A stretch of DNA of 64,000 bases from positions 168,991,310-169,055,309 of the forward strand of contig NC_134837.1 of assembly GCF_004210375.1 (NCBI RefSeq). The letters are read 5' to 3'. A program made the translations under genes and the position numbers. Origin of the DNA: Tachypleus tridentatus (lineage: Eukaryota > Arthropoda > Merostomata > Xiphosura > Limulidae). Below are positions 1 to 64,000 of the stretch, in pieces (position 1 is the stretch's first letter; each line of letters begins with the position of its first letter). A model generated the notes under the pieces. It was given only the letters and a program-made list of their open reading frames with translations. It searched no databases and was not told the DNA's origin.

Positions 1-904
1 AAAATAAATTTTAAAAAGTTTTATATTTATTTCTACATATATTAATTTGCAAGATACTTTTGTTTCAAATTATTATCTTGTCACCCTGATTTTCTTTTCA
101 TCTATGCTTGTTAACTTACAAAAGAATCCCAGTCTTGAAAATTCTGCTTTTGTCCAAGAAAGTCAAGAGGTTTATCATAACATTTGTCATCTATCATATG
201 TTCCATGCTTGGTTTATAATGAGACACAGAATATCATTTGAGTTTAATTTTTTCCTCTAACTCTTTCTCTATACATTTTTCTGTTCAGTATAAACTGACA
301 ACAAAAATCACCCCAGACATTCATGGTTTAATCTTTGTGCATGGATGTATTTTATTAAAATTGCCTGCTTTTATTATGTAAGTGATAAGAGCATCCTAAT
401 ATCATTACAAACAAAATTAATTCTGAGTCATGTTTTTAATTATTTAAAAAAAAATTAAAATTGGCTGAGAATAGGAAAATCTAGCTTAATTATGGTTAAT
501 TTACTACATAAATGTCTGTTTTCTTTATGACAAACTTGAGAAGCAAAGATATAGCATCTGAAAATAACTTATCTAAAAATTCATATTGTTATACACTGTA
601 ATCAGTTTTTGAAAATCATATTAAAAAATGTAACTTATTTGACTTTAGCAACCAATCTTTAATTATTCTGATTAACTTTCACTCAGTACAACTTTTACTA
701 CGATATACTTTTTTACCCCACAGTTTCTTCAGTTTTTTTTTTCTTATAAATATATCACCAAACATCAGAGCAAAAAAAGAATGTAGTTATGAAGCAACTA
801 AACACACTTTCTCATGTGATGAAATGACCTGAGCAGTAAAACATCACAAATCAATAACTTACATAAAATGGACATAAGAAAAAATTCTAATGTAAGGTGA
901 AACA

Positions 905-938
905 TACATATATATATACACACACACACACACACATT
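905..938. repeat. TA/CA microsatellite
   Basis: CATATATATATACAC is followed by a run of CA. Confidence 0.9.
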
Positions 939-1284
939 ATATAGTCATGATTTTTTTTAAGTTCATAAAAAATTAAAATTATATTCATAGAAGTAAAAAG
1001 AAAAACAAGCCATAATAATATTGTACAAAAAATTAAGCCAATCATTTATAGTTGTTAATTTTCATTCTAAAATAAAAGTGATTCATCAATGTTTCAATAT
1101 ATAAACTGTATTCCTTAACTAAAGTATTTTTCTTTGATAATTGTGTTCTCAGTTTGTGGTAAGTTGTGATTATTAATTTTATTTTGTGCCATGGCATTGG
1201 CTACGTTGATATTTTGAATATTCACACATGTTGCTTTGTTGTAATAACCTATGTCCATATTTCTGTTTCATTATGAGGAAGTCT

Positions 1285-1554
1285 GGTTTTGTTTGTTTTG
1301 AACTTTATGCAAAGCTACTTGAGGGCTATTTGTGCTAGCCATCTGTAATTTAGCAGTGTAAGACTAGAGGGAAGTCATCATCACCCTCTGCCAACTCTTG
1401 GGCTACTCTTTTACCAATGAATAGTGAGATTGACCATTACATTATAATGCCCCCAAGGCTGAAAGGACAAGCATGTTTAGCGTGATAAGGATTCAAACCC
1501 ATGACCCTCAGATTACGAGTTGAGTGCCTTAACTACCTAGCCATGCTGGTCCCA
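1285..1554 (-). mobile_element. SINE-A copy, full length, old
   Basis: The reversed tail GTTTGTTTTG, body (CTAGCCATCTGTAATTTAGCAG) and tRNA-like head ending CCATGCTGGTCCC are all present with many substitutions. Confidence 0.85.
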
Positions 1555-1919
1555 CTTATAAGGAAGTACCTTTCCAGAGGGAAATTGCCAGTTTGAATTT
1601 GGAACACTGTGGAATTGAGCATTCATACATATTCTTGAAGTTTTATTCGTTTTCCATGCACATATTAGATTTGTGAATAGAGATCAAATATGATAGTTGG
1701 TGTAATCCTATAATTGTGTAACTACTACAATTAACATTCTTACTAAAGCACAGTTCATTCTTCTCATATCATATTGTGTACCCTCATTTTGTCTCTCTTC
1801 TTTGTACAATACTTTCTGATTTTGACATTCTATTCTGAGAACTTGTTTTAAAATGCCAAAAGTAAGTTCAAGATGCTCTATATTCATTACTTTAGATGTT
1901 AAGATTAAAATAAGTTATT

Positions 1920-1937
1920 TTATAAATAAATAAATAA

Positions 1938-1972
<35 letters not shown>
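1920..1972. repeat. AAAT then TA microsatellite
   Basis: AAATAAATAAAT repeats pass into about 14 TA dinucleotides. Confidence 0.95.
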
Positions 1973-1974
<2 letters not shown>

Positions 1975-3600
1975 TACACACACTGATATACATATACACC
2001 TATGATTATTTTATTTGAGCTCATTAGTTGTAGTGTGTTGATCTGCAAGTTATTATTATTCATGAATATTGGTTGAGCAATAGATCTTCATAAAATATCC
2101 AATATTTTACACTATAGGTAAAATCTATACCATTTATACATGAGAAACATACTTGCCAATTTTATAGCTGCATTCTGTTTTACTCATATGTTTAGTGATA
2201 TATATTACATGATAAAAATAAATTTCTGAAGAAGCAATAAAATGACAATTACTTTTTGGAAGTAGAGATCATGCAGAAATTATGTCATTTTATGTTTTGC
2301 AGTTCTGTTGGTGCTTTTTACAATTACATATAAGGAAAACCTATTTTTATTTCCTAAGATATCCTTTCATTAATCACAAATTTACATAACTTCCATCGAG
2401 GGGACGGGTATTCCAGCTAGTTTTTAATAACATAACAATATCAAGAAGAGCTATTCTGTTGTTTTAACACAGAGTTACAATTACAAATGAAGTTGTTAAA
2501 ATTACTATAAACGTAGCTATAAAAGTTATTACTTTTTCAAAAGACAATGCATTTGAAAATTAACAAAACTATAAGTTACATATAAAATTACGGTAAACAC
2601 AGTTAACGAACTGTTATCACAAAGTCTTCAAATTACAATCCTTTCACTGAGAGAATTTTCTTGTAAACTCTAAAGCCAAGTAGCATTGTAGAAACATTGT
2701 ACTCTACGTGCTTGTAGTATTTTACGAATAATAAAGGAAATACAAAAGGCCTTAAATAATAAATGTAAAAAAATAAAATTATCAGCGGCATACAATTACA
2801 ATGTGAACATTCTTGATGCATTGTTCCAGAATGCTATAAAATAGATTAACCGTTTGTATACTATGCCAAAAAAATTAATACCAATTTAGTGACAAAAGCT
2901 TCTCAACTCTAAACCAACCAGCCTTAACCTACCTCAACATGGTCCGTAGAACAGCTGTTCCAAGTCACTAACAGATGACAGCATTTTACATTGCTGAAAT
3001 TACAATAAAGAATAAAACATAACCAATTTTGAATAACCCATGTGCTGTTTAAATGTAAAAATTGCAAGTCCCATGAAAGTGATTAAACTTTCAACTCCTC
3101 CCCTCCCATTAGAACTATTTATCAGTATTTGGGCTTTGAGAAATTAATTGTGAAATGTTTGTAAGTATTTTAAGATTTGGTTTAACATCTGACTTTGCTA
3201 TTTTCATCTATTCTGAATTTTTTAGAGTAATTCCACCTCTATTCAACACAACAAAATTAATCCAACCTGACACTATAAGCTTTATACAGTTGTTTTCCAA
3301 ACCATAGAAACACGTTTTCCTGACTAGCTCAAAATTGCTTGTTTCTCACTAATAAATCCCTGTGATATATTTTACCTTAATTTTGGTCAAGCGTTCCTGA
3401 TTTTTCCTTTGAATTTCAGAATGCTGCTGCTCTCTTCCTTTAAGTAAGTCCTTGGCAATATATGCTTACATGGTATTACTTGTCAATACCTCTAATTTTA
3501 AAACAGGAAAATAACATTAAGTGCCTAAAGGAAATTATAATAGTATGTCCTTAGAAAGTAAACTTTCTCTGATGTAGGGCATTTTTTATTAGTATATACT

Positions 3601-3881
3601 GTTTGTTTTTTGAATTTTGCACAAAGCTGCACGAGGATTATCTGCGCTTGCTGTCCCTAATTTAGCAGTTTAAGACTAGAGGAAAGGCAGTTAGTCATCA
3701 CCACCCAGGCATTTACCGTCAACTCTTGGCCTACTCTTTTATCCATGAATAGTAGGATTGACTGTCACATTATAACACCCCCACGGCCAACATGGCGAGC
3801 ATGTTTGGTGCGACGGGGATTCGAACTCGCGTTCCTGAGATTATGAGTCGAACACCTTAACCCTCCTGGCCATACCGGACC
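3601..3881 (-). mobile_element. SINE-A copy, full length
   Basis: It runs from the tail at 3601 to a head ending CCATACCGGACC. Box B (GGATTCGAACTCG, reversed) is retained. Confidence 0.9.
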
Positions 3882-4442
3882 TAGTATATACTGATGCCTC
3901 AAAATTCATCAATTAAAAAAACAAAACTTCCTACAATTTCACCATTAGATTAAATAAAAAATATATATCAACATTTAACTTAGAAAATTTAAAAACTGTT
4001 AACTCAACTATACTAAATGTTATATTTATAATTATACAAACACACACACATACACTTCTATATGTGAATAGAGAAATTAGTGTCAAATAGATTATATACT
4101 TACTGCTTGATAACACAGATCACAATTTTCTACAATTAATTTTTATTAACTACTCCATTTAAAATTTCCAGCTTAAGCAGGTTTTTTGGCTGAGGTAGTG
4201 AACATGCACTTCTTTAATTATATATAATTTTTGAGCGGAACATTACACTTGCTTGACTTGACTCAAGGGAAGGAAGTAATAAAGTTATTATACTGTTCAT
4301 GTTATATTTATGAAATTATTTGAAGAAAATGTCCAATTTCAACTGTTTCGTTTTTTTTATTGGGCTTTCTCATGCGGTTAAAAGAGAACGCCAATGCTAC
4401 GGCCTTTTCATGAAGTTCACTTCCCCCCTTAGTTTTTGTATA

Positions 4443-4676
4443 CTATTTGATAGCGTTAATATAACTTAACACTTGCGATGAAGTAGGAATTTCGATTTCC
4501 TCACTATCTTTTCCATTTTGTTCATCTTCTGAATCTCTCACACTGTTACCATCTTGCGATTCTTTTATAGATTTTAAATCAACTTTATCAGTTTCTGTTA
4601 AAACATTCTTGTCATTGTTCACAAAACTTTCCACGTCCACAGAATCACCTGCATCAATCTTCTCAGAGTTTAGAAT
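4443..4676 (-). pseudogene. Acidic C-terminal tail, possibly pogo/Tigger-type transposase remnant
   Basis: The minus strand reads AGDSVDVESFVNNDKN..., then SEDEQNGKDSEEIEIPTSSQVLSYINAIK and stop. An acidic stretch followed by a short amphipathic IPTSSQVLSYI segment resembles the tails of CENP-B/Tigger-like transposases. An upstream stop near 4682 closes the frame and no DDE core is nearby. It could be chance. Confidence 0.25.
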
Positions 4677-5420
4677 TCACGAGAATCGTCATAATAAACA
4701 TAAAAAAGAGGATATTTAGTAGCTTTTTTTTAAACATGAGGGTATTAAGTAAATGTTCACTAAATTTTAAAATTAGGGAAGCTAGGAATTTATTTTTTCG
4801 TGAGAATTACTTAAAGAGTAGAATTTTGCACTTAAAAGACAAATGTATTTCACAAATCATGAATCTAAGTTAACTGCAAAAATAATGACGGCAAGAACAG
4901 AATATATTTAACCAGTACTTACTATAACAAAATGTCCGAGAATTTATTAATATCTAAAGAAATTATTAATTAAATAAGAAATTAATATTTAATGAAAAAC
5001 ATCATTTTTTCCGCCTAACTCAGGTTCTAATCCTGCTTGTTGATAGATGAGGTAGGTGAAAGATAGTTTTCCGTTCGCGTCACGCAGGTTCTGCCATATA
5101 GAGGGCCTTTTATAAAGAAAATCTTAAGATAATGATGCAAAATTTTGATATTTCCGGCTCATACAGGTTTCCGTCCTATGCAGTTTCCGGCTGAGACAGG
5201 TTTTAATGTACATTCGTCAGCTACAGTCAGTGTGCTATAAGCTGAGGAAGCTATAATTGTGATTAACTCCTATTAATTGGAAAATTACAGAACTGGACCA
5301 GGAACGTTTATAGATTTCGAAAATTACAAACCGTTCAACATCGGTGAATAACTTCGGACGTTATTATTTCTATGGGGACATTATAAATATCTTTGCCGGA
5401 AGAAGTCAGCTTGTACCCGA

Positions 5421-5541
5421 CCACCCCGCTAGTTCAGCGGTATGTCTACGGATTTACAATGCTAAAATCAGGGGTTCGATTTCCCTCAGTGGGCTCAGCA
5501 GATAGCCCGATGTGGCTATGCTATAAGAAAACACACACACA
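5421..5541 (+). mobile_element. SINE-B copy, near consensus
   Basis: The tRNA-like head CCCCGCTAGTTCAGCGGTAT has box B GGGGTTCGATTTCC. It is followed by CAGCAGATAGCCCGATGTGG and a tail CTATAAGAAAACACAC. The anticodon loop reads TTTACAA. Confidence 0.9.
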
Positions 5542-5578
5542 CCCTTGTACTCGTTGTGAGGCCTGCCAAGTAAAAGAC

Positions 5579-5879
5579 AGCATTAGGTTAGGTTTGTTTG
5601 TTTGGAAATTTCGCACAAAGCTACTCGAGGGCTATCTGTGCTAGCCGTCCCTAATTTAGCAGTGTAAGACTAGAGGGAAGGCAGCTAGTCATCACCACCC
5701 ACCGCCAACTCTTGGGCTACTCTTTACGAACGAATAGTGGGATTGACCGTCACATTATACACCCCCACGGCTGGGAGGGCGAGCATGTTTAGCGCGACGC
5801 GGGCGCGAACCCGCGACCCTCGGATTACGAGTCGCACGCCTTACGCGCTAGGCCATGCCGGGCCTAGCATTAGGTTAGG
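5579..5879 (-). mobile_element. SINE-A copy, young GCGC subfamily, with 14-bp duplication
   Basis: The SINE occupies 5593-5865 and is flanked by identical AGCATTAGGTTAGG (5579-5592 and 5866-5879). The head has the subfamily-specific GCGCGACGCGGGCGCGAAC and TTACGCGCTAGGCC. A perfect duplication of this length indicates LINE-driven insertion in the recent past. Confidence 0.95.
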
Positions 5880-6386
5880 CAAGGCGTAACATTATCAACT
5901 CAAAATTAACTTACTAATCGAGAACCTGGATCAACGGTAAATATGCAGTTATAGACCGGGTATAATACTCAGTATAGTTTGCAAAAGCCTTGCATATAAA
6001 CCATCATTTGTAGTAATAATTAGTAATAGCCGTTATTGTAAATTATATTGTTTTTTGGTTGTATATCAAAATATATGTAGTTAAAAAAGAAAATCGTGTG
6101 TACCAAATTTGTTAGCGAATAACATCAATTTAATACATATTAGCAAAGAATCGGAGACTTGTCCGAAATAAGTTATAATACGTAACAACCTATACTAATA
6201 TATCATGAAATAGATTTATGCTAATACACATATACATGCACACATATAACCATGAAGTTTTTACAACTTCATTGTAAATTAAAATTGTATTTATATTAAA
6301 TAAAAAAATGAATCATAATGATACTGCAAAAAACAATAGCTACATCTGTTTTACAAAGGTTAATACGACTATGTTAAACCATATAT

Positions 6387-6671
6387 TTAGGTGACCGTCA
6401 ACAAAGAGCCTCTTATACCACAAAAACAGTTATTCTTTGGAGTTTGACCAACACTTTGGTGCCATGTCAGCACTTGTATTTCATCTTCAGATGCTTTTGG
6501 TTTTGGCCGAAATGAAGCATCACATTCTTCAGTTCTTAAACTTGATAAGTATAATTTCCGACTAACTTTTTTCCACTTGACCCAACTTTTCTTTTCCCTA
6601 CCTTTGAGTAACAGCTTTAGATGTCTGACTTTTAATTTAAGATTAAAATATGGAATAGAATCGGCATACAA
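6387..6671 (-). other. Unassigned 94-codon open frame
   Basis: This is the longest unexplained frame in the first 8 kb. It starts MYADSIPYFNLKLKVRHLKLLLKG and has a basic, Lys/Trp-rich middle (REKKSWVKWKKVSRK). I recognise no domain, see no flanking splice sites of note and cannot separate it from a chance frame. Confidence 0.1.
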
Positions 6672-8014
6672 TCTCTACTTTGTTACACTATAAGCACAAC
6701 AACTGAAGTTGCTCATTGGTTCTTTATAAAATTCCTAAAACTGCATCTACAGTAGAATGTTTTCATAATTTCAGAACAATCTCGAGATCTAGTTCTAGAA
6801 TGTTCCAGTAATGTCCAAAATATTATGGAAATGGAGCTCTGTAACTTTCCTTTATTCTTGGAAATAGTTGCATCACAGATCTAAAGCAAGATGGGATGCA
6901 AATACACCCCAGCAAGAATAAGTAAATAGAAACATGAATCAAATCTTACTGGTTTAGAATAACACATCTGTAGTTACAGAGAGTTATAAAAATGGGGTAG
7001 GTACTGTGTGTCCCAGCTAACCCGGCCTTACCTGAGCTGAGTAATAGAGATTTCAATTATAGTGGTGTACGAATTACTTAAGTAAAAACTTATAAATAAG
7101 ATGAAGTTATACATAAATGTTGATGTATATTAAAACAACTACGAGAGCAAGACACATAAGAAAGGGTTTTATGTATATCTAAAAAGAACTTCTTACAAAA
7201 TTGCAATCACAGTGAAATGCGTACATACAAATATTATTGATAAATAAAGAGGTTGGGCCTTAATTTACAACTTGTATTACGAGCCTTTGTGAAAAACTGA
7301 TGCCTATCGTGAAAGTAAAACTGACTTAATACTCCTGTTGAAATGTTGCTTTAAAATACCACAAATCATGGAACCTAATGTACTCAATACTGAACTGGAA
7401 ACATTTGAAGAAATCAAAATAAGAGAGCTGCCTAGATCAGGGGAAAAAAATCAGGGTTAGTATTCATTAAAAAAAAATTATTTTTTTGCATTAACAGCGT
7501 CAAAAGAAACAAAACTGCTGAAGTTTAAATGTTTTATCCGAAAGGTGCTGTTCGAAACATTTTTCTTCTGCACAAGCAGATGAGATGATTATTGCGAGTT
7601 AAATATGCGTGACAGTTTTAACTCTAAGATAATTTCACGTAGATAGCGATTTCATTTAAATGTTTTGATTGTATGGTATTAATTTTATAGAAAGATAATG
7701 CACCACTGAAAAAAATCAAAGGCAAACAAACAAAATTTGAGAATTACCTAATCATTTACCATGTAATATCATACGTAATTTATATTTTTGGCAACGACAA
7801 GGTCAATAGTTATAACTGTTTTATAATATATATAATGATAAAAAACAGTAAAAAGAAACAAAAACAAATTACACCTCCATCGAAAAAAATTAAGATAAAC
7901 ACAATAGTCAACAATTATTCAAAGTGATCTTTAAGCTCCAACGCATCTTCTAGATGAAATGAAAATCACTTGTTGCTTCAAAAACCATAAAATGAGAGTA
8001 AACAAAGCCATATA

Positions 8015-9622
8015 CAGTTACGACAGAAAGTGTTCGTACCCCTGCGCCCGAGGAGTTTTTGCTCATAACTTAAAAAGTATCACGATTAGGCTAATAGCCG
8101 TGTGGTATATTATAAATATTATATTAACACACATCTACATAAATGTTTATGTAAATTAAACGACAAATAAACTGTTTATAAACAAATAACCAAAAATAGG
8201 AGGAGCAGAAAGTGTTCATACAGTTCAGAAAGTGTGAAAAAACTGATATTCCCGCAAAAATTTTGTTTAGTTTGACAAATAAACTACATCATACCATACC
8301 AGAACTAGACACTGGGTTCATAATTATTGGAATTTAGCCAGCAGAAAATGTACTTCCGGCAATTTAGCGCCGTCTCCGTCATTATCTACTTGGTCATCAT
8401 AGCGAACAGGAAACAACTGCCCAGTGATTTGAAAACCCGAATTATTGTAAAATACAGGTCTCGTGTGTCTCTTTCCGGTATTGCTACACAACTTAATGTG
8501 CCTAAATCTACTGTTCAAAGCATAATTGTCAAATTAAAGCTTACAGGATCAACTGCTAACCTCCCTCGTTCCGGACACCCCACAAAAATTCCAGAGAGAA
8601 CCACGTGGAAGGTTCTCAGAGAAGTTAGTAAGAACCCTCGTTTAACACGTAATGACATACAGAAACTGGTAAGGGAAACTGAGGTTGAAGTAAGCACCTC
8701 TACAATTACGAACATATTGCATTCTTCTGGGTTCAAAGCATGCCGTCCTCGTAGAATTCCATATTTAAAGCCTGTTCATTTAGAAGCACGATTGAGGCAT
8801 GCAAGAAAGCATGTAGATAAACCCTTTACCTGTTGGAAGAGTATTCTTTGGTCAGACGAGACTAAAATCGAGCTTTTCGGCCACAATGATGTTCGCTATA
8901 TTTTCCGTAAGAAGCGAAAACGAAATTTTCCAAAGAACACCGTCCCTACAGTTAAACACGGAGATGGCTCGATCATACTTTGAGGTTTCTTCAGCTCTTC
9001 TGGTGTAGGCAGCCTTCACCGCGACAAAAGAATCATGAAAAAAAAAAGAGTACGTATATGTATTAGGCACTTGTATCAAGAATGATGCTCAGAACTTGCG
9101 GCTTGGGAGCCGTTGGATCTTACAGCACGACAATGACCTTGAGCACACATCGAAATATGTGCAATCCTTGTTGTAGAGGAACCATATAAGCATTCTGGAG
9201 TGGCCATCACAGTCACTCGATCTTAACCCAATTGAAAACGTTTGGCATGAGTTGAAGACCAGGGTTCATCAGCATCATCCAAAAATCTTGCAAGTATTGG
9301 AGGCCTTCTGTAAGGAAGAATGGAAGAAAATATCAGTCGAGTACTGTCAAACGATCATGGATGGCTATGAAGAGAGATTGCGCGAAGTAATTCACCTTAA
9401 AGGCTACACAACTGACCATTAAAGTTGACGCCCTCCTATGTTTGGTTATTTATTTATAAACAGTTTATTTGTCGTTTAATTTACATACAAGTTTATGTAG
9501 ATGTGTGTTAGTATAATATTGATAATAAACCCTACTTTCATTATCCTAATCGTGATACTTTTTAAGTTATGAGAAACAAACTACTCACGACGCAGGGGTA
9601 CGAACACTTTCTGTCGTAAATG
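8015..9622 (+). mobile_element. Tc1-like DNA transposon with about 190-bp terminal inverted repeats
   Basis: The left arm (8015-8208) and right arm (9430-9622) are inverted copies sharing the outer motif CAGAAAGTGTTCGTACC, a run AAACTGTTTATAAA, and inner ends near AGGAGG/CCTCC. A TA dinucleotide flanks the left end (8013-8014); the right flank is TG, probably a mutated TA. A second copy of the outer motif (CAGAAAGTGTTCATAC, 8206-8221) lies at the inner edge of the left arm, reminiscent of the doubled transposase sites of IR/DR-type Tc1 elements. The right arm lacks a clear inner site. The element carries one broken transposase. Confidence 0.9.
8327..9422 (+). pseudogene. Tc1-like DD34E transposase, broken
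   Basis: The N-terminal part has paired helix-turn-helix sequence (GIATQLNVPKSTVQSIIVKL, then a second HTH ending ITNILHSSGFKA), as in Tc1 transposases that bind TIR ends and cut and paste the element. The catalytic core shows WSDETK (first Asp), LQHDND (second Asp) and NPIENVWHE (Glu), with 34 residues between the last two, so DD34E. The frame is destroyed by TGA at 8981-8983 (where Trp of VWG is expected), a frameshift at an A-run near 9040, and TAG at 9174-9176. The C-terminus ends at TAA 9420-9422. The true start codon is uncertain; the open frame begins near 8327. The copy is inactive. Confidence 0.9.
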
Positions 9623-9878
9623 TGCATGAAACCAACCCAAGATTAAAGCAAGGGCTTACCGGACTGAAGCCCAGGGCCACACACTAATTAGGGGGTTTCA
9701 AGCCATGACTTTAAATGTATTGCACATAGAGGCTCTGTTTCGAGGGGGTCTCTATAAGTTGAAAAGCCTAAGACCGATAAAACCGTTAATCCGGCCTTCA
9801 ATAAAACACTTTAAATATTCCTATTTAATATTTATAATTCCTATAAATGTTCCTCATTATACTTACGTAGTTTCTTTT

Positions 9879-10078
9879 TTCAAACATGCTCGCTCTTTCA
9901 GCCGTTGAGACGTTATAATGTGACGATTAATCCCACTATTCGTTCGTAAAAGAGTAGCCCAAGAGTTGGCGGTGGGTGGTGATGACTAGCTGCCTTTCCT
10001 CTAGTCTTACACTGCTAAATTAAGAATGGCTAGCGCAGATAGCCCTCGTGTAGTTTTGCGCGTAATTAAAAATAAACC
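9879..10078 (+). mobile_element. SINE-A copy lacking the tRNA head
   Basis: It starts within the body at CAAACATGCTCGC and runs to a GCGCGTAATTAAAA tail. It is 5' truncated. Confidence 0.85.
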
Positions 10079-10362
10079 AATCTTTTTTTTTACGCTCTGC
10101 ATTTCCACCCTTCGACTTCACATGTATTGTTTAGATATTTCGATATGTTATGGTAAACTCTACCAAGGGTTTGGTGAACCATGCTAAAAGAAAGCTCCTC
10201 TGACAATATCTGAACATTTGCCATTGTATTTCTGTTGACTAGATTGATCTCAAATTGATGTAATTCTTTTTCTGGTCATTTCAATGAGATTCTACTTCAG
10301 TATTAATTCTCGTACTGATGTTTGATTGGTGATTTTGTCAGGCCGTCTTAACAAATAGATCG

Positions 10363-10638
10363 TTTGTTTGTTTTTGGAATTTCGCGCAAAGCTACTCGAG
10401 GGCTACCTGCACTACCCGTCCCTAATTTAGCAGTATAATACTAAAGGGAAGGCAGCTAGTCATCACCACCCACCGCCAACTCTTGGGCTACTCTTTTACT
10501 AACGAATAGTGGGTTTGACCGTGCATTATAACGCCCCTACGGCTGAAAGGGCGAGTTTGTTTGGTGCGATTGGGATTCGAACTCGCGACCGTTGGATTAC
10601 GAGTCGAACGCCTTAACACACTTAACCATGTCGGACCT
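10363..10638 (-). mobile_element. SINE-A copy, full length
   Basis: Tail GTTTGTTTGTTTTTGG at 10362; the head ends CCATGTCGGACC. It is close to consensus. Confidence 0.9.
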
Positions 10639-10794
10639 TTAACAAAAAGAAAGTATAAATGTAGTTTATACAATCCTATACCAATAAAACTTAAAGGTAT
10701 TCTAGACTTTTGGATAACTTTTAATGATTTTTAACATGTTGCATGTTCGTTGAATAATGTGCAAAAATTCTGAAGTGCAATTTTCGCAACCGTT

Positions 10795-11003
10795 CCTAGT
10801 TTTGAAGTGATAGAGTAGTAGATGGAAGGCAGGTTGTCACTGTCACCTAAAGTCAACTTTTGGGATACTCTCTCCTAATGAATAATTAGGTTTCGACACA
10901 TTATAAAACCTCCAATGCTGAAATGATAAAACTGTTTTATGATGACGAGTTTCGATCTTGCGATCACAAAATTGTGAGTCGATTGCCCTGACAGCCCAGC
11001 ATT
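10795..11003 (-). mobile_element. Ancient SINE-A copy
   Basis: It is heavily diverged, but GGAAGGCAG, CAACTTTTGGGATACTC and the reversed box B region TTTCGATCTTGCGA are in the right order. Confidence 0.6.
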
Positions 11004-11104
11004 TCATCTAAAGACCCGTGAGGTTTGGCTTTACTTACAGAACAAGTTGAATCACAGTTTCCTAAGATAAAAATCCAAAATCTTCTTTTCTTATTACTAA
11101 CTGT

Positions 11105-11250
11105 GTTGGGCTTGGTCCGGTAGATGGAGTGACGGTATTAGAATTTTATGATTCATAACTCACGTATCATAGTTGAAAAAACGCTTTCCGCATTTTGAGG
11201 CCGTGCATATAAGAGTGACAGCTAAATCGAACTATTTGGTTTGACAAAGG
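11105..11250 (+). mobile_element. Ancient SINE-A head and body fragment
   Basis: GGTCCGGTAGATGGAG, then TCATAACTCACG and GAGGCCGTGCATATAAG, follow the A-family order with strong divergence. Confidence 0.4.
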
Positions 11251-11590
11251 TAGTCTAATACTAAAAGTTAACAAAAGGTACTGTTAACTAAGTGCTTTCT
11301 CTTGTCTATGAGTTTATTATTAGGAAAATTATTTAGAAAACCTGTTTCAGTTGGAACAGATCGCGGAATACTAGTTCTTTTGAAGCTGAAATGGCAAAAC
11401 ATGGACTGAAATAGAATTATCTAGAAATCAAAGTTCAATTACTTTCCAAACTTTGTTCCCAAATTGTCTTCTCAGTATACTCTATACATTCTCAAAAACA
11501 CAACAAAATATTTTCTGTAACCTTGTACTGTGATGTTCTGAATTAATTTTTAGCTAGAGGTCATAACCTTTGTATCAAATTCTGTAAGTA

Positions 11591-11711
11591 CCCCGTTGGG
11601 ACAGCGGTAAGACTTCCGAGTTACAACGCTAAAATCACAGGTTCGATTCCCATCGGTAAATAAAACAGATAGCCCTATGTGGCTTTACTAAAAGAAAATC
11701 ATAAACACACA
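11591..11711 (+). mobile_element. SINE-B copy
   Basis: Head CCCCGTTGGGACAGCGGTAA, box B AGGTTCGATTCCC, module CAGATAGCCCTATGTGG and tail AAAGAAAATC...ACACAC. Confidence 0.85.
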
Positions 11712-11767
11712 AATACCATATAAAAATCCTGTTAAGAAATATAATAAGAAGAACGTTTGCAAGTTTT

Positions 11768-12064
11768 GAATTTCACGCAAGCGTACACAAGGGGTTATCT
11801 GCGATAGCCGTCTCTAATTTTGAATTGTTTTTTTGCCTTTTTGAATTTCGCGCAAAGCTGCGCGAGGACTATCTGCACTGGCCGTCCCTAACTTAGAAGT
11901 GTAAGATAAGAGGGAATGCAGCTAGTCATCACCACGCACCGCCAACTCTTGGACTACTCTTTTACCAATGAATTGTGGAATTGATCGTCAATTTATAACT
12001 CACCCACGGCTTAAAGGGCGAGCATGTTTGGTGTGATTGGGATGCAAACCACCTGACCATGTTG
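11768..12064 (-). mobile_element. Two adjacent SINE-A copies, one a tail fragment
   Basis: A 53-bp tail fragment (GAATTTCACGCAAGCG..., 11768-11820) abuts a longer copy (11822-12064) starting again at TTGAATTTCGCGCAAAG and ending ACCACCTGACCATG. The second lacks its last head bases. Confidence 0.8.
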
Positions 12065-13289
12065 AGTCGCGCAAGTTGTGATTAACTACCTTCAATTGAG
12101 TATTTTCGTGATTATCAAAAACTATGTACAGCTTAAGGAATTAGAAATATTTTTTCTGTGTGCTATTACACCTACAATGTGATTTAAAAAATAAAGTTAT
12201 AAACCATTTCTGAGGTGTTGGTAGAGTTTTTAAATTCTTTATTGAATCTTGAAGTGTTACACCGCAATACTTCACTTTTTAAGTAACTATAAAACTAAAT
12301 TTATTGATAAAGAGTTTGTGATTTACTTCAAACAAACAAAGCTTGCAACAGTATTTCTTTAAGCTATTTTATACGCTTTATTGACCAGGTTCAAATCCAA
12401 GCATTTTTATTTGCATCAGTGTTTGGGATTCCTATAGCTTTCAGATTTTTTTTGGTTGTAAATATAGAAATATTAGCAACTTTATTTAATATTTTAGACT
12501 TTGTGAGAAAACAAAGTCGATTTTACTTTATGTTCTATGAGGAAATTTATTAGATGTTCAAGTAATTAACTTTCTTATACGGTATCCAAGACTTAAACAA
12601 GTTACTTTATAACCTAGAGAGATAGCTTTAGAAACTAACTATGTTTTTGATAAATGTCAAATAAAGTAAACACTGTCACTTAGCCCTTACGTCGAAATGT
12701 CTTTAAACCCAATGAAGCAGTATTCATAACTTTTTATTGACTTTAAATACTCTTGAGGTAATTTCCATTTCTTTAACCTCTGACTATTATCTCTTTCTAG
12801 AGACAAAAAATATGATTGGCCAAGACCTTGAAGCCTGACTTACAACTCACATACAACGTTTGCTAAGGAACTGACCAATCAGGGTATAGTTCTCGTGTTA
12901 ATGTCCTTGTGGCCTGCAATTTATTTGTTCGCGGATGGTTTGTTTCCAAACATGTAAGTCGTTAGGTATTCAAATCGACAAGCATATTTTATTTGTTTTA
13001 GTGGAGACCACTGTAATGTTGTTTAACGTTCTGTCAGCATTATCTTTCGTAACAAAAAACTGGGACTATTGCTTTCTATTCTGAGAAGGTGTCCTATCTT
13101 TAGTCATGAAGTTTGGAAGCTCAGTTTTAAGAACCAGTCACAACAAATATCCTAGATTACTTCAATTATTGTTTATGAGAATTTAGGTATCTGTGCCGTA
13201 CAAAATTGTACAATATATATTAATCTTCATTCCAGATGTATTTATAGGTATGTCTTCACATATTTAGTATTGTGTGGGCAGTAGTTTTC
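12065..13289. other. No recognisable feature
   Basis: AT-rich single-copy-looking sequence. I see no coding similarity, repeats or convincing splice-flanked frame. Confidence 0.5.
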
Positions 13290-13580
13290 ATGGTGCTGCG
13301 AGGCCCGGCATGGCCAGGTGGTTAAGGCGTTCGACTCGTAATCTGAGGGTCACGAGTTCGAATCCCCGTCGCACCAAACATGCTCACCCTGTCAGCCGTG
13401 GGGGCGTTATAATGTTACGGTCAATCCCACTATTCGTTGATAAATGAGTAGCCCAAGAGTTGGCGGTAGGTGGTGATGACTAGTCGCTTTCTCTCTAGTC
13501 TTACACTGCTATATTAGGGACGATTAGAGCAGATAGCTCTCGTGTAGCTTTGCTCGAAATTAAAAAAAAAATGGTGTTGC
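13290..13580 (+). mobile_element. SINE-A copy, full length with target-site duplication
   Basis: It starts GGCCCGGCATGGCCAGG at 13302 and ends in an A-run near 13570. ATGGTGCTGC (13290-13299) and ATGGTGTTGC (13571-13580) flank it with one mismatch. The tRNA-like head folds with loop CTCGTAA, anticodon CGT (Thr). Confidence 0.93.
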
Positions 13581-14269
13581 CAATATTTTATACTTTATTC
13601 AAATACTATTGTTTTCAAAGAATATTGATGGTATATTAGAAATATTCACGAACTTCAAGACAGAGAAATAAAACTTTAAGAATTTTATTGAAACCTTATG
13701 TGATGGTATACACTAAGTTTCTTTTGTTTTTAAACCTTTTAACTAGTAGGCACAAAAAATTTTCGCTGAGAAATAGCTTATACTAAACGTCAACAAGTAG
13801 GTTTGAGATTGTCGTTCTATCTATACCTCTAGTTGATATCACGTACAGTACTGGGCAAAATTATTAGAACAAGAGAATGTTTTGTTATTCTTTTCATTTT
13901 GTAGAGCTCAATCTTTCATACTATTACAGAACGTAAATTTCACCAATATGGTAATGCTTCATTGATCCCTGTTGACAACTGAATGAGACAAGATGAGAAT
14001 ACTTATCATTCTTTAGAATTACCATGTACTTATAGTAAGGGTTCTGCTTCAATGAACATATGCTCATTAAATTTAGCGTCTAAAATAATAATGCCACATG
14101 GAGTGTCTTAGCTCTGTAGAAAGAAGCTAGCAAGAAGATAATGTGTGGTACCGGTACATGGTACCATTAAACCAATTAAATACCACTCCTCAAATAAACA
14201 TAGATATAAACAGTATTTGACACTGTATATTAAGTCTTACGGTCATGCCACGGCCCTAAAAAACACAAA

Positions 14270-15600
14270 AAACGTACAGAATTGTCAAAAGAGCAGAGTT
14301 ATCATAAAAGCTGGTTGTGATGCTGGTTGGACTCTTCGCAAATTGCTGCAGACTTGAAATGCTCCACAAACACTGTCAATCACATCCCAGATAGTGAGAC
14401 AGAGACACATAAATCTGAAAATAGAAAATAAAGAGACAAAACACCTAAACTCAATTATACTGATGTTAAGCATCTTCGTTTATGCAGCCTTCAAGACAGA
14501 AAGTAGAGTGCCACTGATCTCAAGCTTGAGATAAACAACCATGTTCTAATTGACAAAAAAGTTTCCAGATCTACCGTCTCAGAAGACTGGTTTGTTTTTA
14601 ATTTTGCGCAAAGCTACGCAAGGGCTATCTACGCTAACCGTTCCTAATTTATCAGTGTAAGACTAAAGGGAAGGCAACTAGTCATCACCACCAACCATCA
14701 ACTCTGGGGCTACTCTTTTACCAACGAATAGTGGGATTGATTGTCACATTATAACGCCCTCACAGCTGAAAGGGCGAGCATGTTTGTTGTGACTGGGACT
14801 CGAACATGCGACCGTCAAATTACGATTCGAGTGCCTTAACCACCTGGCCTTACTGGGCTATCAGAAGACTCAACGAGAATGGAATATTTGGTCATTTAAG
14901 GGCTATAAAACCTTTACTTTGATATCCTAATATTTCCAAGAGACTGAACGTTACTAAAACTTACAAAAACTGGACTACTGATGATTGGAAAATGGTGTTA
15001 CGAACGGATGAGACCAAATGTGAAATATTTGGTCCATATCGTAAGTTGTACGCCCAGCAGAAGAATAGTGAAAAATACATACCTTAATGCACAGCACCTA
15101 CCATGAAGCATGGGGGGGGTCAATGTGATGGTTTGGGGTGTTGTTTTTTTTCTGCTGAGACGACTGGAGATATTTATTAAATAGATGGAATAAAGGACTG
15201 AAGCAAGTACCATCTGATACTGATCTGTCATGGTATATCCAGTGGTTTGCGTATTATTGTTAAAGGATTCTACTGTTAAGAAGATAATGATCCCAAACAC
15301 TCTTCTAACCTATGCAGATATTACTTAGCTAAGGAAGTAGCTGCTGAAGTCATTCAAATGGTGCAACGGCCCTCACAGAGTCCTGAGTCCTGATCTCAAC
15401 TCAATTGACAGATCAAAACTTACTTCCAACGAAACTTTATGGGAGTGTATTAGAGCTACTTGGAGTAAAATCCTAAAGGACACTTTGATTAAATATGTTA
15501 CAACAATGCCTGAAAAACTGTCTGCAGTTATTAAAGCAAAAGTTGACACACAAAGTATTAACTGCTTGCTGAACTCAAGAACTTCCACTGAGTTTCTGTT
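14270..15600 (+). pseudogene. Tc1-like transposase remnant split by a SINE
   Basis: Translated pieces in several frames read VIIKAGCDAGWTLRKL (first HTH), VLRTDETKCEIFGP (first Asp), APTMKHGG-type sequence near 15100, EDNDPKHSSN (second Asp) and DLNSID where DLNPIE is expected, so the catalytic Glu is Asp. The C-terminal segment reads ETLWECIRATWSKIL and MPEKLSAVIKAK, typical of Tc1 ends. Stops and frameshifts occur throughout. The SINE entered at a conserved STVSRRL-like position and duplicated ten bases. No function is expected. Confidence 0.85.
14579..14870 (-). mobile_element. SINE-A copy inserted in the second Tc1 element
   Basis: The SINE (14589-14860) is flanked by TCAGAAGACT at 14579-14588 and 14861-14870, both within transposase sequence. 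Removing one copy restores continuity of the Tc1 reading, so the SINE is younger than the Tc1 insertion. Confidence 0.95.
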
Positions 15601-15890
15601 GTACGCAATCTGAATATTAATCAAAGATTGATGTTTCACCTGTGATTTACCTTCCATTGTTCTTTGAAAGTAGCCTGAAATATAAATTTTGTCTTTGTCC
15701 TGACACTTTTGCACAGTACTGTATATCAGTACTGTGTATCGCATAGATACACATGGTAATAGCAACACAATATTCATTATAATTTATGTAATATATTTCA
15801 TTACAATAGCATACTTAGTTTTATACTGTATAAATGAGTTGCACATGTAGGTGGTTGATGGTTTTAGATTTATCCTGCCACTTTAAGAAA

Positions 15891-16166
15891 GCCCTGCATG
15901 GCCAGGTGGTTAGGGCGCTCGACTCGCAATCTGAGGGTTGTGGGTTCGAATGCCCGTCGCACCAAACATGCTCGTCATTTCAGTCGTGGGGGCGTTATAA
16001 TGTGATGGTCAACCCACTATTCGTTGGTAAAAGAGTAGTCCAAGAGTTGGCGGTGGGTGGTGATAACCAATTGCCTTCCCTCTAGTCTTACACTGCTAAA
16101 TTAGGGACGGCTAGCGCAGATAGCCCTCGTGTAGGTTTGCGCGAAATTTAAAACAAAACAAACAAT
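15891..16166 (+). mobile_element. SINE-A copy, full length
   Basis: Head GCCCTGCATGGCCAGGTGG, box B GGGTTCGAATGCCC, tail AAATTTAAAACAAAAC. Confidence 0.92.
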
Positions 16167-16199
16167 GACTCAGGGTTCGCGTTCTGTTTTCTTAAAAAT

Positions 16200-16295
16200 T
16201 GCTATCCACTTTTGGGCCGTGGATGCGAAAGTTAAATCCAACTATTTTACTAGAGTAGTCCAAGGACTGCGCTATGTCTGCATAATTTTGAAATA
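16200..16295 (+). mobile_element. Ancient SINE-A body fragment
   Basis: TTTTGGGCCGTGGATGCG, then TAAATCCAACTATTTTA and AGAGTAGTCCAAGG, match the A-body order. It is strongly diverged. Confidence 0.5.
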
Positions 16296-18669
16296 ATAAA
16301 CTAAAGTAAAGGCAGCAAGACAGGGGCTACTTTATTGGGATGGCGTGATCTGCTTGTCATATATTTTGATCATTGTGTTTGTTTAATAATGTATGGTATG
16401 GATACAGTAAGAGAGACGCCATTTTAAGTCAGCTGTTTTTATTGCATCTCGTTTGTCAGAGAAAACCAGAATTCATTGTGGCTTTACCAACTTAATTTCC
16501 AGTATGTAAATTAAGTTTATTAATATCTTATAGGCACGTAGATGTTAAAATTGCTACTCAAGTTGGATAATTTAATAAATATTCAAGTCTTTTATTATAA
16601 TTGAACTTTTCTGTTAGATTTCTTCTTTAAACATGATTTAATAGTTTGCTATATATATGTATTCATTTAGACACACCATATTGACCTACTGATTTGGAAC
16701 GCATGTGCTGTTTTCCTCCAGTTATGCTTATTAATCTGGCAATGTTCTCAGAAATATCGTTTATTGTTCGACGAATGAGGGATATAAACCATTTTATATT
16801 TATTCCTAGAATAAAATAAAACTCTTGTCTTGAATTGACTTTTTATACAATCATAAGTATACTTACGTTTTTTTTTTATTCTCAACAGCAAGTAAACCTT
16901 GAGAGGTTATAATAGTAATAAGTATTTAATTATTATTTAAATCCCCCTACAGACTCAGATGCTTTAAAAAACCTTTATCTATTTTATCGTTATAAAATTG
17001 CCAAGGTTCAATAATTAGAGTTTATGAGAGTATCCTTACTTGGCCCTGAGAAAGTGAACGACAGAAACCGGTTCTGGAAACACTCCAAGGAACCAGTTAA
17101 ACTTCTGTCGTTTGAGCGAAAATGAAATTCAATAATTCCGTATTGAATGTGTTATAGGTTGATGCAAATACAGTCAATATTTCTCCACTGGTTACAGAGA
17201 TATATTATTTTGTGGTATTACATGATCAGTCAGGTTTAGTCATGATACACTAATTACAACAACATCCAACGAACGTATTACCTTTTAGCAATCTCTATAA
17301 CTCCACTTATATTTGTAGAAGTTGTCCTACTTACTCTACTATTTCCTTTTGTTTATTGTATTATTTTTTCATGAACTTTTGTGTTAACATTAGCTGGTAT
17401 TCTTATTATCAGCATAATTTGGGCATTTGATGAATGTCAGCTAGAAATATTCATTTTTGTAATCCACGAGTTAATTCTGATTGGTTGTGATGATAGATAT
17501 TTTTAATTAATATTTATTACTGCATTCTTAAATGTGTAGAAAGATCGATTATATTACGTTTTGATGTTAGCTGAAACACATAAAGAATTTTAAAGGACTG
17601 GCATAACAATTCCTAACTGTTATACTATTTGATTTTATTGGACATTTTTAACTGTTAAGTTTGGTTTACTTTTGCACAGTTATTTGAAAGTTTTAGCTCA
17701 CAGAATATTTTATTTCTCATTTTGTGCTTTCCATGTTCAAAGCTAGGTTTGCAGGTAAGGAGCAGAATCTATATACAGATGTTTGAAAATATATGTGCAT
17801 TAAATTACAGCATAATATAAATGTTTTTCATAAAATTATGGAATTTGGAAATTATGTTCTCATTTGCTCTTCTTTCACACCAAAGAAATGTTAGATATGA
17901 TAATAGATCTTTGTTCATTTACAAAACAATATATAAATTAAAGTATGAAGTTACAGTAAAGACAATAAGAGGAATACAACTATCATTGATCAAGCCTTTC
18001 TCTCTTTTCAGGTATGTAAATTTGTATTCAAAACTGATGCTTAAATCTATAAAATGAGCTCTAGCTTAAACAATTTGAATAGGGGAAACAAAGATGGAAT
18101 CATCCACATTGATTCAAAGATTTGTTACCAGGAAGTTTGAGTTTTTAGAATCGGAATAAAAAATATTGTCAGCAAATAATATGATCGCAGTTGGCTGATT
18201 TATCATATCTTTTTAAACTTTTAACGGTAGGAACAAACAAACAAATGAAATGTTGATTGGAATTAGCGTAATTTTAAATTACTTTTAAAAATAGTGAAAA
18301 GATTCATACGAAAAAAACAACTAAGATGGTGGCTGATGGAAGAATTGATACACTGATATACTGAACTTGATTGAGACACAACTAATGGTTTTCTAATATG
18401 ATACTCTCGTTTAATTACTAATGGGACTTTTTGGCTAACTTTATTATGTTTCATTTTATTAGCGAAGTCTTTTTCATGTTCTAATTTTACAAACGATGAA
18501 TTAAAACATCAAACTTAAAACTAAGTTACAGAGAATATTTATAGAATACAGATATGTTTCTGACTTTTGGCTTTCAAAGCTAGGTGATTAAAATAAACTA
18601 GATGCAAAGAACTAAACATTACAGGTCTTTGTTAAATGCAGTGATTTAATGATCGACCAGGATGCTAAT
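16296..18669. other. No gene seen
   Basis: AT-rich DNA. Apart from the hairpin at 17.06 kb, only short open frames without domains, for example a basic 78-codon frame at 17821-18057. Confidence 0.5.
17057..17112. other. Compact imperfect hairpin
   Basis: AACGACAGAA at 17057-17066 pairs with TTCTGTCGTT at 17103-17112. Inside it, GGTTC-TGG can pair with CCA-AG-GAACC around an AAACACT loop. I see no known RNA family. Confidence 0.4.
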
Positions 18670-18751
18670 GTTGCCAAGCTTATGTGACAATAATCTTTAC
18701 CAACGCTTTTCCAGACACGTTGAATGGCTACAGTGTTTCACATACCAGTCT
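18670..18751 (+). repeat. Source or sister copy of the foldback spacer
   Basis: This 82-bp stretch, GTTGCCAAGCTTATGTG to ACCAGTCT, recurs at 19552-19629 with a 4-bp deletion and about one substitution. The near-identity indicates a recent local duplication tied to the Penelope-like insertion. Confidence 0.85.
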
Positions 18752-19507
18752 CATCATGGAAGGTGAATGTCTGGTCCATAGAGTAGGCTTAGACGTGTAC
18801 TCGAATAAAAACTTTATAAAGGTCACATCGTTTCCTGACACCAGCTGGCCTTGGGCTCTTTGCAAGTTGAATTTTCAAACGACCGGTTCTTATTCTGCCT
18901 GGAAAACCAAAGAAATGCATAAATCCAGATGGTAGAGAAGACCAAGAACTCTTGGATAGCAACATTATACTTGTATGTAGTTCTTCACCAGCTTTGCCTT
19001 TTGGTAGCACGTGACAGTTGATAAGTCAAGTACCTTTCTGGTGGTCACCAGACCAACTTTTTATGTTGGTAGCTCTAGGTCATTTAAGGAGTGAAATCGT
19101 TAATGGCACTTCACATTACTTAACCTGAAATATCAACATAAAAATAAAACAGGTGGTAAGTGCTGACTCGAGAAAGTTCTAAACAACAACTTATATTTTT
19201 TTTCTTTTTCTCGATTTAAAAACCAAAGTCAGCATTTATCAATGTAATTGTAGTGCAAACAATATAAATTGAAATTGTTCTTGCGTAAACGCCTTTGTTT
19301 AAGTGTGTTTGTAATTAATTATGTTTGTCATCAGATACTGTAGTACTAGGCTTGTTCGATCCCTTAAGGTTTCTTTCCAGGAAAAGTGTATTATAGTATT
19401 TGAACCAAACAATGGCTCGCCATCAGTGATGTCGAGAAACCCACTTGTTGAGAAATATATATGTAAAAACGGCTCGTTTGGGTTAAGAAAATATTTTACA
19501 TAGAAGA

Positions 19508-19549
19508 GCGAACAACGTTTCGACCTTCGTCGGTCATCGTCAGGTTCAC
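19508..19549 (-). ncRNA. Hammerhead ribozyme-like motif, minus strand
   Basis: Read on the minus strand: helix I GTGAAC/GTTCGC (six pairs, one G-U), core CTGACGA (CUGANGA consensus), helix II TGACC...GGTC, core GAAA, and an extremely short helix III made by ACGT, with a predicted cleavage position after GTT. All conserved core bases are present. Minimal helix III type I hammerheads of this form are known from Penelope-like elements and are thought to cut best as dimers. Confidence 0.6.
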
Positions 19550-19631
19550 AGGTTGCCAAGCTTATGTGACAATAATCTTTACCAACGCTCTTCCACGTTG
19601 AATGGCTACAGTGTTTCACATACCAGTCTTT

Positions 19632-19673
19632 GTGAATCTGACGATGACCGAAGAAGGTCGAAACGTTGTTCGC
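19632..19673 (+). ncRNA. Hammerhead ribozyme-like motif, plus strand
   Basis: This is the mate of the minus-strand motif in the same foldback. Helix I is GTGAAT/GTTCGC (with a terminal G-U next to the core). The core is CTGACGA, helix II TGACC-GAAGAA-GGTC, then GAAACGTT. The core matches CUGANGA...GAAA. Activity is unproven. Confidence 0.6.
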
Positions 19674-19945
19674 TCTTCTATGTAAAATATTTTCTCAACC
19701 CAAACGAGCCGTTTTTGCATATATAATGGCTCGCCATGTTTGTTGACGACGATCGCTTCACGCAACGCTTATGTTGTTGAAGTAATTTTATCCATCATTC
19801 TTCTCGAAAAAAACCCATTAAAGAACAGAATATAGAATGTAGTGTATTTATTCCATTCGCTTATACAAAATATAACTGATAATAAAAATTACCTTTTAAA
19901 AATTAAAGACAAAAGAAATAAACAAATGCATTATGTAATACGGAC

Positions 19946-20243
19946 TGAAGGTTTACTGTTTGTTTTGGAATTTCGCACAAAGCTACTCGAGAGCTATCTG
20001 TGCTAGCCGTCCCTAATTTAGCAGTGTAAGACTAGAGGGAAGGCAGCTAGTCATCACCACCCACCGCCAACTCTTGGGATACTCTTTTACCAACGATTAG
20101 TGGGATTGACCATCACATTATAACGTCCCCACGGCTGGGAGGGCGAGCATGTTTGGCGCTACTCGGGCGCGAACCCGCGACCCTCAGAGTACGAAGCGCA
20201 CGCCTTAACGCGCTAGGCCATGCCAGGCCCAGTGAAGGTTTAC
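19946..20243 (-). mobile_element. SINE-A copy, young GCGC subfamily, with 11-bp duplication
   Basis: The SINE (19957-20232) is flanked by TGAAGGTTTAC on both sides (19946-19956 and 20233-20243). The head region has the CGGGCGCGAACCCGCG subfamily signature. Confidence 0.95.
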
Positions 20244-20879
20244 GAAAGGATTTTGCTTGTTGTTAAATACAAGCTTAAACAATGGCTATCTGTGGGTATC
20301 GAAACCCAATTTATTTAACATCATAATACCTCAGACTTACCGCTGATGTGGTAAATAATAGATATAAACTAAACATGTTAAGACAACAGAGAAGGCGAGA
20401 CTTACAAATTTAAGACTTCTTTTCTTAGACAAATTTATACTGCTATTTCGTACAAAAATAAAATAATTTCTATTAAAAACAACATATGATTGGTTAGAGA
20501 TGGTTCTGATATTTTCAGAAAACAACAATTGGGGTAAAATAACTTGTTTACCGACCAACTGCCAATTAACTAAATAGCAATTAACTGTAAGCCTACGTAT
20601 TATTTATTTTACGTTTATTTATTTAAATATATTTTCAAACTTTTACTTCAGAGTTGAAAATGTGAGTTATAACCTAAAACGTATCAACAACTATACAATT
20701 AAAATATATCACATTGCTTCTACATCAGAAGAAACAATAAATTGATAAAATCATCTTGTTTCTTCCATCCGGCCAAATTTTTAACCAATGAGTCAACCAT
20801 TCCCACATCTAAAATATAGTTCATTTTTTGTGGTATCTTGTCAAACCTTTTTACTTCATGACCATTGAAAGGGTGTGTA

Positions 20880-21072
20880 TCAAACAGTTTCAGCCGTGGA
20901 GGTGTTATATGTGACAGTCAATTCCAATATTCGTTTGTAAAAGTAGCCCAAGAGTTGGCGGTGGGTGGTGATGACTAGCTGCCTTCCTCTAGTCTTACAC
21001 TGCTAAATTAGGGACGGCTAGCGCAGATAGCTCTCGAGTAGCTTTCTGCGAAATTCAAAAACAAACAAACAA
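20880..21072 (+). mobile_element. SINE-A copy lacking the head
   Basis: It begins CAGCCGTGGAGGTG and ends GCGAAATTCAAAAACAAAC; 5' truncated. Confidence 0.88.
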
Positions 21073-21390
21073 TATACATAAGCAGTAAGAATGTTAAAAT
21101 ATTAGAAGGCAAATTCCCCCCCCCCTAGTGAAACTATGTCAACTCTCCAGCAAAATGACTTTACAAAACATTTTTTATCAAACTATTAAAACACTTGCCA
21201 CCGTTTATGTACAAAGGTGTGCGGTCCATAGAAGCAAGGAAAGCTGTGCTTTCTCGACATACGTTAAAAAATTAATTTTTAAGTATCAGTACAACATGAC
21301 GTATCAACTTGCAACTGATTCATGCGAAGCACTCTTCTATTCCGTACGTAACCAGTAATCACCTTGTACGAGCGAAAACTCTGTTGGGAT

Positions 21391-21483
21391 CTGTGTGTGT
21401 CTTCTTATAGCAGTACCACATAGGGCTATTTGCTGAGTCCACCAATGGGAATCGAACCCTTAATTTTAGCGTTGTAAATCCGT
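21391..21483 (-). mobile_element. SINE-B copy
   Basis: Reversed tail GTGTGTGTCTTCTTATAGC, module and box B (GGAATCGAACCC); it stops before the end of the head. Confidence 0.85.
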
Positions 21484-21724
21484 ACAACTTGCAAAATTCT
21501 TCCTCTTTTTGGTTCATTATAACTTTTTCCTACTAGAAAAGGCTTTATTTCTAACTAAAAACATTTTTCTTATATCATATTCTTTAAACTAAAGAATGCT
21601 TCTTACATGAATAATTTTCTGAATAAAAAATTCAGATTCACACTTGTATTTAAAAAGTTAAAAATACATATCTTGAATGTTATATTCACCTCTTCTGTGG
21701 CATAAAGGAAGTGATCACCAATTG

Positions 21725-22001
21725 TTTGTTTGTTTGTTTTGAATTTTGCGCAAAGCTACACAAGAGCTATCTGCCCAACCATCCCTAATTTAGTAGTGTA
21801 ACACTAGAGAGAAGGCAGCTAGTCATCACCACCCACCGCTAACTCTTGGGCTACTCTTTTACCAACGAATAGTGAGATTGACCGTCACATTATAACACCC
21901 TCACGGCTAAAAGGGCGAGCATGTTTGGTGTGGCGGGGATTCGAACCCGCGACTCTCAGATTACGACTCGAGTGCCTTAGCCACCTGGCCGTGCTGGGCC
22001 A
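21725..22001 (-). mobile_element. SINE-A copy, full length
   Basis: Tail (GTTT)n from 21723; the head ends GGCCGTGCTGGGCC; box B GGGATTCGAACCCGCG is intact. Confidence 0.92.
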
Positions 22002-22049
22002 TCAGAAATAGTTCACCGATGCCAGCTCGAAGCCTCACTGAAGAACATT

Positions 22050-22178
22050 GTTTATCGTTTTATGAATTAAACACAAAGCTACACAATGGGCTATCTGTGC
22101 TCAGCCCATCACGTGTTTCGAAACCTAGTGTTTAGCGGCGTGAGTTTGCAGACATACCGTTGTGCCACTGGGGGCGAC
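22050..22178 (-). mobile_element. SINE-C copy
   Basis: Reversed: a head ending GTGCCACTGGGGG, box B GTGTTTCGAAACCTAG, then a module corresponding to CACAGATAGCCC and a TTAATTC tail. The head differs from families A and B. Confidence 0.75.
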
Positions 22179-22469
22179 TGGAGGAACAAAGCATTGCGTT
22201 TAAAAATTCAATGTAAACCAGTATGACAGGACAACTTGGTTAACTGCTTGTCCTAACGTGCAGGAGCTTTTCTGTTGGCCGTGTTTATTTTTTAATGGTG
22301 AATTTGGGACATGGAACTCAAGCGCATTTGATGATTTAAGTAATATCCATAAGGCAATTAAAAAACATGAACATTCCTCCATTCATATATTTTTAACTCA
22401 ACTCCTAGCTAGATATAAATAAGTGATTATCCATTTATTTCTCTTGTCTTAGAAAAAAACTAGTGATGT

Positions 22470-23680
22470 AAGAATGATTTTTCAGATTTTTAGTGTTGTG
22501 CGGTATGTGACTAAAGATGGTGAAATTTGTGATATATTTTTGTGGTTTACAAATGTCAGTGCAGATCGAATAGTTGTAGATTTATTTGTTGCGAAACTCC
22601 ATTAAGGGGGAAGCATAATGTCCAAAAGTTCTTTTCATTCATTGTATGGCACAAATTTAGTGTTGTCACAAGGTGTGACGAAGATCAAGGACTCATTTTC
22701 TTTATTATTATTTTTTCGAAATCAACAAGGCGTGTGTGCCGTTTCGATACTGAACTGAATAAAAGATTTCCAAAAGTGGCCCCGATGTGTTGGAATCATA
22801 ATCACTGCCTTGTTGAAACTGTCTTGGAATAAAAGAAAGACCTCGTTGACTTATTTCAAAATACTGTTGATAATTTTGGCATGTAACATACTGAAATCTT
22901 TACCTGTGCCCAAGCGCTTTCATCGAATCTCAGAGATTTTGAATTCAGTTTCTTGTTGAATATATTTTCCAGTATTATATCATATACAAATGTTATATTT
23001 GATATTCTACAGAATAGTATATTTGGTATATTCCACTGTACGAATAAAGAAAATGACATGGCGACTATTTTGCAAAATAAGAGAGACGATTTCGATGAAT
23101 TTTGTGCAGAAGTCGACAAATCGTACCTCGCTACTATGCCAAAAAGACATGATCCCGGAAAAGACATTGAAATAACATACAGAAACTTATGTTATGAAAT
23201 TTTTGATGCAATTTGCGGCCTAATCGAAATTAAATTTCAAAGCTTGAAAAACATAGCATTGCTTGAGCTTCTTGACACTATAAACCATGAAGAGAACAAA
23301 AAATATTTCCTGAATTAGCATCGCTTGAAAATGAACTTTAGATTTTATACGCTAACGTTGATTTGAAAGGAAAACCAATGAATAAATTACTTTATTGTTT
23401 GCGAAATGTCAAGTTAGATGCCGCTCTGCAACAACTTACAAAGTTATGTGAGTTAACCTTGACTCTTCCAGTCACCATTGTCTCAGTCGATCATTTAAAA
23501 ATAATGCACAATTACACCAGAAACACACAACGACAAGAAAGACTTGCAAGTTTAGTGTTAATTGCGGTTGGGTAAAATCTTCTTAAGGGAATAAAGACTG
23601 ATATTTTCCATGAAGGTGTAATAAATGTATTCAATCAAAAGGAAGGGAGGATGGAATTAACATATAAATAAAGTAACCGA
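22470..23680 (+). pseudogene. hAT transposase remnant, ZMYM1-like
   Basis: Fragments in three frames line up with hAT transposases of the ZMYM1-like/TTF-zinc-finger type. They read, in order: VVRYVTKDGEICDIFLWF (22497 on), STRRV...KRFPKVAP (about 22710), KKDLVDLFQNTVDN (about 22835), LRDFEFSFLLNIFSSIISYTNV (about 22935), FDEFCAEVDKSYL with PKRHDP (about 23090), and the C-terminal dimerisation region LTLTLPVTIVSVDHLKI...TRNTQRQERLASLVL (about 23450-23560) ending GRMELTYK near 23670. Stops and frameshifts separate the pieces. No TIRs or 8-bp duplications were found, so the boundaries are those of the visible coding similarity. Confidence 0.75.
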
Positions 23681-23934
23681 ATATGTCTTGTTTTTATCTT
23701 TAACTGGAAGTGTTTCATCTTAAATATGATTAATGAATACAAGTAATTAATTTTATATTTATTGGTCATCCAGTACATTTTTTAATTTTATTTTAAAATT
23801 CACATTTTATGCTTTGGCTTCCCCATCAGGACAAAACATCACACGCCCCTACTTATGTAAGCCTAATAGATGTATAATTATTGAGACAATTTTTATCAAT
23901 TCTCTAAAAAAGAAAAGTGACATTAGTAAACTTC

Positions 23935-24057
23935 CAATCATCCGGCACCTTCCAACTATTCAAGGACTTCAAAGCCAATCATCTGACATCTGCCAACCAT
24001 TCAAGGACTTCAAAGCCAATAATCTGACACCTGCCAACCATTCAAGGGCGTTACAGC
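23935..24057 (+). repeat. Minisatellite, three 41-bp units
   Basis: CAATCATCTGACATCTGCCA and ATTCAAGGACTTCAAAGC recur three times. The unit is not a multiple of three, so the overlapping open frame is not maintained by it. Confidence 0.9.
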
Positions 24058-25011
24058 AAAACATTTGTTATTAGTCACCTTTCATAACTTGGAAAGGACT
24101 TCAAAGCATTTAGCGAAGATTAGTATAGATCAATAATTGGTAAGTCTTGGAGGATGAGGTTTAATTGTTGAATAGATGTAGATAATTTCAATAATGAACC
24201 TACACGTATATACATATATATTACTTACGTACTTAAGTCAAATTACCAGGGATAGCTATGTCTATATAACCCCTACATAGCACTACACAATATTTTGAAG
24301 CAAACAAATACACACACACAGATCACATTAAAATTCTATAAATCATTTTAAATGATGACTGAATCGACAAGTGTATAAAGAATTTTTGGCATTCTCTGTA
24401 ATAAATCAAAACATTTGTGCATTTTTAAACGTGTCACTGAAAGGAATTAATTTGTATTCATCAATTTGCTTCAACTATTCTTAAGGCTATCCACGTTCCT
24501 GGTGTTATTGAAAAGAAAAAGTTGTTTTCCGTTCAAGAAAAAACGTACTGCTAGTTTTACGCATGTATTAAGTGTAAAGACAGGACAAAAGACTTATTTA
24601 GAATTCAATCAACATTTTTGGCTGGCGCCGAGTATCTTCTCTTCAGTGAGTTGCTGGTACATTAACCTATACTATCATGACCTGGGTTCTTCGGATAATT
24701 TCGTTGACCTTCTTCACCAATGAAAGAGACAAAATATTTCACATCTATAGTTTCATTCACGAAAGTTGAGTGAGCCTGAAATGTATGTGAAACATTTTTA
24801 TCTACTTACGAAAGGAAGTTAAAGACCAAGCGTGAGACACCTATCCAAGCCACATAGCTGATTAAATAATTTCAACACGAGAGAGGTTTATCCAGTTCCA
24901 GCTTAAGTGAAACTAACTATAGAGAAAGGCTACCTCTTCAGAGAAATTATCCTAACAAGGAAAGATGAAAGTGTAAAAATAAGGAATTATGGGAGTACCT
25001 TCTACTGAAGA

Positions 25012-25060
25012 GTAAGACGGGAGGCGGAGTCTTACGGCGATCTTGAATAAATATATAGAG
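25012..25060 (+). promoter_or_regulatory. Candidate promoter of the acidic repeat-protein gene
   Basis: A TATA-like element, TATATAG, sits at 25052-25058. Upstream of it is a 7-bp dyad, GTAAGAC at 25012-25018 and GTCTTAC at 25029-25035, separated by a GC-rich spacer that stands out in AT-rich surroundings. The predicted transcription start is about 25-30 bp past the TATA box, near 25083. That leaves a short leader ending at a consensus splice donor at 25137. The link to the gene at 26.8 kb is inferred from spacing and strand. The dyad could bind a dimeric factor, but nothing here identifies which one. Confidence 0.4.
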
Positions 25061-25082
25061 AGCGATCACAGCTAGAATACTA

Positions 25083-25136
25083 CATTTGTGCTGAGCAAGT
25101 GGAACACTTGAACGTCTATTGTTTGTTAAGCTTCAG
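25083..25136 (+). other. Probable non-coding 5' UTR exon
   Basis: This short segment begins about 30 bp after a TATA-like box and ends CTTCAG followed by the donor GTAAGC at 25137. A leader exon is expected because the signal-peptide exon downstream has a splice acceptor (TTTTCAG, ending at 26840) only six bases before its ATG. The intron would be about 1.7 kb. The start position is estimated, not seen. Confidence 0.35.
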
Positions 25137-26365
25137 GTAAGCTAAAGAGTGCTGGATCCTGAAAGGTCGAGTTGCTTTATTTCGTGTAGAGGAACGAATG
25201 CAATTTAATTGTTTTCTTTTGAAGAAATCGCCCTCTTTTTTCACATGTTGTTTATAGTCCGAAATTAAAAATTCATTAACTTAAAAACTTTTAAACTTAA
25301 CCTAATTTTCAGCTAAGAAAAGACTTCAGTGTGTGTATATATCTGTGTTTGCCTTAATACCTTATTATTACCTCTCCATCACAGATATTATAATTCTCAC
25401 ATAATGCATCAGAATTATTGGATGAATTTTGTAAACACATCATTATAATTTAATGATTGTGTGCTTAAATGAAATTAGGCAGTGTGGATAAAAAATATTT
25501 TATTCATTTTCATTAATATTTCAACAAAACAAGTTACCTACACAGATTGTAACTAAAATGAAACCAGTAGCTATTTTATTATACAGTTTTTAGACTGATT
25601 CACTGTGTAATACCATTTTTAGCGAAATTTTCGGTCATAAACCCAACACATGCGTAAGATGTAAGCTCATTATGCTAACACACAAGTATTACATATGGAA
25701 TATGAGAGGTATGTGTTTGTGACAGGTCTAGGCTATTCATCTGAAAGAGTTAAAGGTTGCTCAAAATTACATTCAAAGTTTCGGTGAGTCAGTTGTAGCA
25801 TGGAAAATTGTACTTGATGCTCAGAAAAATGCATTTCGATTAATGTTTATCAATGGTTATCTCTTATGTATTTAACTAAATTTCTAGCATGAATAGTTTA
25901 CTACCAGTTAAGGAAACATGGATCTGATCTAGCTTGCATTCAACTTTTAAAACTTTTTCTTGTTTGTTTCTCGACAATTCAGCGTTAAGTTTAGGATTTT
26001 AAAATTCTGTCATTAGCATAACCTTGTAAACTATATGATGTTTTTGTTTCATAAAAAATAAAGATGAAGTTATATAAATAAATTATTAACAATGTGAAAG
26101 AATTATACCTTCTTTTTATTTTAAAAATGACTTTCTTTCAGTCTTTTAAACTATGATTTATTAATATTTCGATTATCTTTTATCTTCTAACGAATAATTA
26201 ACGCATAAAACTTGACAAAATATTTTACTGACCTACAGTTAGTTACCTAATTTGATTTTATAACCGCATTTTGAAGCTATATAATTTATACAACGAAAAG
26301 TGAGACGAAGTAATATACTTTCTATAGTAGAATTAACCTCCGTTTGAAAATTAATTTATTCCAAG

Positions 26366-26395
26366 TTATACTATACTATACTATACTATACTATA
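26366..26395. repeat. ACTAT pentanucleotide repeat
   Basis: About five to six copies of ACTAT, within the first intron of the gene model. Confidence 0.9.
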
Positions 26396-26426
26396 TAAGT
26401 ATTTCAGCAAGAAGACCTTCTTTAAT

Positions 26427-26535
26427 CTTTCGATGACACAGCGGTATGTCTGCGGACTCACAACGCTAGGAAACGGTTTTCGATACCTGTGTTGGGCAGA
26501 GCACAGATAACTCAATATGTATCTTTATGTTTAAA
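26427..26535 (+). mobile_element. SINE-C copy
   Basis: GACACAGCGGTATGTCTGCG, box B GGTTTTCGATACC and GGGCAGAGCACAGATA follow in order. It lies about 300 bp upstream of the signal-peptide exon, within the intron of that gene model. Confidence 0.75.
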
Positions 26536-26846
26536 CTCGAAACAAAAATCTTCGTCATTGAAAGTTTGCACTTCTTGTAATTTTAAAATATAGAAAATTA
26601 TTTAAGTAAGGAAATTGCATCTTTTATTAAAATACTCTAAAATACAAAAAAAATCCGGTTTGTTTTCTTAATAGTGTAATGTTTTTCTTCAGTGAGAAGA
26701 AAACTAGTTATAAACTAGTTAAATATATATATATGTGATTTTAAACCTAATGCAAGTACTTTTGTGTTGTAAAGGTGAAATTGATGTTTGATATTCGTTG
26801 TTTAAATGTTACTTTTGTTGATATTATAAACTATTTTCAGGGTTCA

Positions 26847-28325
26847 ATGATGAACAGCTTTCTATATTTCTTCTTCCTGGGATTTTTACTAACTCTTGCG
26901 CCACCGTGTGAAAACGGTGAGTATCTACTTTTTTGGTTTTGCAAAATAGTTTTGTTGTTGCAAACAATTATTAAGTTAAATTATACCTATAACAATTTAT
27001 TATTTAGCTGAGACCAAAAGTAGCAATTTATTTTGTCTCAGAAATTATATATTTTGTATGAAAATAAATTTATGACTGAGTAATCCTTGTAGATTTTCAT
27101 CCATAATTTATCCGCAGCTAGCAACCACGTAGGAATCCAGTTTTATCTAGTACTAGAAATGTCAATAGAAATGATTACACGTTTTAGTCACTAGATGTGA
27201 ATTTGTAGCTGATGACTACACTATTCCAAAATATCCTGAAAATACATAAAGTATCGTCAAGTATTCACTGTCTAGACGTGTAAACATATCAGATAATTTT
27301 ATGACTTAATAGTGATTTGTAGTGTTTCCATGGCTTTAATTTCTAAAACATGTCAGTCATTAGAATAAACAGAGAATATCGTTAATGATTCTAACGACAG
27401 AATATGCTTAATTGGATACTTTTCTGATAATTTCTAGATTTATATTCTAAACGATATATTGTACGTTATTTTTATAGCAAACGATCAATTATCTTCATAT
27501 ATATTGGAATCACTTTAAGTAATTAACGTGGTTATTGTTCATTGTTATTTAATCGATTCCACTTCATTTTTAGTGCCACTTAGCGATATCTCGACAACAT
27601 TAAAGGTCACAACTGAAGTTGATGGGCAAGAATCTGAACCTCCAACTACTCCAGCAGGAAAAGTTCGAGAAACAACTGCAAATGATAAATTAGATCTTGT
27701 GGAAGTTAAACATGACATTCAAGATAGTCAGCCACAGGAAGAAGATGGAGAACATGTGATAAAAGAAAATGACGTGACAACGTTAGTTCCTGTTGATAAG
27801 TCGGTAGAAAAAGATATACAATCTGGTCTTGCAGAAAATATAACCTTGAATCAGAAAGAACCTGAAGTAGTTGATGAGGAACAGAACAAAAGCGCAACGG
27901 CAGAGGAAGTAAAAATACCAGAAGAGGAACAAAGTGTAACAGAAGTAAAAATACCAGAAGAAGAACAAAGTGTAACAGAAGTAAAAATACCAGAAGAGGA
28001 ACAAAGTGTAACAGAAGTAAAAATACCAGAAGAGGAACAAAGTGTAACAGAAGTAAAAATACCAGAAGAAGAACAAAGTGTAACAGAAGTAAAAATACCA
28101 GAAGAGGAACAAAGTGTAACAGAAGTAAAAATACCAGAAGAGGAACAAAGTGTAACAGAAGTAAAAATACCAGAAGAGGAACAAAGTGTAATAGAAGTAA
28201 AAATACCAGAAGAGGAACAAAGTGCAACATCTGGACTCAAACCAGAAGAAGAAAAAGATGTTTCATCAGGAGATCATGCAACACGGAAAGAAGATAAAGT
28301 TAAGCCAACTGACAAACCCCAGTAG
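26847..28325 (+). CDS. Secreted acidic repeat protein, two coding exons (26847-26916 joined to 27574-28325)
   Basis: I do not recognise the family. The first coding exon starts ATGATG six bases after an acceptor. It encodes a basic-free, strongly hydrophobic N-terminus (MMNSFLYFFFLGFLLTLA) typical of a signal peptide, with likely cleavage after LTLA, and ends in phase 1 at the donor GTGAGT (26917). The next exon follows TTCATTTTTAG at 27573, and its first two bases complete a Val codon, so the join is in frame. The predicted product has 273 residues. Residues about 25-135 are rich in Glu, Asp, Lys and Thr. Residues 136-243 are nine tandem VKIPEEEQSVTE units. A charged tail ends in TDKPQ. There are almost no Cys residues (one near the cleavage site), no other membrane segment and one N-glycosylation-like site (ENITL). 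It looks like a disordered, calcium- or matrix-binding type of secreted protein, but that role is inference from composition. Confidence 0.75.
27909..28232 (+). repeat. Coding minisatellite, nine 36-bp units
   Basis: GTAAAAATACCAGA recurs every 36 bp from 27909 to 28197. Each unit encodes VKIPEEEQSVTE. Units differ mostly by silent GAA/GAG changes; the eighth has Ile for Thr (SVIE) and the ninth ends SAT. The period is a multiple of three, so copy-number change keeps the frame. Near-identity implies recent expansion or homogenisation. The repeat keeps several antisense frames open, but these are not genes. Confidence 0.95.
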
Positions 28326-28777
28326 CACTGATATGAGAAAGGCTGATAAAGATACTATTTGCATTTTTTCCCACATTTCAAGATAAAATGTAGAGAAATA
28401 TTCGCTGTTTCTGAGCAGTGTTGTAAGTAAATGTTGTAACTCTTCTCTGATGGCATACGATTACAGCATGTAAAATGAACTAATTACTATTTCTACTGCC
28501 CTATTTTTAATTCACTTAGCTGTATTCATAATTTTAGTTTTTTTTGTCTATTATTATTACCACCTGACAGTATTGTAACTGATGTCTTTGACAATCTTTT
28601 TGAATTTCGATTTTAATGGGTATTTAATTTAAGTTATAATTATTTGTGCTAATCTTGTAACCCTCGTGGAGAATGAAAAATTGCTCGTATGGCAAGTTAA
28701 AAATAGAAACGGTCGCAGTATTTACCAAACTCCTTGTGTTTTTGTTTTATAAACTTGGTGTTTGGCGCCAAAAGTGC

Positions 28778-28819
28778 AATAAAGTGGAGATTAGGGGTGT
28801 AGTTGGTTATTTCAATAAA
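28778..28819 (+). terminator. Polyadenylation signals of the acidic repeat-protein gene
   Basis: Two AATAAA hexamers occur at 28778-28783 and 28814-28819. The second is followed by GT-rich sequence (GGTTTTGCTTGTTTG), as expected of a cleavage-stimulating downstream element. They lie about 450-490 bp after the stop codon and imply a 3' UTR of about 0.5 kb. Confidence 0.5.
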
Positions 28820-29401
28820 TGGTTTTGCTTGTTTGACTCATTTGATTATTTAATTTGTTTTATAAGTAACTTCTATTTTGAAAAATAACGCTCAAGATTG
28901 GGATGTAACATATTTTAAAACAGTTTGTGACACGTTGAAGACAACTATTAGAAGGGATTTTTACCCCACCCTTATGGGGATTAGAATGCGAATTTTAAGT
29001 GATTTAGGATCAATGACCTATTTATTTTGTATTTCACCCATCTTCAAACTATTCTTACCTCACAGTCAATAGCAATGAGGAATGTGTAGTTTACACGAAG
29101 AAAGTTTTAGTCTGGAGTATTTGCATTTGTTCGTAAGTTTTAAGTTCAATATAAAGTAAACTCTGTATCTGAAAATTGAACATTTCTGTAACATTCTGTA
29201 AAATGTAAAGTGGCTTAAAACATGGAAAAAACGAGCGAACAACTAAGTCACGAATCTGCAAATAACTTGGGGCGTAAATAATTTAGAAAAATGTGCTTCA
29301 GAAGCAGATAGGGTCCACATCAATATTTTTAGGGTTAAGACGATGCCAATCACAATTTAATTATAACACATACAAGATATATTATTTTAGTACATGAAAC
29401 C

Positions 29402-29595
29402 GTGCTCCACACTTCGAAATCGTGGGAGTGTTATAAGAATGATGGTAAAATCCCACTATTCAATTAAGGTAGCCTGCGAGTTGGCGGTGGATAGTGTTAA
29501 CTAGCTGACTTCTCTCTAGTTTGTCATTGCAAAATTAAGAACAGGTAACGCAGATAGCCCTCGAATAGGTTTACTCGAAATTCATAAAAAACAAA
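29402..29595 (+). mobile_element. SINE-A copy, head missing, diverged
   Basis: It contains CGTGGGAGTGTTATAAG, GAGTTGGCGGTGGATAG, CAGATAGCCCTCGAATAG and a tail AAATTCATAAAAAAC. Confidence 0.8.
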
Positions 29596-29714
29596 TATCA
29601 GTATGTAGTTTAATTACAACATTTATACATTATAATAAATGTAAACTATATAGCTATCCAACATAAGAAATATATTTATTTACTTATATAAAGCTACAAA
29701 TCGATATAAAAATG

Positions 29715-30006
29715 TTAAATATTTGTTTGTTTGTTTCTGAATTTCACACAAAGCTACTCGAGGGTTATCTGCACTAGCCGTCTCTAATTTAGCAGTGTAA
29801 GACTAGAGGGAAGGCAGCAAGTCATCACTACCCATCACCAACTCTTGGGTACTCTTTTACCAACGAATAGTGGGATTGACCATAACATTATAACGCCCCC
29901 ACAGCTGAAAGGGCGAGCATGTTTGGTGCGACGGGGATGCGAACCCGCAGCCCTCAGATTACGAGTCGCACGCCTTAACACCCTTGGCCATGTCGGGCCT
30001 TAAATA
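29715..30006 (-). mobile_element. SINE-A copy, full length, with short duplication
   Basis: The SINE (29722-29999) is flanked by TTAAATA on both sides. The head ends GGCCATGTCGGGCC. Confidence 0.9.
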
Positions 30007-30299
30007 CAAATAACGTAAATAACTATAATTCCCATTCCGATAATTTCTTTACTTAATACAATATAATTTTACTCATTTTGTGTAGAAAACTTGGTAGAGA
30101 ACAGAATTAACCAATAATTTGTAAACACATCACTAATACTATCATCATAAAGGATGACCCTTATGAAACCTATTAACAACTGTTTCCATGCTGATTTATT
30201 GTCAAGTTATTGATTTAAACTGTTAAATCGTTTAGGAAACTACGACCTGTTGATTGCTTTTTGCGCTTATTGTGAAAAGCAATCGTCTTACTGTATTAT

Positions 30300-30480
30300 G
30301 TACAATGGTCAGGATATGCCTGAAAACAAGTTTGCATTTTTCTGGCCATATTTTAGTGACTTTAACCATTATGCAAGAACTTGTTATATTTGGTCTCGAG
30401 AAATGTCCGAAAACAAGTCTGCATTTTGCTGACCATAGTTTATGGAGTTTAGTCATTCTACAAGGGTCTGGTTATGTTTG
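30300..30480 (+). repeat. Diverged tandem duplication, about 86-bp unit
   Basis: TGCCTGAAAACAAGTTTGCA and TGTCCGAAAACAAGTCTGCA, each followed by CTGRCCATA and TTTAGT, are about 86 bp apart. Confidence 0.65.
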
Positions 30481-30680
30481 ACAAATTTCAAACCTACCAT
30501 TTGCTCTCAGTATGATGAAAGATTCAAATTTCTTTACTGTTCCACTACAAATCTGGAACGACTGTTGTTCAACTTACTCGATGAGACCACACTGAGTTTC
30601 CTTCCATTTTTATGTGTAATTACAATGTGCATATTACATTACAAACTCAGCCACCTAACACTTGTATATTTTTGATGTCC

Positions 30681-33087
30681 ATACATATTTAATAGCACTA
30701 TTCTGAATAAAGTGACTGTCAAGAAATGTTTAAAAGCTATCGTTTATATAATTACTAAAAAATATTTTATAGTTTGATGACTTGTGTGACATTAACTCAC
30801 AATAAAACTAATGATACGAGTTTCTAGTAGGTTGCACATGGAACTTCGTCTTGTGTACTGTACAATTCTGCCAACGAGGCATTTCATTTAATACTGAAGC
30901 TCATCAGTCAGCTGACCATGTAACACACAAGTTCTTAGTTGAAACGCTATTTATATCATTCATTTCAAACCTGTAATTACTTTTGTGAAAGCATAAGCTG
31001 AGGTATCTGTCCTCAGTTCTGGTTACAAATTTAAAAAATGCTATGATAACAAAAATCCTTACTTCCACATAATCTATTTATAACATAACATATTGTTACA
31101 GTATTCATTATTACCTTACCAGAGGTTTTGTATAAGGTTTAAATAGTCAATACTTATACACTTAAAATATGGTATATACTGTGTAGTGGTCAGGGTAGCA
31201 TTGTAGGATGAGGTAGCGAATAAAGTAGTGGCGATAAGCTACTTTCCGTTACTCGCTTTCAATACACAACTTTTAATATCTTTCTACAGTATTTTAATAA
31301 TTATAAATGCTTAATAACAGCAATAATAGGGGTGAAGGGTGGAGAGGACGTTGGCTTCCAGCAGTAACATGTCCCTTGTTCTAAACTATCATCCAATAAA
31401 GTTTGTTTGAGATTAGTCCAGCGATCTATAGTAGATAGATAAAGGGCAAACAGACGGACACAGATTTTTTTGTTTATATGTATAAGAATTGTTATACCTG
31501 AGTAGTTTTCTCAACAAAAGTCCCACAGTAGCACAATGGAATGTCTGCGGGCTTATACTGCTATAACCCAGGTTTTGATACCCGTGGTGGGTAGTGCAGT
31601 GATAGCCGTTTGTGTCTAATACCAAAACAATAAAGGTAAAAAAAAATATCAACAAAGAAACTAAATATTGTTGAAATAAAGCAATAAAAAAAAAATTTGA
31701 TGCCCAGTTCAGTGCAATTTGCAAATAATTATCTTCCAGAATAGACTTATTAGACTTAACTCACATATCATATGATTGTGTTTAAAATACGTTAATTTAC
31801 AATAATACTTTTGTAGTTTTTAGTGTTTTGTTTACACAAAAATATATAAATAATTGGATTATGTTTTATATTTCAGATCGTTTGTTTTAACGCTTTTAAC
31901 CACAGTTCAAACTATAAACATTAATAAATGTCACATCATTTTATCGGGAAAAGTTAAATAAACAATTAAGGTAGCAGATAGCACGTTTAAATTGTAATTA
32001 CATAAGGAAATAAAGGTTTGCTTAGATAAATGACCGGTTTTTTTAATCAGATAAAATACCACCGGAACAATCGGTTGAAGCATATGTTAAGCCTTCTAGA
32101 TAACATTTATTTATGTTTTTTTTTTTTCATCGGAGGGTGAGGATAAAGTTGTTTGAGCAACTTTGATATATACACTTATATATATATATATAGCCTTTAG
32201 GTTCTTCTGCTCTTCCTTTCTTCAGTAATTTATTTTACTATTTTCGTGATTCAAAGTTCACTCTTCGGAATGTAATTCGGCAGAGAATTTATAAAAAAAA
32301 CAACAACATTCTTACGCCGCTTTGGAGCTAAAAAAATAATATAAATAAAATACAGATTTTCTTTCAAAACGTGTGAACATAAAATGCAATTCTTATAATA
32401 AATTAAGTGATTAAGATAAATTCAAAACCAAACTTTATTATTTGTATTAAGATTTTATTTTAGTTCTACTCTTTCTTGTTTTTATAGAAAAGCAGTTTAT
32501 TTCCCTAATTTAATACAAAAATATATACCTATTACTTACTTTATGGTTCTTTCTGTGATGCTTTTGGACCTGTCTTTATTACACCAAATCTGGTTTCAAT
32601 GCTACATACTTACATACGAGATCTTCTGTGGATAAAGATATAGTTTTAGTTCATTTGTTACAAGATGAAGTAAATTGTTTTAGGAATTCCAAGTAATTTA
32701 AATGGAGCGTCTTTGTGAAACAATCGTGTAATTTTGTTATTGACAAATTGTTGTAGTAGTTATTTAACACTTTTGAGTATTATTCAAAGGACTCACGAGA
32801 TAAAGCAGAGAAGAATTTATAATAATACGTCAACCAAACTGTATCTGTCATAACCAGTGCTGATGAGGCCTTTCGTTCAATAACATTGACACGACAGACA
32901 TAGTAGCGGTTTAGGCATCACGTATATATTATCAGTTTTCTGGACCAACTATTATGATTAAACATTGGAGGAAATTTTAACACCGGCCAATAAACAAGCT
33001 CTTTTACTTGAACTTGCAGAGTCATGCTGGCACGTAGTCCTAACACTGTGGCGCCGTTCTTACATTCGAGGCGCAAATAGTCTAGTT
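30681..33087. other. No gene seen
   Basis: AT-rich sequence with one SINE-C at 31.5 kb and TA runs near 32180. It ends at the hAT terminus. Confidence 0.5.
31518..31625 (+). mobile_element. SINE-C copy
   Basis: CAGTAGCACAATGGAATGTC, GGTTTTGATACCCGTGG and GTGATAGCC; the tail ends in an A-rich stretch. Confidence 0.65.
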
Positions 33088-34560
<1,473 letters not shown>

Positions 34561-35318
34561 TAAATTATAAAGTAATAAAAGTTTGTTTTAGATAAAATTT
34601 AAAATATAGAAAAGTTTTCAAAAATGTTATTTTTTTTAATATTATTGCAAAATAAGACAACAAAGTAAACTTACTTTTCAAACTGTTGAACAATTGTTGG
34701 TTGTCTGATTTCTCTTCGCACTTATACCTTTTCTTCGAAATTTTTCTATTAGAATGTTAGATTTCAAGTTATTCAAGCCTAAGTGCAACTTTCATATGTA
34801 TTTATTTCTAGAATAGAGAAAAGTCCAGATTTATTGACCATACAGATTAAAATTCACTTAAATCCCAAATAAATTCAATGAAAGTTCAAATAAGATAATA
34901 TATGCAAAAACATGAGAACGAAATCTTAGAACTTTCCCCTTTATTCAATTATATTTACTATTTTTATATATTGTTCCTTCACAATATTCTCAGTGTAAGC
35001 AAGAAGGATTTGCATTTCTAATATCAAAGGGTTGTTCAACACTATAGTAACAGGTCAAACAGACGCAAGCCCAGTCTAGCATCGACAAACTGGTCTATAA
35101 TTTATCATGTTATGTATTATAATTTATCTCGAACGAGTTTTCAATTTATTGTGTTACGTATTATAGCTTATCTCAGACAAGTCTCTGATTTATTATGTTT
35201 TGTATTACGATTCCAAATGACAAGAAATTTTAATTTTAATTTAGAGGTTAACTGAATGTCGATATGTATCAGATTTATGATATTTACCAAGAAGAAGAAT
35301 ACACGCAATTTTCTGCAC

Positions 35319-35391
35319 GCGTTTGTGATGTAGTGGTTATCACATCCGCCTCACACGCGGAAGGTCCCAGGTTCGATACCTGGCAGGAAAA
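35319..35391 (+). tRNA. tRNA-Val(CAC)-like gene with damaged acceptor arm, possibly a pseudogene
   Basis: The D arm ATGT/ACAT, anticodon stem TCCGC/GCGGA with loop CTCACAC (anticodon CAC, Val) and T arm CCAGG-TTCGATA-CCTGG are all perfect. A TTTT pol III terminator follows at 35392. The 3' acceptor strand CAGGAAA pairs with only four of seven bases directly upstream (GCGTTTG). A fully pairing TTTTCTG lies 10 nt further out at 35309-35315, as if a short insertion had displaced it. A SINE begins right after the terminator. It may be a decayed copy. It differs from the SINE heads, which have other anticodon loops. Confidence 0.6.
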
Positions 35392-35665
35392 TTTTGGCCC
35401 GGCATGGCCAAGCGTGTTAAGGCGTGCGACTCGTAATCTGAGGGTCGTGGCCCCGTCGCGCCAAACATGCTCGCCCTTTCAGCCGTGGGGGCGTTATAAT
35501 GTTACGGTCAATCCCACTATTCGTTGGTAAAAGAGTAGCCCAAGAGTTGGCGGTGGATGGTGATGACTAGCTGCCTTCCCTCTAGTCTTACACTGCTAAA
35601 TTATGGACGGCTAGCACAGAGAGCCCTCGAGTAGCTTTGTGCGAAATAAAAAAACAAACAATTTT
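35390..35665 (+). mobile_element. SINE-A copy directly after the tRNA-Val-like gene
   Basis: GGCCCGGCATGGCCAAGCG starts at 35396, abutting the TTTT terminator of the tRNA-like gene. AATTTT flanks both ends (35390-35395, 35660-35665), so the insertion used the terminator region as target. Confidence 0.9.
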
Positions 35666-35786
35666 CCTTTTTAATACAAACATATTTTACTATACCAACA
35701 ACAATAGAATTTATAATAACGATTATTACAAATAATGATTTATATACAAAAGTTTTACAAACTTGCAAACAGTATCAAGTCTTCTA

Positions 35787-36194
35787 TTGGGTTGAGGAAT
35801 AATTCGTGAGCGTTTTTTCAAGTTAACAAAATATATTCATAAATGAAACGCTTTTGCAAAATATTTCATGTCATTTGGTAGATAATTTTTTGCTCTAATA
35901 GATGGTGTGTTTGATTTTCATATGTCTTTAATTTTTGCTTTCATTTTCAGCTCATTAAATGGAATGTCAAGTGGACAAAATCGAGCATTTCCGACACCAT
36001 CTGCCTTTCGCATTTAATTTCTTGCAATTTCGTTTAAAACAATGCATACTATATACCTAGGTATTACATGAAATAAAGTATCATAATAAATGTTTTGGGT
36101 GTAATGTGTTCATGCATTGAAGTATTGTATAGTCTTGCATGTAATGCTTGAATGAAATTATTTAAAAACGCTCACGAATTATTCCTCAACCTAA
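35787..36194 (+). mobile_element. Mariner (irritans-type) internal-deletion derivative
   Basis: Perfect 28-bp inverted repeats at 35790-35817 and 36164-36191 (outer part GGTTGAGGAATAATTCGTGA) lie inside ends TTGGGTTG...CAACCTAA, flanked by TA (35785-35786 and 36195-36196). The TIR start TTAGGTTG-like and TA duplication fit mariners. ATG at 35959 begins MECQVDKIEHFRHHLPFAFNF, which resembles a mariner transposase N-terminus, then stops. The rest of the transposase is deleted. The length of 408 bp is MITE-like. Confidence 0.85.
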
Positions 36195-37269
36195 TATTTA
36201 GTCTGGAACTGAATATTTTATCGACGGTTCACGGTGACCGAATTAATTCTATGTTGATACACAAGTACACTTCACTTAATGGGAAGCCAACTAGCGTCTT
36301 TACACGTTTTTCCCGACAAAAATATTTATTGTCCTCGTAGAAATACTAGCGTCCGAAGCTAATTCACTGAAATTAAGCAGTTTTTAATGTTTGAATTTTC
36401 AAAATCTATAAACTTTCTTGGTCAAATATCTGTAGATTTCCGATTAAAAAGCGTTAATCATCATTATAGCTTTCGAAATTAATAGTATACTAACTGTAGC
36501 AAACCAACAATATATAAAACTGTCTCTTGGCGCGCCGATTTATATACTTCAGACAGGTTCTCAAAAGTTCAGTAGGCAATCAAATTTTACTTACATACAT
36601 AGTAAATTGTAGATTCTTACGTTCGAGAGTCTTCCACAAATTTAGTGAATAGGCGGGAATTTCGCAACAAATATTTAACGCTATAAGTTACATGCATTTC
36701 TAAATATATATTACACTGAAACAAACATAGATATTAAAATAGATATTTAGCAGTAAATCCATTACAAATTACATAAACTAAACAGAGTAATTCTTATTAA
36801 TTATTGTATTCTCATAATAACTCGAAATTTGTTAGAATATTTATAAGGACTTAAGAAGAATATTAACATTTGTAACTAAAGTTATTATGAATAAAAGCTG
36901 AAAAGGCCAAACAAAGTAAGCTTGGTGCTTCTTGTCTTTTTAGCAATTTTGCTTTACAGTAATTGAAGCTAACATTATTATTATTTATGTTAACAAAAAC
37001 CTAAAACATTTCTAGTTATTAGGCGACAGATTATTACTGTTAATTATTATACCCTTTTGGAAATTATAATTTATACTGTTAAGATGAGGAATGCTAGACA
37101 AATCATAAAAAAATATAAGAAAATTTGGGCAAAGTAAAGCACTAGTTGCAAAATTATCAGCTAAACTACTAGTGATTTTTTTTATATATTAAAATGCTAA
37201 ATCCACATAACCGGTGAACTGAGTACAGATGTTCTATTGTGTACCTTTGCACTTAACAACAAACAAAAC

Positions 37270-37521
37270 ATTTTTTTTTTAAATTTTGCACAAAGCTACT
37301 CGAGGGCTATCTGTGCTAGCCGTCCCCAATTTAGCAGTGGGAAGGCAGTTAGTCATCACCACCCACCGCCAACTCCTGGGCTACTCTTTTGCCAACGAAT
37401 AGTAGGATTGACCATCAAATTAGAACTCACCACAGCTGAAAGGACGAGCATGTTTGGTGCGACGGGGATGCGAACCCGCGACCCTCAGATTACGAGTCGC
37501 ACGCCTTAATACGCTTGGCCT
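37270..37521 (-). mobile_element. SINE-A copy with small internal deletion
   Basis: Tail T-run, body lacking about 20 bp after TTTAGCAGTG, box B GGGATGCGAACCCGCG; it ends ACGCTTGGCC without the final head bases. Confidence 0.88.
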
Positions 37522-38302
37522 AGAGGTACGTATCACTTGAGCACAGCTTTCTATATTATCCATCGTCATAAAATTTCAGTATTATTATTAGGGAAAAGGT
37601 GAAATGGTAAAGCGATTGTATCTTTAGATTAAAATTAAATGCTACTTTATGGCTAATGTGGAACGTGGTAGTATATTCCTAAAACTAAGACGAGAAATGT
37701 TCAGTATACCCTTGGGTAGATCTGCACTTATAACCATTTGTTTGAGAATTGTCTGAAAGTAATTCTAATAAATAGACTTGAAAGATAATTTCTAAGTTCG
37801 TCAACTTTCGATCCATACTGATGTGACTGATATATATCCAAAGTGGTTAACGTATACTGGAAACTAAGTAGGCGGAACGTAAATTTCTTATGATAGACTT
37901 TGACATTTTATTCGTATTTTCCAATGTGTACTAGTCGGACGCCATCTCGCTGCGTAAAGAAATAAAGCTAGTATAATTCTACGTAGATCTGTATTAAAGT
38001 AACAGTTTTACGTTTTAGTATGGGAATTATGACTTGTTAGTGTGCCGACGGATTTATATTGCACTGCTGTTTCTAGTTTGATATTTAACGTTGAATTAAA
38101 TCAGAAAAAAATTAAGTTTAAAGTAAACATTATTAGGGTGAATAGCTTAAAATATATTTGTATTAAGAAATAAAATAAAAATAATCAGTGTTGTTGGTAA
38201 ACACTATAGATTTGATACATCTCTACATTTAATTAACTTCCAAATTTAAATTAGAATTTTAACTCATTTCAGGCTGTTTCATGGTGTAATACGTAATTGC
38301 CT

Positions 38303-38416
38303 TACGTTAGTACAGCGATAAGTCTACCGATTTATAACTCAAAACCAGGGTTTCGATTCCGCTCGGTGGACTCAGCAGATAGCTCCATGTGGCTTTGCTG
38401 TAAGAAACACACACGT
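38303..38416 (+). mobile_element. SINE-B copy
   Basis: GTTAGTACAGCGATAAGTC, GGGTTTCGATTCCGC, CAGCAGATAGCTCCATGTGG, tail GTAAGAAACACACAC. Confidence 0.87.
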
Positions 38417-38889
38417 CACAATTACTCTTAAAAAATGTATTAAAGCGTCATGTCATAACTGAATGCGTACACCAACTTATTTGCAATTGTGAATAATATA
38501 TGTAATTTTCAGAATAATAATGAAATTTACAGTAAAAAATGAAACTGAAACCATGTGACATAAAATAGAAGAGAAAATCATATTTTGTGGTCGTTAAATC
38601 AATCGGGTATGAGAAGCAATCTAAAATTATTTCTATGGCCAGGCAAATTACCATCTACAGAGACTCAACGCAACAAAAACGATGACCTTTCCAAGATGAC
38701 TTCTTTGTGGAACGTTTACAGTGTTACATAGTGTTATTCAGCCTATTATGGGATATGTATGACGCAGAATATGTTACCTTGATTTGTTATGATATCAAAC
38801 AGGTAGATAAAAAACTAATTCTCAACATCATATATATTTGACATATTTATATTTAAGAATACGCTCAAAAAGGACATAAGTGTTTTTTT

Positions 38890-39003
38890 TGTGTTTTCTT
38901 ATAGCAAAGCCACATCGGGTTATCTGCTCAGCCCACCGAGGGTAATCGAACCCCTGATTTTAGCGTTGTAAATCCGGAGACATACTGCTATACTAGCTGG
39001 GGG
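38890..39003 (-). mobile_element. SINE-B copy
   Basis: Reversed tail TGTGTTTTCTTATAGC, module, box B GGTAATCGAACCCC, and a head ending near CTATACTAGCTGGGG. Confidence 0.87.
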
Positions 39004-39230
39004 AAGGGACATAAGAAAAAAAGACTTACTAATTTAGATTCACTTGTATTCGGTAACGAGGTGAAACGTTGATAGCGAACAAGATTATTTATGATTTAAC
39101 TTACACTAGATAGAATCTTATAGAGTAAGCCATTGATAACTGTTAAAATTTTATCTTATTTTATATTACCTGTTGTAAACTAATGGAATTTTGATTTACT
39201 TTCTTTAGCCTTTATAAAACTCTGCTACAG

Positions 39231-39510
39231 GCTTGGCATGGCCAGGTGATTAGGGTACTTGATTCGCAATTCGAGGGTTACGGGTTCCAATCTCCGTCAC
39301 ACCAAACATGCTCGCTCTTCTAACCGTGGGGGCGTTAATAATGTGATGGTCAATCCCACTATTCGTTGGTAAAAGAGTATCCCAAGAGTTGATGGTGGGT
39401 GGTGATAACTAGTTGCCTTGCCTCTAGTCTTACACTGCTAAATTAGGGACGGCTGGCACAGATAGCCCTCGAGTAGCTTTGTGCGAAATTCTAAAACAAA
39501 CAAACAAACA
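39231..39510 (+). mobile_element. SINE-A copy, full length
   Basis: GGCTTGGCATGGCCAGGTG to a tail ACAAACAAACAAAC. Box B is altered to GGGTTCCAATC. Confidence 0.92.
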
Positions 39511-40277
39511 TACTTATATGACGAAGTTCACGACGAAATACGTGAGGTTAATAAATGACAAGAGACATGAAACTTTATGCGAGAAAAATTATACAAAGCA
39601 TGCAGCTGAAGAAATACCTAAATGTTTCACTGAGAAAAAATAAAGTTATTGGAAGAAAAATAAATTTAAATGCGAGATTTCAAGAATATAGTTGTGGATT
39701 TTCAACACTATTTATATTGATCTAAGCTATAACACTTACAATTGAGAATTAAGCTTTTAAAAAGTCATTGTTTTGCCACGTTTTTAAATCTTGTTCTTAT
39801 CCTTAAAATAATTTAAAAAATTCACAGTTCGAATCAGTTTCCTTAACCTCGTTAAAAGCTTGATAAATACCACTACTGTAAGAATGTATACTGAATTAAT
39901 GTATAGTATAAAATAATCAGGAACTGTCAAATGTTTTATTGATATTTATGTTAAAAAACTAAATTTTCAAAAACCACTACAGTAAATGAGCTCACATTAT
40001 TAAGGAATAGAATGTAATTGTACAAGCATTTAAGAATAATGTGAATGATTTTTTGTGCCCATATAAATAATCAAGTGATTTACAAAAACTATCGTATAGA
40101 TTATAAACCAGTTTCGTTATCTATGAAAATTATGCCATCTAACATCACGAGTACGTCTTATCTATGAAAGAGATACAAGTAGTATCTGTCAGCTTAAGTT
40201 AATATTAGTGAAAGTCATTCAAAAGGAATTATTAAACAAATAGTTTCGCAGTGTAGATGAATTACAACCGTTATCTA

Positions 40278-40406
40278 AGATTAACGTTTATTGGTACTAA
40301 ATGTGGTGCTGCAGATAATTAGATTAACGTTCATTGGTACTAAATGTGATACTGCAGATAATTAGATTAAGGTTTATTGATACTGAATGTGGTACTGCAG
40401 ATAATT
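40278..40406 (+). repeat. Minisatellite, three 43-bp units
   Basis: AGATTAACGTTTATTGGTAC and CTGCAGATAATT recur at 40278, 40321 and 40364. Confidence 0.92.
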
Positions 40407-40810
40407 TCGTTAACTCTAAGTTAATTCTTCTTCAAATCAAAATCAAGCTTTTGCGTTTCACACTCACATCAACCTTTCATTGTGTATTTTTCACTGAGAG
40501 AAACTACACTTATATTCCGTTAATTTTACATTGTTCTAATACAGTTTTCATGCGTGGGAGAAAAAACCCTACGTTTATTGCAGACATATTAGTAGTAAGG
40601 AATGAAACTACAATTATATGATTCTGGAAGAAATATAGTAATTATTATATAGACGTACAATTTGTGATGTATACATTTATTTCTTCGTCAAAAAAATTAT
40701 AAAAGGGCGAAAATAGCTTATTTCAATATACTTAAATGAGTGAGGGTGCATTTGGGGTTCCGACGAAATATTCATAAGTTGTTTATTTACTCAGTGCTTT
40801 CATTTAATAC

Positions 40811-40920
40811 GCCCCTAGTGGCTCAGCTGTAAGCTATAACGCTAAATGTAGTATTCAATCTCTGCAATGAATATATCGCAACTAGCTAATTGTGCAGGTT
40901 TGTTCTTGAAACAAACAAAC
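40811..40920 (+). mobile_element. SINE-C-like copy, diverged
   Basis: GCCCCTAGTGGCTCAGCTG, TATTCAATCTCTGCAATG, and an AAACAAACAAAC tail. Confidence 0.5.
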
Positions 40921-41010
40921 AAAACCATTTAACATACCATTAAAATACATTCCAGCAAGGAACGCTTAATAGTCGAGGTCGTGTGTGTGTCTTTTTTATT
41001 TGAGAAAAGA

Positions 41011-42094
41011 GGTGCTGTCAGTGGCGGCGCCAAGGGGAGGGCTTGGGGGGCTTGAATCCCCCCCCAAATGAGCCAAGCTCCCCTCAGATCCCCAATGTTG
41101 TTACCTACATATATTCATAAAATATGGAAAACACAATCGTCGTTGTTGCTTAACAATTAACATCAAAGTGACATAGATCTGTAGAACTCAACGTCTTCAT
41201 TAAGACGGAAGAATGTGTCATGCGTCCCATAGCAACTACTGAATGCACTGAAACTCATGCGGCTGTATTGCCGCTCCCTGTGTAATGCAATTCTATCTTG
41301 AGCTTTGACAAAGATTATACAATCACGTTGATTTTAAGTTACAACAGATCATCAGGGATTTTACTTAATAAACCAAAGGTTTCACAGGTATTTACTCATT
41401 AATTTCATTTATCTTTTATTGAAAAGTAAAACATAGCATACATGTATAAGTGTATTGTGTATAGGTCAAAACTATGAAGTATTAAAACCGGTGTTGTGTC
41501 CTCTGTGAGATCATTTTTTATTGTGCATCAACCATCCAAAATTTCCTGCCAATCACCAGAACAGTTGCATTGTTTTGAAGTAATATTGAGTATACACACA
41601 TCATGATGAAAGGTAATTAGCCTGATAGTGATTTTACTTTTCCTCAGAGTGTATTAACTTCACATGGGATAATTCGTTTCTGCTATGTAAACTATGTCTT
41701 TATGTTATATTTCTTTTGATTTGTAGCTTTACTCTTAATGGTATGTTAAATGTTCAATCTAACCTAATCTTGATGTTCTTTATTATTATGTATTACCTTG
41801 GGTGGAATTTAGGTGAGCTTCCTCTTTTACGTATACGTATATTTTCATAAACAAATTATTTCTAATATGTAATAATGAATTATTAATCAGAGTATGAGTT
41901 TTCAATGAAAACTGGATTGAAAACGCAGTTCAAAATAGCGCACCTTTCTGAAATGTACCTTGGTATTTACATTATTATAATTTACCATCTATATTTTATA
42001 TTGATGGCATTTTGGGAAACCCCTCCAAACGTTACCTCAGCCCCCCCTCCCATCTCCCCAACGAAAATATCCTAGTGCCGCCACTGGGTGCTGT
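41011..42094. mobile_element. Non-autonomous hAT element with perfect 8-bp target-site duplication
   Basis: The element runs 41019-42086. It begins CAGTGGCGGCGCC and ends GTGCCGCCACTG, inverted with small differences. GGTGCTGT flanks it exactly on both sides (41011-41018 and 42087-42094), the 8-bp duplication expected of hAT insertion. Both subterminal regions carry G- or C-runs (CCCCCCCC near 41060, CCCCCCC near 42045). The 1,068-bp interior holds no open frame resembling a transposase. The intact duplication suggests a fairly recent insertion driven in trans. Confidence 0.9.
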
Positions 42095-42667
42095 GAATTT
42101 TATTGTTTGTGCCCATTAGTGTTTCTTGGTTTAGAGCAGTGGTGAATAAGAAAAGGTATGTATTCCATGGATTTAAGATCGTTTTACATGTGTATCATAC
42201 TCCGGAAAGTTTTCAATATGGTGTAAGGATATGTTTTTTTTTTAAATTAAAATAACTATACGCCAAATTACACATATATAATTTATATATTTTCATATCA
42301 TGATGGTGTTTGATTAGTTTGACAAATAAGCTCACTGATTTTAAAACACAGTGTCCTTGAGCCACTGCGGCTTGTGCCCTCTTAGCTGCAGACATCCTTT
42401 GTTCATTGTATCGCGTAACCGGTCTTGGTTCTTTTGTTTTGTATTTTCTTGTCTTGGTACTGTCTCAGTCCTTCACTAAGTTTGGCGAATGACCTCGTTT
42501 ACTTTGTTAAAACAAACTCAATTGCACGTGTTCAAATTTAGTTGTTTGTTTAACAGGTTTGTTTTGATTCAGCCAGGCGCTTTGTGTGATTTTTATATGA
42601 ATATCAAATGCTATTTAGTTTATATATATTTAACACAATAAGCTCAACACAGATTTTAGGCTCCTTA

Positions 42668-42753
42668 GTGTGTGTGGTGTTTTCTTATAGCAAAGCTACA
42701 CCGCACTATCTGCTAAGTCCACCGAGGGGAATCGAACTCCTGATTTTAGCGGT
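42668..42753 (-). mobile_element. SINE-B copy, head truncated
   Basis: GTGTTTTCTTATAGCAAAGC, GGGGAATCGAACTCC and GATTTTAGCGGT; the final head portion is missing. Confidence 0.82.
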
Positions 42754-43075
42754 GACTGTTTTAACATCTTGAAGTTAGTTACTTAATAAATTTAGTTCGA
42801 GTAGGGATATTTATTTCGAAGTTTAAAAATAATTTATAAAATTATATTTTATATTTATATTATTTTCGCTTATATTTACTGGTATTTAATGATACTTTTA
42901 TAACTATTAAACGGCAACAGACTGGTAAATTATCTGGTTTTCGAAGTGATTACATCGGGCCTGATATCTCATTTATGTTTCAGAAATGGTACCCCGTGCA
43001 GGCCTTAGGTTTATAAGTAAGTTGTCACACGTAAATTGAAATATGTCCGTTATTTTTATCTCTCGCAAAAGTATC

Positions 43076-43192
43076 TCCCGGTGGGACAGCGGTAAGTCTT
43101 CTGATTTGAAATGTTAAAACAAGAGGCTCGATTGACCTCGGATAACACAATAGATGACCTCTGTGGCTCTACTATAACGAAACATACACTCA
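43076..43192 (+). mobile_element. SINE-B copy, diverged
   Basis: TCCCGGTGGGACAGCGGTAA, GAGGCTCGATTGACC, then a module altered to GATGACCTCTGTGGC. Confidence 0.78.
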
Positions 43193-43644
43193 TGCAAAAG
43201 TGTAGAAAAACATGTGATGTTTCATATTTTACAATAGCACTTTGTCACCCCATGTAAACCTCAATTTGAAAACGTTTCTTTGTGAGGCAAAGCTCCTCTA
43301 AATCCTTTGCTAACGCTAAACCTATTAATGGAACCAAGTATGTTTTTTTCTGCTGCTTATATACCAGAAGGTTTCCTAAGGATTTTTTTTTCCTCAACTT
43401 TAGAGTTATATTTTAACTTCTTTATGACGTCACTTATATACTGGCCTTGTGACAAATGATCAAAAAAATTGAAGAACGTTCTAGTAAATACATTCGTTTA
43501 TCAACTTTGGAAAGAAATTTTATAATCTTAAATATATGTTTTTGTAAGTTTCACTTGAACTTACTTATATATAGGTGAATTTTTAACAGCACAAATAGTT
43601 TTACAGACACAAAATTTGTGATCAACTGTACAATAGGAAAATGA

Positions 43645-43766
43645 CCCTCGCTAGTACAGCGGTAAGTCTACGGATTTACAACGCTAAAATCAGGGATTCG
43701 TTTCCCCTCGGTGGGCTCAGCAGATAGCCCGTTGCGGCTTTGTTATAAGAAAACACACACACACAA
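43645..43766 (+). mobile_element. SINE-B copy, near consensus
   Basis: CCCTCGCTAGTACAGCGGTA, TCAGGGATTCGTTTCCC, CAGCAGATAGCCCG, tail AAAACACACACACACA. Confidence 0.9.
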
Positions 43767-43779
43767 TAAGAAGATACCT

Positions 43780-43842
43780 GTTATGTACTGTCTAGGTACT
43801 GTTATGTACTGTCTGGGTACTGTTATGTACTGTCTGGGTACT
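43780..43842 (+). repeat. Minisatellite, three 21-bp units
   Basis: GTTATGTACTGTCTGGGTAC plus one base is repeated exactly, apart from one A/G change in the first unit. It sits just after a SINE-B tail. Confidence 0.9.
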
Positions 43843-44356
43843 ATTTAAGATCACTTCTTACTCCACATTAAAGAGTAATCGCTCAGGACCATTTTTAAAG
43901 CTTTACAAAAAAGTAGGATCATTATTCCAATACCTAAAAACCACCTCAATAGCAACGAAGAACATAAACGTATCAACAGTTTATTTAAGTGGAGGTAGCA
44001 TGCAGTGAAAATATTTTAAAATAACGTATTTATCCCTAAACTGTAGGTTACCTATCCAAATGCGACAGTCTTATTCGATAGTATTAATTTTCAACGCTGT
44101 TAGTTCAGTAATATTTTACTAAACGTTGCAGTTTTTGATGATATTTTCAGTACGCATTATTCGTGACATTTTGTGTGTGTTTCACAGAGTTTAGAACAGT
44201 GCCTTGGACACTAATATGTTGTAGATAAAAAAGAAAAAAACAACAACAACACAAAAATGTATTGTTTCAAACTTCCCAACAGTCAAGACAAGTAGACTCT
44301 GAAACAGTCTTCAGTGTAACGAAATTGTTCAACATGCACAATATGGTGCTTATAAG

Positions 44357-44576
44357 CCCGGCATGGTCAGGTAGTTAAGGCATTCGACTTGTAATCTGAT
44401 GGTCGTTGGTTCGAATCACCATCACACCGAACATGCTCACCATTTTAGCCCTGAGGGCGTTATAATGTGACGGTCAATCCCATTATTTGTTGGTAAAAGA
44501 TTAGTCCAAGATTTGGCGCTACGTGGTGATGACTTGCTGCATTCCCTCTAGTCGTACGCTGCTAAATTAAGGACGC
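44357..44576 (+). mobile_element. SINE-A copy, tail truncated
   Basis: GCCCGGCATGGTCAGGTAG to GCTGCTAAATTAAGGACG; it lacks the last 50 bp. Confidence 0.87.
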
Positions 44577-44688
44577 CATTTATAATGTTGTACTGTACTG
44601 TTATTATTGTACAGAAGAGGTACACCAGTGAATCGTTGGTTGTCGTATGTGATAAAGCGAAGAAAGGATAAGGTTCGCGTTTTAAAGG

Positions 44689-44930
44689 TTTGTTTTTGAA
44701 TTTCGTGCAAAACTACATGAGGGCTATTTGTGCTAGCCGTCCCTAATTTAGCAGTTTAAAACTAGAGGGAAGGCAGCTAGTCATCACCACCCAACGCCAA
44801 CTCTTGAGCTACTTTTTTACCATCGAACAGTGGGATTGACCGTACCAGTAACGGGAGTGACGAGGATTCGATTCCGCGACCCTCAGATTACCAGGCGAGT
44901 GCCTTAACCACCTCACCATGTCGGGCCTAG
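44689..44930 (-). mobile_element. SINE-A copy with internal deletion
   Basis: It runs from tail GGTTTGTTTTTGAATTTC to CACCATGTCGGGCC. The section between GATTGACCGT and the box B region is shortened. Confidence 0.88.
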
Positions 44931-45229
44931 TTTTACAAGTAATCAGTATCTATCTTTACAAATTTTCTGTAAGATATTAAAGGATATACTAACTGGATCT
45001 TATTGTAATTTTAAAAAGAATGTTAAATGAAGTTTCATTTTACACATTACTGATGGTGTCTAACTAAAAACTGATTCGAACGTAGTGTTGTTTTAGGATT
45101 ATTTTTTCAGCTAATTGTTCATTAATTATACTTTTAGAATATTTTTGATGAAGTTTCAACACCATGATAATTCATATTCCATGACATAAATATCTTACTG
45201 TTTTTGTTGAAAGTTACAGAATAGACTTA

Positions 45230-45310
45230 TGGACTATCTGTGCTCCAACCACACGTAGGAATTGCCCCCAGATCTTAGGCTTGTAAGTTCGTAAAGTTAC
45301 CGCTGATCTA
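45230..45310 (-). mobile_element. SINE-C fragment
   Basis: GGACTATCTGTGCTCCAACC, GGAATTGCCCCCAGATCT and AGTTACCGCTGAT correspond to a reversed C copy lacking its tail. Confidence 0.5.
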
Positions 45311-45515
45311 TCAGAGTATCTATCTTCTTATATGTATAATATTAAGACTATTTATGTCTGATCGTTATCTATTTGAATTGCTGTGTAAGTTTATAACAAT
45401 AAAAACCTCTTTATTTAGTAGATGTTCTTTTAGATGAATTCATATATACGCTCTATTAGATTAACTTCTTATATTTGTAAAATACTTTTATCTCAATATT
45501 TTATTAAGCAAGTAT

Positions 45516-45618
45516 AAATTCTACGAATTTACAACGCTAACATAAGGGGTTCTATTCCCCTTGGTGGACTCAGCAGATAGCCCCATGTAGCTTTGCCATA
45601 AGAAAACACACAAACAAG
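45516..45618 (+). mobile_element. SINE-B copy, 5' truncated
   Basis: It begins within the head at TCTACGAATTTACAACGC and retains box B GGGGTTCTATTCCCC, the module and the CACACAAAC tail. Confidence 0.85.
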
Positions 45619-45629
45619 TAACAATAAAT

Positions 45630-45735
45630 CCCACAGTGTTTCAGCGGTAAGATTAATGAAATTAGAATGATAAGTTCTGAAGTTCAATTCTTCTCAGTGG
45701 ACAGAACACGTATAGTCCATTTTGCTCTAAAACAA
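45630..45735 (+). mobile_element. Diverged tRNA-SINE, B or C type
   Basis: CCCACAGTGTTTCAGCGGTA, AGTTCAATTCTTCTCAG and an AAACAAACAG tail, immediately after a SINE-B. Confidence 0.5.
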
Positions 45736-46148
45736 ACAGACCAAAAGTGACAGTTGAATCCCTTAAACAGTATAGTGCTGCTGTCTATTGATACTATAAT
45801 GTATAAAATGTAATAGAGTATGCATGTTTATCCTTTTCTTATGAGGTAAAAAGCCAGTTATAAAACTTGTAGTTTAGTTTATTATTATTCTAGCTTGTAC
45901 TAAAATAAACAGTGTTTTTAGGAGAATCATACATCAATAAACACTAAAGCGAACCCATGTGGACCTTTACCTCTGTATTCACCAGAGTTTGAGCACGATA
46001 TATGTTTATATCCATTAATAAAGTACATTATTACTCAACAAAATTTGTTCGCACGAAATGTATCTTCAAAATTTTTTTCTCTCTTATCTCAGAGTGTATT
46101 AAGTTATGTGTAAGGATATGTCATGTTATTAGTTGCTGTCTAATGTCC

Positions 46149-46177
46149 AAATGTCATTTTGTTTTAAAATGACATTT
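46149..46177. other. Perfect 12-bp hairpin
   Basis: AAATGTCATTTT and AAAATGACATTT are separated by 5 bp and followed by a T-run. Confidence 0.6.
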
Positions 46178-46410
46178 TTTTTTCGATCACCGGGTCGAGA
46201 ATATTGAAATGAACAAGAATGGACATAGTGTTAACAGCGATGTAGATTTACAAGTTTTACACCTAAATTGAAATAGAGTTTGTAGAAAACCTTTTTTATG
46301 CTATATAAATTAATCATGTATAAACAATCTAATTTGTTAGTTTTTATTCTAAGGTAAAAATACCATGATACGCAAATTAAAAACACGAGATAATAACAGT
46401 GTAATATTTA

Positions 46411-46590
46411 TTTGTTTAGAGTCCTTGCGCAGAGCTACATAAGGCTATCTATACACAGCCATTTCTAATTTAGAACTGGCAGGTTACAGAGACGGCAGCT
46501 AGTTAACAGCACCCACTGCCAACTTTTGGGCTATTCATTTATGACCAAATAATGGAATTTGACGGTAGCCGTTATAACGCATACACGACT
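46411..46590 (-). mobile_element. Ancient SINE-A copy
   Basis: CTTGCGCAGAGCTACATAAG, CCAACTTTTGGGCTATTC and CGTTATAACGCATAC are in A-family order; the head is gone. Confidence 0.65.
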
Positions 46591-47148
46591 TTGAAATGCA
46601 AAGTGCAACTTTTGTAATAACAGGACGGGAAAAATGATCTCTTAGGCTCCCACGCATGTGTCCTCATCAGGCTCACATTGTAGAATGTAAAGTGAAATGT
46701 GAAATAAGAATGTAACATTAAATGATCGTGGATCACGGTTATTACAACTTTCATATGACCCAAAAGCTTTAATTTTGTAACTGGTTGTTTATTGTTAGAA
46801 TATCATAGTAATAATGTGAAAAAGAAAGTTTATTTATTTTTTCTTGTAGTTCTTTTTTCAGAGCTTTTGATATTTGATTAATGTATACTAAGTGAAAAGT
46901 CAAATTGATTACGCGTTTAGCCAATAGATGGCACTAAATCCTATACTTCCAATTTTACTTTTTAAAGAAAATTTATGCTTGACACTTGGAATATTAACAT
47001 ATTAAACACGCTACCAATTATAAATTTACCCTAGTGCTTTACACCTGGCATACTTTATTCCAAACTAATTATTGTAAGCACGATTTGTATTAATACAGTT
47101 TATTAGGTTTATTAAACTAAACGGTCACTTGCAAAGTCTTTCATTCTT

Positions 47149-47186
47149 AACCTAAATATGACCTAGAAAGGTCGAAACGTTGTTCT
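47149..47186 (+). ncRNA. Decayed hammerhead-like motif
   Basis: Helix II TGACC/GGTC and GAAACGTT are retained, but the core CTGATGA reads CTAAATA. Loss of core G5 and G8 should abolish cleavage. Confidence 0.5.
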
Positions 47187-47245
47187 CTCCTTATCAATAA
47201 AAGTGTTAAGACATGTGTCCGGCAACAATCACTTGCAAACTTTCT

Positions 47246-47283
47246 TAACCTGATGATGACCAAGGAAGGTCGAAACGTTGTTC
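47246..47283 (+). ncRNA. Hammerhead ribozyme-like motif with canonical core
   Basis: The core CTGATGA (47250-47256), helix II TGACC-AAGGAA-GGTC and GAAACGTT (47272-47279) are all canonical. Helix I is weak: only three pairs, AAC with GTT, next to the core, so efficient cleavage is uncertain. Confidence 0.55.
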
Positions 47284-47996
47284 TTTTCTCATCAATGAAA
47301 GTGTTAATACCCAAACTAGTCGTTCCGAGATACATGGTTATTTGTTCTGCTAAACTGTTCTGCTAAATTCTAACATTTCAGTATCAGTTAAAGACATTAA
47401 AATGAACTCATTTATAAAAGAAAAACCAATGTTGCTTTGAATAGAACATTTTGGTTATATTTTAATAAAACAACGGTTATTTTAAAAACGCATATGAACC
47501 GAATGAAGCAGAATTATTAATATTTATTAAACGTCAGTATTTTCACGATACATCAGAACAAATACAAAAGACTTCGCACATTTAACTGCTAAATATGCAG
47601 AATGCTAAATACATTGCTGTAGTTATAAGAAACGCTCCATTATTTTCAACTGTATAACTAAACTGAATAAAATAGCAATTTATTGAAGACACGATAAAAA
47701 CATGTATAAATATTAGTGGAAATAAATTCGAGTTAATTTAATTTGATCTTCTAATCAAAATGGTATGTCTAATATATTGTAAATCAGTTAATAATTATAT
47801 TTTTACGCCTGTTACACATTCGCAGAAATGATGAAATGTTCAAGACTATCGCATAGCCAAACTGTGTTCACATTTATTACTTACACCTAAGAAGTTATGC
47901 GTAATTGATTCAAATATTTCGAAATCGGTTTAAAGAAGATGGAGAGGTTTTAGGTAAATGACATGACTGAAGAGAAGGGATAGTGTGGACAAATCA

Positions 47997-48105
47997 TGTA
48001 TCAGCTGGCTAAAGACGATGACCTGCAAGGACAAACCTTGTACCAGTTGGAAAAATGATCGGTGAGGACAAACTGTGTACTAGCTGACAAAAGACAATGA
48101 ACAGT
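47997..48105 (+). repeat. Three diverged copies of an about 35-bp unit
   Basis: GGACAAAYC-TGTA-CAG-TGG recurs at 47997, 48029 and 48066 with substitutions. Confidence 0.6.
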
Positions 48106-48182
48106 GACCCAATTTGTTGTTAAACAATATTAAACGTTACAAAAGTCTAAAATGAATTTTCCTGTTAAATTCCATCACACGA

Positions 48183-48657
48183 GGCCAGACATACCTAGGT
48201 GGTTAGGGAGCTCGACTCATAATCTGAGGGTCGCAGGTTCGAATCACCGTCACACCAAACAGCCTCGTTCTCTTGACCGTGAAAGGTGTTATAATGTGAC
48301 GATCAATCCCACTGTTCTTTCATAAAATAGTAGCCTAATAGTTGGTGATGGTGGCAATGACTAGCTTCTTTCCCTCTTGCCTAGGCCCGGCATGGCTAGC
48401 GTGTTAAGGCGTGCGACTGATAATCTGAGGGTCGCGGGATCGCATCCCCATCGCGCCAAACATGCTCAACCTTTCAGCCGTGGGGGCGTTATAAGGTTAC
48501 GGTCCAACCCACTATTCGTTGGAAAAAGAGTAGCCCAAGAGTTGGCGGTGGGTGGTGATGATTAGTTGCCTTCCCTCTAGTCTTATACTGCTAAATTAGG
48601 GACGGCTAGCAAAGATAGCCTTCGTGTAGCTTTGCGCAAAATTAGAAAACAAACAAC
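48183..48657 (+). mobile_element. Two SINE-A copies in tandem
   Basis: An older copy (48183-48384) runs from GGCCAGACATACCTAGGTGG to CTTTCCCTCTTGCCTA. There it meets the start of a younger copy, GGCCCGGCATGGCTAGCG, at 48386 with its own tail AAATTAGAAAACAAAC. The younger one either inserted in the older or replaced its end; the older 3' part does not resume. Confidence 0.88.
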
Positions 48658-48768
48658 AATCCACCGCGTGAGATGTATGGAACTTTGTAGAAGTAAATAC
48701 GTTTATCATTAGGTTTTTCTTCGAGTAAGATAAGTTCATCTACAACTCGTTGGAAAAATATTCATAGT

Positions 48769-49011
48769 TTGTTTGTTTTTGAATTTCTCCGTCCCTACTT
48801 TAGCAGCGTAAGACTAGAGGAAAGGCAACCAGTTATCACCACCCACCGCCAACTCTTGGCCTACTCTTTTACCAACCAACAGTGGGATTGATCGTCACAT
48901 TATAACGACCTCACAGCTGAAAGGGCGAGCATGTTTGGTGTGGCAGGGATTCGAACCCCACGCCCTCGAATTGCGAGTCGAGTGCCTTAACCAACTGGCC
49001 ATGCTGGGCAT
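48769..49011 (-). mobile_element. SINE-A copy with tail-proximal deletion
   Basis: TTTGTTTTTGAATTTCTCCG jumps directly to TCCCTACTTTAGCAG, losing the CAGATAGCC module. It ends GGCCATGCTGGGC. Confidence 0.88.
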
Positions 49012-49175
49012 AAATCTTCATATTATTCATATTTGTTTAATGTTGATAATAATTAACATGTACTTATGATTCAAAATAAAAACCATTCATCTAATAGATA
49101 CATGCGCATATATTAATTTACCTGCTATTTTTTATAAGTAAACTTAGGTGCATTGTTTTTTTTTTTAGTAAAGCC

Positions 49176-49397
49176 ACGTCCTTCGCTAGTACAGCGGTAT
49201 GTCTTCGGATTTACAACGCTATAATCAGGGATTCGATTTCCCTCGGTGTGCTCAGCAGATAGCCCGATGTGGCTTTGCTATAAGAAAACACACAGCAAAG
49301 CCACAACAGTCTATCTGTTGTGTTCACAGAGAAGAGTCGAACTCCTGATTTTAGCGTTATAAATCTGTAGACTTACTACTGTTCCACTGGGAGGCTT
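49176..49397. mobile_element. Inverted pair of SINE-B copies, tail to tail
   Basis: A plus copy (49176-49292, TCGCTAGTACAGCGGTATG to AAAACACACAG) abuts a minus copy (49293-49397, CAAAGCCACAAC to CTGTTCCACTGGGAGG). The pair could fold into a hairpin. Confidence 0.88.
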
Positions 49398-49676
49398 TAT
49401 GTTTAATAATGGTTTCAGTTTTAAATTTGATGCACTTATAACAAAATCATGCAATCGAATATTCTTTACGTTTGTTGTTAATGTCCGTGACTTCATTTTC
49501 TGGCAAAACTTACTGAAAGATGACATCACAGAAAGAGAGAAGCCCGCACATATGTGACAACTCGTGCGTGACCTTTTCTGATACCATGCACAATTTTATA
49601 TTAAGCGTGGGTTGTTTATTACGTGTTCAAGAAACCAGAACTTGAGATCAACCCAGTAACGATCTACACTAGGCTT

Positions 49677-49702
49677 ATTATATATATATATATATATATA
49701 CA
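49677..49702. repeat. TA microsatellite
   Basis: About 11 TA units followed by CACA. Confidence 0.9.
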
Positions 49703-49835
49703 CAAAAACGTTTGCAATAAACTTTTGAGCAGACATTTTGATCTACGTTTCTGTTTTAAATTCTAAAAAGAAGCTAAACTCTTGCTAACAGGTAAGTATA
49801 ATTTGCAGTTGTATATCTGTTCTTAACGGAAAGTC

Positions 49836-49960
49836 TCCCCGCTGGTAGAGCCATAAGTCTACAGATTTACAACACCACAATCAGGGGTCCGATTTCCATC
49901 AGTGGACTCAACAGACAGCCCGATGTGGTTTTACGATAAGAAAATACACACACACTCTTA
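49836..49960 (+). mobile_element. SINE-B copy
   Basis: TCCCCGCTGGTAGAGCCATA, GGGGTCCGATTTCC, GACAGCCCGATGTGG, tail AAATACACACACAC. Confidence 0.87.
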
Positions 49961-50469
49961 ACGAAAAGAGGGTTTGATATAGCAGAATATTTTAACATAT
50001 ATGAACTACAGGTTTCTAAACTTCACATAAAAAAATGAAATATGTGAAACATATCTAATTTTTAAAGAAGTTATTTTATTAAACCATTACTTTCTAATGA
50101 TAAGTTTATAACTAAGATTCTCGCATACGACATTTTTGTACTGATATTTATACTCTTCTATGTATTTAATAGTTGTCGTTTGTAAAAATATTTGTATCTG
50201 AAAACACCGATATAGTATCCAAGTACGTAACGTGATTATACGAATCAGAAAACTATATTTGTTTATTTATTTTTTTAAAGGTGAATTTTACAGAAAAAAG
50301 AAAACTTTGCAGTCAAAAGAACTACTCATACTGATTAATTTTGCAAGTTCACATTTTTTATAAAAAAAAATATGTGCTAATAACTGAAACATAGAACTTA
50401 GTGCAAAAAGAGTCCTTTCCGAGCGGCAATCCGAACGTTTTAATTTTTACGTTTGCCGCTAGGAAAAAT

Positions 50470-50500
50470 ACTGTGACGTAATAGTTGCCAAACAAACCGC
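50470..50500 (+). promoter_or_regulatory. Possible promoter with a CRE-like site
   Basis: TGACGTAA lies at about 50474, roughly 60 bp upstream of the ATG of a candidate exon, in a locally GC-richer patch. No TATA box is at a convincing distance. This is weak evidence. Confidence 0.2.
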
Positions 50501-50534
50501 CAATGCCAGTGCGTTGAATGTATTATAAATAAAC

Positions 50535-51250
50535 ATGGCCAGTGCATACGGAGAAAGAGAGACGGAGTCTGTTTTGACTTTGTGTTCTGAACAGTGTCGA
50601 GTAGCATCATATCAATTCGAACCTACTCTGAATGAACAGTTACTTTTGACACAGATCTGACAAGTTCTAGTGATGAGGACAGTTTCACGAGCGAGAGTAG
50701 TGGAACTGATAGCGATACTGATACTCAGGCCGGTTGCGAGTCGGTCATACCTCCAGTGGAAGAATGGTAAGCCTAAGTCATGACAACAAATATGGCCTGT
50801 ATTATTTCACGTGCAATTTTAAGCATCTCGAAACCTGTCTGGTGTTTATAAATTATTGGTATCGCAGACTGGGTTTTATTTGTTTATACTTTGCCGACTA
50901 TGGTAACTAATACTCGGCCCTTCCACAATCATTGTACCGGGTATTTATGACTCGTAACAAAATGGATTTCAATTATACGTCATAATTCTGTCTATAAAAT
51001 CAAACTAGATGTAGCAGTCTGAATAGTTAATTTATCTTGAAACGTTAAATTTGAAAACTGGAATTTTTCAATTTTTTTCATATTTAAAAATGATACCAAA
51101 ACATCTACAGAATGATCTACCAGCTTTTAAACTTGGAATATACTCTATTTGGGATATATTTGTCCACTGTCTAGACTAGGAAATCAAGGTTTCACTGACT
51201 TTCAGGTGCCACAAATGCAAAACACGCTCGTGAATGTGAAATGTGTATGT
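50535..51250 (+). pseudogene. Candidate P2X7-like zinc-binding-domain gene, two exons, broken
   Basis: Exon 1 starts ATG at 50535 (MASAYGERE...YQFEPTLNEQ). After a one-base frame shift near 50645 it continues DTDLTSSSDEDSFTSESSG...VIPPVEE, ending TG at the donor GTAAGC (50767). The acceptor TTTCAG at 51205 joins TG to GTGCCACAAATGC, giving WCHKCK. After a stop or shift, an ECEMC segment follows. A YxFEP motif, acidic Ser/Asp stretch and WC-x-x-C...C-x-x-C order recall the invertebrate proteins with a P2X7 C-terminal-like zinc domain. The cysteine spacing is shorter than I expect, and two disruptions are needed. It may be a relic. The family assignment comes from memory. Confidence 0.35.
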
Positions 51251-51317
51251 CAAGTTACATTCTTCAAAAACTTGTACTTTTTAAGTTATTAAATTATACT
51301 AATTATTGTTTATCGAT

Positions 51318-51715
51318 TTATAGTGCACACAAACCTTTAAGTTTGTTCTTTTCGTGATGGCAAGGGATGGCTTCAGAGGGGGTGGAACCTGTACGATGCA
51401 GGCTGAGATCAGTCCTCAGCTCTACACGAGGAAAGATGGTGGGGACGATCCTGTCTACTCCCGATGGTTTTTTCAGTCTCAACCTGTCTGGCTTGAAACC
51501 CACGAAATCCAAAACAGTGGGATCCGACACAAAACATGAGCGTTCAAAGTGATCTTGACAAAGAGGTGCATGGTGTGAAGATGCCAGTTCTTCCTGTTGA
51601 CCATCCGCACCCACTGTCGCCACCTTGCCGGTTCCTCCTCTTTGCACGGAAACGAAAAGAAGCTTTTGCCCGATGCCGAACCGTTTTTACAAACATAAGC
51701 AACGCAGTAAACCAT
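51318..51715 (-). pseudogene. THAP-domain gene or exon with a frameshift
   Basis: The minus strand starts ATG at 51715, MVYCVAYVCKNGSASGKSFF, followed by FPCKEEEPARWRQWVRMVNRKNW. After a one-frame shift near 51590 it continues HHAPLCQDHFERSCF, DFVGFKPDRLRLKK and VPTIFPRV. This gives the C2CH zinc ligands (Cys4, Cys9, Cys and His of LCQDHF) and the AVPTIF-like box of THAP domains, which bind DNA sequence-specifically in transposases and regulators. The downstream frame stays open to 51318, then splices or ends. The shift may be a real mutation or a base-call error. It converges on the P2X7-like exons. Confidence 0.7.
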
Positions 51716-52054
51716 GTTATCATAAAACAAACATAAAGTAGTAATATCAAGACAAAAGTAGTCTCACAAAGTATGTAATCCGAAAAAAGCACCGATAGAT
51801 TTACATAAAACACCAGCACTGAAAGGAACACAATGGTAGGCGCGCTACGAAGCGTGTTTGGCACTATTATGTCATATTTGTAAAATGTCACGGAAACAGC
51901 CGAACGACCGAGAGGAACTTGAATTCGAGGACACGCATATTTTGTTTTATTTTTTACTCAAGAATTAAAGTGTTTAAAAATATGGCAACCACACAGAAAT
52001 TATACCGAACCTAAGTAGTTTCTAAGGCAATTATTAAATTTGTTGAAAATTCAC

Positions 52055-52306
52055 TTTTAAATTTCACGCAAAGCTACACGAGGGGCTATCTGCGCTAGCC
52101 TTCTCTAATTTAGTTGTGTAAGACTAGTCATCACCACCCATCATCAACTCTTGTGCTACTCTTTTACTAACGAATAGTGGCATTGACCATCACATAATAA
52201 TGCCCCCACGGCTGAAAGGGCAAGCATGTTTAGTGTGGCAGGGATTCGAACCCGCGATCCTCACATTACGAGTCGAGTGCTCTAACCAGTTAGTCATGCC
52301 GGGCCT
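52055..52306 (-). mobile_element. SINE-A copy
   Basis: TAAATTTCACGCAAAGC to GTCATGCCGGGCC; a short stretch around AGAGGGAAGGCAG is missing. Confidence 0.9.
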
Positions 52307-52705
52307 CAAAAATATTCACTTATTGTGTTTTCAGTGTCCCTATTATTAATTCACTTGCAAGTGGCGGGTTCAACCGAAGAAACAAAACGAACATCGTTTT
52401 CTAATTCTAAAATAAACTTAAATTCAAAGCACAAAAACATAATTCAAATAATTTATATGAACATAAAGAGAGAAAAATAAAGTAATTTACTCAAAAACAA
52501 GGTTTTAACCAAAACATGTTTTTTGCTGAATATTCTAGACTGTGAAAGCTCTATCCTTGTGATGGACACAATGCACGTAGCCCACTCTACAGCGTTGAGC
52601 TTAAAACTAACAAGATAACATAAAAATAGGAGCAAATAGTGTTCTAGTGGATTAGAAAGGTAATTCTTAATTTGTGGTCTACAGGATTCATTCAGAAGAT
52701 TGATG

Positions 52706-53267
52706 TTTGTTTGTGTGTTTTCTCTTTAATTTCGCGCAAAACTACACGAGGGCTATCTATGCTAGCCGTCCTAATTTGTCTGTTTGTTTGTTTTGGAATT
52801 TCGCACAAAGCTACTCGAGGGCTATCTGTGCTAGCCGTCCCTAATTTAGCAGTGTAAGACTAGAGGGAAGGCAGCTAGTCATCACCACCCACCGCCAACT
52901 CTTGGGCTACTCTTTTACCAACGAATAGTGCGATTGACCGTCACATTATACGCCCCCACGGCTGGGAGGGCGAGCATGTTTAGCGCGACGCGGGCGCGAA
53001 CCCGCGACCCTCGAATTACGAGTCGCACGCCTTACGCGCTTGGTCATGCCAGGCCCCTAATTTGTCAGTATAAGATTAGAGGGAAAGCAGCTAATCATCA
53101 CCACCCACCGACAACTCTTGGGCTACTTTTTTACCAATGAATAGTGGAATTAATCGTTACATTATAACGCCTTATACCTGAAAGTGCGAGCATGTTTGGT
53201 GTAACGGGGATTCTAACTCCCGACCCTCGCATTACGATTCGAGTGCGTTAGCCACCTGGTCATGTCG
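52706..53267 (-). mobile_element. Older SINE-A copy split by a younger one
   Basis: The outer copy starts with tail TTTGTTTGTGTG at 52706 and is interrupted at GCCGTCCTAATTTGTC. It resumes at 53056 with the same CCTAATTTGTC and runs to GGTCATGTCG near 53267. Confidence 0.93.
52770..53066 (-). mobile_element. Young SINE-A (GCGC subfamily) nested in another SINE, 11-bp duplication
   Basis: The inner SINE (52781-53055) is bounded by CCTAATTTGTC at 52770-52780 and 53056-53066. Its head carries the same GCGACGCGGGCGCGAACC signature as the 5.6-kb copy, which it closely resembles. Confidence 0.95.
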
Positions 53268-53289
53268 ATCAAAAAGGAAAAGGTAATAT

Positions 53290-54139
53290 AATATATACGT
53301 CCCACAGTTATTAGACGAGATAAAGAAAAACACAAAATGTCAGTGGTGTGAAAACTATAATGTTTGATAATCATTAGAAGGTTTCCGAATAAAGTTTAGT
53401 CTTTGTTGTCTTTATGTCCGTGACACATTAAAATTGTCATTAAAATCCTAAACAACCACAACAAGAAATGTTTTCGTTATTTCAGTTGATAATGAATTTT
53501 ATTTTACGTTTGTATATGCACAATATACATTTTTTGTGATTGTGTTTTTACTTACTTTTACTAATTCGCCTTTTACAAGCAGTGTGCAAATAATAGATTC
53601 ACACTACCGCAGAACTTGAACTATAGCATAATTATACCAACTGTCCAAGTTCCAATTAATGTCTCAATTAACCTAAATCGTTTTTAGAATTTAGAAGGCG
53701 TCTAATGCATTATCGAGTAAATTATGAATACAGAATAGCCAATTACTTTCAGCTAGTTAACTCAAAGCAGAGAAAACATTGGTTTTATAAGTTTGCTTAC
53801 CTTGTCATAATATGGCCACATTTATATTTATGCACACTTAGGCCTAATTTCATACTATACACTTCCTGAACTCTAAGGTTCAACAAAGTCAACATCTGTA
53901 TCTGTACACTTCCTCAATACCAAGGTTCAGTAAAACTTACCCCTGTTTTAATGTTATTTAAAAAATAATTAACCATGTCAGATGACTTTGAAGCCAAATT
54001 GTAATATTACAGAAAGATCCCTGAAGTGAACATAATCACGAGATCCTACAGACCAAAAAGAAAAGAAAGAAATTATCCTATATTCTCAACATTTCTTCTA
54101 AACTGTCAAGTCATATATTTGTACATTTCAGTACTTTCC
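53290..54139. other. No recognisable feature
   Basis: AT-rich sequence between SINE relics; no open frame of note. Confidence 0.5.
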
Positions 54140-54380
54140 TAGAAAGTTACACAAAGGTTACCTCTGTGTGTAGCTGTCCCCTAGTTTGAACAGATAATAA
54201 ACTAGAATAATGCAGTAAGTAAACAATATCTACCACCAACTTTCGAGCTACCTTTGTCCAACCAAAAAGTGAGATCTCCCATTACTTCTGTAGCACACTT
54301 ATGCTCTCATATTGTGGAATGAAATTTGCAGTGACGGGCCGTGAACCACCGATTCTAAGATTTACAGTTCGAACATGCTG
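54140..54380 (-). mobile_element. Ancient SINE-A-like copy
   Basis: GTTACACAAAGGTTACCTC, CCACCAACTTTCGAGCTAC and GGGCCGTGAACCACCGATT appear in reversed A order with heavy decay. Confidence 0.5.
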
Positions 54381-54684
54381 AAAATTCAGTCACACTCAAA
54401 CCCATATTTCAGATGAAGATTTTGAAATTTTTAAGTATCTGAAATCTTAGATGAGTGACGACATTTCATTCACTTTCGTCGATCTTCGTCAGCTTGTGGA
54501 TTTTTATTTCTAATAAAGTGCGTTGCCTTAACCTTTCTAGTTCTTTCATTGTTTTCAGTATAGATCATTACAGAGCAGTTCTAGTCTCTTTGATCTGTTT
54601 CTCATGTTCTGTTGTAGACAAAGAGGTATTTTTTACTGACGTTTCACGATATGTCTGACGTTTTATTTTTCTACCTCAGGTCAG

Positions 54685-54795
54685 AGGTGGCATAACCTTG
54701 GTAGTTATAGCACCCGACTCGCAAGCTGAGGGTCATGGGGCGAATCTCGCTCTTTCAGCCATGGAGCATAATATGCTAGGGTCAATTCTGTTGTA
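54685..54795 (+). mobile_element. SINE-A head with deletion
   Basis: GGTGGCATAACCTTGGTAG, CGACTCGCAAGCTGAGGGTC and GCTCTTTCAGCCATGGAG; box B is partly deleted and the body ends early. Confidence 0.7.
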
Positions 54796-54837
54796 AATTC
54801 ATATTTTTCAGACATGTACTTTATTTTACTGCCACTC

Positions 54838-55100
54838 AACTGACTTCTTCCTGCTAACCACATATTTCAAATAAAAGGTTAAATATTTTATCAACTGAAT
54901 TCTACGTGTTAACAACACCTGTCAAATAAAAGGTTAATTTTTTTATCAACTGAATTCTACATGCTAACCACATCATTCAAATAAAATGTTAAACAAGCTG
55001 AATCTACCTGCCAACCACGTCTTTTAAACAAAGTGTTAAATGCTTTATCAGCTGAATTGCATCTTTTAATTGTCGTTTTCAAATAAAAAGTTAACACTTT
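54838..55100 (+). repeat. Degenerate minisatellite, about 57-bp units
   Basis: CTAACCACAT, CAAATAAAAGGTTAA and TTTATCAACTGAATTCTAC recur four to five times with divergence. Confidence 0.85.
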
Positions 55101-55387
55101 GAAATGTGTTAACAATGGAAGGAAAGTCCTGATAATTAGATTGTTGGGCATAATTCTTACAAACTAGAAAATAAATTTTCACCAACTGATGATGTCATAT
55201 CTGACATAAAGTACATAGAATATAACATTTAAATACAACGTAACGTTTACCTTTGATTAGTATTAAGAATATTAATAATCCCTTTGTATTTTCTAAGGCA
55301 AATCATTTTTCAAAATATTTTGATATAAAGAAGCTTTTATCTGTATTCAAGAACTTTTACCGGTTTTTCTAATCAAACTGTTTATGA

Positions 55388-55600
55388 TTTGGTTTGTTTT
55401 GAATTTTGGGCAAAGCTGCACGAGGGCTATTTGCACTAGCCGTCTCTAATTTAGCAGTGTAAGACTAGAGGGAAGGCAACTAATAATCACCACTCACCGC
55501 CAATTCTTGAGCTACTATTTTACCAATCAGTAGTGGGATTGACTATCACATTATGACGCCCCTAAGGCCGAAAGAGCGAGTATGTATGGTGTGGCGGGGC
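55388..55600 (-). mobile_element. SINE-A copy lacking the tRNA head
   Basis: TTGTTTTGAATTTTGGGC to GTATGGTGTGGCGGGG, where it stops before box B. Confidence 0.87.
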
Positions 55601-56752
55601 ATATTATTTATACCTATTTAATTAACATCATATTGAAATTAATCATTTCAAAAATTTCCAATTCATCGTCTTCAGATTATTGAAATATTCTCCAATTTTT
55701 GAAATGAATTTGCAGTTATTCTAGTTTTTTCATTGAAATACTTTTATGTTATTCACTTTAAAACTACTTACCAATATTCTTCCGAGATGCTCATGGAAGT
55801 GATGACTTTCGTAAAATTTAGGGATAAGATTATTTTTGTTTTTGCTTTCTTATATTCTTACGTAAAGTTAACAAAACAGCTATCTATATACACCTTTTAT
55901 CTATCTGTTTCTTTACGTTTTAATAATTTAAAAGAAATGTATAAAAGTTTTATTACAGTTTCATACCATAAAGCCTAGAATACCAGACCAAACCAAAACT
56001 AAAACTATATCATCTCGAAAGGCCATTTCAATGCTACATTATCTTCACTATTGGTATCATGGTGCGTGGGTTTGTATTGTAGTCCAGCCTACTATTAGAG
56101 TAAAAAGCGGCTCACCCTTTTAATGAATACAGGTTCTACACACGTTTTCAGATTATACGTCTTTCAGAAAGTAGAGGTTAAAGGGCTTATAATTCTAATC
56201 ATGATGTTAAAAAGAGGTAAGCTCAAAAAAGTTAATTTAAGACAAAAACTGAAAAACCTTATAATACGAATCAGTTATAATAACACGAAACTAGAAATCT
56301 GTTTATCCCTGACACTTAAAGGTCCACTTTTCGAAAGCGCACGCGTTATAAGGTTTTGTACTTTTGTTCATGACCGTATGTGACTAAATACGACAAAAGC
56401 CTTGACTGCCTTCATTTCCTGTGATCAATACCAACGTCAGCTGTAAACATTCTCTAGTTGTCAGTCAGTTAGTAAGTACGTTAACTGTAAATGTACGAAA
56501 TTAGTTCTTGGAAAAGTTTTATCAGACATAGATGTGGTTTGTGTAGTTCTATAGAAACTCTCAGAGAGCCAAGATATATCTCAGGTATCATGAAATGAAT
56601 AGTATTACTATTCGGCTAAGTTGTATTTAAATCGAAACTCATTACTAAACTCGAATGAAATTTAAAAGCGTTTCCAACGTCAGAAAGTTTTTCATTACAA
56701 AACACTTTTCAGCACTGCTGGATTTAAGAGTATTTTAAAGTAAAATATGCAT

Positions 56753-56867
56753 AAAACATTAGACTTACCCATAGTGTATGTGTATGTGTGTGGTAAAAAC
56801 ATTAGATTTACCCATAGTGTGTGTGGCATAAAACATTAGACTTACCTGTAGTGTGTGTGTGTGTGAT
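56753..56867 (+). repeat. Three-copy minisatellite, 35-40 bp units
   Basis: AAAACATTAGACTTACC followed by TAGTGTGTGTG recurs three times with variable GT tracts. It directly precedes the GT-rich end of a SINE-B. Confidence 0.8.
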
Positions 56868-56970
56868 TTCTTATAGCAAAGCCACATCAAGCTATCTGCT
56901 GAGTCCACCGAGGGGAATCGAAACTCTGATTTTAGTGTTGTAAATTCGTAGACTTACCGCTGTACCAGCG
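56857..56970 (-). mobile_element. SINE-B copy
   Basis: GTGTGTGATTTCTTATAGC, GGGGAATCGAAACTC, and a head ending CGCTGTACCAGCGGG. Confidence 0.88.
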
Positions 56971-58044
56971 GGTGACTATTCATAGTAAAGGACGCCTAGG
57001 TACATCAACTCAGTGCTGAGTTTAGTTTTATAAGATTTAGTTTAAAACTCTAATTAGGAACTAAATACAACAAAATTGTTAAAAACTGCTAATACTAAGC
57101 ATATCAATCCCAGAATCTTCAACACAACCCAGTCTTTGTAATACAGTTTTAATAACGTTACTTAATTAATATTATTTTCTGATCAGAGAAGGTAAAGAAG
57201 ATGGAAAGCTCTACCTGGTTATCAGTATATCTAATTAAAAATACTCATTGAAAGTAGGCAAACGTTGTTAATTTGTTGTATATTTTATACTTTTCGATGA
57301 GAATAAAGATAATGCCAAAAATACACTAATTGAATATCAAAAGGCACATGTTTCACAAAATTGTTAGGTTACAAAATGTAGCATTTAGCAAAATTTAATC
57401 GAATTTCGATAAGATGTTTGGCGATAAGTTTGTGGCTCACGTACGTTAGGCATTCGTTAGAGGAAGTCATGTTAAAGTTATCAATAACTGAATTAAAAGG
57501 TTGTATTAAAAAAAAAAACTCCTGAAAAATAAACAACAACATAGCATTACACCAGTGATGTCCAACTGTATAACCGTGAAAACTTTCATCCAATAAAACA
57601 TCTCTGCAGAGCAATTCAAGCTGAGTTAAATTGAGAAAGAGAAGAGACAGAATAGAATAAAAGGGATGAAGAGAAAAAATAAGTGCTAATGAATATAAGA
57701 CAGTGAGAGTATTTACTTGACCAATAGCTTTTGTTGATGTTGACCAGCGTCCAGTTTAATTAAATGCAAATTGATAATAACACAGTAAAAGGAAAAACAT
57801 AAACGTTGGTTAGAGTGCTGAAACCAACCTTGGATGACTATACATTACGTAGATTTATGATTAGTTTAAATCCCCAAATTTCTTTGAATTTGATTAGATA
57901 TATTTGGTATTGCAACCACCAATAGTATTGAAAACGAAGAGAACCCCACTAGGCCCGATCTCGGCTGAGCGAAGAATGTGTCAGGGGTTGTGTAGTTTGA
58001 GTCCTTTCACAGGTAAAAAAGAAAAAGTTGTTCTCCTTACTTCG

Positions 58045-58192
58045 GATTTGTGTTATAAAAGAGATCCTTAACTTGCTCTCTTCGATGTAAGAAGTGTAGG
58101 TAGCAGGTCGTGTTGGCTACTTGATTTGTGTTATAAAAGAGGTCCTTAACTCGCTCTGTTTGATGTAAGAAGTGTAGGTAGCAGGTCGTGTT
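58045..58192 (+). repeat. Tandem duplication of a 78-bp unit
   Basis: GATTTGTGTTATAAAAGAG through GTAGCAGGTCGTGTT occurs twice with few differences. Confidence 0.92.
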
Positions 58193-58195
58193 TAC

Positions 58196-58285
58196 TTGTT
58201 TTCTCTCTGGTTTACCATTTTAAAGTTAGGGGCAGTTAGATCAGTTAGTCCTCGTATAGTTTTACGCGACAAACGACAGACAATT
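58196..58285 (+). mobile_element. Ancient SINE-A tail fragment
   Basis: AGTTAGGGGCAGTTAGATCA, GTCCTCGTATAGTTTTACGC and GACAAACGACAG match the diverged 3' third of family A. Confidence 0.5.
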
Positions 58286-58371
58286 TTAAGTTGTAAGGCT
58301 GCTAATTAGTTAATATTTTACTTACCATTTTGACTGTTATCTTACATACAACCCTAAAGATTAGTTTTGGA

Positions 58372-58962
58372 ATTTATATGTCATTAACAAATGTGATTAA
58401 TTAGATTAGCTTATATTATGCCTGGCATGGCCTAGCGCGTTAAGGCGTGCGCTTCGTAATCTGAGGGTCGCGGGTTCGCGCCCGAGTCGCGCCAAACATG
58501 CTCGCCCTCCCAGCCGTGGAGGCGTTATAATGTGACGGTCAATCCCACTATTCGTTGGTAAAAGAGTAGCCCAGGAGTTGGCGGTGGGTGGTGATGACTA
58601 GCTGCCTTCCTCTAGTTTCACACTGCTAAATTAGGGACGGCTAGCACAGATAGCCCTCGAGTAGCTTTGTGCGAAATTCCAAAGAAAAAAAACCAAAAAA
58701 AACTTATATTATTGTGTTGTTTAATTTATATATCATTAACAAACGTGATTAATTACGTTAACTTGTATTATTGTGTTGTTTAATTTATATGTCATTAACA
58801 AATGTGATTAATTACGTTAACTTATATTATTGTGTTGTTTAATGTATATATCATTAACAAATGTGATTAATAACGTTAACTTATATTATTGTGTTGTTTA
58901 ATTTATATCTCATTAACAAACGTGATTAATTACGTTAACTTGTATTATTGTGTTGTTTAATT
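58372..58962 (+). repeat. 59-bp tandem array interrupted by a SINE
   Basis: Units containing TTATTGTGTTGTTTAATTTA and CATTAACAAATGTGATTAAT repeat about every 59 bp, four to five times after the SINE; part of one unit lies before it. Units differ at a few positions. Confidence 0.92.
58410..58712 (+). mobile_element. SINE-A (GCGC subfamily) inserted in a 59-bp satellite
   Basis: The SINE (58420-58702) is flanked by CTTATATTAT on both sides. It begins CCTGGCATGGCCTAGCGCG and has box B GGGTTCGCGCCCG. The flanks are units of the same tandem array. Confidence 0.94.
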
Positions 58963-59107
58963 TTTTACTGCAACATGAAATCTGTTTGCTCTTCTTTTCA
59001 TTCCGTACTACGGAGATTAAAAACGTTTGGTAACAAAAAATCAAAATTGTAGGATATTGTACACATTAAAAGATATCACAAACGATGTTATAAATTTACA
59101 TTTACTA

Positions 59108-59335
59108 TCGGCCCATGAGGGTCACTGGTTCGAATTCTCGTCACACCAAACATGCTCGCCCTTTGAGTCGTGGGGGCGTTATAATGTTATAGTTAATTCC
59201 ACTATTTGTTAAAAAAGTAGCCTAAAAGCTGATGGTAGGTGATGATAACTAGCTGCCTTCCCACTAGTTCTTCATTACTAAGTTAGAAACGGTTAGTCTC
59301 GTGTAGCCTTTGCGCGAAATTAAAAAAAACAACAG
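59108..59335 (+). mobile_element. SINE-A copy with deletion in the head
   Basis: GGCCC jumps to ATGAGGGTCACTGGTTCG, removing box A; the rest runs to GCGCGAAATTAAAAAAAAC. Confidence 0.85.
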
Positions 59336-59529
59336 TCAAAGCCTCAATGAAACCGTTTTCCGTGGCATTATTAATAAGAGATATAATATTTCTTTAAAAA
59401 ATGTTTATATAAGTAAACTTAAAATATCGTTAATAACGTTTCTTATATGTTTCTCTATAGGAAAAGTTACATTTCGGGTTGAAAAAAAACACGATTTATC
59501 ATATAGCTTATTGTAATAAATACTACTGA

Positions 59530-61449
59530 AATGAAACGTTTAATGAAGGTAGGTTACTCCAGTATACACTGGTATATTGGTAAACGTTTTATTTTAGACA
59601 GGTTATTACACTGTACACTGTGTTTGAAGTGACGAAAATTTCGATCTGGATATATTATAACATTATTTTCTGCCTTTGATTAGGGAACGTTCTAATGAGA
59701 TGACGTGTCACACGATGCATGAGTATTTCATTCAGCGTTACCATTATTTGAATATATTTTCCTTGTAAGGTGCCATAAAGCTCTCAACCAAAGCATCTCG
59801 TATTCGTTTTTTACGTTTACATTTTCATAATCCGTGTATTATTTTGAAAATACCTAACTAAACTTCCATGACAGCCACATCACTCTTCTGCTTTACATTC
59901 AGTGAGCTATATTTCCGGTGGATATTCTCCGCTACTGTTCCGTGACATGGTGTTTGTATATGAACATGTGGCACAGCTGCTGAAACTTACTTTGATTCAC
60001 ACCACAGTAGCGATAAGGAATGGATCTTTGAAGAACTGTAATACATTTCTAAACGAGGCTTTTAGAGGTTTACCTAAGCTAGCTTTTCTAGTGGTCGCCA
60101 TCCTTTCGTAAGAGAGGTGATTTAAACATTGAGAAGGTAAGAGAAGAAAGAACGAGATTTAATATAATATATACTTTCTTCGATCATGGAAGCTGTACAA
60201 GTAACACGTGACTTAAATACGTAATACTAGGTTAACCTCATTTGTTTGGACTTGATCCTGTTGACTAGAAAAAAATTAACAGTTTTAATGAAATCTACAC
60301 AAAATTTAAATATTGTAATGAAAGAGTTGTTTTATATATGTGTGTGTGTGTGTGTGTGCATACTCATATGACAGATAAAGGACAGATATTCTGCACGCAC
60401 ACTTATTTTAACATTTTGAATTAAAGGGTAAAAAAGTGGTTTGTGTTACACGCAGTTTGTATTAATGAGATATGTATAGTTTGCACTAGTCTTCCTTCGC
60501 TGTGTTACCATAATGTTGTGTTTGTACAGACGTGACCTGATGTGACCTTGTACTGACCACGTGAAGACGGATGTACAAAACTATTCAAATTCTTTATGTA
60601 CAGCTTCACATCCTCTTATAGTGGACACCTACGGGTTACCCTGTTTTGTCAACACCCAAATTAGAACACGTGCGTACCGTGGGCGGTTTGACCTTCTGCA
60701 CCACTTTCTCATTATATGTAATATGACATAGCAAATTGAGGAAGGGAATACGAATTGGCTCTTCACGAGTGCTTGTAATGTGAACGTACAACGTAAGGAT
60801 ACTTGTAATCTATAACATTATAGAAGACATGCACCAGTATAGACCTATCTAAATGCCCTTTTGGAACAAGAAGCAATACGCAGAGGTAGACAGACGAGTT
60901 GAAGATGGAAGGTTACTTCTTCAAAGAACGAAGTTTCAAATGATTGGCTAATTACGATGATACAACTAGTTTCTAAACGGCAAGAATAGAAGCACTTGGG
61001 GACATTAATATAAATTAAGGTAGGAGTCAACTTTAGCTAAGACAGTTTTATTTTCCTAACAAGTTAATTGGTCTCTGTAATGGATTGTCTTGAGATATTG
61101 TGGAGGTAGTAAATTTAAGTGCACTTGAAAGAAAGTTTGACAAATATACGAATTGTAAAGGCTGGTAAAAGTTTTGTTTATTTGATAGTTTTAGTTTAGT
61201 TTAGAGGATGGGACAGTTAAGATGAATCAACAGATAGTTTGTTGTCCCTAAACATTATGTTATGTTAAAATCCAATAAACACGACTCTCAGTTTCTGTTT
61301 CCTACAAACAATGAACGTGCGAAAACGTAAGACTCCTTTCTTGGTTCAATAAATGATTTATACTTTGCTAAAGGACAAAACGCAACCCAATACACACACC
61401 TTGTACGTATTTAGAGAAAGATTAATACGTCTTAAAACGTAAAATAAAT
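59530..61449. other. No gene seen
   Basis: Only a GT microsatellite and short frames without recognisable domains, the longest 69 codons at 59902-60111. Confidence 0.5.
60336..60360. repeat. GT microsatellite
   Basis: ATATATGTGTGTGTGTGTGT run. Confidence 0.95.
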
Positions 61450-62290
61450 TGTAATTTTCATTAAAGTATAAAAATAGTTAAAACACATATTTCCAGCTTG
61501 TACTGGAGTATAAATAATATGTTGAAACTCTATATAACTTGTAGTTTTCACTAGACATTGGGCCGGCGATAGTCAGATGGTTAAGGTGCTCGACTCGTTA
61601 TCTGAGGGTCGCGGGTTCGAATCCCCGTCACACCAAACATGCTCGCCCTTTCAGCCGTGGGGACATCATAAAGTTATGATAAATCCCACTATTCCTTGGT
61701 GAAAGAGTAGCACAAGATTGGCGATGGGTGTTAACGACTAGCTGCCTACCCTCTAGTCTTACAATGCTAAATTGAGCATGGCTCGTGCAGATAGCCCTCT
61801 TCTAGCTTTATGCGGAATTCAAACCAAACTTGTGGCTTTCACTAAAGCATACATGAATAACTGAAACTCATACTGAGCTACAAAAAGCAGCTGTAGTACT
61901 ACATAAGTTGTAGTTGTACTAAAGCTTAAAGAAGACATTGAAATACGACGGACATTCTAGTTTCTAATAGAGCATAAAAATAGCTGAAACATTGCATAAT
62001 TTATAAATGTTATTACACCATAAAAATGGAGTTGAGACACATAACTTGTAACTTTAATAGAGTAAAAAGTAGCTAAAGCACTTTGTGACATACATTTTTC
62101 ACCGAAGCATACAAATAGCTTTAACTTTTAACAAGGTATAAAAAACAGTTGAAACACTGTAATTTGTAGATTTCACTAAATAATAAAAATGATCCGAAAA
62201 CATCGATTGGTAACTTTAACTGAAACACTACATTACTTGTGGCTTTTACTGCATCTCGAATAAGCTGTTGAGACACTACATAATCCAGAG
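61450..62290 (+). repeat. Degenerate minisatellite array, about 50-bp units
   Basis: Repeated themes are CTTGTAGTTTTCACTA, AAGCATAAAAATAGCTG and AAACACTACATAA, about every 45-60 bp, for over ten poorly conserved units, with a SINE in the middle. Confidence 0.7.
61560..61827 (+). mobile_element. SINE-A copy inside a degenerate minisatellite
   Basis: GGGCCGGCGATAGTCAGATG with intact box B GGGTTCGAATCCCC; the tail GCGGAATTCAAACC. Similar ~50-bp repeat units occur on both sides. Confidence 0.9.
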
Positions 62291-63351
62291 CCTTTAATAT
62301 GTTTAGAAGAGACTCTCTTAGTCATAATGCAAACATTACGTTATTCGAGTTTTCCTGAGTTATTTCATCACATCTAAGCCTAAGTAAAGTATAAGTTATT
62401 GATTTGAATTTTCGATATTGTATAAATAAGTTGAACGACATATTTCGATATTTTGAGAGACATTAGTAACCAAGAAACCTGCATGCTACAAAATGTGTAG
62501 TTGTATGTTTCTTAACATGTCACTTTGTTTAGCAGATAAATATTTAAATTAAATAAATAGATAAATAAATTAAATGAAAAAAAAAGGAGACACATACTCA
62601 AGTTAACGAACAAACTACACTTTGGAGGGCAGCGTTGTTTAAAAAGCCTTAATACATTTGTTAATTTATCATAATACTGGAGTTTCACTGTAGCTTATTA
62701 AAGGTGACTGCTGTTAAACTTGGATCGATGAATTACTTGTCTGGATTATTCCTAACGCTTATCCGACATTATGCTTTCTTTATTTTGGATCTAAAGCTTA
62801 ATCTTCAATTTCTTTTGTAGTAAAAGAAAACAATAATATGACGATATGTTTTGAAATCATGCAAAAACATTAAAATACATCATCCAGCTCCAGTTTTTCA
62901 CCGTTTTTAATATCTCCAGTAGTAAAATCGTTTCAATGAGTTTGTTCAGTTCTAAGTTCTCTAACCTCAGAACAAGTATATGTAAAGTTTAGATACGAAA
63001 TTCTAAAACTTTACACTCGTTCTGTTGAACAAAGTATATGAAATGCAGAGCAAGTTGTGTTGGACAAGTTTGATTCTCTAAGTACTGAAGTTCTATACTT
63101 TGTACTTGCCGGTGCTCATGATTTTTACATACGTACACAGTTATGTACACATACATATATATACAACAAAATGTTAAACCGAGAAACAAGTAGATGACCG
63201 GGACTAAATGCACAACACACACTTAGAAAAGTGCATATTTAAGGAAAAAGGAAAATGTTCATTATAATGGCGCAGTATAACACCATTATAACCGCAAAGG
63301 AAGAAAGAGTTGCTGAACTAAATTTATAGATAGGTAAAACTGCTGAATGTA
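62291..63351. other. No recognisable feature
   Basis: AT-rich sequence between two minisatellites; no domain-bearing frame. Confidence 0.5.
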
Positions 63352-63577
63352 AAACACGCATTCCTACCAAACAACTTGTAATATCAACACACATTCATAC
63401 CAAACAACTTGTAATATAGACACACATTCCTACCAAACAACTTGTAATATCAACACGCATTCCTACCAAACAACCTGTAATATCAACACACATTCATACC
63501 AAACAACTTGTAATATCAACACATATTCCTACCAAACAACCTGTAATATCAACACACATTCATACCAAACAATCTGT
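63352..63577 (+). repeat. Minisatellite, about seven 33-bp units
   Basis: TACCAAACAACTTGTAATAT and CAACACACATTC repeat every 33 bp with minor changes (CATACC/CCTACC, CTTG/CCTG). Confidence 0.95.
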
Positions 63578-63825
63578 CGTTAATAAACATAAAATTCCAG
63601 CATCTTATACATTAAGTTGGATACATTGAGCTTTTACATTAATAACTTTGCATTACAGAATAAAAACTACAAGCATTCTTTTTTATACTTTTAAGGATGG
63701 CAGAATTTTTTATATTATTATACGGGCGATCAAAATATACTTTAATTATTTGTGTATAAAGCACTGTTTCCTAGACTACTGTTCAGAGGGCTAATTACTT
63801 GTGTTCTGTTACTAAGTATTTGGGT

Positions 63826-64000
63826 CAGGCACGGCCAGGTGGTTAAGGCACTCGACTCGTAATTCGAGGGTCGTGGGTTCGAATCTCTATTACACCAAAC
63901 ATAATCGCCCTTTCAGCCGTTGGGGCGTTATAATGTGACGATCAATCCCACTATTCGTTGGTAAAAGAGTAGTCCAAGAGTAGACGGTGAGTGGTAATGA
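63826..64000 (+). mobile_element. SINE-A copy running off the window end
   Basis: GGCACGGCCAGGTGGTTAAG, GGGTTCGAATCTC, and body to GAGTGGTAATGA at the edge. Confidence 0.9.

Follow-up and report, generated by a model that had tools for sequence, protein, structure and literature searches.

The foldback insert and its hammerhead-like motifs

In the window, by which the whole analysed stretch of 64,000 nucleotides of Tachypleus tridentatus DNA is meant, two arms of 95 nt each (19456–19550 and 19631–19725) face each other with 96% complementarity and 80 nt in between. The initial annotation had located this foldback at 19456–19725, and the foldback does lie there, but its extent had been drawn too small: the insert comprises 301 bp (19424–19724) and is flanked by a 13-bp direct repeat, AATGGCTCGCCAT, which forms a target-site duplication (TSD). 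The features of the window are as follows.

18670–18751 (+): single-copy host source of the filler, from the genome search
19411–19423 (no strand): left target-site duplication, AATGGCTCGCCAT
19424–19455 (−): 32-nt Penelope-like element (PLE) 'tail' at the outer end of the left arm, the term being used as in the available text of PMC11167929 and PMC3846280
19456–19550 (−): left arm, a 5'-truncated pLTR 3' end with a hammerhead-like motif, 96% complementary to the right arm and matching the PLE copy at locus L022 at 97%
19508–19549 (−): left minimal type I hammerhead motif, predicted cut at 19514/19513, after GTT
19551–19629 (+): captured host filler, 94% identity to 18670–18751
19631–19724 (+): right arm, a 5'-truncated pLTR 3' end with a hammerhead-like motif and without a tail, matching the PLE copy at L022 at 99%
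19632–19673 (+): right minimal type I hammerhead motif, predicted cut at 19667/19668, after GTT
19725–19737 (no strand): right target-site duplication, AATGGCTCGCCAT
47125–47310 (+): related repeat from a different subfamily, consisting of two units in direct tandem at a spacing of about 98 bp, with the core intact in the second unit (47250–47280) and broken in the first

The tail is found only on the left arm, from which its 32 nt run outward, and the right arm terminates at GCATATAT. Aligned to the L022 copy, both arms extend upstream past the predicted cut for 36–40 nt, to about the 5' base of helix I. As judged by eye, TCT at the right junction is common to both neighbours, and the left junction contains one unexplained G. 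The filler between the arms, of about 78 bp, is a 94% copy of 18670–18751. A genome search with window positions 18620–18900 returned only this segment itself, the foldback filler (94%) and one 75% match on contig C2, which spans positions 106–278 of the query (18725–18897 of the window), which makes single-copy DNA about 0.9 kb upstream the source from which the filler was copied. A reading of the filler source as a coding exon was considered: an open frame of 87 amino acids (18672–18932) spans it and has no match in Pfam or the PDB, and the 75% paralogue has a stop in the one frame translated.

A hammerhead core is defined by CUGANGA, GAA, the A15.1/U16.1 pair and H17. On opposite strands, each arm carries, in order, CTGACGA, one extra T, GACC, a 6-nt loop, GGTC, GAAACGTT and the six-pair helix I GTGAAY/GTTCGC, and all of the conserved core bases are present in both motifs, so that the earlier statement that every core base occurs twice is borne out, with a minimal type I core in each arm. 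Among the elements listed at that time, GAAA, ACGT and the helix I strands are seen by eye in both arms; helix II had been given as TGACC/GGTC and is better read as U followed by GACC/GGTC, because one extra U sits between A9 and helix II. The pattern CTGANGAN{6,30}GAAACGTTG matches the window at 19513–19543 (−), 19638–19668 (+) and 47250–47280 (+), with no match in 100 shuffles.

The motifs found in the fetched loci, with at most two changes from GGTCGAAACGTT and from the core, number 94, of which 52 are distinct. Every core base checked by script is kept in 30 of the 52, and the outer three pairs of helix I form in 34–35. Double (compensatory) changes are nearly absent, occupying four cells over 11 pairs in these 52 motifs, which were selected for closeness to the core, and so do not establish selection on base pairing in this genome. 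In 261 copies across the genome a single helix II position holds a different base, mostly without compensation among the 100 listed, as judged by eye.

The covariance-model search that the initial annotation had set as its check, with a missing hit to count against the ribozyme, was run with Rfam and gave no hammerhead match in the 64-kb window at gathering thresholds, nor at E ≤ 10 around the foldback or in four related loci (L022, L027, L178 and L167). This result is taken as weak evidence, because the Rfam hammerhead models presumably expect a helix III, which is missing from PLE hammerheads.

A very large family of probable Penelope-like elements

In the 2,167,478,450 bases of the genome searched, the hammerhead-core 16-mer GGTCGAAACGTTGTTC occurs exactly 22,639 times (11,223 + 11,416) and never when read backwards, and the 3'-end 20-mer AACCCAAACGAGCCGTTTTT occurs 12,228 times (6,187 + 6,041), with a control count of 0; these counts place the motif in a very large repeat family and make it ordinary, far from rare, in this genome. 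At L022, two such arms bound an insert of 3.8 kb that contains long frames with reverse transcriptase (RT)-like motifs on both strands. In the two loci tested, frames between the arms match RVT_1 (E = 1.4e-12 for the plus-strand frame of L022 and 1.9e-8 for that of L034), RVT_1 being a general RT model and not one specific to the telomerase-like PLE clade. The GIY-YIG endonuclease domain is a feature of canonical PLEs; the single frame searched for it, of 129 amino acids downstream of the RT (L022:4981–5367), has no Pfam match at E ≤ 0.01 and leaves GIY-YIG unconfirmed. The pLTR ends carry an optional tail of 30–40 nt and are bordered by a short TSD, as in Penelope-like elements. Jointly, the RT, the tailed ends, the head-to-head arms, the short TSDs and the minimal hammerhead close to the terminus indicate a Penelope-like element, in agreement with the initial annotation, which had proposed a minimal type I hammerhead of the PLE kind; in L022 and L034 the RT frame lies between the same arms. 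In viral contigs, two exact-pattern scans gave seven loci, none with a hammerhead context as judged by eye, and a 15-base pattern gave at least 120 stretches, a number that, on a rough estimate, chance might produce by itself.

Minimal type I hammerheads of PLEs were reportedly described by Cervera and De la Pena in 2014, and Lunse et al. in 2017 are reported to have found that these hammerheads cleave as dimers. The motifs described here resemble the PLE hammerheads in having a core without a helix III loop and in being dispersed in thousands, and may differ in the single U noted here between A9 and helix II. Published PLEs do carry minimal hammerheads, as described in the available text of PMC6155905, PMC7761336 and PMC11167929. 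The closest parallel in arrangement is in the Penelope-like elements of PMC3846280, the available text of which describes inverted pLTRs, one of which bears a tail, with captured host DNA in between, and the initial annotation's impression that such an arrangement had not been described does not hold. The motif is real, the element class is known and the facing arrangement is known. In the Adineta vaga Pen families of the same source the TSDs measure 8–10 bp, as given in its available text, whereas they are mostly near 13 bp here; moreover, many of the sampled pairs here are short foldbacks, partly by locus choice, the hammerhead core exceeds 22,000 copies and the filler of the window is a short local fragment.

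The lizard element PAc (Poseidon, Anolis carolinensis), as far as the available text of PMC11167929 describes it, likewise has a hammerhead lying immediately upstream of where RT starts internally, a pair of neighbouring start sites with a 30–40-nt tail between them, an AC-rich stretch near the start site (seen here by eye) and an ATG at the start of stem II. PAc is described there as tandem repeats, without mention of inverted genomic pairs, whereas the pair here is inverted, and the frame from the ATG here has, by eye, only 13 codons, unlike in PAc. Non-LTR retrozymes share type I hammerheads in short low-GC repeats but are direct tandem repeats giving circRNAs (available text of PMC7229834), whereas here the pair is inverted. 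The foldback was accordingly rejected as a retrozyme, direct tandem units bounded by hammerheads being absent.

Two other arrangements of the motif are direct. The tandem at 47125–47310, unlike the foldback, is able in principle to give a cis dimer. On contig C4 (G000:C4:25949612–25949643 and 25949824–25949855), two hammerhead-like motifs lie on the same strand, 212 bp apart; their helix II is GGCC/GGCC and thus differs from the usual GACC/GGTC by a compensated change. The window also contains copies of a dispersed repeat (19951–20207, 20939–21072, 21724–21979 and 48190–48600), some with a tRNA-like stretch, which is probably a SINE family; a tRNA family match at 35324–35385 (38.2 bits) is possibly SINE-derived.

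Predicted folding of the foldback transcript

The initial annotation had suggested that the inverted pair on one transcript could pair arm to arm or act as a double ribozyme. The first suggestion is consistent with the prediction of a near-complete duplex: the minimum free energy (MFE) of the foldback is −171.9 kcal/mol, compared with a mean of −65.0 for shuffled sequences (z −21.3). The second requires that one transcript carry both motifs in working form, acting either in cis or as a dimer formed via the palindrome AACGTT. All core bases are indeed present in both arms, helices I and II form in silico when the 44-nt motifs are folded in isolation (helix II with a pairing probability of 0.98–1.00), and PLE minimal hammerheads are reported in the available text of PMC7761336 to cleave as dimers. 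However, each strand of the foldback holds one sense and one antisense motif, so that two sense motifs never share a strand, and the antisense motif is transcribed first in either direction. In the folding predictions, the pairing probability of helix II falls to about 1e-15 in the full transcript of either strand and is 0.000 in each growing transcript printed. Together with the stability of the duplex and the missing Rfam match, these points make a functional double ribozyme highly improbable, and its operation on one transcript was rejected on geometry and predicted folding. The prediction is instead that the hammerhead pairs with the antisense arm of the same foldback and is thereby trapped and silenced. 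Even the isolated motif favours, in these predictions, a GACG/CGUU pairing inside the core, which is consistent with a weak monomer.

Inverted pairs, single tails and the priming of insertion

Among 100 listed of the 12,228 places with the 3'-end 20-mer, there are 23 pairs of neighbouring arms within 5 kb, 22 of them head to head and one on the same strand. The fetched loci (L016–L035 and L156–L186, all lying in contig C1 within its first 10 Mb), together with the window, contain 37 neighbouring arm pairs within 6 kb: 34 are head to head, one is −−, one ++ and one +−. Nineteen of the 20 loci L016–L035 were picked for neighbouring motifs and L176–L186 for short pairs, tails being ignored in the choice, and the set is therefore uninformative on how often insertions are paired or short. 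Exactly one arm is tailed in 32 of the 34 inverted pairs and, once seven second copies (L020, L021, L157, L176, L181, L186 and L177) had been dropped, in 26 of the 27 distinct pairs, the tailed arm being the left-hand one in 12. The TSD score reaches 10 or more in 22 of these 27 pairs, compared with three of 702 mismatched left–right pairings. The sole exception to the single tail is L034, which has two tails and no TSD and appears to consist of nested insertions; scores below 10 occur in four other pairs (L024, L168, L170 and L182).

Seven foldbacks are each represented twice in the fetched loci, which might suggest a small mobile element, MITE- or retrozyme-like, spreading as a unit. All seven, however, are duplicated together with DNA well outside the insert, and because their outside flanks are duplicated too they are passengers; in addition, the filler of the window is found only at the foldback and its source. 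With shared flanks in seven of seven cases, the mobile unit is unsupported, and it is the least probable of the explanations considered here.

Non-PLE filler is clear in two of the 27 distinct inverted pairs, those of the window and of L030. The filler of L030 (1742–2154, 413 nt) is a separate repeat with at least 45 genome matches, a lower bound obtained from 40 scored candidates of 495. At L161, 25 nt of filler, and at L163 and L178, 15–18 nt, are without assignment, and the stretch of L023 that the arms leave uncovered matches PLE copies in other loci. These counts do not bear out capture of local host DNA as a general rule, clear non-PLE filler being present in only two of 27 pairs and that of L030 being a repeat.

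The foldback is probably the product of one abortive insertion of a Penelope-like retrotransposon, with priming from both target strands. The sequence itself contains two inverted pLTR ends, a 301-bp insert, a 13-bp TSD, one tail and host filler, and it is from this structure that we infer two-strand priming. The element's endonuclease would make a staggered cut, and the 3' end of each DNA strand would prime cDNA synthesis inside the element RNA, the parental RNA to which the hammerhead would belong. The two cDNAs would begin at two neighbouring start sites, one each, which would give exactly one tail; both would run through the hammerhead and stop close to the 5' base of helix I, and a head-to-head joint would then form between their ends, in this case bridged by a stretch templated on DNA or RNA from nearby. 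The hammerhead would lie near the insert ends because reverse transcription would start just downstream of it, and priming of both strands at different start sites would yield two outward 3' ends, one tail, one TSD and a central joint.

The available text of PMC11167929 describes, for a lizard PLE, a protein that cuts and extends both DNA strands, with reverse transcription beginning internally at two neighbouring sites that enclose the 'tail'. The division of the start sites between the strands is a proposal of the present analysis, since no difference in start site between the strands was seen in that work. The one-tail rule is not claimed as unpublished, because the available text of PMC3846280 calls the tail optional on one inverted pLTR, citing an earlier source.

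An inverted repeat could also arise through snap-back, in which self-priming on a sense or antisense template takes the place of priming from both target strands, and the available text of PMC3846280 proposes self-priming from palindromes at inverted junctions, on the antisense template, for rotifer Penelope. In L018, L026 and L182 the arms overlap palindromically, as this route would favour. At L160 (near 3049) and L171 (near 3035), a short reverse complement of the 5' side of the hammerhead abuts the motif, as seen by eye; these junctions look like cDNA ends folded back at the hammerhead, and given them self-priming may also happen. Snap-back, however, copies the arm that is folded on, so that by our reasoning a tail on one arm (26 of 27 pairs) would not be predicted, and likewise not the host filler between the arms of the window. 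As the source of the inverted repeat, self-priming is thus unlikely, and two-strand priming is preferred.

A separate question is whether the element RNA is cleaved in vivo by its hammerhead and, in cleaved form, usually serves as the template for insertion, in which case many copies would begin at +1. In three arms (L168, L179 and L184) the first base is indeed at +1 or +2 relative to the predicted cut. However, genome-wide exact suffix counts show no excess of copies starting at the predicted cut site, declining from 6,165 (+3) through 5,950 (+1) to 5,735 (−1), with 215 lost at each step; both arms of the window extend through the whole motif; and catalytic mutants are without effect on insertion in vitro (available text of PMC11167929). 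A cut RNA as the usual template is accordingly very unlikely. Further upstream, where a peak of cDNA ends at the 5' base of helix I was sought, the counts are 7,735 at −32, 6,773 at −35 and 5,936 at −38, with 12.4% lost per 3-nt step; the loss near the 5' base of helix I is higher per base than at the cut site and without a step at −35, and the comparison is confounded by subfamilies that differ there (TTCGTGAAC and TTTATGAAC).

In conclusion, the one-tail regularity in a very large family is the part of these results worth pursuing. We tentatively suggest, with somewhat less than even confidence, that it results from the priming of both strands of one staggered cut, each at a different RNA start site, and that head-to-head foldbacks would then be what two-ended target-primed reverse transcription normally yields, rather than rearranged debris. 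If this is true, the many foldbacks of this genome (22 pairs among the 100 listed 3' ends) would record two-ended priming. These copies also bear on the function of PLE hammerheads: insertions start at the cut no more often than beside it. How Penelope elements integrate is understood only in part, and two-strand priming has so far been seen in vitro for one lizard element; the more than 12,000 exact 3'-end 20-mers of this genome provide a fossil record in which it can be tested through tails, TSDs and junctions.
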